Shown in pieces: positions 1-64,000 of a stretch of DNA of 64,000 nucleotides. Under the pieces are notes generated by a model that was not told the origin of the DNA, searched no databases, and was given only the letters and a program-made list of their open reading frames with translations. Position 1 is the first letter of the stretch. Each line of letters opens with the position of its first letter. Source of the stretch: Bryopsis sp. KO-2023 (lineage: Eukaryota > Chlorophyta > Ulvophyceae > Bryopsidales > Bryopsidaceae); the NCBI GenBank assembly GCA_030272585.1, contig BSYQ01000004.1, forward strand, positions 6,696,001 through 6,760,000, read 5' to 3'. The translations under genes were made by a program, and so were the position numbers.

Positions 1-30
1 TTTTCCTGTTGATAATTTGTTTCTTTAAAG

Positions 31-2590
31 GATCCTCTGCAACATCTGAAGCTGATGCCAAGTCCAAGGGTGGACGAGTTGAGGTGAATAAAATTGCAGT
101 TGGATTTTCCCTCTTTCTTTTCTTGATGGATATGTACATTTTCTTTTTTTTTTTGTCCCCTAATAAAAACGTATTCACAACCATGCATGGATGCATACAT
201 GTACAGTTTGAAAGCAAGTCGTATAAATGTGCCCAAATGCAAATTTATAAATATCTGTGAGATACAGCCTGCACTCAGGACTGTTTGATTACATGCACCT
301 ATGTTAGGTTATCTCGAGGGCTGTGGGCGAGGCTTCCAGCGAACTGAAATCAGAAATCAACTCAGCCGTCGCAGAAGCTGTTGCTGAAGTCAAAGGCGGT
401 GGTGATGCCGATGCAACTGCAACTGCAGTGGCTGAGGAAATCGGACGGGCAACTGCTAGAGCTATCGCAAAAGCCAGTGTAAAGGTGGGCATAACTCCAC
501 AAATTTCAAGAAACAGCTTTTGTCCGATCGAAAAAAAAAGAAACAATAAAAATTCTGCTTGATTTGGTACAAGCTCTATTTGACTGCTTTGCTGCTGCAG
601 ATCAATGTGGAGGGTGCTGGCATTGGGAGTGGCGGTGCAGAGGCCAGCAGTAGAGCGATTGCGAAAATCACTGTGACCTCTATCGCGGAGGCTTTTGCCA
701 GTGCTACTGGGAGCTCGGAGGCCAGCTCCAAGGCCAGGGCTGAAGTTTCAGAAACTGATGTTGCGGAGGCTGCAGCGAATGCTGTTGCGAGGGCCGAAAG
801 CACCGATGGATTTGCTGAAGCTTCTCAAACGGTATTATCGCAAATTTTTCTCCACAGGGATGGGTTATGGAAGCCAAGTCCTCAGTTTTCTCAAGGGAAA
901 CAAATGTCCGAGCTCTGTATGGTCTGCTGTAGGCGATTCTTTGTCTCAGCAGGCTCTTCAGAAGTAGTCTCAAACAAAAACACGGAAAACATTGACCCCC
1001 TGCACACCTTACAGAGTTTTTGCAGTTTTCTGGGTCGAAAACGTGCGTTTTTTCGTGCAGCTAGTATTTCTGTTGCTTCTGGTGGCAGTCCAAAAAAAAT
1101 ATCAACAGAAAAAACGAGCCAATGAAGCATATGGGAGATCTCTTTTTGTGTCAAGAGAGTTTTTGAATTTTGTAGTGATTTTCTTTTTTTTTCTGCTTTT
1201 GATTTTTCTGCTGTCAGACTGTTGCCACAGCCGTTGCGGAAGTGATTGCCCGAGCTGTGGCATCAGCTCTTGCCACGGTGAAAGGAGGGAAATCGGTTGC
1301 AGAAACGGACGCTGAAGCTGAAGCTAACAAGGGTCCTGGTCAAGCAACTGTTGAAACTAAGAGCAAGGCCAAATCTCCAGGTGATGTTTTTCTGTGCTGT
1401 GATAAAAAAATAAAAAAATAAATATTTTGCCTGTGATACAGAAAACGAATCCATGAAGAAGATTTTGATGGCTGCAGGTCTCTTGAAGAATTTTGTAATT
1501 TTGATTTTTTTTTTTTTTTTGGGGGGGGGGGTGGGTGGGTCGGGTTTGATTTATTTGGTTTATTAAACTGATTTTTCTTATTTGTTCTATCTCCCATGAA
1601 ATTGTCCTGCTGCTGTGTTAGTAGTACGTACTCGTCTCAATTTTGTTGGTTATTGACTTTTGCTCAATGGATTTGTTTTAAAAGGGGGTACCTCTTGCCG
1701 CATTTTGATGGGAATTGATCTTCCCAGTGAGTCGACCATCAACAATGGAAGTGAGGATATAACTGGGTCTGATGCCGAGTGCTGCTCTCTGTGCGACAGC
1801 AGATCAGGTGGGGATTTTTCTTCTTCTTTTTTCCACTTAAATAGGAAGTATTGCTTCCTAATTTGAGTAAAATCATTTTTTCCTGCTGCTTTCCTAAGAT
1901 TTGCGAGAACCAATTGAGTTTTTTTTGTTGGAGAATGTTGCAGCTTGTTGAAATATTAGATTTGGAAGTGTTGTTGCCCTTTTTACTTTTTTTTTTAGTT
2001 TTTCAAGAGCAAGGGGTGTGCTTTGAAATCTTTCAAAAATATACAAAAAAAAATACATTTTTTGGGTATTTTTGAAACTGTAGATGCAAAATATAAATGG
2101 GAACATATAGTTGCTATGCGTCGTGTTTTTTTTCCCCTTTTTTCCCCCTGAATGACAGCATTTTTGTTTTCTTGATTTTGTTGGTGGAGTTTTTTTTCAG
2201 ACTGCAATGCTTGGACAAGGATTACTAGGGATACTGAGTGGAACCAGGAAGGCGAGTGCTGGATGAGAAATTCTGTTCCTGGAAAGGTTAACAAGGATTT
2301 CACAAACAGCGGAGTCAAATCAGGTCTGGTGATAAAAAGAGGGGAAATCTATGAAACACTCCAAAGGACTATATCAATTTTGGAACTCTGGAAATAATTT
2401 TTTCCACCCGTCTAAATGACTAAATTTAGATTTTGACAATTTAAATTATGGATGACTTTTTGGAAAATTTGGCCTGAATTGGCAGAAATAAAATTAAAAT
2501 TACTAAAATTAAAAAGTTATGTTTCTGTTTGCAGGTGGAGGATCAGCCTCCGCTTTTGGCGATGGGGATGCTTTCACCTCAGGGCCTTGA
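31..2590 (+). CDS. Ala-rich secreted-type protein with PAN/Apple-like C-terminus (5' partial)
   Basis: Seven exons can be followed: 31-83, 308-484, 601-831, 1218-1380, 1685-1807, 2201-2323 and 2535-2590 (TGA). Borders are GT-AG and phases agree. The first exon and presumed signal peptide lie outside the window. Exons 1-4 encode a low-complexity stretch of Ala, Glu, Ser, Gly and Thr with small-residue helices such as AVAEAVAEVKGGG and EASSRAIAKI. Exons 5-6 encode a cysteine module with the pattern C...ECCSLCDSR..DCNAW.R....GECWM followed by a GVKSG end. This fits the PAN/Apple fold (CC-x2-C, C-x-A-W, C-W, terminal S-G). Both PAN exons are 123 nt and phase 1-1. A short Gly/Ser/Ala tail closes the protein. 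PAN modules bind proteins or carbohydrates outside the cell. A cell-surface or wall role is inference. The gene at 50.4-52.0 kb has the same Ala-rich style. Confidence 0.72.
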
Positions 2591-3957
2591 ATCCATTTTA
2601 AACAAAATATCATCAGTAGGAAAAGAGAAAACAGGAAAGTGAGTTTGGCTGCATACAGTGCATTTGTCTTTTTTCCTGATGTAGAGGTGAAGCATTCGAA
2701 AAGGGGTCGATTTTTAAGAGCTAGGAATTTGCCGAAAAGGACCAGACCAAAAACAAACAAGGAGGTAGTGTGTGGCTTAAAAATCTTGGAAATAAGGGAC
2801 TCCGCACCTGCATGCTTTTTTTTCTGCCTGGTTTTTTTTTCCTTCCTTTTTTTGGGAAAAAAGGGAGGGGATGGGGAAGGGGATATTCTTGCAAAGGCTC
2901 AACAATGATATTTTTGGATGCTCTGTGTGTGTGTGTATTTTTCGCGATCATCCGTGAAAATATATATTTTGGGAATCCACTGATGAGGTAATTGCTATGC
3001 TTTATAAACTTTATAAATCTGGGTTTTTTATTTTTAGGCCCTGTTTGCAAGAAGACAGTAGGGAGCTAAGTTGGGTATGGGCAGTAGGGCTTTTGACAAC
3101 AGTTCAGTGGATAAATGGTCCTATGATATGAAAAAGCCTTGCATTCAACCCCCCCCCCCCTTTTTCCCTCCATTGAAATCCACCTCATGGGATGATGAGA
3201 AAGCCTTCTCATTATTCCTTACTTTTGATGGTGCAGATCAGACACTTCTTTCTTTCTTTCTATTGGTTTTGGACCAGCTTTGCAGGTTGTTGGTCGTTTT
3301 TTTGGGGGAAACATTGGATGTAGTCACTTTAAGAAGCGCAAGATTTTTTGGATTCGACAGAAAAAAAAGCATGCAGCAGTATGAAACCACACGAATTTCA
3401 CTTGTCTCCTGAGTCTTTTTTTTTTATTTCTCCAAAATGGAGATTTTTCCAATTCTAAAACGAAAAAACGAATAAGCATTTTTGAAGAAATAGTGTGTGA
3501 ACGGAAATTCCTTCTGACAGAAAGCACTGTTTAAAACAAGTCTAATCATGATAAATTTGTGAATTCATAGAAATAATATTAATGAAGACTAGACTCCATT
3601 ATTCACGATTTATGGATTTCTTGATTAAAAAATTATGACCGGGGTTTGTGCATGCAATATATGTGTGAATAAATCAGCCCCTGCCAGATGACCTCAGTCT
3701 ATTCCTCTCCTGGTTAGAAGAAAATACTCTTTGGGGTGTTACGAAAACTATGTTGATAAGGTCAACAGCTATTGACAAAAGAACAAAATATTACACCAAG
3801 GTAGCTTTTCCTTTTCTGTTGGGTCTTTGAAAAACGCCCCAAAATGCTGAAACTCTCCATCCTGAAAACCCCCCACTCCGACCCAAGCCACACAGGCATG
3901 ACAGAATCTCGCTAACCAACCAGTTTTTCACTTGAACTGATACCATCCCCTTCCAAA
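2591..3957. other. Intergenic, between convergent genes
   Basis: The 3' ends of the Ala-rich gene and the coiled-coil gene face each other here. It holds AT-rich DNA with poly(T), a C12-type run near 3150 and a short GT repeat near 2925. I see no exon with matching splice signals. Confidence 0.6.
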
Positions 3958-5564
3958 TCAGAAATTGTGTATTGTGGCGTGGCGGCGGAATGAGGACTCG
4001 GGCAAAGGGTCCCGCTTCCCTGCTTGGGCTTGGCTCTCCAAAAAGTTCTCCAAATGAACTACCTCCAACTTTTGAAGGTTTTGCAATTCCTGTTGCACCC
4101 ACATAGAACCCTCACAATTGTGCCATTTGTACGTCTGGAATACTGCACTTTTTGGGAGATATCGTTGCTGATATAAATAACTGATTCGTGCCCACCCCAC
4201 CCCCCCCCCCCCCACCAAAAGCCCTTTTTGGAGCACTTACCGAAACGACGTTTTTGAAGCGTTGACCCCTTCTCTCCGTTTCCTCCACCCGTTGGATCTC
4301 CAGTTCGGCCCTCCCTCTCGCCCCCCTCTGTATCATTGCCTCCATCTCCTGCTGGTGTTTGTTGACCAGCTTGTGCTCCTTCAATCGTAGCTCTGCTTCG
4401 AACGCCGCAATGGTGGTTTGCATTTCGGCTGTTTCCATCGAGTCCGCCGCCTCCTTTACAGCGTGGGCACGTGTGTACTCACCCTGCTTCGCCAAATATT
4501 CTTCTATTTTCCTTTTATTCAGAAGATCCCTGCTGTACTTTGGCCTCACAGGGCGTCGACGCCCCTGCTCCAGCCAAAACTCTTGCGATTCTTGAAACTG
4601 TTGGGTTTTCAGCTTCTCTACCTGAAAAACACGTTGCACATCATTTTTCATACCTCGTCCCCCCCGCTCATTTTCGACACCGTTCCAGCACATGTCTTAT
4701 GAATCCAAAGAAGGTGAAGACCATCAATTTTTCTAATGTTGGGTGTATGAATATTTTTTTCGATTCAACACTTGTCTCAGAGATCTCGAGTTCGTTCTTT
4801 GGCTGTTGGGCCACCTGTTTCTCAAAATCAGCTTCAAAATGCTGTATCCTCAGGTCCCACATTCGGTTTAGCTGTGTGCGTTCCTCAAGAAAAGCTTGAT
4901 CCACCTCCTTTAGCTCAGCTCGATGCCTCTCGAGCATATCCTGGCACCGACGTTCCGCCTCTGTTGTTTTCAGTTCATGTAAGCGTCCAGCCGCAGCTTG
5001 GGCCTCCGTATAGCGACTTTCCCGCTCGCATTTCTTTTTGTGTTCTTGAAGTTTGGCGATGTACGACACAATAGCTTCTTCGTGCCCCAAGTATCCACTC
5101 TCCATGTACGGTCTCCTTTGCGTGAGGAACTTTCTTGATGGAGAGACTGGAGCACTGGGGCTTTGGACAGATAGCAGCACGCATAGCGCCAACCTGACGT
5201 TTTCAACATCTCTTTCAGAATTCCGGTTCCACTTTGTGTTTCGAGAGGATGGATTTATCAAACAGGAAGGGCAGAAATGCGACTTGTGTTGTGCTCACAA
5301 TTCGTCCACGGATAGGAAATTCTCGTCGGCGGCGCATGTCTTGACCAATCTGTTTAGCTCGTCATCTCGGGGGCAGAGGTCCAATAGATCCAAAACTGTT
5401 CGCAGCTTTTCAGCGGGAAGGAGTCCATCTTGTGCATGCTCCTCGAAAATGGGTTTTACACCGCTTTCGTCCAGATGCGCGCGACGCAGATGAACAAACG
5501 ACTCTGCGGAGACCCTTAGGGTTGTCGGTTGACTGGTCGACGTTTCGCCCGTCGAACGATCCAT
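3958..5564 (-). CDS. Coiled-coil protein with EF-hand-like N-terminus
   Basis: Exon 1 (5564-5299) starts with MDRSTGETSTSQ and holds a helical EF-hand-like stretch (FEEHAQDGLLPAEKLRTVL..DEL). It lacks a full set of calcium ligands. Exon 2 starts at 5160 in phase and encodes a charged coiled coil (YIAKLQEHKKKCERESRYTE...LNRMWDLRIQHFE). Its 3' border is uncertain: the only in-phase donor I see is weak, near 4732. Exon 3 (4621-4241) continues with PKYSRDLLNKRKIEEYLAKQ and Glu/Arg-rich helices. Exon 4 (4134-3958) ends in TGA. The layout, a short motif repeated as E-x-R-Y-T-E-A then a second long helix, recalls long coiled-coil proteins conserved in protists, some of them flagellar. That link is from memory and weak. 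No enzymatic motif is visible. Cytoskeletal or centrosomal scaffolding is a guess. Confidence 0.6.
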
Positions 5565-8500
5565 TCGATTCTCTGTGTTAAAACAGTGCGACTTGAAACA
5601 ATACCTGCTATGGGAAAACTTGCGGGTCGAGCACCATGGAATGGTCTGGGAATTCTTTCATTGCATGATAGAATTTGTGGTGTTCATTTTCTCCGCCCTC
5701 CATGAGGTTTCCCGATCCGTTGTAAAAATATTTTCATGGCGCAACAACTCAGCTTTTCCCTTTGACCAGCGACACTGCACAGGGCGCGAGCAATTGCAAC
5801 ATGAAAAACTGTAAAGTTTTCAGAGTCGGAATTTCGATTTTGAAAATGAACGAGCTCGAAATATTAAGCTGAGCATTCCCAGGGATCCCTGATCCGGATA
5901 TGAGCTCTTTCAACGTCGCCGAACGCACAAGCAAACTCAAAACAGAGAGGAAAGAATCAGCTCAGAACTCGCATGTTCACTCTTCGGCACACGGTCGAAA
6001 AAAATGCCCGCTGGAAGGTCATCCTTCCACAACACGAGCGACGATGAACGGATGAAGAGATTCCCTGCTCTTTTTTGAAAACGCAGAACTCCATCATGAA
6101 TTTCACTGGCACGCACCAGCGTTTGTGTGTTTGTTTGGGTGAAACGGCGAGTCAGTACGTCAAAGGCATAGGCGTAGCTAGGATGTCGCACTTTTTTTGG
6201 CCAAAAACTGTTTTTAGGGGCGCCGCCCAACAGTGGTGCGGCCACTAACAACTTTGGAGGGGATATTCCAAGCCTACTTCGTAGATTAGGAGGCAAAATA
6301 ACGAACAGGAGGGCTCCTTTGGATTCGTTTTTGTACATTGTCAACGTCGAATACCTCGCCATCGCCTTTTATCCACCTATTTCAAGTACCTTCGAATAGA
6401 AAAACCCAATATCCGGGTATTCGGGTACCCAAATTTCAGTCTTCTTCGTGAGCTTCCTGCACCCTCGGGCACTCGTGTTGAAAAAAAGGTGACAAAGTTT
6501 GAAATCGGTGAGTGTCCACGTGGCCTAATGGAAGTCCTGCCGTGGGTGATACTCGATAAAATAAAATAAAATCATCTTGTGGAAAAGTGATGATCCTACT
6601 TGTTTTGATTTTCCACCAACTGTGAAAAAGCTGGAAATTAGGTACAAAGCTCGCTGGTTGAGCTTAGTTTGTTGCAATTTTTTTCTGAACGGTTACTAAA
6701 GGTCATTGTAATAGGAGACATATTACACAATTCCATATCTACAAACAATAATTGTCATTCAAAAAAGAAAAAACGATATCACCCCCTCTCACACTGAAAA
6801 CCAACGACCGTACAAGCAAAGCACAAGGAGAGTAATAGGAGAGTGGCGATTCTCCTCCACAATGTAATTTGATACTTAAGTATTTGTTTGTTTGAATGTC
6901 ATGATGTCAAGATTGGCATGTGATCAAGAAATCAGTAAGAAATCATGGTGGGCATGAACAGCTTAATCAATTGAGACTTGAAACAGGTCCCAGGTATACA
7001 GCCCCAGCGGCCTTCCCAAGTATTCTTTGCCAAGTACAGATTCCTAAGAAATCAGTACTTGGCAAAAATCCTGAATTGCTAATGCCCTCCCTCCCCCCCC
7101 CAAAAAAAAAATAAATAAAAGTAAAAAATTCACGTATCTTGTCTTGCGTTTTCTAAACTAAGAATGAAGGCTGCATGCGTGCGCCCTATTCCACACCTAG
7201 CTAGGATTCCCTTTGGCTCTCTTTTGCTGTGGGCTGTAATTATTGATGAATTGATTGAGAAGCCCCTTGGCCTGCATACTATTATTATTGTTACCTTCTT
7301 ATGTTCATGGTTTACATTCACTGGATTCGATAGATTGATCAACCCGATTATAAACCTTTATGGCCAAGGGTTTTTTCTTTGTATTCCCCCGATGCCACAG
7401 GCTCTGGCCTGGCATGTCTTGTAATAATTTTGGTTGGTCAGTGGGGCTATTCGTCAGGATCAGAAGAGCCCCAAAGTGTGTGGCATCTTTCCCATCCTGC
7501 TGTATCGCGTTTCACAAATTTCCTGGTAACCAAACGTGATGCCGAACAAATAATACTTCTCCTCCCTGGGGTAAGAACCGTCCAGCTACGCAGAAAAGGG
7601 TGGTGTAACTTGCGAGCGAGCGTCTGATGCACCCACCGCGTTTGTGGCGACCTAGTCCCAGAGCGGTCTGGCTGACTGAGGTCAATATCTTGAAGCCACG
7701 ACGCTTTGCAACATCCAAAGCTGTGCATTGTTTTGCTCCAGGGGTGCCAGGGATTTCCAGACCACAGCCTTTTCTTTCACCCACGATTTTGAACGCAAGC
7801 CCTTCTCAAGTCACCGACATCGTGGCTGCCCAGTGACATAATGGGTTCATCACCTGCCTCGTCTTTTTTTTTTTTTTTTTTCTTTAACATTTTTTCGGCT
7901 TGCTCTTGTTTCCCTATTTGACCACAGGTGCATTGAATGCCACCTGCTCCATCGACTTTGGGTCCCAAATATATTTCTCTTTAATAGGGAAATAAATAAC
8001 ACTGACCCCAGAAGGTAAATATCTCTGTTCCACACATTCCTGAAGCACCGCCCGTCCACGCTTACGCCGCCATCCTGCGCATCATTCCACTATCAATCGA
8101 ACAGAATCAAAGAACGGATGGCGGAAAGTGACTGCCAGAACCCCTTTCTCAGCTTCTGTTTTTTGTTTTTTTTTTCCCTTAGAAAAAAGGTTAAAGGGCA
8201 GATAAGACTGAAAGCTCATTCGAGTTTCAGTACGCCATACGTGATCGTAAACCTCCCACCTGTAATCGAATTCTCTCCTGCGCCATCGCTGTGTGCAAGA
8301 CAGACCGCGAAAAGAAACAAAGCCAACGCAAAAGAGTCGCACTTCATCCTGTGGGTGCACAGCTTTTCGAGATCGATAATTTTTCCTTCGAAGGAGAAAG
8401 TGGAATCAGGCTGGCTGGGAATGCCACTGGGAACGCGTGGTTTCTTGATGGTGCAAAGCTGCAGCTGTGGCTTGATTGAGAGGTGCTCTGTGTGACACCC

Positions 8501-8971
8501 TGAGTTTGGCCGCACCACACGACCCAGAGAGGTCTGTTTCAAGGCATCCCATCATTTGTCTGTCGGTGGTTCAGTGTCCCCCTCCAAATCGAGTGGCTGA
8601 TGCAAAGGTGGAGGTTGAGTCCTTTTTTCTTGGGATGGATTGAAAGGAGCGGTTAACTGCCTTTCAATTTTGAAAGTTCTGAATAGAAAAGTTTCGAATA
8701 CGAAGCTCATCTTCCTCCCTGTGGCAAACTCAAGCTTGAACTTCACCCAAGTCTTGTGTGAACGCGCGCGTTTTGGAAATGCACGTGAAATCGAATCCAA
8801 GAACATTGTTTCTTTGCACAAGCTTCTTCAAAGTCGAAAAAACTACCACATATGACGGCCCTTTTTACACAGTCCGTTAACATTAAGAATTTGCCATTCC
8901 CTCCAGTAATATCACTATCAAACGGCATCCAGAGTCTTCACCATAATACATATGTTTTGAGGTGCAATTTT
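5565..8971. other. Intergenic, 3.4 kb
   Basis: No supported gene. Open stretches of 60-140 codons occur on both strands (for example 5937-6362 minus, 8216-8542 minus and 8552-8821 minus). None has consistent splice signals, composition or a family motif. Poly(T) lies near 7866-7881, and T-rich and C-rich runs are frequent. Nothing recognisable as an RNA gene was seen. Confidence 0.5.
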
Positions 8972-9470
8972 CTACCAGAAATCCTCCCTAAAATTTTCCT
9001 TCCTCTCATCAAAGCAAAGTTCTTCCAAAAACCCCAACGCCAACAGCTCTTTCAACAGAAACTGGGCCGATTCGGTTACACTTCGTTTCCCATAAAACCT
9101 CATTTTTTTCAAAGGAAACCCTGCCTCCCTGCGAAGCAGCGATCCAAGCCCATCAAAATCCCCCACATCGAATGCATGGCACCCCACACCAGGAGATCGT
9201 AACACGTGCAATTCTTCGAGGCAAGAAGTGCTATGCTTCAGCTCCACCCACAAACTTTGCAAGGGAAAATATCCCCAACCGCAATGCAGCTTTCGAACCT
9301 TGCAACCTGGTCGACCCAGCCACGAAACCACCGACGAATCCACGACGGGGACTCTCAATCGAAGCAATGTTCTGCTCCGAAGAATGGCCTTCGTCAGCAT
9401 GGTTACCTGCTTTTCAGCGATGGATGTCAGCAGCAAACTGAAGCTTTGAATGGAAAGCCCCTCAAAACCA

Positions 9471-9501
<31 letters not shown>

Positions 9502-11283
9502 AAGAATCCACCCTCAATCGTGTTGGCCTCAAAACTCAGCTCTTCAAGGTCAACCGTTTCCAGCAGAGTCACCAGAAACTGACAATCGACCCCCCCCATA
9601 ACCTCCAAATGCAACTTCTTCAAGCTGGGAACACCAGAGAGCAGGTCAACTGAAAAGACTCGCGCAAGTGGCAGACTGAGTTTGAGCGATTTCAGCGTTC
9701 CTGATGCTGCCAATCCTGCCCCCAGTGATGCCACCCCAGAACGCCGTATGAAGTCATACCCCACAACCAAGGCTTCCAGGCCAGACATCCCCAATCCGAT
9801 ATTCCATTTCGTCGCCTCTTCCATGCCATAACAAAACCGACAAATCAAAGTTTTCAGAGACCCATTGTTTTTGCCCAAGCTTTCCAGCAAGTTTTCGCAC
9901 CCAGTTTCCCCTAAAGGATTGACACTGATGTCCAGTAGGGTCAAATTCGGTGCACTCTCGATAATACGGCAGATGTGGTGGGCTCCATAAGTCATAATCC
10001 TGTTGCGTGCCATTTTGAGCTCCTTCAAATTTGGAATTTCGGAAATCAAATTCGCCAGCGTTTTGATGGACTCATCTCCTCCGGAGCAATTCTCAAAATT
10101 TAACTTTTCCAATCGAGAACAGCCACCAAGGCGACGAAAAGCGGGAGTCAACCCAGCGCACATCAAAGAGCGGTTATCTGAAATATCGACGACCTGGAGC
10201 TGTTCTTTACAGGACCCCAGAGCTTCCCCCAGGTCTTCCCCGCATTTCGAACTCAAATCTACTCCTGACAGTTTTAACACCCGCAAAGGAGCTGATGTTT
10301 TCTCGATGGCAGACATCAAATATTGTGCTCCCAGGTTCGATTGATTCGATTGATGGCCCCAACTCAGCTCCAATTTTGTCAAGCTTGAGTGATTTTTCAG
10401 GACATCGCTCAACATTTCGATTGCGCTGTCAGCCTGCCCATAGAAGCCACAGTTTATGCACTCCAGATTCGGGCAGCTTCCCAAGGCTTCCAGCAACCAC
10501 GTGATTCCTGGCAGATCATATCCTGTCATGTCGACCTCAATGAGACTCTCACGGCTGCGTAAACCTCGGGCCAGTCCCATCGCTTGATCATTGTCGAACC
10601 GTCTCCAGCTCAAATCCACTTTGCGAATCTCATGCATCGTATCCAGCAGCAGCCCCACGTTTTCCATAGAGTTCGTGCTGGCTGGCCTGATTTTTTTTAC
10701 CAGCTTGTCCGCCAAACGTTTCCAGTGTCGGTTCACCAGTCGAAGCGTGGTGAAGCGATATGAACACTGGCCCTCCCCTGTCCAGACCTCAAATATGGTT
10801 TCCAGCAAGTCCCAAGCAAGCTGGCCCCATTTGCTATTCCCCTAGCACAAGCAATCAAGCTACACTCTCAATCGTATTTGGTGTAGCCTAACTATTACCG
10901 TGAACGCCCATGGATCCTATCCATGGGGGGGGGGTTGATGCTTGAAACAATTTTGACCCAACCTATGTTCGTTCCCGAAATCGCAATTACTATCCAAGAT
11001 CCGGACCCATTTTCTGAGCCCCCCTCCCCCTCCAAAAAAAAAAAAGAAAATCCTAAAAAACCATGGAAAAAATCAATGCAAGGCTCCAAAGGGACCCCAC
11101 TGGAAAAACGTTTTTGGAAGGAAACCAGAAAACTGGAAACCCTCCTTTCATCTCTTTCCATTTCGTGGCACCACCAGCGATCGAAAATTTGCGACGGGTG
11201 GGGGCTAGGGGCACGGATAATTTAAGGAAAAAAGCACTCACTTCGAAATCGTCTACTTTCAGTTTCTCGCTGCGGTGGCTCAT
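8972..11283 (-). CDS. F-box/LRR protein, reading frame broken by a small insertion
   Basis: Exon 1 (11283-11242) encodes MSHRSEKLKVDDFE and ends in GTGAGT. Exon 2 runs from 10841 to the stop at 8972. The start of exon 2 (KWGQLAWDLLETIFEVW...LRLVNRHWKRLA) is an F-box, the SKP1-binding part of SCF ubiquitin ligases. It is followed by about twelve leucine-rich repeats of the RNI/FBXL kind (for example LRVLKLSGVDL, LEKLNFENCSG, LTLLDISVNPLGETG). The frame is continuous from 10841 down to a run of 28 T (minus strand; 9503-9476) where it shifts. It then resumes in another frame (FEGLSIQSFSLLL...) to 8972. The cause is a 40-bp net insertion, listed separately. Without it the two halves are in frame. 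The LRRs would choose a ubiquitination substrate, unknown here. Either a recent null allele or, less likely, an assembly artefact. Confidence 0.7.
9468..9515 (+). mobile_element. Poly(A)-only insertion with short target duplication
   Basis: Two direct copies of CCACCCTC (9468-9475 and 9508-9515), extendable to CCACCCTCAA, flank a 28-A run plus GAAT. This is what a retroposed fragment consisting only of its A tail would leave. It adds 40 bp, which is not divisible by three, and shifts the frame of the F-box/LRR gene. The borders do not give a GT-AG intron. Confidence 0.6.
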
Positions 11284-11862
11284 GTCGAAAGTCGAAAACA
11301 CAGGTCACAAAAACGCGCCAGACAACGCATCTTCAGCGTTCTATTGCAGGAGGAGGGGGGGGGGGTACGACATGTGAATTGCAGCTGGATGGTCGACGGA
11401 ACCCATCGAGGAAAGTCCGGTAACTCCCAACGTTGGAGCTCCTCCCCCCGATTTTAGCCTGGTCACGTGGATCAACGAGTTCATGTTTTTGCTTGTCGAT
11501 TGTCAGACTGACTGGCGAACAACAACAACAACAACATAATTACATGCGAAGATGCCGCCCGGCAAACAGCCAAAACCAAAACCCAAAACCCCGTCCAGAT
11601 CGAACCCGAAAAAAAAAACGACAATTCACGACAGCAATATCTGCGTTTATGCAGAAATCGGTGGTACTGCACAACTCAACAGAAAACGAGAACCAGAATA
11701 ATCAAGAAATTGCTCTTACACGCTTTTGTTTCATCAATGTACGTAAAGCACTCAAAACAGTATATCCACAACCAGGACCCAGTGGTCCAAAACAAAACGA
11801 AGGGCGGGTGGGCTCTGGGAAAAAACAAGAGGTGCCCGAAGAGTATTCGTGTTCACTATTTA
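11284..11862. other. Upstream region of the F-box/LRR gene
   Basis: Lies between the F-box start codon and the left end of the transposon, so the transposon sits about 580 bp upstream of that gene. Contains a G10 run near 11358 and a CAA repeat near 11520. No coding exon supported. Confidence 0.5.
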
Positions 11863-11900
11863 GGGCACATCCACCCGTGTACGCCTCCGCTTCCGCTTCC
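11863..11900 (+). repeat. Left terminal inverted repeat of the Harbinger element
   Basis: 38 bp identical to the reverse complement of 16533-16570. It holds GCCTCCGCTTCCGCTTCC, rich in CTTCCGC units that may be transposase contacts (inference). Confidence 0.9.
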
Positions 11901-12303
11901 CGATGCTGACGCGTACCCTGAAGCGTAACTTGTCATTGCGGTGCAGTCGTCTCACCCACCAGTGGTACGCTTCAGCCTACGCGTCCGAGAATTTCTTGAC
12001 TAATGGGAGTGACACGACTCTCAAGTCACACCAACAGTCCCAATCCGAACCGGTCTGAGCCGAATCTCCTGTAACATCGACGATTCGCTGGAAGCGCTGT
12101 GGCGAACGCGCAGAACGAAACGACGGCACGTTGGAAAGAAAACGAGCGTTTCGGCTTCCAGAGACGAACCACCGTGATCCACCTCCAGGAGGAAAAGATA
12201 AGTTTGGTCTTTGGGTGTTGGACAGCCAGGAGAGAGCAAAAAAGTACATTGTTTGTTTGAATAGTGAAGGAGGGGGTCTTTGAGATCCAATTTTTTGGGC
12301 AAA

Positions 12304-13458
12304 ATGGATGAGAACAAAAGAAAAGCATGGAGTAGTAGCGAAGAATGCACTCTTTGCAGAGCTTGGCTGAATATTTCGGAGGCAGATATTGGTACCTCCC
12401 AGAAATCAGAAAATTTCTGGAGTAAAATTAAAGAGTTGTATGATCGGGAACAGAGCCCCCGTACTATCCGTTCCATCCAGTCCAAATGGACTTCTTTGTC
12501 CCATGACGTCCAAAAATTCGTAGGATCGACGGCTATTGTTGACAGCCTCAACAAGTCGGGAACATCAGAGCAAGACTCCAGAGCAAAAGCATTGGAGTTG
12601 TACAAAAGGAGACATCCGAAGAACAGTGGGTTTGCATTTTATCATGCTTACGAGATTTTGCGTGCATCTCCTAAATGGATGGCCTCTATTCGAGGAAAAG
12701 ATGATCAAGTGAGGAAACGAAAAGTGGTCGGAGAGGGAGGAAGTGATGATGCGGAGAATGGTGGGGAGAGAGTGCCTATGGAAGATTTTCCTCAGAGGCC
12801 AACCGGCACAAAAACAAACAAAAAACAGAAGGGTATGGAAGAGAACTTTTCAAATTTGATAAAGACAATAAAAGACACACGAAAGGATTCGGAACACTTG
12901 GAGCGCGAGCAATACGAGCTCGATTTGTTCTCGGTAGACATCGATGAAATAAAAGATCCGATGCGAAAAAGATTTTTATTGTTGAAGAGAAAAAAGGTGA
13001 TGGATAGATTAGAGAAGGAAGCCTCCGCAGAGGCAGAGACCGAAGAGGGATTGGGTGCACCTGATATGGGATTTGAAAGTGTAGAAGGTGGGGGCCAAAG
13101 TGTGGGGGGGCTGGTTACGCACGAGGCTGTTGACTTAAGGGTTGGGAGGGAACAAGGGTTCGGTACGCATGATTCCCTTGGGTTGAGATTCAGGGAGCTG
13201 GAAGAATTTCATGCACAAGATTCCCTCGGGACAGCACGGTTTAGCGTGGAGGATTCTCTTGGGACGGGATTCGGGGGGGTGGGAGGTGTTGGTACGCAGG
13301 ATTCTCTTGGGACGGGATTCAGGGGGGTGGGAGGTGTTGGTACGCAGGATTCTCTTGGGACGGGATTCGGGGGGGTGGGAGGTTTTCGTGCGCAAGATTC
13401 CCATGAGCAGAGTTTGGTGGGGGAAGGAGGGTTGAGTGACTTGGAACCCAATGATTAG
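12304..13458 (+). CDS. Myb/SANT-like DNA-binding protein of the Harbinger element
   Basis: A single-exon 384-codon frame opens at ATG 12304 (MDENKRKAWSSSEECTLCRA). The first ~130 residues form the Myb/SANT-like domain of Harbinger-associated and NAM-associated proteins: conserved Trp at WSSSEE, W in FWSKIKELYD, RTIRSIQSKW, then SGTSEQD and FAFYHAYEILR.SPKW. Such proteins bind subterminal DNA and carry the transposase into the nucleus. A basic region (RKRKV; KTNKKQK) may be the nuclear signal. Residues ~180-250 are charged and helical. The C-terminal ~110 residues consist of 16-residue repeats with DSLGTGF. The gene is convergent with the transposase. Confidence 0.85.
   Translation: MDENKRKAWSSSEECTLCRAWLNISEADIGTSQKSENFWSKIKELYDREQSPRTIRSIQSKWTSLSHDVQKFVGSTAIVDSLNKSGTSEQDSRAKALELYKRRHPKNSGFAFYHAYEILRASPKWMASIRGKDDQVRKRKVVGEGGSDDAENGGERVPMEDFPQRPTGTKTNKKQKGMEENFSNLIKTIKDTRKDSEHLEREQYELDLFSVDIDEIKDPMRKRFLLLKRKKVMDRLEKEASAEAETEEGLGAPDMGFESVEGGGQSVGGLVTHEAVDLRVGREQGFGTHDSLGLRFRELEEFHAQDSLGTARFSVEDSLGTGFGGVGGVGTQDSLGTGFRGVGGVGTQDSLGTGFGGVGGFRAQDSHEQSLVGEGGLSDLEPND
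13160..13410 (+). repeat. In-frame 48-bp minisatellite in the Myb-like gene
   Basis: Three nearly identical 48-bp units (about 13251, 13299 and 13347) plus degenerate flanking ones. Each encodes DSLGTGFGGVGGVGTQ or a close variant. The unit length is a multiple of three, so the reading frame is kept. Confidence 0.85.
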
Positions 13459-13612
13459 AAAATATTATGATTACATTTCATACCACAAGGTTGTTTAATG
13501 AGGTAAATAATAATGGGAACAAAAAGGAAAAGATAATCTAGTTGTGCAGATCTTGGAGTATGATTCTTGTTGTAATACCGGGTTTTGTTTCACAATGTTT
13601 CGTGAGATCTCA

Positions 13613-13642
13613 TAGCACTAGCTTCGTTTGGAGCTAGTGCTA
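13613..13642. other. Perfect inverted repeat between convergent element genes
   Basis: Arms TAGCACTAGCT and AGCTAGTGCTA, 11 bp each, around an 8-nt loop. It lies between the 3' ends of the Myb-like gene and the transposase, so it could form the same hairpin in both transcripts. A role in 3'-end formation is inference. Confidence 0.6.
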
Positions 13643-13766
13643 GTAATTTGGATGTTCAAACACAAAACATGCGCACACACAATACAACGTTCCAAAAAAA
13701 AATTACAGAAACGAAAGAACACAAAAAAAGTCCCGCCTCAATCCCATCGTCCCCTATTTCTGAATA

Positions 13767-15039
13767 CTACCCAGTATTTCCCTTCCTTTCCCACAAACAC
13801 TCCATCAAGTTCCTTTTTATTCGGACACTCTCTTCTTTGTTTTCAACCCTTTCCACGAGATTACAGAAATCTGTAAAAGCATCCCCCGTTCCGTCAACAG
13901 CAAAAGACACATCGAAATCATCATCAATATCTCTATCAGAAGAATCATGGACAATTGCCATATTGTGTAGTAAAACACATGTGGTGACCATTTTCTTTAT
14001 GTCCTCAAGGCTTGTCAACCGGCATGATTCCCTCAACATGCTAAACTTTTTTTTCAAGACCCCGAAACATCGCTCGATATCTTTTCTAATAGATTCTTGA
14101 ACGGTTGTGAAGTGCTTTTCTTTAGCACTAGTGGGGTTGGAGATAGGGGATACAAAGCAAGCCCATGATGGGTATATGCCGTCCACAAGGTAATAGGCCA
14201 TGTCATGCTCCTGACCATTGACCTTATACCGTGCGTTTTTCCCATTCCCATTCAACATCACCGTTTGAAATGGACTTCCGTCTAAAATATTCAGGTCGTT
14301 GAGCGACCCAGGGCTGCCCACGTTCACGAAAGGAACAAACAAGTTCGAAAAACATACGGCTTCGATTACGATCGAGATTCTTTTTGTCCGATCCAAAAAC
14401 TGCCCAGCCCAATGTGTGGGGCACGCACTCCAATAGAGATGCGTACAGTCCAAACTCGCTAGCATCCCGGGCATACCACGCCTAGCGTTAATTTGCATTT
14501 CATGTTTGACTTCCGATTGGGTGGGGGGACGTAAAAAATTTGTGCCGTAAAGCTCAACAATCCCGTATATGAAGCGCTTAAAAGCTTCCGACGCAACGGT
14601 ACTAGAAACCCTGTAAGAATCTTCAATGGAATCTAATGGTGCTGAATAAGCTAGAATCCTGAAAGCAATCGTGAGTTTCACATATCCGTGTATTCCTAAT
14701 TTTCCCGTAGAGTCTGATTTTTGACGAAAATACGGATACTCCCGAAGAAAATCCGCGGCAATCCTCAAAAAAGTGGCCCTTGGCACCCTATACCTTGTGC
14801 GAAAAGATTCTTCATCGAAGAGGGGTTGCGGAATGAAGTAATCCGTCATGAGCCGTGAATAGGCATCCTTGTAGCCACGTTCGATATTTTTCGCTTTACC
14901 GATCCGAGAACCGCCTCGACTTCCTTGCACGACCGAATACAATGTATGGAGAGCCACACATAAGATTGTTGTGTCTTCTTCGTTTTGATAGTTTCTCCTC
15001 CTTCGTTCCCTTTCTCTTCTCTTTCTTCTTTTTTCCAAC
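13767..15039 (-). CDS. PIF/Harbinger DDE transposase
   Basis: An open frame ends with TAA at 13767 and runs without break through the whole catalytic domain. The start is unresolved. An acceptor-like CAG before 15039 opens the frame in phase 2, so a small upstream exon is likely; the first in-frame ATG is at 14849. The N-terminal part (LFDEESFRTRYRVPRATFLRI) matches the HARBI1/ALP1 helical region. The catalytic triad is visible: D in ASLDCTHLYW, D in GSLNDLNIL and E in RKDIERCFGVLKKKF. The C-terminal CVLLHNMAI is also typical. It would cut and paste the element with the help of the Myb-like partner. No stop or frameshift was seen, so activity is plausible. Confidence 0.88.
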
Positions 15040-15059
15040 CTGTCACATACGAAGTAGAA

Positions 15060-15917
15060 CAAACCCCACCCATTACTTGTTAACAACAACAGGAAATCCA
15101 CAGAAATTCTGGGTTTTTCTTTTAGAAAAAAAAAAAACCCCACCCATTAGGGATGTTGCGCAAAACTACGTAGCTCACAATTTACGTAGCCACGTCACGT
15201 ACGACAGCGTAATTTCGCGGAAAATTTCACTGATGCTGACAAGGATCCCCCGTTAAACGGAGTCCTGTTTGAAAAAAGTCAAAATACGTACGTAGAAAAC
15301 CTGCATTTCCGCGAAACTGGGCTGTCGTACGTGACGTGGCTAAGTAAATTGGAGCTACGTAGTTTTGCGCAACATCCCTATTACTTCTTAACGGCACCAT
15401 AAACACAGAAATTCTGGGTTTTTCTTTTGGAAAATAAAACCCCACCCATTACTTGTTAACAACAACAGGAAATCCACAGAAATTCTGGGTTTTTCTTTTG
15501 GAAAATAAAACCCCACCCATTACTTGTTAACAACAACAGGAAATCCACAGAAATTCTGGGTTTTTCTTTTAGAAAATAAAAAAAAAACCCACCCATTACT
15601 TCTTAACGGCACCATAAACACAGAAATTCTGGGTTTTTCTTTGGAAAATAAAACCCCACCCATTACTTGTTAACAACAACAGAACATCCACAGAAATTCT
15701 GGGTTTTTCTTTTGGAAAATAAAACCCCACCCATTACTTGTTAACAACAACAGAACATCCACAGAAATTCTGGGTTTTTCTTTTAGAAAATAAAAAAAAC
15801 CCCCACCCATTACTTCTTAACAGCACCATAAACACAGAAATTCTGGGTTTTTCTTTTGGAAAATAAAACCCCACCCATTACTTGTTAACAACAACAGAAA
15901 ATCCACAGAAATTCTGG
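15060..15917. repeat. Minisatellite with three-unit higher order, inside the Harbinger element
   Basis: About nine copies of a ~70-bp unit centred on CAGAAATTCTGGGTTTTTC and CCCCACCCATTACTT. Units come in two types: a TTGTTAACAACAACAG type (G) and a TTCTTAACGGCACCAT type (C). Reading left to right the order is G, C, G, G, C, G, G, C, G. The array therefore repeats as a ~215-bp trimer. The second unit is split by a MITE. Confidence 0.85.
15149..15379. mobile_element. 231-bp MITE nested in the minisatellite
   Basis: Long terminal inverted repeats of about 73 bp, starting AGGGATGTTGCGCAAAACTA, with a few mismatches. The element is flanked by ATT on both sides (15146-15148 and 15380-15382). Intact neighbouring units have a single CCCATTACTT at this position, which confirms a 3-bp target duplication. 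It has no coding capacity. Its ends differ from the host Harbinger element, so another transposase moved it. Confidence 0.85.
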
Positions 15918-16176
15918 AGAAAAAAAAGAGAATCACAATGATAAGAATTCTTTTTTTTTAAAGGTTTTTTTATGGGTTTTTTTAATAATGTTTTCTGTTT
16001 CTGGCTCAACCTCACAAATAGAACACCATGCCTCCCTCAGTAGTTTCTTGTTTCACCTGGACTCAACGCCCCTGATGCCGTCCATGCTTGCTTGCTTCCT
16101 TCCTTGCTTTTCTCCTTGCTTCCTTGCTTGTAGTGTATCGACAGGTGTGTTCTGCTATTCGATCACACTGCTTATA

Positions 16177-16233
16177 TAGACGGAAGAGACTCGAACTCTT
16201 CACGCTGCAGGTACAGCGCAAACCTGTCGTCTA
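16177..16233 (-). other. tRNA-like fold without D arm
   Basis: On the minus strand, 6-bp outer arms (TAGACG/CGTCTA) enclose a hairpin with CAGGT/ACCTG stem and a perfect T-arm-like hairpin (AAGAG, loop TTCGAGT, CTCTT). The loop equals the pol III B box core. The whole is only 57 nt, too short for a normal tRNA. May be a tRNA-derived relic or chance. Confidence 0.3.
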
Positions 16234-16532
16234 CTACAAACGGCTTGGTCGGCGACGACTACACGAACTGTAACTCGTCCTTGCAGAGTACTGCGCGGGC
16301 CTGGTGCCGATTAGAAACAGGCTCGTCGTGAAAAATACCCAGAAAGCTAGAAGGAGGTGCAGGTTTGTGTCTATTTGACTTGGATTACGTTACTTCGTTT
16401 TTGCGACCAGTACCTACGCTTCCGCAACTGTCGGAAGCGTGTTTGGGGGTGATGGAAGCGTATACGGATGAGTCGCGTAAGCGTTCGAGTAGATTGGTGG
16501 GTCCGATTTTTTTGATGCGTTACGCGTCAGCA

Positions 16533-16570
16533 GGAAGCGGAAGCGGAGGCGTACACGGGTGGATGTGCCC
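16533..16570 (-). repeat. Right terminal inverted repeat of the Harbinger element
   Basis: Reverse complement of the left end over 38 bp, followed outside by the TTA target duplication. Confidence 0.9.
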
Positions 16571-16573
16571 TTA

Positions 16574-17768
16574 TGTTGTGTTACTGTAGTGCCCCCAGGC
16601 GGCTTCACTGCAATCACTAAACGTTTTCTGACCCCCTTTCTCGACTGACACACTAAAGAGCCGATCTCACTGAATTTCCCACCTCCTCCCTTCCGTCCCA
16701 CCTAATGCATAAACTACTTGTTTTGCAACAATTGACATTTCCCCCGTTTGAAGACCGCCTTTCCATCCATCCCTCGCGAGATCCACTGAACAAGAATGGA
16801 GCGAGTCCACGGGATCCCGTTTGGCAGCGCAATGTGCGCTAAACCGGTGTGTAGAACTTTGAATCGAGTTAGCAAGAAGCACTCAGCGCGAAACTAAGTC
16901 GTGGTTCCTCCCCCCGCCCTGGTTCGTTCACCCACTCGACGGACCAAATCGTCTAAGACAAGATTGCACCGTTCTCCCCCGCCGCCCCCCTCCCCCTGAA
17001 AGGAGAGTAAGAAGTCTCTCCAGTGTTCTGTTTTCAATTCGACTCAATGCGCTGCAGGTCGGACTGTCGCGTCCAAAACAACTCGCGTATCGAAAGACGG
17101 CGAGAAAACATTGTTCCCGCTTGTTTTCCGCCGAGAACGGTATCGGAAAAGTCCAAAGAAGCTCTGATGCTCCATACGATCAAGACGGAGAGTATAAAAA
17201 AACAATATATATTGAATACACGATGTATATCCAATATATATCGCGTGTATGATTAAAAAAATGCTTGTTCTCCAGCCTTTTGTTCTGTTTCGTGGGTGGG
17301 TGGTTTCGCCCCTTCCCTAATGGCTGTCGCACCACCGGATCAGCTCGACGTCGCGTTGGGCCGACTCGACAATGCAAGGTGAGAATTCCATACAAAAGTT
17401 TTCACCCATTCCAATAATAGGACTATGGACTGCCTGCAGAATAAACATTCACTGTCACTATACACCGATAAGTTTTCCCGATTTTTTAAAATATTTACAC
17501 AATAGTTTGACCAAAAAGTCCAAGGCGGTTTTGATTCGGAAGAAGGAGGCTGTTACAGTGTAACGCCAAGTGAATGTCAGATTTACAGTTTTACTCAACG
17601 GCTAGATGGAGTTCAGGTCGAACGAACGGTGGACATAATAATCATAATCATAATTACAACCCACAGCAAAAGAGAGCCATCACCCTCTATGATGCTGGAA
17701 CAAAGACAAAAAGGAAAGAAAAGAAAGAGAAAAAACAAAAAAAAAAAAACAAAAACAAAACAAAAACC
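16574..17768. other. Intergenic between transposon and LINE fragment
   Basis: No gene supported. Contains an AT-rich block near 17195-17245 with overlapping short dyads (ATATATATTG and ATACACG with their complements). An A/AAC-rich tract at 17700-17767 directly follows the LINE stop codon on the minus strand. Confidence 0.5.
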
Positions 17769-19790
17769 TTAGGATTGTAAACCTGCTGAACGTATTGAAG
17801 CCATTTTGCTGATAATTAAAGCTAATTTGCCCGATGGCACCCTACTAAAAAGATCCTTGGGATTAGCCCATCGAAAAACATCTGAATGCAAAGAACGAAA
17901 GGAAGAATAAAAAGGACATTCAAAAAGAAAATGCCGTTCATCTTCCACCGCGGACCGACACAACCGACAAATCCTGTTTTCCCTTGGTACACCATTATAT
18001 CGTCCCACTTCCACTTCCAAGAAATGAATACCACAACGAAAACGAGTAAAGAAAACCCGAAGAGAAGTTGGTTTTAAAGTTGTCAAATACCGTTCAAATC
18101 TGAGGGAAAACTTAATATGCCGATACCAAGATATAACTCGAGATGCAGATGAACCGAAAACATGTTCAGCATGCATAGCTTTATAACGACGCTGAAATTC
18201 CGAAATGTCCACCAAAGTCGTAGAAGAAAATATCTTCTCCGGCCAAAACCGTCTGAAAAAACCCAAAATACGCCCAAACCAAGAAGATCGAGATGCGTGA
18301 TATTGATCAAAACCCCAACAAAACAATCTTCCATGCAATCGATCAACTGATAACCCAACCAACTTGTTCCAATATCGGCACAATTGCGACCAAAGTGCTA
18401 ATTCTAATGGATAACACCCTAATTCCCCGTACAGAACCTCCTTTGGCGTATATCGAGGCAAACGGAGGATACTTCTCATAAACTGGAGATGAATTGCTTC
18501 CAACAAACGCCACTGAGAAACTGTTAGGAATGGACCCCAAATAGGAAACCCATATCCTATACTGCCCAAAACATACACCTTAAAAAGATTGTATGCTACT
18601 TTTGGATCCTCAATTTTCAGAGCAAAAAGACGCGACAAAACAAACCCCATTGCTTTCCGACACTGTGCTAAAACATAATCAATATGCGACAAAAAAGGAT
18701 GATGAGAACTTGATGATAACCGAATTCCTAAATATGTATGGTCCTCTGAAATTGGTATAGAATGCTCATGAAAATGAAAAGAAGAAGACATAAGCTGCTG
18801 AAAAAAAACCATCAGAATCGTTTTGGAAAAATTTAAACCAATTCCCGAATATTGTTCCCATTCAATCAAAACCTGCAACACTTCCTTTACCCCAGACCAA
18901 CAATGTCCTGGTATCCCCGTATCATCTGCAAACATCATACATGGAATGGTCTCCCCACCCAAGGAAGGAGCAGCAATCCTCGAGTTCAATAAATCTTGGA
19001 GTGGCTCCTGATACAGACTATATAAAGAAGGACTTGCTGGACAACCTTGTAACACCCCGGCCCGAAGAGGTATCGGTACCGAAGTCCCTACTGATGCCTT
19101 TATAACGAAAGAAGAATGTTCGTATAAATACTGCCACATCTCCACATAGGCTTTTGAAAAACGAAAACAATAAAGAGTCTCCCACAAACGCCTATGTTGC
19201 ACCGAATCGTACGCCTTTCGAAAATCCAACCATAAAATAAAAAAGGGCAGACGCTGGTCCTTAGAATGAAACCAAAACAACCAAAAAAGAAAAAGATGAT
19301 CATTTGGAGAAAAATCTACATGAAATCCCGCCTGCAAATCTGAACGTAAACCGACACGACAATCTACAACCTCCATGCGACCCAATAATATATAAGAAAA
19401 AATCTTATATAGAGGAGACGTCAGGACTATGGGCCTGTAAAATTCAGGGACAGCACGATTACCCTTACCCTTGTAAAAAGGCCGTAGAATCCCTGTTAAC
19501 CAGCCCCTGGGGAATTGCTTACGATCCCAACACACCTGGTAAAAACCTGCCAAAATCCCAATGAGACAATCCTTGGCATCTTTAAAGAGGGCCGTTGGTA
19601 ACTCATCCAGTCCTGGAGCTGCATGACGTCGTAACCGCATAATTGCCCCCAACACTTCCTCCAATGTAATGGCATGCTCCAAAATACTGGTATCCTGCAC
19701 CGAAGTATGCTCAAAAAAAGAACGGTGGACAGTCGCTAAGGTGGTTCTAGTTGGAACGAAGAGAATGGATAAAAGGAGACATGACCAGAC
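17700..19790 (-). mobile_element. 5'-truncated LINE
   Basis: Approximate extent of the LINE copy around the reverse transcriptase. The 3' side is a low-complexity A/AAC-rich (plus strand) tract. No clear target duplication could be fixed by eye, so both ends are estimates. Confidence 0.6.
17769..19700 (-). CDS. Non-LTR retrotransposon reverse transcriptase
   Basis: One uninterrupted frame of about 643 codons, open a little further upstream without an ATG. RT motifs appear in order: PGLDELPTALFK, RPIVLTSPLYKIF, LWLDFRKAYDSVQH, GVLQGCPASPSLYSL and the active site MMFADDTG, then HTYLGIRLS. The C-terminal part holds the CCHC-like finger CRLCRSAVEDERHFLFEC found at the end of many LINE proteins. 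The usual N-terminal apurinic endonuclease is absent, which fits 5' truncation during target-primed insertion. No stop codons interrupt it, so the copy is fairly young. The frame is minus strand and ends in TAA at 17769. The exact clade was not determined. Confidence 0.88.
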   Translation of the reverse strand: MQDTSILEHAITLEEVLGAIMRLRRHAAPGLDELPTALFKDAKDCLIGILAGFYQVCWDRKQFPRGWLTGILRPFYKGKGNRAVPEFYRPIVLTSPLYKIFSYILLGRMEVVDCRVGLRSDLQAGFHVDFSPNDHLFLFWLFWFHSKDQRLPFFILWLDFRKAYDSVQHRRLWETLYCFRFSKAYVEMWQYLYEHSSFVIKASVGTSVPIPLRAGVLQGCPASPSLYSLYQEPLQDLLNSRIAAPSLGGETIPCMMFADDTGIPGHCWSGVKEVLQVLIEWEQYSGIGLNFSKTILMVFFQQLMSSSFHFHEHSIPISEDHTYLGIRLSSSSHHPFLSHIDYVLAQCRKAMGFVLSRLFALKIEDPKVAYNLFKVYVLGSIGYGFPIWGPFLTVSQWRLLEAIHLQFMRSILRLPRYTPKEVLYGELGCYPLELALWSQLCRYWNKLVGLSVDRLHGRLFCWGFDQYHASRSSWFGRILGFFRRFWPEKIFSSTTLVDISEFQRRYKAMHAEHVFGSSASRVISWYRHIKFSLRFERYLTTLKPTSLRVFFTRFRCGIHFLEVEVGRYNGVPRENRICRLCRSAVEDERHFLFECPFYSSFRSLHSDVFRWANPKDLFSRVPSGKLALIISKMASIRSAGLQS

Positions 19791-20894
19791 TGTAAAAAGG
19801 CTCTCTATTGTGAAGACTGTGTTTGACCTTCAATAGAGGCTTTTATGGAAAAACTGTCCTCTCGTTTTTCCGGAACCTCTCCTCTTGAATCGAAGTGTTG
19901 AATGCAGAAAGATCTATTGGGTCTGGCGTTGATGGCAAGTGGTTGATGGCAATTTTCTCTTTGCAACATATACGTAATGTATTTTTTTTTACTATTGTAT
20001 TGTTTTTTTTGGAGTTGGGGGTCGACGGTGACATTTTAGCAGCATTTTTGATACTTTTTTGTAAATTCAGTGGTGATGTCAATTTTTTCTAGTATGACTC
20101 AGTAGACTCCCACAAGCAAGATTTTTTCTTTGGCTTGTTTTTGAAGGAGGGCTTAGGATCCAGGAAGTTTTTTTGACGAGGTGATTGTTGGTATCAGGTT
20201 GCGATTGGGGCAAAGTGGCTCCTCAGGCAACATGTAATCATTGATTGATTAATTGAAGCTTCGAAACAAGAAGCAAGAAATACATTTCTCTAGGGTAAAA
20301 TCACAGGGAAGGGTGCTGACTGATCAATGCTGTCACTACTAACTACTTGTGGAGGCACCAAGCACCCCTGGGTCGCAAAGCATGGTTTGAGTTCGTTCCA
20401 AGCTTTTCAGAATACAAGCAACTAGCTCAACCCTTCCTTCCCGTGGTCATAGCAAATAGTGGACATCCCTGCAATTTCCATTGTAGCATAGCAACTCCCA
20501 TGCAATCGGAGGCACTTGTTATGAAGAGTCTATGAATTCCTGCACATTTTTTGGTTTCAAGCATTGCCCATACGACAATGCTACCTTTGATCTCCTTCCT
20601 GGAATTTTTTTCAAGTCTACAGCTGCAAGAACGTGGACACAAACCTCACATCGACCCCAACAATGGAAAGCTCCCAACCCAACAGCAAATGCTGCCCATC
20701 CCTGATTCCATCACTGGTAAGGAACTTCTCAAAAAGTCTTACACACCTGAATAGAACATCAGACAACATCTCCCTCTTTATTGATTTCTCAAAAAAAAAA
20801 AATCCACCTAAAAGAAAAAAACACACACATCCCTACTAAGTTTATGCAACGTAGCCAAAAAAAATGCAAACGAGAATAAAAAAAGGCATGCAAT
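19791..20894. other. Intergenic between LINE and PWWP gene
   Basis: Holds an imperfect inverted repeat near 19795-19842 (CTCTATTG and CAATAGAG). Probably also holds the 3' UTR of the PWWP gene. No exon supported. Confidence 0.5.
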
Positions 20895-22856
20895 TTAAGC
20901 ATCACTGCTGCGATTCTTTGGGACCCCCCTCCCAAGCACTATTTCATAAACATCATGCAACACAGCCTGCAATCCTTGGCCACCCCCGGAATCATCACCC
21001 CTCCAACTCAAAGGAGGCTCATTTTCCATGTCAAATTTCGAACCTCCTGCTACCCTGTTGTTGGCCGCCCCCCTTTCCCTTCTAATAATTCTGTAACCCC
21101 CCCGTCCCAGCTGCATGCTTCCAGGTTTCACAAAGGGCGCCCCGGTGAGGTTTTCCACCATGTCCACCACCTTTTGCTCCTCACTCCCTGGTGGGTGTCT
21201 GCTTTTCTGTTTGGATGCAGCTTCCGTGCTGCTTCTCGGTCGCTTGACCGAAGGGCCCTCCATCGGGTTCCCTGACTGCCTCCGTTTCCTCTGATTTATC
21301 TGGTTTATACCAAAAAAAACACGAAAACACCACCTCAAGGATTCATCACCCTACCAATAGATGCCACCGCTTCTCATTCTTCCAACTATTCAATTCTTTC
21401 TTATGCATCCGCAACAAAGGTACTCAAATGTGGGAAAATGTCAATTCATTTTTTCTTTCCAGATAATCGCACTTGCTTTCCGCCACCAGGAAAAAAAAGC
21501 CCTCCCCCCAAAAAAAAGTCAAAAACAACAAACCACACACAGCAGAAGTCTCTGAGGAGTAACCCCACGCACCACAATCGGTTTCGATTCACACTGGGTG
21601 AAACATGGACCATGCATGGCTCCATTCGGATTCGCCAAACCAACACCATGCAGGAAATCCGGTCGAAAGAAGCCCCCACTTCCACCACCACCAGACATGT
21701 ACGCGTGCCCCATGTAGACCCCACCATCCCACTGCAATGGCTGCACTTGCTGTTGCTGCCTGAATCCTCCGTTCAACATCGAGGAAGGCGGGGCATAGAT
21801 TCTGGACTGATCCTGGGGATTAGTGAAACTCTGGAGAAGAGACTTGGAATCTGGGTCGGGGGAAAACAGCTTTTCCAGAAATTCGTCTGCAACAGACATC
21901 TTTGAGGCTGGAACGAGGGCCACCGATCGGTCCAGCAGTCCGATGTAAGTCGTCGGCCAATCCCCCGGAATGCGTGCCAGCATCGTGAACATCTCTACCT
22001 AAGCAGCTGATCGCAGCATCTGTTAGCATCTAGTAGGCGTGTTGCCAATTCTCAGTCATCCTGGATGGTGTTGGGATGTCTAGGTTGGTAGTTCTGCAAT
22101 GCATCTGGTTTGGAGTTGGGAAAGAAAAAAAAGATGCATGGCTGGGGTGCATCTGTGTAGGATGAACACATGTCTGACAGACATGCCAATCGAAAATGCA
22201 TCAGGAGAGTGGAGCATGGCTTTCAAAATCCTGTACCATGCCCACACACCCAAGGCGCTAGCATGCACGGGTAATTTTACGAGCGTGGGGAGCGGCTTCC
22301 ACGTGCATCAGCACAAGGAAAACCCTCCACGCAACGTCGAGAGAACCATCAGACGGACTCGGACCCTCCACCAACCTGTTTCATCGCCAAGTCGAACGCT
22401 GGCGGGACGTTTTCTTGCGCTGCGTAGCCTCTCTTGAGCCCCTCCTTCCATTGCACCGACGGCAGACTCGTCACGTGCTTCGGTACTTCGCGGTTTCCGA
22501 ACAATATCGCTTTCTCCTGCGGGTATCCAGTTATTTCCTCGGGCACGTTGAACTTGAGGGCCTGCGGGCAGTCCAAAGAGATATTCAACCCCCGAGGCTG
22601 GAAAAGGCGACAAAGATTGCCAAAAGATCTATCCGAACACTGCTGCTAGAGGCGACCAGGAATGGCAACACCGCCCCCCACCCCCTCGTGCTTCAAGGGG
22701 AAAAAGACGGGGAAGCACCGTTCAGGAAGTACAATGAAGTTTTGTCTTGTTGATGCTTGAAACAAAAAAGCCCCAGCAAAAACCCCTTACCGGCCACCAT
22801 TCCCCTCCCACTCCGACCCAGACTGGCTGGTAACTTCTCCCTCGCGCCGACTGCAT
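20895..22856 (-). CDS. PWWP-domain protein
   Basis: Four exons, all in phase 0: 22856-22791, 22597-22376, 21998-21573 and 21290-20895 (TAA). They give 369 residues. The start ATG begins MQSARGRSYQPVWVGVGGEWWP, where VWVGVGGEWWP is the PWWP signature strand (V-W-x-K-x-x-G-x-x-W-W-P) with the usual Lys missing. The domain continues with AILFGNREVPKHVTSLPSVQ (the F-G-x-x-x-x-x-W/V strand) and a helical PPAFDLAMKQVEMF end, as in PWWP folds. The PWWP domain reads methylated histone tails and DNA in chromatin. The rest is low complexity with Gly, Gln and Ser stretches, a KRPR basic patch and a conserved-looking block GSMQLGRGGYRIIRRERG. No SET, RPR or ARID domain is present. Head to head with the S1-like gene. 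Confidence 0.78.
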
Positions 22857-23628
22857 TGCTAACGTCGAAACTTCCTGTAGACCACTGACAAAACTTTAAA
22901 CCAACCAGGGGTTGCAAGAGAAAAACTGCTGTTCAAGGAACGAACAGCGTTTGTAGCAGCGTAGGACAGAAACAGCACTGTCACCCCTCAGTCAATTCCG
23001 TTTCGAGGTGCCGTACGTTCATGCCCGCCCAGCGCGCTTTCCCTGTTGGATTTGGCCGGCTCTGGGAGATTATGCTGCAGGATTGATTCTGGCGGGCAAG
23101 GGTGTTTCCTTGCTCCCTCGCAACCGCACGCCACCAGGTAAGCCGCCGCCTTTGTAGATCTTCCAGGGACATGAATCTGGTGAAGTTCTTACCATGAATC
23201 GCCAGGACAGGATGGAGAGGTGGAATTGACCTCCCTCCTAACCCCCCCCAAAAAAAAATATATAATAAAAAAAAATCGAAACAAGAAAGAAAAAGAAATA
23301 TGATGAACATGGTGTAATTGTTGTTGATATCGGATCGTGGGGGATGGAATGAAAAAATGCATGTGATGTATTTACTGCTGCATTCATGTTTTATGTGGAG
23401 GTTCGCTGTCATTGCACGTCCTTGTTCACTTCCTGATAAAAAAATCTCAAATTCACCCATTCTCTACAGAACAAAGGGCAGCTGCCGCTCGTAGGACCCT
23501 CACCGTGCATCCATGCAGCTGAAACACTTCCTGAATCTCTAAAACGAAGCATCCACCGCCCCCCTCTTCTTTCTCATGGTTCCAATAATAAAGATGCTTA
23601 TTGTACATGTTTTGCGGTTTCCAGGAGA
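22857..23628. promoter_or_regulatory. Divergent promoter region, PWWP / S1-like genes
   Basis: 772 bp between the two opposing start codons. It must hold both promoters and 5' UTRs. No clear TATA box near either start. A minus-strand open stretch (23220-22981, MSLEDLQRRRLTWWR) has no supporting splice sites. Confidence 0.5.
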
Positions 23629-26600
23629 ATGACGCTCCTTTGTAAAGCCCCCGTCACCTCCAAGGTGCTATCCAGAACCACCAGGGGCTCATTCGTTTCC
23701 CCAGGGAATTCTCACCTTCGTCGTTCGGCTTGGCGGCGAGTTTCGACCATCGGGGCCAAAAACTCCTCCAGATTTTTGATCGAATGCAAGAAGAAGAAGA
23801 AGGGAAAAGCGGTGAGATGGGGTTCGAAGAAAAATAAGAACAATAAAAAAAGAAAGAAATTATTTTAACGATGCGTGTGACAGGTGAGGGGTCAGTCGAC
23901 AAGAATTCGATCCTGGAATTCTCACCGGTTTCGAAATGGAAATGGCAGACTGTCATGAAATTTAAATATGCCGCAGGGCAAAACTGAAGTTGAAAGCAAG
24001 ATTCTGGCTGAGTTTTTTTTTAACCTTTTTTATTCCCAGGCAAAACGTTCTGCCAATGTCGAAAATGAAGCCATGGGGTCGATGAAAGAATACTTGGAAT
24101 TGGGGATGTTGCTTGGGGACACCGCGGATGAAACAATTTCTCGAGTGGAGGAGCGATTTGTCGGACTCGACATGAATAAGGAAGCCCAAGAGGTCAAACA
24201 GATGTAAGTCTTTTTTTCTCTTTGCATTATTGTCATTCCACTGCAGGGATTCGAATTATCTAAATAATTATTATTAGGTCCCTCTGTTTGCTTGGAAAAG
24301 GTTGGTGTTGATATCTTGTTTCCATCCATTTTGTTTCTTTCGGTTCAGAAAAGGTTAATGGGAAGAAACGATTGCGAAGTTATTCTTGATTTGCATGTGC
24401 TGACAAAGGTTTTGGTCCCTGTTTTTTAAAGTTTTCAGATTTATTTATCTCTCTCTCTCTCTCTCTTTTTTTTTTTATATAATTTTTTCTTTTTCTTTTT
24501 CTTTTTCTTTTTCTTTTTCTTTTTCTAGGCTGGAGGAGAAAGAACGTAAGGCTAAGAAGATGGACGACCTCATGAACAAAGTCATGAAAGGAGGTCTGGA
24601 TTTGAAGGTGGGTGCAAACAATTGAGTACATATTTCTGCTTCCAATTCCTACAACAAGATTCAGCACCTCCCTGAAATCCTGTTCGTGCATTTGGCAAAA
24701 ACCTCTTACAATACATCTTTTCTTTTCCAAATTCCGAAATCCCGCTCCTGCAATTTTTTGCAATTGCAGCGGTTCAGCTATTTTTTTTCAATTAATTTCT
24801 CTTTTCAGGATCCAATCTGTCATTATATTGGCATGTTTGGTGAAGTTTTTGGTGTGGTGGTCAGGATTCCGATCTGGGTGGGGAAGCGCCCATGTGGGCA
24901 AGCAACGATAAGTTCGACAATGCTTGGGATGTGAGTGGGGGAGTGTCCCTGAATCTGACGTTTTTCGTTTTGTTTTTCTTCTGATCTTTTCAAAAAGAAA
25001 GAAAAAATGCGTTTAATAAATTAGTAATTAGTTAATTAAATAATTTTTTCAGTTTTTTTCATTGTTATTATTTATTTATTTTTTAAGGAAAGAAATTACT
25101 TTTTTAGTGGCTAAAAGCCTTGTGCACCCACAGATTACCGAGAAAAAAAAATAATTTAGAGAGAAAAAAAAAACAGGAATCGAAATGAGGTGCTCCCAGG
25201 AATTGATGGGGATGTGATGTGATCGTGAGTAATGAAAAATATTAGATGTATTATTTGACTTGCAGAAAATGGATCTCGAGATTTCGAACGAAGGAGGCTT
25301 CGGGGGGTTCATGAGTGGAGAGGTCGACTATCTTGAAAATGAGGATGATCTTCCTGAAGGTAATTCCATCAACCAAAAAAAAAAAAGGAAAGAAAGAAAG
25401 AAAGAACGAGGGAAGGAAAAAGTGGGGTACATTTTTTTCCATATGTTTCAGAGTGATACCTCCAGCAAGTAAAAATTCTTCACAAGGACACCGCATCATT
25501 TTTCGGATAGCACTGACTTTTTGGGGGAAAATAGGTTGGTGTTTTTTTTTGGCCATTCCTTCACTTTGTAGTTTGGTCCATTGCATCGCTGACATGAATT
25601 TCAATTCAAAAAAATGGAAGAACAAAAAAAAAATAAAAAATCCAACCTCGGAACAGAGCAGCCTCCAAGTTTTCGCAACTTTCCTTCGAATTGCAAATTA
25701 TTTGAGTTGCAATCCTCCTCCGATTTAGCCCCCGTTGTCTCGCTTTTTTAATTGGGTGTGTTGAGCCGTTCCTCTTTTGCATGCAGATTTTAGCTATGAG
25801 GATTTCGAAAACATGATTGCCAAACTCCCTGATAACCTATTGGACGGAACCTTCAGCCCACCCCCGCCTCCATCCAGCCGACCAGGTAAATCTTCCCTTT
25901 TTTTAAAACCACCTAAACCATGGAAACCCCCCTTCCCTTGAATGCAGTTCACCCAAGCCGAAAGCCCCAACTGTGGTGAATATATGTGTTTTCTTTGTCA
26001 ATTGCTGGAGCATTGGTGTGTTTTTCTTCCACTTTTTGGTTAGGCAGCTCCTCCAGAAGGGGCAAGACTCCGAAAGCTGTAGCCCCCACCCCTCAATTAG
26101 TCAACAAACCCAGCACCCCACAAGCCCGAAACTACGATGAATTCCAAGACAGGCTCCGAGATCAATCGGAGCACCCCGACGACTTTTTCGGCGCCAATTT
26201 CGAAGTGATTTCAGAGTCCTCCCCCCAGGCAAGCATCCCTATCAAAAAACCCATCCCCAGTTTGCACAAACCAGGTGCAAGGTTGATCCAAGAGGAAAAG
26301 AAGTCTGACATGGAGGCGGAGGAGGCCCCATCGGTGGATGTGGTGGCAGATTTTGTTGTTCCTGAATTCAAAAGGTCTGAATTGAAAGATTGGGGTGAAA
26401 AGGAGGTGGGCTCGAAACCTGTGGAGAATCGGGGGGCCAGCAGAAAGAGGGAAGTGGATCTGGAGGTCCCTGAGATGAGGTCGCCTGTTCGGAAAATCGA
26501 AACCGAGGTCGTCGCTGGTGAGGAGCTCGGGGTTTTGGGGGTTTTTTCGACCCCAAATAGCTGGATTGTTGCATGTATCATTGCGTTTCCTCAGGGCGGC

Positions 26601-29437
26601 CCTGTTTCTCCAGGAAATCTGCAATGGAGAAAATTTTGAAATTCATCCTGTCATTCCATCTTTGGTTCGTTTTTTTGTTCTGTTTATGTCCTTTTATTGC
26701 CAGTTTCATTCACTTCTTTTTCCTGTCAAGTTTTGTGTGCAGTGCCTTTGTTTTTTGAAACTCGGAGCGGTACCAATGGAACCAGCAAGCAGACCTGACT
26801 GCTGAATTCGATGTCTTTTTTTTTTCAGACAGAAATGCTTCCTCGACGAAACCAGCACCAGGTCCAACACCCAAAATCACTCCATCCCCAACCCGTGTTA
26901 AGAAATCTGCTGCGAAGGCGGACCCTGTCGATGAAAAACCCACCGTGGTTTCTGAAAAGCGGCCCCAGCAGACCCCCCCTGACCAGCACTCGAAGAAAAC
27001 TGATGTAGAAGAGTTGAGTTCAACCTCCATGTCAAATTCAGAGGCTGTCGAGGATGGTGTTCTGAGTGAGGGAACAGATGAGGGGTCTATTCCAGTGGAA
27101 GACAAGGTCCCTGAATTGCACAAGCCAGCTTTCGCAGGGCCGGTTCAGGACTCCAGCCCTTCGGAGGCACCCCCTAAAAGGCAGTCCAGAAGGAGGGGGC
27201 AAAAGAGGGGCAAGAAAACACGACCGGAATCTGTAAAGAAAGCTCCGGAAAAAAGCGATGTGGAGGAGGTGATAACTGACAAAAAAACCGATTTGCCTGG
27301 CAAAAAAGCCCAGGTTGAGTCGGAGGTTAATGAACCTGTTGCTGAGAAAACCCCCGTCGACAATAGGGTCCTTCAGGAGATCTCGTTTGATGAATCCGGT
27401 GAGGGTTATTTCCCAGAGACTTTTTTTTTTCCTGAATTACTGGGTGTGAAGTTGAAGAGGTGAACGATACAATACAAGCAAATGCCTGCTTGGCGTTGAT
27501 GGAGTGTGTGGTGGTGTGTGTGTGTGTATTTTTTTTGCCAGAGCCGTCCGACCCTGTTCCAAAGACTGCTGGAAAACCTGAGAAGCCCAGCAAGAAAGTG
27601 ATCGACCATTTGGCGTTCAGGGCGCAAGCAGGAAGAGTGAACAAGCTGCTGATTTCTGGTGAACCCGTGAGCGTCATGGTTACGAAGGGCATCGACGGTG
27701 AGTGTGTGGGAAGCCTTGTTTTGAAAAATGAAAGTGGATGCACAGCAGGAAAGGGAAAAAAAAATGGGGTGGAAAACAGCATAGCTGACAGCCCACATTA
27801 TGGTGGATTGTCTGGGTTTTTTTGCTTTTTTTTTCGGGGGGGGGGGGGGGTGGGGGGAGGAGGGTTTTTTTTTTTTCTCAGAAGAATCGCAATGTGTTTT
27901 CTAACCTACCAAAGTGAGGATTGCACAATTCCGGTTTGAAGTGTTGAATTTCTTCCCTTTTTTTAATCTGATTAATGTTTGGAGGGGGGTTGTTTTTTTC
28001 TCTGTCCAGGTGGGGTTTTCGTGCGTGGGGAGTTTGTGTTTGGATTTCTTCCGTTTTCTCTCTTGGCGGCCAAGCGAATGCGTTACTTGACTTTTATGGC
28101 CTCCAAAATGAAAGATGCCCTTAAAAAGGAGGGAAAACTGAAGAAGGGCATTGCTAGAAGCAAAGAGGCCAGAAGAGCAACCCTGGCGAACATGGCGGGA
28201 ACATCCCTCCTCGCCCAGGTTCATAGGGTATGTTCGCCTCACTGCCATTTTTTTTCTTTTTTAAAACAAGTTTCAGTTACCTTTTTTTTCCTCTGAAGCT
28301 TTGCTTTTCTCTTTTATTTTTTATTTTTTTTCTGATTCTTTGTGTTTCAGGTTTTTTTTTTTTTTTTTTTCTTTAAAAGGTGGATGCTCAAGTAGGGGAA
28401 GTCACGTTCTTAGAGATGGGAAGCACCCAAGCCACCTGCCCTCTCGCAGCATGGAGAATTTTGAAAGAATCAAATGTGCACAAACGAGAAATCACCGGCG
28501 AGGTTCTGGCAGTCACAGAGGATGCTACCTTCCTGGAATGCCGCTTCGATAAATTAAATTACCCCATCACCGGAATCCTCAGAACTCTCCTGAAAGGAAA
28601 ACAAGAATCTGCCCCCGAAAAAGAATTCAAGCTGGGGGAGGCCGTCCAAGCGAAAATGTTGGACAAGATTTCGGGGGAACACCAACTTCTGTTGGCGCAA
28701 AGTGTGAAAAGAAACGTACTTTTCCCGAAGAGACAGTTGCTCCCTGGAAATCTTCCCGAAGTGGAAAGATTCTGCATGTTGCTGAAGGAAAGGCCATTTT
28801 TCATTCAGGAAGCGAAGCCGGGTGCACTGAGGAGGGTGAGATTCTTCTTGTTCTTTTTAATCTTTTTTTTTACCCCCCCCCCCAATATTTTTGTTGCATA
28901 TGTCTATATATCTATAGATCTCAAGGGCTTGGCCTTGGAACGGGCAAGTTTACCTAATGTTACTTAAATATTCATTCATTTATATGTACAGTACAGTACA
29001 GTACATTTTTTATGTTCATATTTTGACTGTGTGTTGTGTCTGACTTTTTCTAGAACCCCAACCTTCTTTTTTTTTGTTTCATTTTTTTGCTTGGTTTTTC
29101 CTTACTTTCAGCCAATAATGTTTTTCTGGATGCACTCGTTCCTGAAGAACCCTTCCAAAATTGTGTTTTTTGGATTCAACCCCACCCCACCCCACCCCGG
29201 AAAAAAAAAAAAAAAGTTTGAACTGTGAATCAAACGCAGGTGTCTTCCAGTACACCCAGTTTTCAAGTGTTGATGGATACCAGCAAGAAGTCAGAAGCTA
29301 CGAAGGAGGTTGTCGAAATGACTTTGATATGTCGACTGGAGAACAAAACCCAGGAAATCAAAATCACAACTGCGCACGACAAGCAAGTGATTAAAGGGAT
29401 CATTGAATCCGTAATGAAGAAAATGTACCAGAAATAA
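23629..29437 (+). CDS. Probable plastid S1-like RNA-binding protein
   Basis: Twelve exons with consistent phases: 23629-23811, 24040-24203, 24529-24607, 24865-24930, 25266-25359, 25787-25885, 26044-26517, 26829-27398, 27542-27697, 28010-28227, 28380-28835 and 29240-29437 (TAA). They give about 918 residues. The N-terminus MTLLCKAPVTSKVLSRTTRG is Ser/Thr/Arg-rich without acids, like a chloroplast transit peptide. Residues ~62-228 are acidic and helical. Residues ~229-576 (two phase 1-1 exons) are Pro/Lys/Glu-rich and disordered. Residues ~590-660 (EPVSVMVTKGIDGGVFV...VFGFLPFSLL) read as an S1/OB strand pattern (G-x-V...DGGV-V....GFLP-S). A related block follows (GEVLAVTEDATFLECRF...YPITGIL). 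Plastid RNA processing or translation is inferred from this. The S1 call is by pattern only. Confidence 0.72.
24451..24526 (+). repeat. CT and TTTTTC microsatellites forming an intron end
   Basis: (CT)7 followed by poly(T) and about seven TTTTTC units just before the acceptor of exon 3 of the S1-like gene. They make up its polypyrimidine tract. Confidence 0.85.
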
Positions 29438-31141
29438 AAACGGCCCCTCGAGTATAGGTCTGCATTTTTCTGAAAAAGATTTTGAATCTATGTTGTTGTT
29501 GGTTCTGTGAAAAGAAATGGGCACGAATGGGGTGCTGTCGTGGATTCCTGTTTCCTGGATGCATGCTTGCACTTTTTTTTTCTACCATGCGTTTTATGTC
29601 GAAAGGAGAAAATAACTGAAGAAGAAGCAAAGGGCCATTAGCTATTCTCTTGTTGTGTTTTTGGTTTTCTTTTTGTTTTCTCGGGGAGGGGGGAAGCATT
29701 TTTTTTTCTTTCCGTTCTTGCTGGGGTAGCACTGAATCGTTCGTTTTTAGTTTCAGTCTTTTTACATTCAGCGACCGAGGTTTTTTTTGGTTTTGATTTT
29801 TTTTGGAGAGTGGAGTGGAGTGAAATATTATATTTGAATGAGCGACTGTTTTTTGTTTCTGGAGTTTTTCGTTTTCGTTTGCCCAAAAATTCATCGCACA
29901 TGTTTTGGGCGATGGGTTTACATTCACAACTAGAGGGTGCACTTATGGTTATGTGTTTTTTTTTCCGAAATGTATGGACCCAAGAAGACTGAGTGAGAAA
30001 TTTTATATGCCAAAGTTATGCACATTTTCTGCACAGGTTCAAAAACCCAGAGCCCCTTATCGTTCTGTTGCAAATTGGACAGCCTGGGTTTAGCTTTAAC
30101 CCTCTGGAGAAAGAAAATACAGATAGGAATGATTTGTTCTGTTAGGGAAAATCATTGCAAAGAAAAGAAAAGAAATTGGAACTCTATTATTGATTATTGA
30201 ATTATCCATTGACTGAGTTTTTTTTTGTTGAGCAACCTAATGGAGCCTGAACGGTGCAGAATCAAAATCTACCAGCTGACTGCAGTCAGACATGACCAAC
30301 ATCAAAACCATGTAACTACATAACAGCAGGAAGCCGCCAACACCCCCCCAAAACAGCAAAAGAAGGCCATCACAGCAAGAAGATGCCTCTGCTCGGAGTT
30401 CAAATAGAATTTCCACCACCGCACCAGACAATTCCGTCTTGATATTTCCAGGCCAACTTGATGCGATTTGCTTCTTGTTGATTGATGCTGCGGGATTTTC
30501 CACACAAAGTTACGCGATTTCAGTTTCTGGCAAGGGCTGAGTGGACAAGTGACTAAGCCGAAGCCCCCTATCGGCGGAATCCACCTGCGAAAAAAAATCT
30601 CGTCACAATAATACAAAACCAAGGCCGTTTCGCTGCGCATTGGATGCCGCAAGTACTAATCGCAGCCAAGAGGCCACCACTGTTGCGTATCTTGGCAACG
30701 AGTCCCTTGGACTGAAAGCCACCTTGTTTTGAAACACCGACGAAGTCTAAAGGATCGTTCGAAAAGGAGCGGAAAACTCGAAAGGTATTTGAGGACGCCC
30801 GACGAAGGCCTATTCCCGGCCGTCTTAGCTAAAGCTGGTCGTTTTTTTTCACACTTTCGAATTTCTGTTGGGCTGCGTTGAACGATTGAGGGCTGAGCTC
30901 GAGGGGAAGGGCCACTTCAAGCTGTGTGGTTTGGTGTCGGCATAATTCCAGGCCCCCTCTGAAAGTCAGCGCCGAAGTTCACGGGCGTGTTAGCTAATTC
31001 TGCATTCCACGCTTCAGTTGTTGGGTTTCGTTTCGTTCTCGTTGTTTTGCTCTGTGCATCGGCGTTTGAGTTCTTGCAGCCTTTGACGCGCGACAGGCAA
31101 GACAGGAGAAACAGACGTTCAGCGACACAGAAAACCAAACG
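29438..31141. other. Intergenic between S1-like and RING genes
   Basis: T-rich 3' UTR-like DNA to about 30.2 kb, then a more GC-balanced part that is probably the RING promoter and 5' UTR. No coding exon supported. Confidence 0.5.
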
Positions 31142-34100
31142 ATGGCTGGCAAGCGCACCGGACCGAACGGTCCTTTGCTGAAGGAAGGGCTTTTCCCGCT
31201 GTTGCCGTGCATATTCATGCTGTGCGGGGGGGCCGTCGTCGCCAAGGAATGCATGGTCAAGCCCGAGAGCAGCCTCAGGCTGCCGGGATGGTGCATGTCC
31301 GACGTGGCGAGCTCCACGGGGGAACTGCTGAATAACGTAAATCGTCTCAGAACCGGAAACAACGCCCAACTCCCCCAAGCAGAGGCCATACCCCTTCCAC
31401 CTAGCTATTCCTTGCCCAAGTTGAAATCCGAGGCTGCGCGGGGCCGAGCTCGCGGGGCGGGAGTGGTCGAAGATCTCAAAATGCTGGACAAAAGTGTGCG
31501 GGGACTGGAGAAAGTGCGGATGGAGGATGTGTACGAGGGCTCGTTCAACTTTGCCCACCCTGGGTATCGGTGGGTGGATGACGTGAGAGCGATGGCGTAT
31601 TACGGAGAGGGTGGCCTCGGGCCCAAAGTCACGGAGGACGTTCAAAAGATTCCGGGAGAGGGCCTCGACGAGTTGGTGATGCTAAAAGCCATAGGGTGGG
31701 GAAGAGCCAGACACAGAGCCTCCATGGAAGCAGGTGAAGCCAGGGTTCTCTCAAAAACAATTTTGTTGCTGGGGTTTTGGGGTGGTGGGAATATTGCTGA
31801 GGAAGTCATCAGGAGAAAAAATCTGCCAGTCATATCCACAAGAATAGAAAAGAAAAATAGGAAAACAAGATTTTTGCCATCAACAGAAAAAAAAAGATTC
31901 AATAATTTGAAGGTTTGGCTTGTATTTTTATTCAAGGAGAAAAATCTGACATTGTTTGGCTGTGTTTTGAAGAAAAACTGCACTTGGAGGAGAAACCAGC
32001 CCCCCCTTCAGAAGGGATCGACTGGACTTTGGTGAGAAGCATGATCTCCCCCCTCCAAAGAATTCTTAAAATTTATATAAATTTCCCACGAAAAAATGAA
32101 AATAAGAACTTTTAAAAATGAAAATAAAAACTACACCCAGCAGTTTTTACATTTTTCACAAGAACACATTCAAGTTTTTTCGATGGTACATGCTTGAAGA
32201 AAAAAAGACTTTTCTTTCCACATATTATTAGAATCTGGAGTTGATACCCTGCAACTCTTTCTCTTTTTTTTTTTTTTTCTTCTCGTCTTGCTGAAAGTCC
32301 CTCCCCCTTTAAAAACAAAAAACCAAAAAACACATTGGATTGATATCACCAATCCAAGCAATAGAATCTCATGTGTGATGGTTTTTTTTTTTCTGTTTTC
32401 AGTACTCTGGGATCATTCTCTGCGGGCCGTTTTTCTTCGGATTGTTGCTGTACGGATTGTATGTCCGTTTCGTTCGACGATCGAGTATCTCCAGTTCCCT
32501 GGATTTGGGGCAAGAGCTGGAAAGTGATGATGACGAAATCCCTCCGATGGAAATGAGGAGATCCATGGCCAACTGGAGGATGCTGTGGAGGGCAATTTTG
32601 AATTCGACCGAAAGCGGGGGCGAAGATTTTGTGGGGGGGATGTCTGTAGAGCAGATTGAGGTGAAAAAGAAGTTTAATAAAATCTGCCACTTTTTTTTTT
32701 TTTTGAGGGGGGGGAGAATTTTTCCAGTGATTCGATATCTTTTTCGGGACGTTTCAATCTGGATTACTTGCATTTTTTTGTTCATGGACTCTTTTTTTTT
32801 TCCATTTCAGATATTCTCAGGCAATCGTCTTGAATTCCATGTTTCATGTTGCAGAAACTACCATTGGTTGCTCACTGCGATGATGGCCAGTGTCTATCAG
32901 GGCCCAAGTTCAGATGCATTATCTGTTTGAGTGACGTGAAAAAGAGTGAGATGCTCAGGGAAATCCCATGCTGCGGACATAGATTTCACTCGAGCTGTGT
33001 TGACCCTTGGCTAGAGAGAAGGTAAAAAAAACCCATTGCGATGTAAAACTGTCATAGCGAATTATTCTGGCAATTTCTACGAAGAAAAATTAAATTTTGG
33101 CATGAAGCAGCAGCTGTGGAAAATCATATCTCAGTATTTTTCCTGGAAATGGACCTATTCCCAATCAATACAGACTGTGGCAGCTCACCAGCTTGGCATC
33201 CAGTTGCTGCTCAGGAAATATTGCACCGAGATCCTCTCTGGGAGAATTATTTTTATTTAGAAAATCCAGTGGCAGCAGCAACGATGAGACTTTGAAACTT
33301 TCGTTTTGACTCTCTTTTTGTTTTGCCCCGTTTGATCTCCAGTGCGACATGTCCACTATGTCGGCGGGATGTGGTGGTCCAGCAACAAGAGGATGGTGAC
33401 GATGCCATCCAGGAAGAAGAACCTTCACAAACAATTGCAACCACTGCCGAACCCCAAAATCTAGATACCCTTGCGCTGGATTCCCCCACCTCGTCATCTC
33501 AACAAGCGATGGTGTCGGAGGATCTTCAGAATTTAGCTACTCTGCCAGATTTGCCCCCGTCATCGTCTCGAGGAGATGGAGTGGAGGGAGAAGACCCTGG
33601 TGCTATGGATCTACCGTCGGCATCCATGTCGATTCCTTCACAAGATGGTGCTTCTCCAGGTATTATTGTTGTTTCGGCTGCTCCAAGTCTTTTGCCGTTA
33701 CTCTATCGAGGCCTGGAAGTCTGACATAGACCGTCCACTGTGCAAATGAGTGATGTGGGCTCCACTTCCTGACAAAAATAAGCCGAGGATTTGCTTTCTT
33801 CTGCGAAAGAATTTTGCTCACGTTCTCCTCTTATCCGAAAATGAAAATTTGAAACCTTACGTTGCAATATCCTTGGACCAAATTTTTCTATCCAGCGAAT
33901 ATTCCTACTCGATATTTTTCCGCCGTGTGGAAGGTTGGTTTGTATTTTTTTAGAACAGAAATCCTAACACTGGAGCGTTGTCAGGGTATCTCTAAAAGTA
34001 GAAATCTTGAAAATTGAGTTGAATCAAAATCAGAAATCTTGAAAATTAAATTAAATCAAAACGAATTGCTCAGGTCACAGTATGTTGATGATTTATGTAT

Positions 34101-34247
34101 TTTCAATGTGTAGGTGAGGACTCTGCTTTGCCCAGATCATTTGGGGCTGAGAGTTCGGACATGGATGAGTGGAGCGAACCTGAAGCCCCTGGCAGTGTTG
34201 CTGGGGTGGAGGTCGATGGATGGGAAATCATTGACGGGGGGTCCTAA
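31142..34247 (+). CDS. Membrane-anchored RING-H2 E3 ubiquitin ligase
   Basis: Six exons fit in phase: 31142-31733, 31937-32031, 32403-32660, 32855-33021, 33343-33659 and 34114-34247 (TAA). They give 520 residues. Near the N-terminus LFPLLPCIFMLCGGAVVA can act as a signal peptide or first membrane segment. A second hydrophobic helix, GIILCGPFFFGLLLYGLYV (residues ~232-250), is followed by basic VRFVRR. The RING-H2 finger spans ~336-380: CIICL, CCGHRFHSSC and TCPLC supply all eight metal ligands (C3H2C3). It is split by a phase 2 intron. The Ser/Asp-rich C-tail ends in DGWEIIDGGS. The layout resembles ATL/RMR-type plant ligases, which ubiquitinate targets at endomembranes. The long lumen-side part between the two hydrophobic segments has no domain I know. 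Confidence 0.85.
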
Positions 34248-35540
34248 GATTCAGCTCAAAAAAAGAGTCAGAGGAAAAAATCCAGCCAAAATGTGATGCA
34301 GTACGCCATCAGCCAAAAGAAAAGAAAAAGAGAAAAAGCTTTTCTCGAATTGAGCTGGCATCTCTTGACAGCATATCTGACTTTGAACCCTGGTGCTGCC
34401 TGATGGAATATGTACATATGAATTTCTTTTCCCAGGAGACCCAGTGCGGGATGAATAAAAAAAAAGACAGTAAGCTAGACAAGCTACCGAGTTAATAACC
34501 TGGAAAAAAAAAGGAAGAAAAAAACAGCAATTATGGTATTTTTTTATTTATTTTTTTACCCCTCCTGATGGATGACTTTTAACTATGACAGAGATGACCA
34601 GCGTTTTCGGAAAAAAATTCAAAAGGGAAAAAAAAATTTGAGGTGGGGGGAGATGAGAAAAAGAAAAAAGAAAAAAAAAGACGAGTCAGTGTGGATTATT
34701 TTTTTTTCTAGTTGGGACACATCACTCGGGCATGCGTTGGTTTCTGTTGTTCGATTTGTTGGGGTTTTTCTTTGCCGTTAGAGAATGTGGTTCTAATAAA
34801 TTATGCAATGATGTTGTTAAAAAAAAAAGGGTGGTTTGTGTGGTGGAGGGTTTTATTTCCAGAAGTTCTGATTCTTTTTTCCAACACTTTGGGAAGAAAA
34901 AAAAGGTTAGAACGCGATGGAGATGAAGCCAAGAGTGTGTTTTTGCAAATGTATGTATATATGGGATGGGATTGGTCCCGTTTTGAGAATAGCGTGATCT
35001 AGTTGCCATGGCCCTCTTCGTTTTGTGAAATGGTGGCCGATGGGGGCAATTTGGGTGGCTTTTTTGTTGTACACTAATGTTGTAAGCTTCGTCACACTCC
35101 TTTTGTGTTTATTTAAAAGGGTGCTGTGAGTTTTTGAAAAAAGACAAAAGAGGTTTGATTTTTTTTTAATGAGTTGCTGTAACGAAGGAATGCTGGAACA
35201 CGTAAAATCACACGTAAAATCACGAGTGTGGAGGAGATTGCCGTCCAAGATCTCTTCCGAGTTCAAGAGTTTAAGAGTTCAAGAGAAATAATCGGATAAT
35301 CTTCTCGAATCCGTTTCCCAGACCGACTGCCTAGACCAGAAACGACCAACCAAATGATGAACAGCGATGTACTCCAAGGAGGATGATTGCTGTCGAAACA
35401 TTCGTTGTGAGGGCACTCCTGCATGCAAACTCGTGTGGAGATGTGCGTCCAAATCAACACTCCCTCCAACCTCCAGGACCAAAGCACAGAAGAAAAACAG
35501 ACGATGTCGTTTCGGTGGCAAAAGTGTCAATTAAATTAGT
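34248..35540. other. Intergenic between RING gene and tRNA
   Basis: Poly(T) and poly(A) rich, with ATATAT stretches. No coding exon or RNA gene recognised. Confidence 0.5.
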
Positions 35541-35576
35541 ATATATAAGCTTAAAACTGCACCTTCATTGCAACAA
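35541..35576 (+). promoter_or_regulatory. Upstream TATA-like and CAA elements of the tRNA gene
   Basis: ATATATAAG lies about 30-37 bp before the tRNA, and CAACAA lies a few bases before it. Both are typical of plant nuclear tRNA genes transcribed by pol III. Confidence 0.65.
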
Positions 35577-35577
35577 A

Positions 35578-35650
35578 GCACCCGTGGCGCAATGGATAGC
35601 GCACCAGACTTCTAATCTGGGGGTTGCGGGTTCGAGTCCCGCCGGGTGTG
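35578..35650 (+). tRNA. tRNA-Arg (anticodon TCT)
   Basis: 73 nt folding as a full cloverleaf. The acceptor GCACCCG pairs with CGGGTGT (one G-U), and the discriminator is G. The D arm carries the A box TGGCGCAATGG. The anticodon loop CTTCTAA lies between CCAGA and TCTGG. The T arm GCGGG-TTCGAGT-CCCGC carries the B box. There is no intron. It reads AGA/AGG arginine codons. Confidence 0.95.
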
Positions 35651-38600
35651 CATTTGTGGAACCGTCACAATGTGCATGATTGTAATTCTGGCTTGCAATA
35701 GAAAGAGCGATAGTGATGTATGTTCATGTTCTGTTTTTCTCTGTTTTAGGGCGCGGGGGGGGGGGAGTTGTGCACAGAAATCAACTCCCTTCCGAAGCAT
35801 TTCACGTTTCCTGTTGCCATTTACGCACCGTTGCACCTGGGGTTACGTGAGCGGCTCCCTCCACCATTGCCAAAGCGTGCACAAAACTCGTCATTGATGA
35901 GTCATCAACGGTTTCCTTCCCTGCTGTAACGCACGTCAGCATTCAATTCTCGGTCACGGTTATTTACCATGCTTGTTTGTTTCTCCTCTCGGCAGAATCT
36001 TTTTCCGTCACACGAACGAGGCCAGAGGTGCGAAAAGGGCTTCCCAGCACCTCAGCGTTTCGAGCATTTTCAACCGAACGAACAAAAAAAACTGGAGTCC
36101 TTTCACGTTTCGGACCCGGCGGCGGAATAGCGATCGTCGTCGCGTTCCTCCAACGTAGTCTTGCTCCAGCGCCTGCCAGATTCACATCCGTACAGTCAGT
36201 CATGACATTCGACCTGCCCAGCGTTTTATTCAGCTGCAAAATATTTGGCGATCAACAGTCCAATCCAACTTCAAATTCTGCCATTGACATGGTTCATAGC
36301 GAATTGCATCAGCTTTCAAACCTTCTAATTTCTGCAACTTGTGTTTCTCAAGTCCGCCTTCAACTTCAAATTTTCTCAGGTCATGTTGGCCCAGATTTTC
36401 AGTGAGGTCTATTTCAGCTGCATTGAGTGTTATCGGCGCATCACCCAGGTCGACTGTTTTCTCGATCCTTTCATTCAACAATTCTGGCATTTTGTCTTTC
36501 AAAATCCCCTTGTTTTTCCTGAAATTCCTGGGATCAATCCCTTCAAGGAGCATCCTGATGTGCAGTTAGTTTCAATTTTCATTTTCATTTGAGGTCAAGT
36601 GGAATCCAGACTGTAAATTCCACCTGTCTTTTTCCCATCACCATGAACCCCCGCCTTGCCGCCGTGGTGTATATCGGGGCTAGGAGTTTGGAGTTCCCTG
36701 ACGAGTAGTTCCAATTCAATCCTGTATGTTTACTTTTTACTTGAATAAGCTAGTCAACTCAACCATCTTTTGTTTCAAAGCCACAGGGGTGTAAAAGACA
36801 TCGAACAGTCTTTTTCCCAATAATCGCAGTTTTGTTTCTTTTTTGTTGCTTTCATCACTTTTGCAATTTCATTGGAATGATTGGTGGGTGCTCTTGTCTT
36901 ATGATGATTTTGTTCCTCTCCCCTGTTCTATAGTGTTTTTCATTACCATATTTCATATTTTTTTGCTTTTTTTATCTAAAAGAAAACAAACAAGAAAGTT
37001 TCAAACAAGAACTAATTTAAATGACATTTCACCTCTTTACTCTCGTGTGGTGGTAAAAAGATATGACCTTGCTTACAACAGTCCAAAATGCCTGCTTCCC
37101 TTTTATGATTGACTATCTGCTTATTGGCTTTTCCCCTCAAGAGCCCTGTCTTCTCCCGAATAACAGTTGCAGGCAGAAAAATAAAAGCTCTCGAACTCTT
37201 TTCACCCCCAAAAGTTTCTTGACCAAGAAGCACCATCCTCACCACCCTTTTGGAGAACATTGTTTTTACGAAATAACCGCCCCCGCACCTTTTCTTTTTT
37301 TTTCCCTCTAATTCTTTTTCCTCATTAAGAAATATGTGTTTATGATTCACCCCCTTTTTCAAAATTTCATGAGCATACCATCAAGCATATAGATGTGCAG
37401 CTTTCAAGGGAAAAACTGAAAACAGAAGCAAAAACAAACACTTTGATATGATATTTTCCTTTTCTCAAATCACAGCCATAGCCCCGATCCATACCCATGC
37501 AAAAATCATGCAGATTTTTACCTCGACGAACAAAAACATCCTGCGAAATTGCTTTTATTGAATGTCAAACCCCCAGATTTCCCAGCCGCCACCCTGGGCT
37601 CGCCTGTTCTCTGTTTTTGGACAGTTTTCTTGTTTTTGAACCCTGATTAACTTGACCCTTCATTTGTTAAAATGCTTGAAATAAAGAAGCAGAAAAAAGT
37701 CCGTTTCATAGGGCATCAACGTAAAATCTTGTGTCACCCCAGAGCACTTATCAATGAAAAAAAAAAGCAACTGCAATGAAGAAATTTCTCGGCTAATCAT
37801 TTCATTCCCTCCGGATATTTTTTTTTTTTAAGCAGTACTTATTTTTCTTCTCCCCCCAAAAACAACCCTCCCCCCTTTTCCTTTAAATAAAAAAATTTGA
37901 AAGTAAAAGCACCAAAAAATCGGCGCTGCCCATGATTTGGCAATGATCTCCAGGAATTTATGTGATGGTGGTGGTGGTGGTGTGGCATTAAAAAAAAAAA
38001 AGAAAACGAGAAATTATGGGAAAAAAGAATGCAAAAAAAAAGAAGAGCATTCTACTGAAGCCTCTTTCTACTCCCAATTTTTTCAATTTTTTTTTCTCTT
38101 TTTGTTTTCTCGGTTTTTCCCACGTACGTAAATAATTTTTTTTGCTTGCTCTTTTGGTTCCATGACAGAAAATTCCAAGGATCACAAAAGATGATCATTT
38201 CCACACATGAAAAATGGCTTGGGAGGAAATCCCCTCCCCCCTCCCACCTCCAATCGATTAGCCCTGCTTTCCCTTTCATTCTTTGTCCATCCACCCCATT
38301 GTCCATATATCTCTTCATCCATAGAACAGTCTACCTCCATCGACCAACCAAATTCTGTCAAATTTTTTGCATTGCCTCCTTCGCTCATTGAAAAAGAACA
38401 CATTATCTAACCCGTCCCCCCCTCGTCTGTTTTTTTTTTTTGCTTGAGAAATTTCTGTGCAAGAAATCTATCGAACAAAAAATAAAACATCAAAACAAGT
38501 TATGAGATATACACCCACAGTACGAAACCTGCCCAAAATGTAAACAAGGTGGTGGCTGCTAAAAATGAAGGGGATGAATCTACCCCAAACGTGGACAGTT

Positions 38601-39521
38601 GGAAAAACAAAACTGAAGAAAAATCCTGCATATGTATTTTTAGCCAGCCAACGAAAAGAAATTCCAAACAAAAAATCACACACACACACACAAATAATCT
38701 TCAGCCTGCGGGCCCACCCAAGAAACAGCATTTTCCTTCAGCAAAAATCCACATCCCTATTGGTTGAAATTTCCCCTTCATTTTTTCCTGCCTCAAGCAA
38801 CCAGACATTTTCGCTCCAAACATCAAAACGATTAACAATCGCACAAAAATTTCACCCCTTTTTTTCCTTATCAAATTTCCTGACAAAATGTAACCCAAAT
38901 TTTTCCAGCTATTTTAAAGTTTTCAGATATTACCCTCCAACGAACCCATATGGGCCATATTTCACCCTACCCCTGATTGCCTGTTTTTTTTGGGGGATAT
39001 CAATGCATCAACTGTTGCTTTCCACACTAAAACATCCATTGTACATACGCAGGCTTATTAGACCTTTTCCTTATATTTTTGGCATTTTTTTCCCCCGATT
39101 CTGCTGATATCATAATGACACACAAACTAATCATACATCCACCGACAGGTTTGGGATATATATCCATGCACACATGCATGCATGCAAATACAAATCCATG
39201 TCGTTTTGGCTTTGAACAGCGAAACCCCAAACAAAATGCGGTTTTTCCCGCCTCAACTTCTTTTGCCTTTTTCTTTTCAAATGAAAAACCAATCCAAACT
39301 CTGAAGGAGCTAAAAAAAAAAAAAAAAGAAAAGAAGAAAACAGCAAACAAATAAGAAAAAACAAAACAAACAAACAAGTTCCTCGCTCGACTTTTTTTTT
39401 TTTTTTAATGAAGGGGGCTATTTTTTTTTTCTTCCCCCGAATCACACCCCCGACTTTTTTCTTCCCTTTCTTTTTCCAGTTTTTTTTTTTTTCAAACATT
39501 GCAGCTTTTTGTTTTGCCCCC
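35651..39521. other. Intergenic, 3.9 kb
   Basis: No supported gene. Around 36,200-36,560 both strands have protein-like open stretches (MTFDLPSVLFSCKIF on plus, MLLEGIDPRNFRKNK on minus), but neither could be joined into a model. 36.6-39.4 kb is AT-rich with long poly(T/A) runs, a GGT repeat near 37,968 and a CA repeat near 38,678. Confidence 0.45.
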
Positions 39522-42500
39522 TCACATGACTCGTCCGTTATCACCACCAAAAGTCCAATTTCTTCCCACCATTTTTCCCATGGGCATATAGCCCCCCCCA
39601 GCTTGCTTGCCTTCAAACCTCGAACTCAGCCAACCTGCACCACTGCCATCAGCAGCCGCCTGCTTTGCAATATCCAAACTAGACCGATCAGTAGCAAACC
39701 CTGGTGGGGGCCGACTGCCCATGCTGGATCGGCGAGATTCACCCCCCTGGAGAGCAAAACTATCGGAAAGTGTGGAAGCACTCTTGCCAATTCCCCAGCT
39801 GCTGGTCATATGTCCAATGTCGCTGTCTGTGAGGCCCCAGCTCGCACCCACATTGGACAAGGGATTTCCCTCTTGTTGGAGTGTTTGGTTCAGCATAGGG
39901 ATGTTTCCAATGTCGCTTGATGGCACCGGGGTCTGACTGAGAGCAGCCAAGCTGTCCAAGTCGCTTGGTTGCAGGGGGGGTCGACCGAGGCCGTCCATCT
40001 GCTGGGTTTCCCCGAGAGCAATACCAGGAAGGGGTGACAAATGCCTGCGTGGGGAAAAAACATCCAATGCTCAAATGGAATAAGTTTTCAGAGCCCCAGA
40101 CATCATACAAACATTGAACGAAACAAGTATAAGACAGCCATTATATTTTCTGGAAAAAAAAACTGGTGGCGGCGCAGTTATTTCTCTTTTTAAGTTCAAT
40201 TGAAAATCAGAATTCGGATGGGAACTCTGCATCTGCCGTCAGAAACCAATCAAAAGAAGAGCTGATCAAAAGCATCCATCGAAACTTGACCCCAGACGAA
40301 AACCAAATCCATGCGCGGAAACGCGCATTCACACAAACAAATTCTTATTCTAACCTTCGAAGCTCAGCTATCGGATCCTCAGCTTGCTGTCGTTGTAATG
40401 CAGCAAGGCCACCCAAATTATGATCGCTTTGATACCCCATCCCAGCTTGACTGAAGCCATTCAAGCCCCTGTGATCGCTTCGGAAACCAGACAGCCCGGA
40501 AAATCGATTCATCCCAGACTGTGCCGGATTTGTTACACCTCGGCTCAGCCCCCAGCTGCCAGACAGAGCTTTGAACTCATTTTGCAAACTTGCCGCTGCC
40601 CCGAGCTGGTTGCTAGCATGAAGGAGGGCTGGGCCGGACATGCCTTTATGAATACCCCAACTCGATGACAATTTCTCATACTCGTTTTTCAGAGCCGCTT
40701 CATCCTGGAGATTTGGTCCGCCTGCCAGCACATCGGGGGTGGTAGTCCCCAGACGATTTGCCGATGGGTTCGTCAAATGAGTGGCCGAGAGATTGTCCGA
40801 AAAGTTTCCCAAGCCATTGGACGGCTGGTTGGCGGTTAGATGCGTTGCAGAACGGTTTCTCAGATTTCCTTGGGCTAGCATCGCTGGCCCAGACATGCCT
40901 CGATTGATTCTCCAGCTGGCGGAAAGCCTTTCGTAGTCACTCTGGAGGGCAGTCAGCTGATCCTCACTCTGCAACAGCTCAGGGGGTTCTCCATATTGGG
41001 GCTGAGGTGTGAGAGACCTGTCGTATATATCTTGATATCCAGTCAGATGGACAGCATCGAATGGGCTGGGACTGAGGTTGGCTCGAGAATTTAGGTGGTG
41101 GAAATGACCTTGGTCGGAAATGTAGGCGTCGGCCAGATTGATGACTTGAGGATGGCCGTCCGGTCCCATGATAACAGCAGCTTCACCGGGAGGCATGTAA
41201 ACATCCTATTTATTTAGCAGAACTGAGTATTATTTCCAAAAAGCACTTCCGTCATAAAATTGTGCGATGACTCAAGATGACACCCTCAAAACTGGAAAAA
41301 AAAGGGCAAACATAACGCGACCTCCACACCATCCTTGCCACACATTTTTGCTTCAAATAAATTATTCTCGCCATACATTTCTGCTCTAAAAAAAATCACT
41401 TCACAACAAAATATATTATTATTTTTTAATAACACATATTTCTACTTTTAAGAAAAGAAATTGGAACACGACCTGCATATGGGGGTGGATGGGCGAAAGC
41501 AAATGAACGTTTCCATTGCTGTCGATGATTTCATCGGGGGATGTCAGATAGGCCCCGGCGCCAGGGCTGGGAACCACTGGAGACGCCATACCCGGATCCA
41601 CACACAAAAGCATCTCGCCTTGATTGTAATCAGGTGCCATTCCGTTGGAAGCTCCTCCAATAATTTTCCTACCTCTAGGACCTTCAAACGCAATCCGTTC
41701 CTGTTCATCGCAACTTGATGACGTATCCTATAAATCAAGCAGGCAAAAAAACCCCACCCCACCCCAATTAGCGGATTTTTCCTAAAAAAAACTCGCAGGA
41801 GAAAGCCAACCCGCGTGACTGGATTTTTGCACATATAGATATAAAAGAAAGGAGTCTGAGACTCACATGACTGACTTCTGATTTGGGCACAGAAGCCATA
41901 ATTATCACATCTTCGCCTTCTGACTCGTGGCTGGTGGAGCCCCGCTCCTCCCCCTTGGGCTCCACTTCGTTCGCTTCGTAAGCGTTCAAATCACAAGTCT
42001 TTGTTTTTTTCAAGTAGCTTTCCAAAGCGTCGCATGTCTCGGCCGGATCCCCAACGGCAGAGTTGATAATATCTTGATGTTTGAGTTTTCTGAGCTCGGA
42101 TTCGGTGTGCGCAAAGAAACAGCAGGCCCTGTTGCACTTCGTTCCCTGACTGCAGATCTCAGTTCGAAACCTGGGGGCAAAAACATTAAAAAAAAAAAAA
42201 TTGTAACAAAATTTTGAACGAAAAAAAGGCACAAAAAGAAACATAAGAATTCACCCCATCAGATCACCCCAGGCAAGATAACACAACGAGTAGCAATATC
42301 GGATCCGAAATTTGGAAACTGAGCAGCTGAAATTCAGCCACATCAGAAACCCACATCATTCACACAGACAAACATTGTTTTCGAGGCAGCTCAACAATAT
42401 ATGTATGTGAATATATATTAGAACAGAGCCTCCTCGTACCTCGTGGGGTGAAGCCAATACTCAAAGACGTTGTGAGTGCAAGGGCAGTTTTGTCCCCTCG

Positions 42501-42990
42501 GACAAGTTTTCCCCTGAGAACAGGAAAAACAACAGATTTTCAACAATGGTCCATCTTTGTGTTAATTTCCCTCCCCCCCCTCACGAAAACCTCTCAACCG
42601 CCACTAATGAAGCTTCGCTTTTTACCCCCACAAGATTCCCGCACCTGCTTGGCATAAGGGCACGCCACTCCGACGTATTTGAACAAACGAGGATCACGTC
42701 TAGCCGCCGATTCACGCTCATGTGCATAAGGACAAACCCGCCAATCATGCCGAAAATTCTTCTGACACGGCTTCACCTAGTTTTTTTTTGTTCAAAATAC
42801 AATTCAACCTCAGATCACCTCATCCCAACCACTCAGAATCAGACTTCGCAGAGCAGCACCCCACTCGTCAAAGCCGGTTGCTCGAGTTCTGGGGTTGCGT
42901 TGCAATCACCTTGTAGGAATACATCAAGAATTCAGGATTTCTGAGGTCATCCTGGCCCGGCTCGTCCGCAAACCTTTCTCCATTTGCCAT
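39522..42990 (-). CDS. Plant RR-TZF (tandem CCCH zinc-finger) protein
   Basis: Seven exons in phase: 42990-42910, 42776-42645, 42513-42440, 42170-41867, 41727-41473, 41205-40355 and 40044-39522 (TGA). They give 739 residues. After a 27-residue start, PEFLMYSYKVKPCQ opens the arginine-rich region. The first finger, C-x5-H-x4-C-x3-H (CQKNFRHDWRVCPYAH), is the plant RR finger. Then come C-x8-C-x5-C-x3-H (CPYAKQGKTC..NCPCTH) and a third finger, CSQGTKC....CCFFAH, preceded by FEYWLHPTRFRTE. These proteins bind AU-rich mRNA and work in stress granules, decay and hormone responses. No ankyrin repeats precede the fingers. The long C-terminal half holds three copies of a module with LS-x-SW-x-I/L-x-R/K-G (residues ~367-512) and two more SWG motifs, which I do not know from the family. 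Confidence 0.9.
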
Positions 42991-44260
42991 TTGACCTCCT
43001 CCACTTCGGCTGCGGCTCGACGATCAAGAACTGCCGCAACCCTGTCCCCCCTTTTCCCGATCTAAATTCTGAGACTTTTGGGTGCAGAAAAATCCTCCAC
43101 CACCTCGGCTGCCTTCGTGGGTGCTCTTGATTCACGACACGAAAAGAACCAACACGCGCGCGTGGCGGAAAGTGAATGCTTTGGAGGGCGGGGAAGGAAA
43201 AATATACAAGCTGTGGTTGCTTCTCTTTGACGAAGCGGGTTTCGTGTGGATTTGTGATTGCCGTCGGACGGGAGGGGCTGTGAGGGTGATGGTTTGGGAT
43301 TGGGTGGAGAAAAGATCCGACGGAGTGAAGCCAAAGTCTTGTCTTGACTCTGAGCCACACCACATAGTCACCACGGGCTCGCTGGTGTGGTTCTACGACT
43401 GAGATTGGGAATTGCGCGATCGAGGATGACGGGACCCAAACAGAAAGAAAAAAAAAACAAGAAGCAAACCGGCAGCACCGTTGAACCAGAGCCAAAAGTG
43501 TAACATGTGGCGTTTGTGGGGGGCGGGCTCTGTATCATCGCCAAGTTTCATTTTAAAAAAAGTCGCTTCTGTTTCGGGATTGTGGAGCAACAATATTCTG
43601 GCGGCTACTCGGCGAGCGACCATCCGCTTTTCCACATAAAAAACCAACTCCAATTTGCAACGACTCTATTGCAGTCTCAACCATAATAGTCATGCATGGG
43701 CGACATGCATAATATGATGGGTACAGGATGGATGCAAATCCTGCCCCATGAACCTCCACTCAAAGTAGTTTATGCCCAGAAGTTGAAACCGGCAACTCTG
43801 CAGGCGTCTGACTGTGGGGCTAGTCAAAATAATGACGATGATTCACCACCCAATGAAAAAAAAGTGCCTTGCAATCAGTGGAAATCTCTGGAAAAAGTTT
43901 TTTTTTGTCCTACGCAACGCTAATCTGAATTCCTCTCCAGCTTGTTACAACAGTTTTAACGGATGGGTTTTTCAACCCAACAAACCAAATTCCACTCAAG
44001 GCCCTTGTGCTGGAGGCAAAACTCTCCCAACCCCTCAATCAACAACAAATCCGTATACCCTGATCGCCCACTATAGATGACAAAATCGATATGTACTTGG
44101 GCCCTCTTTGTACCTTTAAGCTCCCCAATGGCCTCCTGCATTCCCTTAACCCCTGCTTCGAGAAAGAACATACTCAAGCCCCCAAATATCTACCCAGAAG
44201 ACAATCGAAGTGCACTTGACCGTCACTCTGTCGCAGTTGAACACAAAATTAAAAAATAAA
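42991..44260. other. Intergenic upstream of the TZF gene
   Basis: Promoter and 5' UTR of the TZF gene, and 3' UTR of the histidine phosphatase gene. Open stretches on minus (43495-42947) are a 5' UTR read-through in another frame. A minus stretch 44177-43956 (MSMFFLEAGVKGMQEAIGEL) has no splice support. Confidence 0.5.
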
Positions 44261-46376
44261 TCAAGGTTTGAACCAAAGATCGCGCCGGGTTGGAAGACAT
44301 GAGGATTCGGTCAGCTGAAATGCCCTAAGCTCTCCATTCCAGAACTCCTGCCAGGAGTGTGGCTGCTGGTTCAGCATATAATGCAGGAAGTGACCATGGG
44401 ACACAACAGCGATACATTCTTCTGGCCTGGATCACCAAAACAGCATAACCAAAACGTCAACCTTCTGAGTGCGGCAATACTATAAATCGTCGCTCCTCCT
44501 GTGGGCGGGAATATCACCTGTTCCTGAGGAAGTCCAAGAACCTCTTCCCTCTCTGGCAAATATCCCATGCGGACTCGCCCCCTGGGCGATCGAACCTCGC
44601 ATACACGTCGTCCTTCTCTGTTCTGACCATGGAAAAATCCAAACCTGGAAAATGCGTCATCGCCTCCGACAAGCAGCGCCGCTTGTTGGGTATGACACCA
44701 TCTCCTGAGGCCAGATGGAGTTGGAAAAATCAAAGTTGCGTAAAGAGAACCCTGACATTTCTCCTTCTTCGATGGAAGAGCAGGTATGCGAAAGCGTTTG
44801 CGATAGTGCTCTTGTTTGGTTGGTTTTGAGGTGAAAGTGCATAAGAATCCAAAATGGAAAAATGAAATCTTACCAAGGCGCTCCCTGCATTCCTCAGAAA
44901 CGAGTAAAGGTGATGACCCTGCCCTGGCCAAGATTCCTGGATGGCTTGATTGGAGATTCAAAATAGCTTGCTGTGGCGTCATGAGCACTCTTTGTGAGGT
45001 CTCCTCGGTCCATCCTGGCGCACTTCCATCTTTCTGCCTCACGGGAATCCCGAAAGCTCCAACTGACGTCTCCAATGCACGCGATAGGGTGGACACAACG
45101 ACCAGCTGCGAAATAAAAGAGACCTTGATTCTTTAAGAAGAAACACTATTGTGCTTTCAGGTGTATTCCGGCAAGGACTCGTACAATGTTTTTCGACAGA
45201 AAAACCACCTCTGCATATTTGGCATGTTTCACTGTTTGGGTAGACCAACGAAAGAAGTAGATGACCTTTGGCCATTGGTGGACTTGGGTATACCTGCGGC
45301 TGTTGGATAAGAAGCAAATGAGCTCGAAGTGCATTTATCTGCGACCACCCAGTTGGTGTCAGCCTTTGGTCTTCACGCCATCCCCCATACTTGTTGACGT
45401 TACAAAACGCCGTCCCATGCCGAATAAAGTAAATCAGCTTTCTGCAAGGCCTCACAGATCGGGGAACCGCCGGCACATCCTCTTTGGCAGAGTACGTCTG
45501 AACTCTTTTGGAAGTCTTGCTTGATTTTCTCGGGCAGATTTGGAGCCTCTGACTCCCCCTCTCTCCAACTCCCAGATCACCGCCACTCCCCCACTTATAC
45601 CGCAAACCCTTAGTGCTCAAAGGGAGGGACAAAGTCTCTGACGATTTTGGCGTCCACACTTTCTTCACTCGTCCAACACACGATGTGGACCACGACTGAC
45701 ATTTCTGCCTGAGAGAATCCAACCAGGGGTACAACACTCCTCCATACTTGTCGATGCCCGAATTAGAGGTGCCATCCTCCATATCAATCTTTCCTCTCCC
45801 TTGACCAACTCCTATGCTCCAATCCAAGTCACTCGAATGAGCACTGCTCTTCGGCCTTGGGTTGCCGGCACACTCACTTCGTTTCCTGTCCCAATTCTTG
45901 CTGCCCACCAGCGGCTTTGCCTCTGGTGGCAGAGTTAAACTCATCCTGGCATCAAAACTTGAAGACACATGCGACCTGGGCTTTTGATATTTTCGAGCGG
46001 AGGCGCTTCCGGGCTCTCCAGACGTTGCCGGTCGCTGAGTGAGGACATTGGCCATCGATCGCTCCACTAGATGAGCACATTTTTGCTCTTTCGCAAAACC
46101 AAAAATTGAGGACCCTCCCAACCGCTTTTCAGCTCCTTCACGCGACCTCGAGTCTTTCATTGTGTGCTCCACAGTGTTTTGTACAGGAAGACAATCCGAA
46201 GATCCCGCACGAAATTTGCACCACCATATAAGAGGTCGATCAATGACCCAGCCTATCAATCCCTTGATGATAACCGCCAAAAAAAGACCTACAGATATGA
46301 GAAGATGCGTGACGATCAGAACGAAACAGTGGATGAGCGCGTCAACTGTAGAGGAGCGAGGTACAATGTTCTTCAC
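44261..46376 (-). CDS. Histidine-phosphatase (phosphoglycerate mutase-like) protein with membrane anchor
   Basis: Four exons: 46376-45294, 45105-44874, 44704-44518 and 44426-44261 (TGA), in phases 0, 1 and 2. The first is preceded by CATAG in frame, so a small upstream start exon is needed and was not located. The N-terminal part has a hydrophobic stretch, LIHCFVLIVTHLLISVGLFL, likely a membrane anchor, then ~250 disordered basic residues. The catalytic domain starts at KLIYFIRHGTAFCN (RHG, nucleophile His ~320). It goes on with VVVSTLSRALETSVGAFG, CRERLG...KRRCLSEAMTHFPGLDFS and VYARFDRPGGESAWD, and closes with the second catalytic His in VSHGHFLHYML. The NKRRCLSE and HFPGLDFS blocks place it with plant phosphoglycerate-mutase-like proteins rather than true glycolytic mutases. 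The substrate is unknown. Confidence 0.85.
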
Positions 46377-49300
46377 CTATGCTAGTAAGCGAGCGATAGA
46401 GCATGAGGCCGTGTGGTTATGTCCGTTGACCCAGTTTTCACCCGTTCAAAACCATTTCCCACATGCCACTTATACGGCAACACAACACCCCGAACAAAGA
46501 CGCCAGTTGAGGTTACGAGTTGCACATTAATCAAGGACTCTGTGGGTCAGACACTATCAAAATTGTTGCTGCATACCAAAATGGTGTTCTGTCTGCAAGT
46601 TGGCCTTGTGCCTATGACGTCCGCGTCAATCGTTGACTTGTCGAACCTCTCTGTGGCAGCTTATGTAATTGTCGGTTAAGACACCAGTGTCTTGAAGCGA
46701 ACAGGAGTTTTTTGGCGCAGGGAGTCGTCAGATTTTAGAGCAGGAAGGTCAAACAGAGAATGCTGGAAAATTGGCGACTGCTGACGAGTTTTCCCGTTGA
46801 CTGTTTGACTGACTGGGACTTCTGTATCTCGTCTGGTTTCTCTTGCACATTTTCTTGACACACATGGTCATACGGGTCCGTCCAACTTCCAGATTTTCAC
46901 AACAAGCGCAGGGGAGCAGTACGAGTTAGCGCAAGGGCGACGGCGCAAGAGTCACAAACGCTAACCGTCCTGGTGGAGGGCCAGTTCAGTTAGCATGCGA
47001 ACGAGTTATTCAACAATATTTCCACGACCTCGACAGTTTCGCATGCACCAGCGGAACCGAATGAATTCTGTTCTCCTCGACCTGTGTTGACGTTTTTCTA
47101 TTGCGCGACGGGGGTGTGCGTTTCCTCTACGAATACGTCAAAGATAATGAGTGCGAGGGGCTCCTTGGAAAAGGAACGACGCTTCGTTGCCTGTAGAATA
47201 TCACGGCCACGTTCATACGGATGTTTGCTGATACTCCTTGTTGTCTTGCGAAGAAGACAGCAAAGAGTAACGGAAGCCTGTTCAAACCAATAAAAGGTTC
47301 CATCGATTGTGGGACAACACAACACGCGTCAGGAAAAGCCACACCGACGTCTGATCGCAGTGTTTCCGTGCCTTTCCGATCCCGCGCTGTTATCCAAGCC
47401 TGGGACAGTGCCGCTACAGTCCGTGTGCGAGGGGAAAAGACGTCGTGCAAGACGCGCGATCACCGTTCTGAAAATGGAGGGAAGGCGGGTGACGAAGACT
47501 ATGATCGTTGTCGTGGTAAGAGACACCCAACGCTCAGCTTCGATAGCACACAAAGAGGTACGAAACGAGAAAATAACCACCCGCGCTCGCTTTTCTCCAG
47601 GCGCTCCTCGCCATGTTCGTAGAAGACAGCAAGACTATTCGAGTTCTACCCCATGATGACGTAGCGGTGACGTCAGAGTCAGGTAACTTCCGAATTTTTC
47701 CCCCGAAATAATCTTTCCTCTCGCAACATTCTCAGGTGTGCACTGGATTGATTGATTGAATAAGACGGTTAATAGACTTCTGCTGGTTCAAAACGTAGAT
47801 GGCGATTCATCCACCCGTTCCATGGGAGATTGAATTCAGAGTTTCACATGACGAAATTTTTCTTCTGTCGATCAACACACAGGGCGTAACCTTCTGGACT
47901 CCACATCCGCAAGCACGCGAATCTTTCTTCCATCCAGGGGAGCGGTTCTTGGTTCGGCATGGTCAGTGAATTTCCAGAAATCCACTGTCAATGCCAGTAA
48001 CTGTGTTCATTTAGAGGGAGATTTCCTGCTATTCTCATGATTTCTATGACAAGCAAATACCATGTTGTGTGTAGGGCAACCATCAGTAATCAAACCGGCC
48101 TGACAGATTTCTCTGCTTCATCGGGTCAAGCCACATATGGTCTTTTCCCCACTGACTCAGTGACTGGCCAAGTGATCACTGGTAGTCTCTTTTCTGGTGC
48201 AAATCCCCAAGGAGCTCAAAACGTTGCATTCTATAGTGCTCAAGTGGGCAGCGGTTTGCAAACAGCCCAGCAGTCGGTCCTTATCTCGTCACGACCTCCC
48301 CCACCCCCACCCCCACCCCCACCTCCACCCCTCGGTTGAACACATGCACTTTTCACCTTTAGTAATAGAGTAGATGCAGTCAGAGGTTTCATCACAATCA
48401 TATCACCCAAAGGCACATAGCTGTAGTCATAGGGAAAAAAGAAATACATAGGAATCATATTTTTGGTTTGTTTTTTTTTCAACAAGCATCAGAGTTTTTG
48501 GAAACGATGGAGCAATAAGCATGGATGTGACTGACCTGTCTGCGAAAGTATGCACATCTCTAGTTATTTGAAAAGGGTTTGATTGAAGGGCAATAAGGTG
48601 GTCGAAATATGATCAACAATGTTTATGTAATGAGATTAAAGTCAGTGCAGTGTCAAAATGCTTTTATCCACCACTGAAAAGCGTTCAGCAGAGAATCTGA
48701 AAATACCATTCCTGAAGTTGAATTTTCCAAAACGCAACTCAGATCATGCGGTTGCCTTATGTTCAAAAATGAAAACACAAAGTCACTTCATCAAGTGTAT
48801 TTGAAGGAAAAATCACCATGTCAGACACAGCTTTCAGATTCCATGTATACTTTCAGCATCAAACAATGCTTGTATTGAGGTATGCACCTCGGCCAATATG
48901 CCTTTTTCGTTATTGGCTTCTTGCCAGCATAAAAAGCTCTCAGACTTAAAAACAGACCCACCGGAAGCAAAAAACAATATTGTATTGTAATACAATACTC
49001 AGTGTTGCAGGAAGGAACGAGAATAGCTATTGGCAGAGGGGCAATGTGCCAAGTCACTGCTTTGAACATTCGATTAAACAGAACAACAGTAGAGCACATG
49101 CTTGTCTGTCATATGGTGGTCTGTCAAATCTCTTCGTAAAATATATGTATATCATATCATCCCCATTTCCCCACAAGATGGATGCTACTGTATGCGCACC
49201 CTCTTTTTGGATTCTACCCAAACACCCACTAACTTTTGTATTCATCTGTTTTCCTTTTTCCTCTCTCTCGCTCTCGTTCTCTTTTTTTTTTTTTTAAAAA

Positions 49301-50375
49301 AAAGGCAAAATCTATTCACCAATGGCACCACACGGCATCTTAGCTGCCAAAAGATTACCATGCAAATAAGGATATCCTCTCTTTTCTTTTTCTTCTTCCA
49401 ATCTTGCTGAAAACATTTTTTTGGTTTCGAAACCCTGGTCAAAACAAACTCTCTTTTCATTCACTAGCCACCCCAGAAAGAAAGCAATATAGTTAGCCCT
49501 GCTCGACCAAAAATTGCACGCTTTCCATAATCATCGAGAAACGAATAATGTTCTGAATGCAGTCTGGAAACAAAAAAGCTGATTTGCAGCGCCCCACAAA
49601 GGTGAACTAGGAAATTGCTTTCGCCAAATGTGCCTCGTAAAAGCACTGTTTGAAAAAAACCCTCTAAAATTTCTTAAGAAGAAAGCCAACACAGCTATTT
49701 TCTTGTTTCTCATCTTGTTATTATTATGGCCGCCTGCTAGTTGTTTTAATTCACAGTCGGTATTTTCCCACACAGCCCCTGTCTTGCCACTACAGGAATC
49801 CTGTCGATCAGAATTCTGTTTGAAAAAAAAACACTAAACACTTGAGAGTCTGTCTTTTCCCAACCCGAAAAAAGTTACTGAATAACACACTCTCCTTCCC
49901 CACCAAAAGAAGTACTTGCACACAGCCAATATTATCTACGGTTGAACGTATCTGGTTTCCACAGATGGTTTTTGAACAATTTTTGTGCTTTCTCCTTTTC
50001 TGTTCATTTTTTTTTGCCTGTTATTGTTGTTTTTTCAGACAAATTCTGGCCAGTTTATTCTAATTGCAGATGCACATGCTTTCACCGCAATCTGAGTTGC
50101 ACTTCCACAACTTCTTCGGGGCCGACTTGAAAAGACTGAAAGCACAGTTTCCACTGCACAAAAAAAACCCACCATTCACGGAACAATGAAGAAAAATATC
50201 CAATAATGGAGATTTGCCACCCACCCACATTAAATTATCATTGTTCAATATCTAATATCGTCAAAAACGTCTTTTTTCCTGAATTTGCAAGTAATCTACA
50301 GGTCCCTCAAGCAACTGCTGACTTTCAGATTTTCAATGCACAGTGAAAGAAAAAAAGATGCAAGGAAATTCACAC
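46377..50375. other. Intergenic, 4 kb, with one unresolved coding candidate
   Basis: Two plus-strand stretches look coding: 47,801-47,968 (MAIHPPVPWEIEFRVSHDEI, followed by a GTCAGT donor) and about 48,076-48,339 (ATISNQTGLTDFSASSGQAT, ending in a twelve-proline run and TGA). Their phases do not match in a simple two-exon model, so no CDS is called. 47.0-47.7 kb is GC-richer without a convincing frame. 48.4-50.3 kb is AT-rich with poly(T). The missing first exon of the histidine phosphatase should lie just above 46,376. Confidence 0.4.
48294..48332 (+). repeat. CCACCC/CCCCCA microsatellite
   Basis: C-rich repeat encoding twelve consecutive prolines in the open frame that ends at 48,339. Confidence 0.8.
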
Positions 50376-51988
50376 TCACTTTTCACATTTGCACTTGTCT
50401 CCAGATTGGCTGCAACATTGTGCCCTTTCCCCATCGCAAGCCGAATACAAACACTCACTCACTCCAACAAACGAATCGAAAGCATCCACGAAGTTTCTTT
50501 CCTTGCCATCGGCAATTGCAGTAGCTTCCGCCTCTGAAAAAACATTCACCAGACAAAAAAAAGCCAAATATTTCATCACACAAAAAATCGTAATCTCCAC
50601 AAAATCAAAACATGCTTTTTCCAACCAACCCTCCTTACAACCATCCAACCATCCATCCAAATGCATGTGCGGCCATTCATTTCACCACTTTTCTTCTTCT
50701 TCTTCTTCTATTTATCGACTGAACTGGTATCTCAAAAAGCATCAAATTTCACCCCTCCTGGGGTGTGTTCTGCTAAATGTATTTTTTACCTGCAAGGATT
50801 GGCTTGACATTGGCACAGCCCTGATCTTTGACAAGGATGGAAATCGCTTCGGCGTAAGCCCTTGCAGCTTCATCACCTCGTACGACTCCGACGGCTGCTG
50901 CTCTGGCAAATGCCGTCCCCTCCCCTCGATTCTTGGCAACAGCATGGGCTTCCACGATGGCTGGAAAATTGAGGGGAAGAAAAAACACACGATTACTAAG
51001 AGGAATGCATGCAGCAGCAAAGAAGGGTTAACTTTTCATTGATGTCAGGCAGAAGAAAGCAGTGGAGCAACCGCTGTCCATGTCACACAAAGAAAGCGGT
51101 GAAACGACCACCGCTGCAAAACGAAGTAGTAAGATGGGTGCACGAATAATGGCATCGCGCCATTGGTTCACCTGAGACAGCTTCCGTCCGCTTTCCGCCG
51201 TCCACCGCCTTCGCTACCGCAATGGCAATCGCATTTCCCTGTCCATCTCGGGCTGCACCGGCGATCGCCTCGGCTCGAACATCTCCTGGACACATGACAA
51301 AACGTCCATGATCCAACATTGCATCCATTTTTCGATATCTCGCTCGTGTCATTGCAAGGTTTTTCCCTTCGCATCCCTGGAGTCTGGAGATCGCCTGCTG
51401 GTGTGGTGTGCGTACCTCCGTTATCGGATCCGATCGCTCTAGCGATCGCATCGGCGCGGTTGCCGTCTTCGGCGATCCCCTGGGCGAACGCTTCCGAAGT
51501 TTGGCCGTCCTTAGCGACGGCGTCAGCCTGCAGATTGAGCTCCCCTCCATTCGAGATCCCGGTTGCGAATGTGGTTGCGGAGCCGCCATTCTGAGCGAAG
51601 GAACTCGTTTGACCCTGCATCGCGCGCAACCGATCTGATTATTTCGACTGGACACTGAACAGAGCCAGTGGATGAATCTCAATCAACTCGACGTCCTCTG
51701 GAAAGCGTTTGGTCGCCCGAGTGAATGGGCACAGTGCGCGTATGATCACCACTCACGGTTGCGGAGCCTCCAGTTACGATGATCGCAAGTTTGGACCTCG
51801 CTTCCACTGACAAACACAGACAACGATCAACACACCGACCTGCACAAGCTATGGCCAGCGACATTGCCTGACAGGAATTAAGCGAGGGATATCTGGGGGA
51901 AAGAGAGATCACCACGCCTCGCTTCTGCGACGCCAGTGATGGCGATCAAGAACAAACAAATCGTGAAAGACATAGGGCCTTGCGCCAT
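50376..51988 (-). CDS. Ala-rich secreted protein with Cys-rich tail
   Basis: Six exons join in phase: 51988-51916, 51806-51757, 51614-51416, 51285-51172, 50960-50790 and 50533-50376 (TGA). They give 254 residues. The start MAQGPMSFTICLFLIAITGV is a clear signal peptide, cut near VAEA. The mature part is Ala/Gly/Asp-rich with a loose ~10-residue rhythm of A-x-A-x-G (AEAIAGAARDGQGNAIAIAV, DAIARAIGSDNGG). The last exon adds a tail with six cysteines (ECLYSACDGERAQCC...CKC). Its style matches the gene at the left end of the window, which instead ends in a PAN-like module. The exon 1 donor (GTGGTG) and exon 3 acceptor are weak and could be off. A structural, wall or mucilage role is inferred from secretion and composition only. 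Confidence 0.75.
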
Positions 51989-52950
51989 TTCTGTTGTGTC
52001 GACCAGCAGGAGGGCAGCGATGAGTAAAACAGGCGAAGAAACAAAGCAAAATTCCAGCCCACTGGCAAGGGGTTTCGGTATTTGTCCAAACCGCAGCCCT
52101 CCAGCAGCAAGTCACATCGCCAGCAAGCTTGTGGTTGGTGTTTTGATTCGAAAGGATCTGACAAAACTGGGCGATAGGCGTCTTTCGACTGTGAACTTCA
52201 ACCTCCGGTGCAAAGAACCCCCAAGTCGCTGGTGGAGCCACAGGGTTCCAAAAAAAATTATGAAAGAAAAAGTGAAAGAATCTGATGGATGAGAGTGTTA
52301 TCTCTTTCTCATGTTTGGTTCGGCTCCACCACCACCTGCATAATGCATCCGAGAACACAAGCTGGAGTATGATTCATACTCCGCTTGGTGCTTTTCCGAC
52401 TGAACAAATCACTACAGGATCTTCCCATCCTCCATTTTTCTCCTTTCCTTGTTTTGGTATCTGTGAGCCCAGATATCTCTGGTTAATCGTATATTCCATA
52501 TCAATTTTTCAATTTGTACTTAACAAATGGCACAGAATTTTGTTTCAGAATACAGGACCACCCACACAACTCAGAACTCGGCAGGGCACCGCCTACCACA
52601 AACATCCCGGGAATCGAAACAAGAGCAGCCGCTTTTGTTGGGGTATCCTCCACCTCTGTTAACACGACCCGACTTCCACACCTTCCTCCCTGAGAATATG
52701 CTCCATCTTTCCCTACACTATTTTTCTCCCCCCGACCCCTTGTGACAAGGAAGCGAACGCCACCATAAATTATGTAATCCCAAACGCTGACACAGAAAGT
52801 AAGAAAAATCCATCAAGCACCCATCCACTCCCACTTATTTAAGTTATGCATGCTTCCCACCCATACAAGTTGATTTCCTACCTACCCAACCGCCCGCCCC
52901 CCCCCCCCCCCCCTTCCCTTTTTTTTTCTCCTGGCGAGAATTGAAACATG
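51989..52950. other. Intergenic between Ala-rich and SNARE genes
   Basis: Upstream part of the Ala-rich gene and 3' side of the SNARE gene. Contains a C18-type run near 52,897. No exon supported. Confidence 0.5.
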
Positions 52951-55193
52951 TCAGCTGAATGCTATGAGTACCAGAACGATCAAAAGAATGGAAAGCAAAA
53001 CGATGGTGCAGAACTGCCATTTTCCGCCAGATTTTTTGATGATATCTGCTATTTTCCGTTGGGCTGCTCGCATGCGATTCGTGGTGATGTCCAGGTCTTC
53101 ATCCAAATCGTCCAACATCCGCTGTTGGTGCGATAATTCATCGTGAATGGTCAGTCCTACTTGACCGAGCCTATCCACCACTTTGCCCATTTCATCAAGA
53201 TCCTCATCTTGCTGTCTGCATTAACCAGAAAAAAAACCCAATCATGACTAATAAAACAACTTTCCACTGATGCCTATCTACAAAAAATTTCAACTTTTCC
53301 TTCTTTCATGGAGGAAAATCAAACAAGAGACAATTTGTCGACCATCCAGAAAATCGTGCCTTTTGCGTTTACTTGTTGTATACACTTGTTGTATGCACTT
53401 TCGCTCAATAGATTTAATGAGCGAAAGTGCATTTTGGAAAGGAAAAGAAAAAAATCTCAGTTCTTTTATTACCGGACAATCATTTCTTGTTGCATTCTTT
53501 GGTCAGAAACATATTGGTCGTTGCGGCTGACGAGGCCAGGATTCTGACCATCCCCAAAGCGAGCCCGCTGATTTGCAACTTTCAACGATTGCTGAACATT
53601 ACTAATCTGTTGACAGACACACGGCAAATGTCAGCTTTTCCCTTATCTTTAGGAAATAGGCTCAGCAGGACCCACCCTATTCCGTTTTTTTGTTTGTTTG
53701 TTTTTTTTCCGTGTGAAAGGTGCAAGGTATTCATATCTCGGCATATGCAACTGTCCCATCATAACATTCCAACACCGCCCAGGATTCTTTTCTTACTGCA
53801 TCCCTTTTGGACCAGTCAAATCGAAAACCGAAAATGAACGAATACAGCCAATCTCTTTCGACCGACCCCCATTTAACCCCTCCCCCTTCTAACCAAAAGT
53901 CGAAAATCTGTTTACTCAGGTGGAGGGTGCCGCAAGATGTGGTTCATTTCCTCACTTCAATGGAGAAAAAAAGGTTTAATAAATTTTTAACCAGTGCGTA
54001 CCTGAGCTTTGGTGCTCTCCAGCCATCCAGTGCGAGACTCAAGTTCCGACTGAGTCAGATTGAACCGTGATGGATTCTCACTGGCTTTTTCGATTGCATG
54101 GGACAATTCGTCCAGCTAAAAAGACACCACCAACACCATCTTCATACCAGGAAAAAAACAAACCAAGAAAACATATATAACACCATACGCATTCTTCACA
54201 TATGATGATGTTTGCCAAATTCAGACTTCAGGCTTGCGTTCTGATGGATAGGTTATTCTGATATCAAAAAAAAGGAAAGCTGCCGAAAGAGGTAATGAAT
54301 ATTTTTTCGTACCAAGCAAATGTAACCCTTGCTCATGCAGAGGCCGTACAGGCTTAAAACTGCATCTGCCATGCTGTATATTACATTGTCGTTCTCTGAT
54401 GTGTTCTATCGTGGCTGAAAGGTTCCCATAGCCCCAACACTCCACTGTGAAAATAACTGATCTGTAGGCTTCTGAACCCACCCTCATTTCAACTACTTAT
54501 ATAGTTTTAATGCTTTTTTTGGTTGGTTTCTTTCTATATCTACCTGCCACATGACGCTAGCACAGCCTTTTTCCACGTCAGAGCTGAGTTGCATCCGTTC
54601 CGGATTGGTCGAAGTCAATCCACTCCATCGCGCAAATTTCCCTTGAACATCATTCACCTATTTTCAACAAAATAATTACGATGAAAAAGAAAAAAAACAA
54701 CCCTTTTCTTCCCTTTCTCTCCTTCTCAGTGTTGACTTTCCCCCACCCTCCAAGAAACTATATATCCACCTTTTTTCCCCCAAAAAAATGCTTTGACTGA
54801 AAGGAAGGTGGGAAAGAATGCTTCTGTTATCAAGAAACTCATCCTCTCCCTCTTTCTCCCAGTCAGCACATGATTTTTCAATAATTTTTTCAATGGAGTG
54901 TTTCTGTGGGGGAAGTTATCCGAACATCCTATAATGAGTTTGAGTTCCAGAATCAAGTTCTGCAAGGAAGAGAGTCTCCTAAGTTTTTTTAATATCTCTT
55001 GTTATTCTTTTTTGGGGGGGTTCTCGCGGGTGTAGTTTCTCAATGGACACAGCCAGGCAAGAGAGCCTTGCAAAGGGATGGGGTTGAATTGAAACCCAAA
55101 CGTGTGCTTTCTATTGGAAGTCCGACCTACATCACTCACCGCATCTTGAATTTCCTTTTTCACGAGATGGAAAGGATCTTGCGACGACGCCAT
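52951..55193 (-). CDS. SYP61: Qc-SNARE, SYP61-like syntaxin
   Basis: Five exons: 55193-55140, 54657-54544, 54115-54002, 53606-53473 and 53215-52951 (stop). They give 226 residues, close to the usual ~245. The start MASSQDPFHLVKKEIQDA matches the conserved SYP6 N-terminus (DPF-x-x-V-K-x-E-I-Q-D). A three-helix syntaxin-6 domain follows: FARWSGL, LDELSHAIEKASENPSRFNL, then ESRTGWLESTKAQ. The SNARE helix runs from QQDEDLDEMGKVVDRLGQVG to NRMRAAQRKIADIIKK, with the central glutamine in HQQRMLDDLDED. The C-terminal anchor is FCTIVLLSILLIVLVLIAFS. SYP61 works in trans-Golgi and early endosome fusion and in traffic to the plasma membrane and vacuole. The linker between the N-terminal domain and the SNARE helix is shorter than in Arabidopsis. 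Shares its upstream region with the WD40 gene. Confidence 0.93.
53393..53432. repeat. Perfect 15-bp inverted repeat in a SNARE intron
   Basis: Arms ATGCACTTTCGCTCA and TGAGCGAAAGTGCAT around a 10-nt loop, inside the last intron of the SYP61-like gene. It is preceded by a 14-bp tandem direct repeat (ACTTGTTGTAT). Confidence 0.75.
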
Positions 55194-55904
55194 TCCAACG
55201 AACGAAAACTCCTTTTTCCCAGGCAGCTACTTTTTAATTCAGCAAGGGATTCTCAGCGCGAACCTATCGAAAACGATTCAAATCGAAGCGACGTGTTCTC
55301 TTCGTTCTCGCGCCACTCCGTTGTTCTGTCGTGGTTTTGTTTTCAACCTCTCTATTTTCTTGGCCCTTTGGACGGTGCTAGACCGAGTCTCACTTCTTTC
55401 GTACGACAGGGGAGTGAGATGTGGGAAACTTCTGCGATTCTTGGTCAGGTTCTCCCCAGCTCCCACCACCAAACCTGATTTTTCCCAGCCTTTTCGTCCG
55501 ACATAGGCGCAGATACCCGATTTTCCGGGATCACGTACTTGAAAGGACCTCCCGAAAAAGAAAGAGGGGAAGCAGGGGAAGGTGAGGGCACGGAGAAAAA
55601 AAATCGAAAAGAGAGCGTGTGCGAGCAAAAAAAAACAGAAAACCCGCGAAGAAGGGTGAACACAGCAAAGGGAAAAAGATTTCGTGAAAGGGAAAACGTA
55701 CGGAAGAGTGCGGAGATTCCATCCGAGCTGCTCCGGCTTGGCACGCTTTCCTGTCGGAAGGATTTTTCTGAGGCGGAAAGTGTCGTGACTCTTTTTTTTT
55801 TCCGCATCCCTCTCTTGTTTTGGGTGGACCTATTGGAGCTTTCGGGATAATTGGACGCAAGGATAAATAAGCTGGGGGAGTCGGCTTTGAACGGATGCTC
55901 TCCG
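55194..55904. promoter_or_regulatory. Divergent promoter region, SNARE / WD40 genes
   Basis: 711 bp between opposing start codons; it must hold both promoters and 5' UTRs. A plus-strand purine-rich stretch at 55,550-55,690 may be WD40 5' UTR. No clear TATA box. Confidence 0.5.
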
Positions 55905-58900
55905 ATGGAGGGGGCTGCAGCGGAAGACCTGGTTATAAAAGATCTAGACTCCGGTCGGAAGTTTGTCCTCAGTGGAGCCAACACGGAGGAAGCCTCGGTC
56001 AATGATTCGCTTTCCGGGCAACAGCTATCTATGAAGGAGTTCGATCGCCAGCTGGGGATTCGGACGGGACGGAGAAGTGCGGTGAGTCTTTTAATTTCAC
56101 CTCCGATGAATTTTCCGAAAGCGAACTGGGGCTTACGAAAAAAGTAAGAGGGGGTGCGTGTCCACTTATCGGCTGGACGTGTTATGAGAAATCGTTCCTC
56201 CCTGCAGAATAAGTTTTCGTTTCTGTTCCTAAGGATTTTTATTTTATTTTTTCTTCTCCAAAGGGGGGGGGGGGGTATCTTTTCGCATTTGGGAGGTCAC
56301 GTGGAAGGGATTTCTTTTTGCCGTTTTGTTTCCAACGTTTGGCCTCCCTTATGGGATCCAATTTCAACTTATAGGCTTCGCTAGGCGCGGTTTTTCTGTT
56401 TGGAATGAGCGTTGGGCCCAACAGGATAAAGAAAACAAAACGAAAAGACGTCCTTCTACGCTGGATACAAAACGGGGCTACGGGGCTCCCCGAGGGAGGA
56501 ACGACCTGCGTAAAGCTTCGCAAGGTTCCGAGTAGGTGCTGATGTGGTGTTTTTTTTTCCGTGGTGGTGTTTTTGATTTGAATTGAAACCCAAAGGATGC
56601 CAGCAGCGCAAGTACGAGCGACACGGGGTCCCCTCATGCTCCGGGACAGGATCTGGACGGGCTCTCGCCTCGACTGAAGCGTTTGAACGGGTGCGTGGCA
56701 CGTTTTCCTGTAGCCCTTCTTATCCAAAAAAAGAACAGAAAAAAGAAAAAAAACTCACAAAGGTCAAATTTCAGCAGGAGTCTGCGCAATAATACATAGA
56801 ACTTTCAATTTACATCGTTTTCATCTTATGTCAGATTTTTGTCGGGAACCCAAACCCCAAATCCATGTATTTTTTGTTTTTAATTTGGCAAAATTTTGCA
56901 TGTGATGGAAGGGATGCGTTCGTTCAGCCAGCCTTGTATGCTCTTTCCCTCGACCATTTCCCTTTTTCTTTGAAAAGGGGGGGGGGGTCCTGAAAGAAAT
57001 TATAATATGTATCTCCCCCAAAATAAACATAAAATATATGTACATCAATTGTTAAAAATCAAATTTTCTTAAGGAAAACAAGCAGGAAAAAATTTCAACT
57101 GATTTTTTTCCTGCAAGAAAGACGTATCAAGATGAAGTGACTGGATATTGACACAATATCCCCGAGCAATTGTAAATACCTGGGATGCAGGGAGGGGCAA
57201 AGTACATATATATTAATAACCCTGCCATCAACCCAGAGGGATTGGCTGTCATCTTCGCTACAATGTGTGTGTGTGTTTTTCAATACAAAAGAAAAACTCA
57301 CTTTTCTTTTTCCATTGAGAAGAACCAAGCGCGAACAACCCATTGCGTTTTTTATGACTAATGGCACAATGTGAAAAGTCGTGGAAAGTCGTGAAGCCGA
57401 GGTTTTTTTTGGGGGGAAACAGGTTTAAATTAGCAAAGGCCCTAAAAGATGGGTTATCCAGGAGGCGGGGAGATGGTTCTGATTCACCTAGTGCAACGGC
57501 GGAGTCACCATATGCAGTTACTCAGGTGAGTTTACACTAATTTGTTTTTGATTCTCAGGGTTTTGTTTTGAAGATATGGTCTTCTTTCTTTCTGTTAAAA
57601 TGTGTTGCGTCGAGGTTTATCAGCACCATGCTCCGCGTTTCTTGTGGAATCGAGCGATGGGGTTTTGGGTTTTTTTTTGCTAAACTGCTTGCAGGATTTT
57701 GCTTTCTTTTGCCAGAAAAGAAGTTTGGTAAAAAGCATATCTTGTGTATGGAATTTCGGTTTAACAAAATAAAATAAAACAAAATCATCCCTGGGTTGGA
57801 TTTTTTTTTCTTTTGGTAAGGTTATATGTGGAGGTGACCCTTTTTCTGTTTCTTCCTTTTTTTTTGGGGGGGGGGGAAATGTTGTGTTTGATTTTTTTTT
57901 TTATTCTGTGTGTTTTGCAGCCTTCCTTCACGCGCTATATGCCACATTCACCATATTCGACCTACACAGTTCAAAACACACCACAGTTACAAAGTTCGGC
58001 CACCATGAAAGTAGGGATCATAATAAGTCTTAAATATTCTTACACAAAAGATAACCATCAAACTTTTTGACAGTTGTCTTCTGTTAATTTTCCTTTCTGT
58101 TCAAAAGATGCCCCCCCCCCCAAAAAAAAAGGAGAAAAAAAGCACATATTATGTATATTTTTTAAACAGACTTCTCTCCTAAACTCGGAATCAACCACAT
58201 TTTATGTATTTAAATAAAAAACCCCTAGCCGCTGTGACATGAGAATATTTTTTCTTGTTTTCTTTTTTTCAAAACAAATTCAGGTTGCCTCTTATCGGCG
58301 GACGCAGCGGGATTTGTCTGACTTGAGACTGGTTCAGGAAATCAATGTACACAATGGGGTGGTGTCAGTCATGCGGTTCAGTCCCAATGGGGAATACCTG
58401 GTGACCGGGGGAAAGGATACAATCGTTTATCTGTGGGCTGTAGTTAGTAATAGGTGAGCCAGGATCCCTCCACATTGTTTTGGTAATTCTACATGCCCCC
58501 CCCCCCCAAAAAAAAAGGAAATAAAAAAAAAATTGTAGTTGGTTTTTTTTGCATTTTGTAGGTGGGGAAAAAGAATCTGATTTTTTTAATACCCACTGAT
58601 CATCGGAAGAGGGACTGTTACATTACAGAAGAGGATTTAGCATCCGTCGTGAATGCATCACACTTTTGGAGGGTGGAAATGTGTGATCGTTGGGGGTTCG
58701 ATGTGACAGGGGTAAAGATATGAAGGAGGGATGCAGAATCGATCTGCCAGTGGTGGAGCCGGAGCCCGTTCGCAGGTGGAAAGGTCACACTTCCCACGTT
58801 TTAGACATCGCCTGGTCGTTCGGGTCGGAGCTCGTCTTATCGGCATCGATGGACAAAACCGTTCGACTGTGGACGTTATCTCAAGATGCTTGCCTGCGGG

Positions 58901-60930
58901 AAATTCCTCATCAAACATGGGTCACATCGATACGCTTTCACCCGCAGGATCCGGGGAAATTTGTATCAGGTGGGGCATCTCTTTTTTCAATATGTTTTGG
59001 GGAGATGGTCGATACTTTTTTTAAATTTGAAAGCGTTTTTATTTGTAGGCCCTCCAGGATGAAATATGAATATTGAAAATTTCAATAAAAAAAAGGATCC
59101 ATTCCATTGTGGCTGGTATAGTTTTCCTTTTTTTTTCCTTTTTTTGAAACAAAAGAGAGGGGGGGGGGGCGCTGGATTGGCTCGGAAGCTCAGTGGATGG
59201 GTGGCGTTTCATTGTTGCTTAAAAGAAGTTGATGTGGGAATCAATTGTTGGACAAAAGAGGGAGGGGGGGAAAAAACTGTGGTGTTTCGATTTCAGGGTG
59301 TGGGGATGGGGTTCTTCGGCTATGGGATGTGATGGCACGGAAAGTTGTGGGCTCGGCAAGCATCGCTAATGAAAAGGATTTGTACACGGCGTTATGTTTC
59401 AATGGGGATGGAAGAATGTTGCTGGCTGGTGAGGTCTACCTATCATTTTTTTCTTCTTTTCTTTTTTGGGGGGGAGTGCTGTTCGAGAGTTTGCTTTCTC
59501 TCTCTGTGAAGGTTGTGACCAAAAAAGATGGAGGGTGCGGCCACATTGCTCCACAGAATTTGTTGTTTTGAAATGGGCAAATTTCAGAATGCGCTGCGAA
59601 ACCAGCAACATTTTGCAATAGCCCAGTCTATGGTCATGTCACACTTTTTTGGATCTCTCACTCTGTTTTCCTCGATTGACGGCCCTGATTGATTTGATAG
59701 GTAGCTTGAGAGGCAAGTGCCGGTTGTATCAGATTTTCAACAGCAAAATCGAAATCAAAGCTGAAATCGATGTCCGAAATCGACGAGGGCGGCATGCGAG
59801 GGGTAGAAAAGTCACTGGCATCGATTTCACATCCGTGGGAGGTCAACCCAGGTTTCTCGTCACCACCAGTGATTCAAGAATTCGAATGTTGCAGGTCGGG
59901 ATTGGAAAACTTACTTTGGGTGGAAAAGATGAGTGTGTTACGTGGCAAGCCCTGGTCATCTGTTACGGAATCCTGAAGTGCTGTGAGTGTGTTTCATGCC
60001 ATCCAAATAGCACAGCATCTTATTTACCGTTTTGAGTTCTTATTTTCCCATTTTGTTGTGAATTCTCCAGGCCAGCACATCGGCTCCTTCCGAGGTTTCC
60101 AAATTCAAAGGTCACACAAATGAGTCAGACCGACTCATTGTGGCGACATCCTCGTCCAAAGGGGATTATGTAATCTGTGGTTCGGACGATGGCCGAGTGT
60201 TTGTTTGGCCAGCAAGTGCGGTGAGTGCTCCTCAATACATTCTGGCTTTTATATATTTTTCCCGATAGTAGTCTTTACTGTAGCATGTAGCCAATACGGT
60301 TTCTGATCGAAAAGCAGAAAAAGGAATAATTTTCAATCTTTGGGTGTGTTTTCCTTTCTTTTTCAAATGGCATGCCCTAAGCAAAATTCAAAATCAATCA
60401 AAATTATCAAAGTTCATGTTGGAAGTCGGATAGGATTTGCAGTGTGCTCAGCGGGGGGGGGGGGGGTAGAGGAGATTCAAAAGATGAATTAGGAGTGTTG
60501 GGATGCCGATCAGAATTCCTCAACCACACCTCCGGTTGACTTGAAACAAGACCTCATGTTTTCGTGTGTGTCTGGTGTTCAGACGGAGGCCTCGTCATCC
60601 CCACGAACATACGGCCACGTGGGCACTCGGGAAAAGGTGTCCGCTTTCGAGAGCTACAAAGCCCACGACGGCTACACCACCTCTGCGATTTTCGCTCCAG
60701 AAAATTGCCAGCGGCCCATGACCTGTTTGGCATCCGTCGACTGTGAACCCAATGCAGCCACCACTCCTGTCGGCAGATTGAGAATTCAACACAAAATCTT
60801 AATGCCACAAATTTCGGATGGTTGTGAAAAGGGGCTGGGCCTGTGGGGGCAAGTCATCGTGACGGCTGGTCAAGGGGGTGAAATCAGAGTGTGGGAAAAT
60901 TTTGGGCTGCCAGATCAAGGTTATGCATGA
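55905..60930 (+). CDS. WDR44-like WD40-repeat protein
   Basis: Ten exons in phase: 55905-56081, 56596-56690, 57423-57525, 57921-58010, 58284-58453, 58710-58969, 59297-59428, 59701-59894, 60071-60220 and 60583-60930 (TGA). They give 572 residues. The only in-frame ATG at the 5' end gives MEGAAAEDLVIKDLDSGRKF. The plant WDR44 family shares this IKDLDSG-K-F start and the following QLSMKEFDRQLG. After a Ser-rich linker come seven WD repeats: INVHNGVVSVMRFSPNGEYL..D.IVYLW, WKGHTSHVLDIAW..DKTVRLW, WVTSIRFHPQDPGKFVSGG..DGVLRLWD, LYTALCFNGDGRMLLAG..GKCRLY, GRKVTGIDF..RIRML, RLIVATSSSKGDYVICGSDDGRVFVW, and YKAHDGYTTSAIFAP..GGEIRVW. This is a propeller for protein contacts. Human WDR44 binds Rab11. The function in green lineages is not established. 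Confidence 0.92.
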
Positions 60931-63018
60931 TGAACCATAAAAGGGGCTGGTAGGATTAACTGTTTTTTTTGGGGGGTGGGGGGAAAGCGGAGGAAAAGAA
61001 AGAGGGAACAGGATTGTTTGTAGTTTGTTCATGCATTTCTCATTTGATTTCGAAACGTCCGAGGAAAAAAAGAAAAAAAATGTTACAGAAAATGAGTTGG
61101 CCAGTAAGAGGGGGCCAAGTAAGTGGAAGTTTTATCAGGGTGGTCGAAAAAACATAAGATAAAAAGGAAATGAAAAAAAAAATTGTTTATGGGGTAGGGA
61201 AATGGGCTGGGGTACGTACGGTAGGTCAATATAGGTTTTCAAAAAAAAAGACAAGGAAAAAAGAAGTTAGAATTCTGAGCAGGAGGGAGAAAGTTCCCTT
61301 TCTTTTTTTGTTGTATTATAAATATTCTCTCCTCTGTTTTCTTTTCTCTCTCCCCCTTTTTTTGTTTTCCTCCTTTTTTTTTGTGGCCATGGTTTTGGCG
61401 GTTTTGGGATTTGTGGGTCGGAAACCCCACATCATGATTTGGTGTTCATGTAACATTGTGTGGTTCTTACTAATATCAAGTAAGCTTTGTTATAATATCA
61501 CAAAAATTGAGGAAACGGAAGAAAAAGGGGGGGGGGGAGGGGAGATTCGTCACTCTTTTCCTGAGCTATCAAAAAGAAAATCACACTTTCGAAACATGCA
61601 GATTAGAAAAGAGGGAGGGTGCCCGGCCGTGATTTGTGTGAGGTTTTTGTCCCGGGGGGGGGGGGGGGGGGGGGAATATATATAGGGGTGTTTCTATTAT
61701 GAGTTACGACATCTGGGGGTTTTTGACATATTTCTTCATGTACCATTAATTCCTGCCATTTCCTGCCCCTTTTTTTCTGCATAATTCACCACTGTTTTGA
61801 CCACTGTGTTTTGACATGTCTTTTGACCCCTCACATCAGTTTCTTTCTCTCAACAAGGGGGGGGGGGGGTATTTGGGATGGCTTGGATGACTGACTGATG
61901 GATATTGACATGGTGGACAGACATCCAATGAATGTGTGTGGGGCGGTGAACATCTGAAAGGTTTGTTTGAATTGTGTAGTTATTTCCTGGCATCGAGATT
62001 GGGGAAAACCAATGGGGAGTGCCTGGCTGTCATATCAAGAAGAACTAGAAAATGGAAGCAGTGAATAAGAAGGATCCTGCTTTGGTCCAGCATTGTTTTT
62101 TTTCTCTTTCTTTGATCATTCATTTGCAGTTTTTAGATTCTTGAACTGAGATGTTTTACAATCGGTCAACCCCAAGAAAACAGAAAAAAGAAAGGGACAA
62201 AAAAACTGCTATAAACAATCAAAACCTGCGACAGGTCCCCAAGAAATGAAAAAAAAATAAGAACCCCTTCTTTCTCGTGACCCTGCTTGGTTTTTCCTGC
62301 TACATTTCCCGAAAAAGAAAAAAGAAAAAAAGAGATGCTTGAAAATTTGCCGACCACAGTCCTCCCTCCAGTCGCACTTGTTCTGATCCAATACCCCAAA
62401 CCTGCACTTCCTCGAAAGAAAATACGATGAATTCCAAACATGCCTTCTCCACCCCACTCATCCACCCCACCCCCATTTCTTTTGTTCCTTTTCCTTCTAA
62501 CAAACACATCTAAGAAATATGGACCTAGAAAAAATGTCCTCTCTATCTCGTTACAGAAGAAGAACCTGCAACCCTTTTTGCGCACACAGAAAATCACAAA
62601 AAATGACCACGATCACCTCTCAAGGGTGTTTGTTTTTCCTTTTCCTTTTTTTTTTCCTTATCTTAAACCTCACAAACCCTGCCCCCCCACCCCATTAAAA
62701 AAAAGAAAAAAAAGAAGAAGAAGAAGCAAACACGTATTGCCCAAAGGGTCTTGCTCTATTTCCCCCTGCGATGAATCTTATTGTCAGTGTCATTATCTGG
62801 AAAGAGGGGCAAACCAATACTCCCCTCATATCATCTACCTAACGCCGCCCCCCCCCCCAAAAAAAAAAAAAAAAAAGCTGACAGAAAACTATAAACTACA
62901 CCTCTCGCAGAAAACCCCAGCCCAAGAACATGCCCGTCCCAGGCAGGCCACTCAAACTCAATTAGATCAGCTATGAACCCCAGTCTTCCACTCCCTAGCC
63001 ACCTGTTTTCCCTATTTT
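60931..63018. other. Intergenic between convergent WD40 and kinase-like genes
   Basis: Rich in poly(G) runs (near 60,970, 61,530, 61,655-61,674 and 61,858-61,869) and poly(A/T). No coding exon supported; the long open stretches are low complexity. Confidence 0.6.
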
Positions 63019-64000
63019 CTAAGTGACATTGCTTTTGTTATTTCTGCTGTGGTCCACAGACATGCTGCTACTGTTATTTCTTTCCAAAGCCTGCTCCTCG
63101 TCGAATATCCGATCTATGTCAATGTCGCTGAACTCGCACCCATGCCGGTAGCATGCATCCATGATGGCATTTCTGATTTTAGAATCCCGCACGACGGTCG
63201 ACCCCATCCTCAACATTTTCTCGTTCTCCTCCAGCATCCGTTCGTTCATTTCCCTGGCCTCCGTCGGGAAATTCTTCGTGAACCACTCGTTTTCGAAAAT
63301 CTTCTCCACCGTGATACGATCACGAGGGTTGGGTGCCAAAAGATGCTGAAGGAGATCCACACACGATGCTGAGAGGTGGGAGGGGTAGGAGCGCTCCCCT
63401 CTATCAAAGAAGGCGACCAAGTTCTTACGATAGCAGTCTTTCTGGTTGCTGCCTTGGTTGGAATTCTCGTGGGTGGTGAACGGGTAGGAGCCACAGAGCA
63501 TTGTGAACAGCAACACCCCACAAGACCAGATGTCAGCCTTGAACAAGTCGTATCCTTCATCTCCTTCCACACATTCTGGAGCCAAATAGTCTAGCACAGC
63601 ATCATGCGACCTGAACACCAATAAAAACAACATTCATTAGCTACAATCTGCACATACACACCCCCAAAAAAAGCTAGAGAAATTAGGTGGCAGTGAGCAA
63701 GCAGCACTGCCATCCAAGTTCTAATCAAGCAACACGACGGAAGCGTCGTTGATCGTGACGGTGGATGGCAACGGCCACATGACCGACATGCAAGCCTCCA
63801 ACACGAAGAGCGCAGACCACAAATGGTGACTTACCTTGCGTCCTTACCACCGGAGTCCCCATCGTAAACAAAACCCCACAGCTTGACGATCGGCAACAAT
63901 GCCCCCTCCTTCAGAAGGACGTTCTCCAAACGAATGTTCTTCAACCAATGGTTACTGCTGTGACAAAAGTGCACCGCGATAATGACCTGCTGGAAAAACC
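63019..64000 (-). CDS. SnRK2-like protein kinase fold, catalytically dead (5' part outside)
   Basis: Two exons are visible: 64000-63835 and 63610-63019 (TAG), joined in phase. The first reads FFQQVIIAVHFCH, aligned without gaps to the SnRK2 FFQQLISGVSYCH helix. Where the family has HRDLKLEN it reads LKNIRLEN: the catalytic Asp is Asn and His is Leu. Where DFG is expected it reads GFV (VKLWGFVYDG). The APE motif (DYLAPECVE) and helix F (ADIWSCGVLLFTMLCGSYPF) are kept, as are RITVEKIFENEWFTKNFP and an acidic C-terminal tail (CEFSDIDIDRIFDEEQ). The fold is therefore preserved while phosphotransfer should be lost. SnRK2 kinases act in osmotic-stress and ABA signalling; this one could be a scaffold or decoy. 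Upstream exons, including the ATP-binding lobe, are not in the window. Confidence 0.85.

Follow-up and report, generated by a model that had tools for sequence, protein, structure and literature searches.

Gene structure and surroundings

The window analysed here is a 64,000-nucleotide stretch of the assembly of Bryopsis sp. KO-2023 (contig BSYQ01000004.1; G000:C4:6696001-6760000), and the searches described below covered the genome of 91,088,769 bases in 28 contigs. At the end of the window, on the minus strand, lies a gene of two exons encoding a kinase-like protein of 367 codons plus stop (TAG at 63021-63019). Its ATG, which is preceded by an in-frame stop, is located 346 bases past the window end and was taken from the same genome. 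The gene is laid out as follows:

Extended coordinate 64346 (ATG = G000:C4:6760346) to 63835, minus strand: exon 1, full
63835..64000, minus strand: 3′ part of exon 1, with helix E, the catalytic loop LKNIRLEN, and GFV where DFG is expected
63611..63834, minus strand: intron of 224 nt, phase 2, in the activation loop, GTAAGT...TTCAG
63019..63610, minus strand: exon 2, with the end of the activation loop, APE, helices F to I, and the post-kinase tail with the acidic stretch EFSDIDIDRIFDEE

The splice sites match the consensus, and the G+C content at the three codon positions is 0.51/0.37/0.69 versus 0.48 in the intron. The pyrimidine-rich TTTTCAAG immediately 5′ of the ATG might be the acceptor for an additional 5′ exon; the extra 5′ exons that our spliced aligner proposed on the merged stretch were spurious, and the two-exon model was kept. 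A DNA search of the genome with the gene returned one match, the gene itself, a result in which missing matches are no proof of absence.

Elsewhere in the window, a WD40 gene, which we read as having several exons, occupies approximately 58290-60930 on the plus strand and is convergent with the kinase-like gene; one of its exons gives a WD40 match of 7.8e-14, and a CAF1B/HIR1 propeller match falls below its cut-off. Two long open frames on the minus strand encode a Plant_tran/DDE_Tnp_4 transposase (13770-15146, 1.4e-61) and an RVT_1 reverse transcriptase (17772-19829, 2.2e-18), the latter LINE-like by our reading. Similarly worded low-complexity stretches rich in Ala and Ser lie about 71 kb apart, at window positions 550-1122 (plus strand) and at 8668-9237 (minus strand) of L002, the stretch from which the 5′ part of the kinase-like gene was read.

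Kinase domain and catalytic residues

To characterise the protein we compared it with kinase profiles and aligned it with all models from the genome together with rice SAPK10 and SRK2E. The whole protein matches Pfam Pkinase over residues 25-281 with 125.2 bits against a cut-off of 31.7 (4.1e-36; 1.2e-24 for the part inside the window), which is far above chance, while all five matches in an NCBIfam scan fell below their cut-offs. The segment FFQQVIIAVHFCHSSNHWLKNIRLENVLL (minus strand) aligns with SAPK10 without interruption as far as the end of the catalytic loop, and the first gap follows after it. A sequence-only reading of the window had described this gap-free SnRK2-type segment ahead of the catalytic loop, LKN in place of HRD, GFV in place of DFG, and a retained APE motif, helix F and C-lobe in an open, spliced frame; the alignment and the 367-codon model bear out each of these observations.

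Motifs are given here in PKA numbering and with their established roles. At the CDFG position the protein reads WGFV, followed by DYLAPE..DIWSCGV. Besides HRD > LKN and DFG > GFV, the helix-C Glu E91 is replaced by Leu, K168 by Arg and the P+1 Thr by Val; the K168 and P+1 changes lie inside the window and had not been mentioned before, while E91 and the Gly loop are encoded outside it. Inspection of the 5′ exon, which had been proposed as a check, revealed that the VAIK Lys (K72) is kept within VLIK, where the Ala two residues ahead of it has become Leu, and that the Gly loop is worn, its first glycine being replaced by Gln. Also kept are N171, APE, the helix-F Asp, the Trp and Gly of the helix-F region, and the C-lobe Arg R280.

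A kinase domain is a pseudokinase by sequence when at least one of the VAIK Lys, HRD Asp and DFG Asp is absent and the domain frame is open. Here two of the three residues are gone from an open frame, and neither the HRD Asp nor the DFG Asp expected of a catalytically active eukaryotic protein kinase is present. An alternative exon supplying HRD and DFG had been named as an observation that would overturn this picture. No such exon was found in the 11.3 kb around the gene: a six-frame motif scan of 11,282 bases gave no match, and spliced alignment with the exons of the gene masked yielded scattered short chains only, scoring 62 (minus strand) and 46 (plus strand) versus 438 unmasked, with a single shuffled control run scoring 27, below both masked values.

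Placement in the SnRK2-like family

To place the gene we modelled 49 genome stretches (42 + 7) with a purpose-written spliced aligner, starting from lists of 90 and 115 matches. We count 41 of the models as SnRK2-like, including the window gene and the poorly modelled L022, and by our reading the remaining eight are other kinases (L017, a SnRK1 gene; L043 and L054, which are CDPK-like; and five others). The trees omit L022 and five other kinases (L060, L059, L058, L055 and L075).

The best solved matches of the protein are SAPK10 (117 bits, 1.5e-32) and CIPK23 (112 bits), and since these scores are nearly equal, the best match alone does not place the gene. The intact relative L041, by comparison, matches SRK2E with 249 bits, followed by an SNF1-type kinase with 156 bits. 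In the best tree the gene groups with L041, L035 and L050 (support 94/87, or 86/89 after adding CIPK23; neither value pair is starred), on an end branch of 1.93 (1.74 in the tree with CIPK23) as compared with 0.35 for L041 and 0.44 for L035. L066 and L073, in contrast, join SAPK10 and SRK2E (94/93). In AU tests, uniting the gene with the strict SnRK2s gave p 0.065, short of rejection, and uniting it with the SnRK1/CIPK/CDPK kinases was not rejected either (p 0.36), so that the tree alone leaves the placement unsettled. The best tree assigns the gene to a putative side branch within a large family of SnRK2-like kinases, apart from the land-plant SnRK2s, and its kinship to the intact L041 and L035 has moderate tree support.

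L041 (C6:4988726) and L035 (C6:4432773) share with the gene the column and phase of the intron and a similar post-kinase segment (MNER, LNDR, MNDK). Over 260 codon columns they are 39% and 33% identical to it, respectively, but they keep NRD, DFG, K168 and E91, which the window gene lacks.

The sole intron of the gene, in phase 2 near residue 151, occupies an activation-loop column at which 8 of the 49 models have a phase-2 intron (L029, L053, L052, L007, L035, L041, L050 and the gene itself); phase-0 introns occur at other columns in up to 19 models. This phase-2 intron is missing from the modelled SnRK1, CDPK and strict SnRK2 genes. The introns of L066 and L073 lie at other sites, and where the strict SnRK2 gene L066 is interrupted, e.g. 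near reference residues 112 and 143, the window gene has no intron. The models carrying the intron are not one group in the best tree: L029 and L053 share the intron yet branch elsewhere, and L051 lacks it though grouped with L052 and L007 inside the wider branch. The intron speaks for the side branch but is not proof of it. A retrocopy origin of the gene was also considered and is countered by the retained intron.

The tail is less regular. By eye, EFSDIDIDRIFDEE resembles the tails of L052 (NFSDDFIDATLDEE) and L007 (LSDEYADEALDEE), and also that of L010; the acidic tail is shorter in L041 and absent from L035 and L050, near relatives of the gene. The motif of SnRK2 regulatory domain I (the SnRK2 box), which we take to be QS..EI..I. 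past the kinase domain, aligns with a worn stretch of the protein, VVRDSKIRNAIMDA, where L041 reads QSAQQISNLIE.

Known systems offer partial parallels. One is offered by Tribbles, pseudokinases of the wider CAMK group with an altered DFG and a partner-binding tail. Land-plant SnRK2s carry a C-terminal acidic stretch known as acidic domain II. SAPK10 and SRK2E share with the gene the kinase domain, the ungapped segment from helix E to the catalytic loop, and the acidic C-terminal stretch, but they have both catalytic Asp residues and stand apart in the best tree. A passage of PMC6344539 likewise designates the acidic stretch of SnRK2s as acidic domain II, and the same paper describes CKIN2 A/B of Chlamydomonas, a chlorophyte SnRK2 expansion that is also a large, divergent SnRK2-like set with variable tails; its main text contains no word starting with 'inactive', 'pseudo' or 'aspart'.

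Loss of catalytic residues is not confined to the window gene. Among the 41 SnRK2-like models the HRD Asp is missing in five (the window gene, L023, L024, L032 and L022) and the DFG Asp in two (the window gene and L056), so at least one Asp is lost in five members plus the poorly modelled L022, and both are lost in the window gene only. L041 and L035, its nearest intact relatives, retain both. On a tree of 46 rows holding 40 SnRK2-like genes of the genome, with L022 left out and several forks weak, the fewest changes to the state 'an Asp lost' number five. L050 (G000:C6:6262909-6264009, minus strand) keeps both Asp residues, reading CGDLNLEK for HRDLKLEN and DFW for DFG; its HRD Arg is changed to Gly, K168 to Asn, N171 to Lys, the DFG Gly to Trp and the helix-F Asp to Asn, and L050 is likely a second impaired kinase in the branch of the window gene. 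Contig C5 bears 17 of the 41 models between approximately 0.16 and 4.89 Mb (L012, L014, L022-L026, L028, L030-L032, L044, L051, L057 and L070-L072), among which L023, L024 and L032 have worn catalytic loops. We tentatively suggest, as one possibility, that in this giant-celled alga the SnRK2-like family repeatedly gave rise to non-catalytic members, which form a layer of binding-only regulators above their active paralogues; the window gene would be the member that lost both Asp residues.

Constraint, decay and possible function

The reading that we consider probable from these sequence data is that the gene is genuine and protein-coding and that its product is a catalytically dead, fast-evolving pseudokinase of the SnRK2-like family, of which this siphonous green alga has many members. 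Since the catalytic residues are gone and much else looks preserved, the protein probably acts through partner binding and not through catalysis. It would fold as a kinase C-lobe. Binding of Mg-ATP and phosphate transfer would be lost according to established kinase knowledge, given that the DFG Asp and the helix-C Glu are gone, the VAIK Ala is Leu and the Gly loop is worn. Through the kept C-lobe and the acidic tail the protein may then occupy partners common to the intact paralogues and so limit or place phosphatases, upstream kinases or substrates in the manner of a decoy or scaffold. Competition or scaffolding of this kind would be the likeliest mechanism, and selection for a non-catalytic role, as the sequence-only reading had suggested, is plausible. 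The evidence comes from the genome of one species, in which the long end branch is also what relaxed constraint would give.

The main alternative, unlikely though to be taken seriously, is that the gene has only recently become non-functional and is at an early stage of decay, with its frame still open and no present selection. In line with such a loss, the end branch is long (1.93), motifs beyond the two Asp residues are also worn, and the gene keeps 24 of the 31 non-catalytic residues that are invariant in 27 intact sequences (2/8 of the catalytic ones). Other rows keep 21 (L050), 23 (L072), 24 (L049), 25 (L056 and L044), 27 (L024) and 28 (L071), so that 24/31 is among the low values in the comparison of 15 rows, most diverged paralogues keeping more. 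The contrast between catalytic and non-catalytic residues, which counts for the pseudokinase reading, gives a Fisher value of 0.0098, which is post hoc, as the gene was chosen for it; the contrast is stronger in L032 (0.00096).

Against mostly neutral divergence stands the absence of stops. In neutral simulations starting from the L041 frame, with substitutions only and an assumed base make-up, 14, 1, 0 and 0 of 500 frames remained open at 0.1, 0.2, 0.3 and 0.53 changes per site, the last two values corresponding to 52% and 34% identity. This speaks against a long neutral drift of the gene and leaves room for a recent loss of function; together with the kept splice sites and codon bias, it restricts decay to a late loss. 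Codon comparisons point the same way. The gene and L041 differ by 0.52/0.37/0.65 at the three codon positions and agree at 0.43 of 35 fourfold sites versus 0.29 expected at saturation; the fourfold agreement with L035, L050, L052 and L007 is 0.45, 0.25, 0.33 and 0.39 against expectations of 0.34, 0.26, 0.33 and 0.32. Synonymous change is thus near saturation and change at second positions is not. Coding constraint has acted on the gene across much of its divergence. Branch-wise omega adds weak evidence only: lnL was -4943.3 with one omega, -4947.1, a worse fit, with omega 1 on the branch of the gene, -4945.4 with omega 0.5 there, and -4953.7 with omega 1 on L050, while leaving omega free on the gene's branch gave -4945.8, worse than the simpler model and hence an optimiser shortfall. 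Omega is poorly measured here because synonymous sites are near saturation, several branch lengths sit at their bound and the free-omega run fell below the simpler model.

It is improbable that the gene encodes an atypical active kinase with relocated or substitute residues, of which a few cases among pseudokinases have been reported: the VAIK Lys and the catalytic-loop Asn are kept, and PMC9403797 reports kinase activity for the Arabidopsis pseudokinase ILK1, but the HRD Asp, DFG Asp, K168, E91 and P+1 Thr have all changed. Least probable of all is the strict SnRK2 pseudokinase of ABA or osmotic signalling that the sequence-only reading envisaged; SAPK10 is the best solved match and the AU test stops short of formal rejection, but this genome has strict SnRK2s of its own, L066 and L073, which fall together with SAPK10 and SRK2E and have other intron sites, the alga looks like a chlorophyte, and the land-plant ABA receptor is not known from chlorophytes. 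What stands of the proposed SnRK2 identity is membership of the SnRK2-like family in the best tree; assignment to the strict SnRK2s is not supported, given the near tie of SAPK10 and CIPK23 and a best tree and intron site that set the gene apart, though the AU p of 0.065 falls just short of rejecting it. The charophyte and osmotic-stress frame of that reading is not supported either, as the light-harvesting proteins of the genome are of bryopsidalean chlorophyte type, and these proteins rule out a charophyte origin.

Pseudokinases are common. In the titles and abstract openings of open-licence papers we found no SnRK2-like pseudokinase. A genome in which a kinase family has both intact and dead members is a natural test, outside land plants, of how non-catalytic members arise in such a family.

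Siphonaxanthin complexes belong to siphonous algae, and the 'Bry' of Bry-Lhcb1 presumably stands for Bryopsis. A light-harvesting exon of the genome is approximately 98% identical to Bry-Lhcb1 (8hlv; 123/126) and to Lhcb-d of 9jzr (124/127); its best E-value is to LHCI-2 of 9vfj, a protein of 620 residues in which several domains match, all of them with lower similarity. Open frames of 200 aa were absent at the two light-harvesting loci inspected. Genome-wide, the chlorophyll a/b-binding family gives 107 exon-level matches, among which some pairs score equally, and the genome seems to hold a large set of light-harvesting genes.
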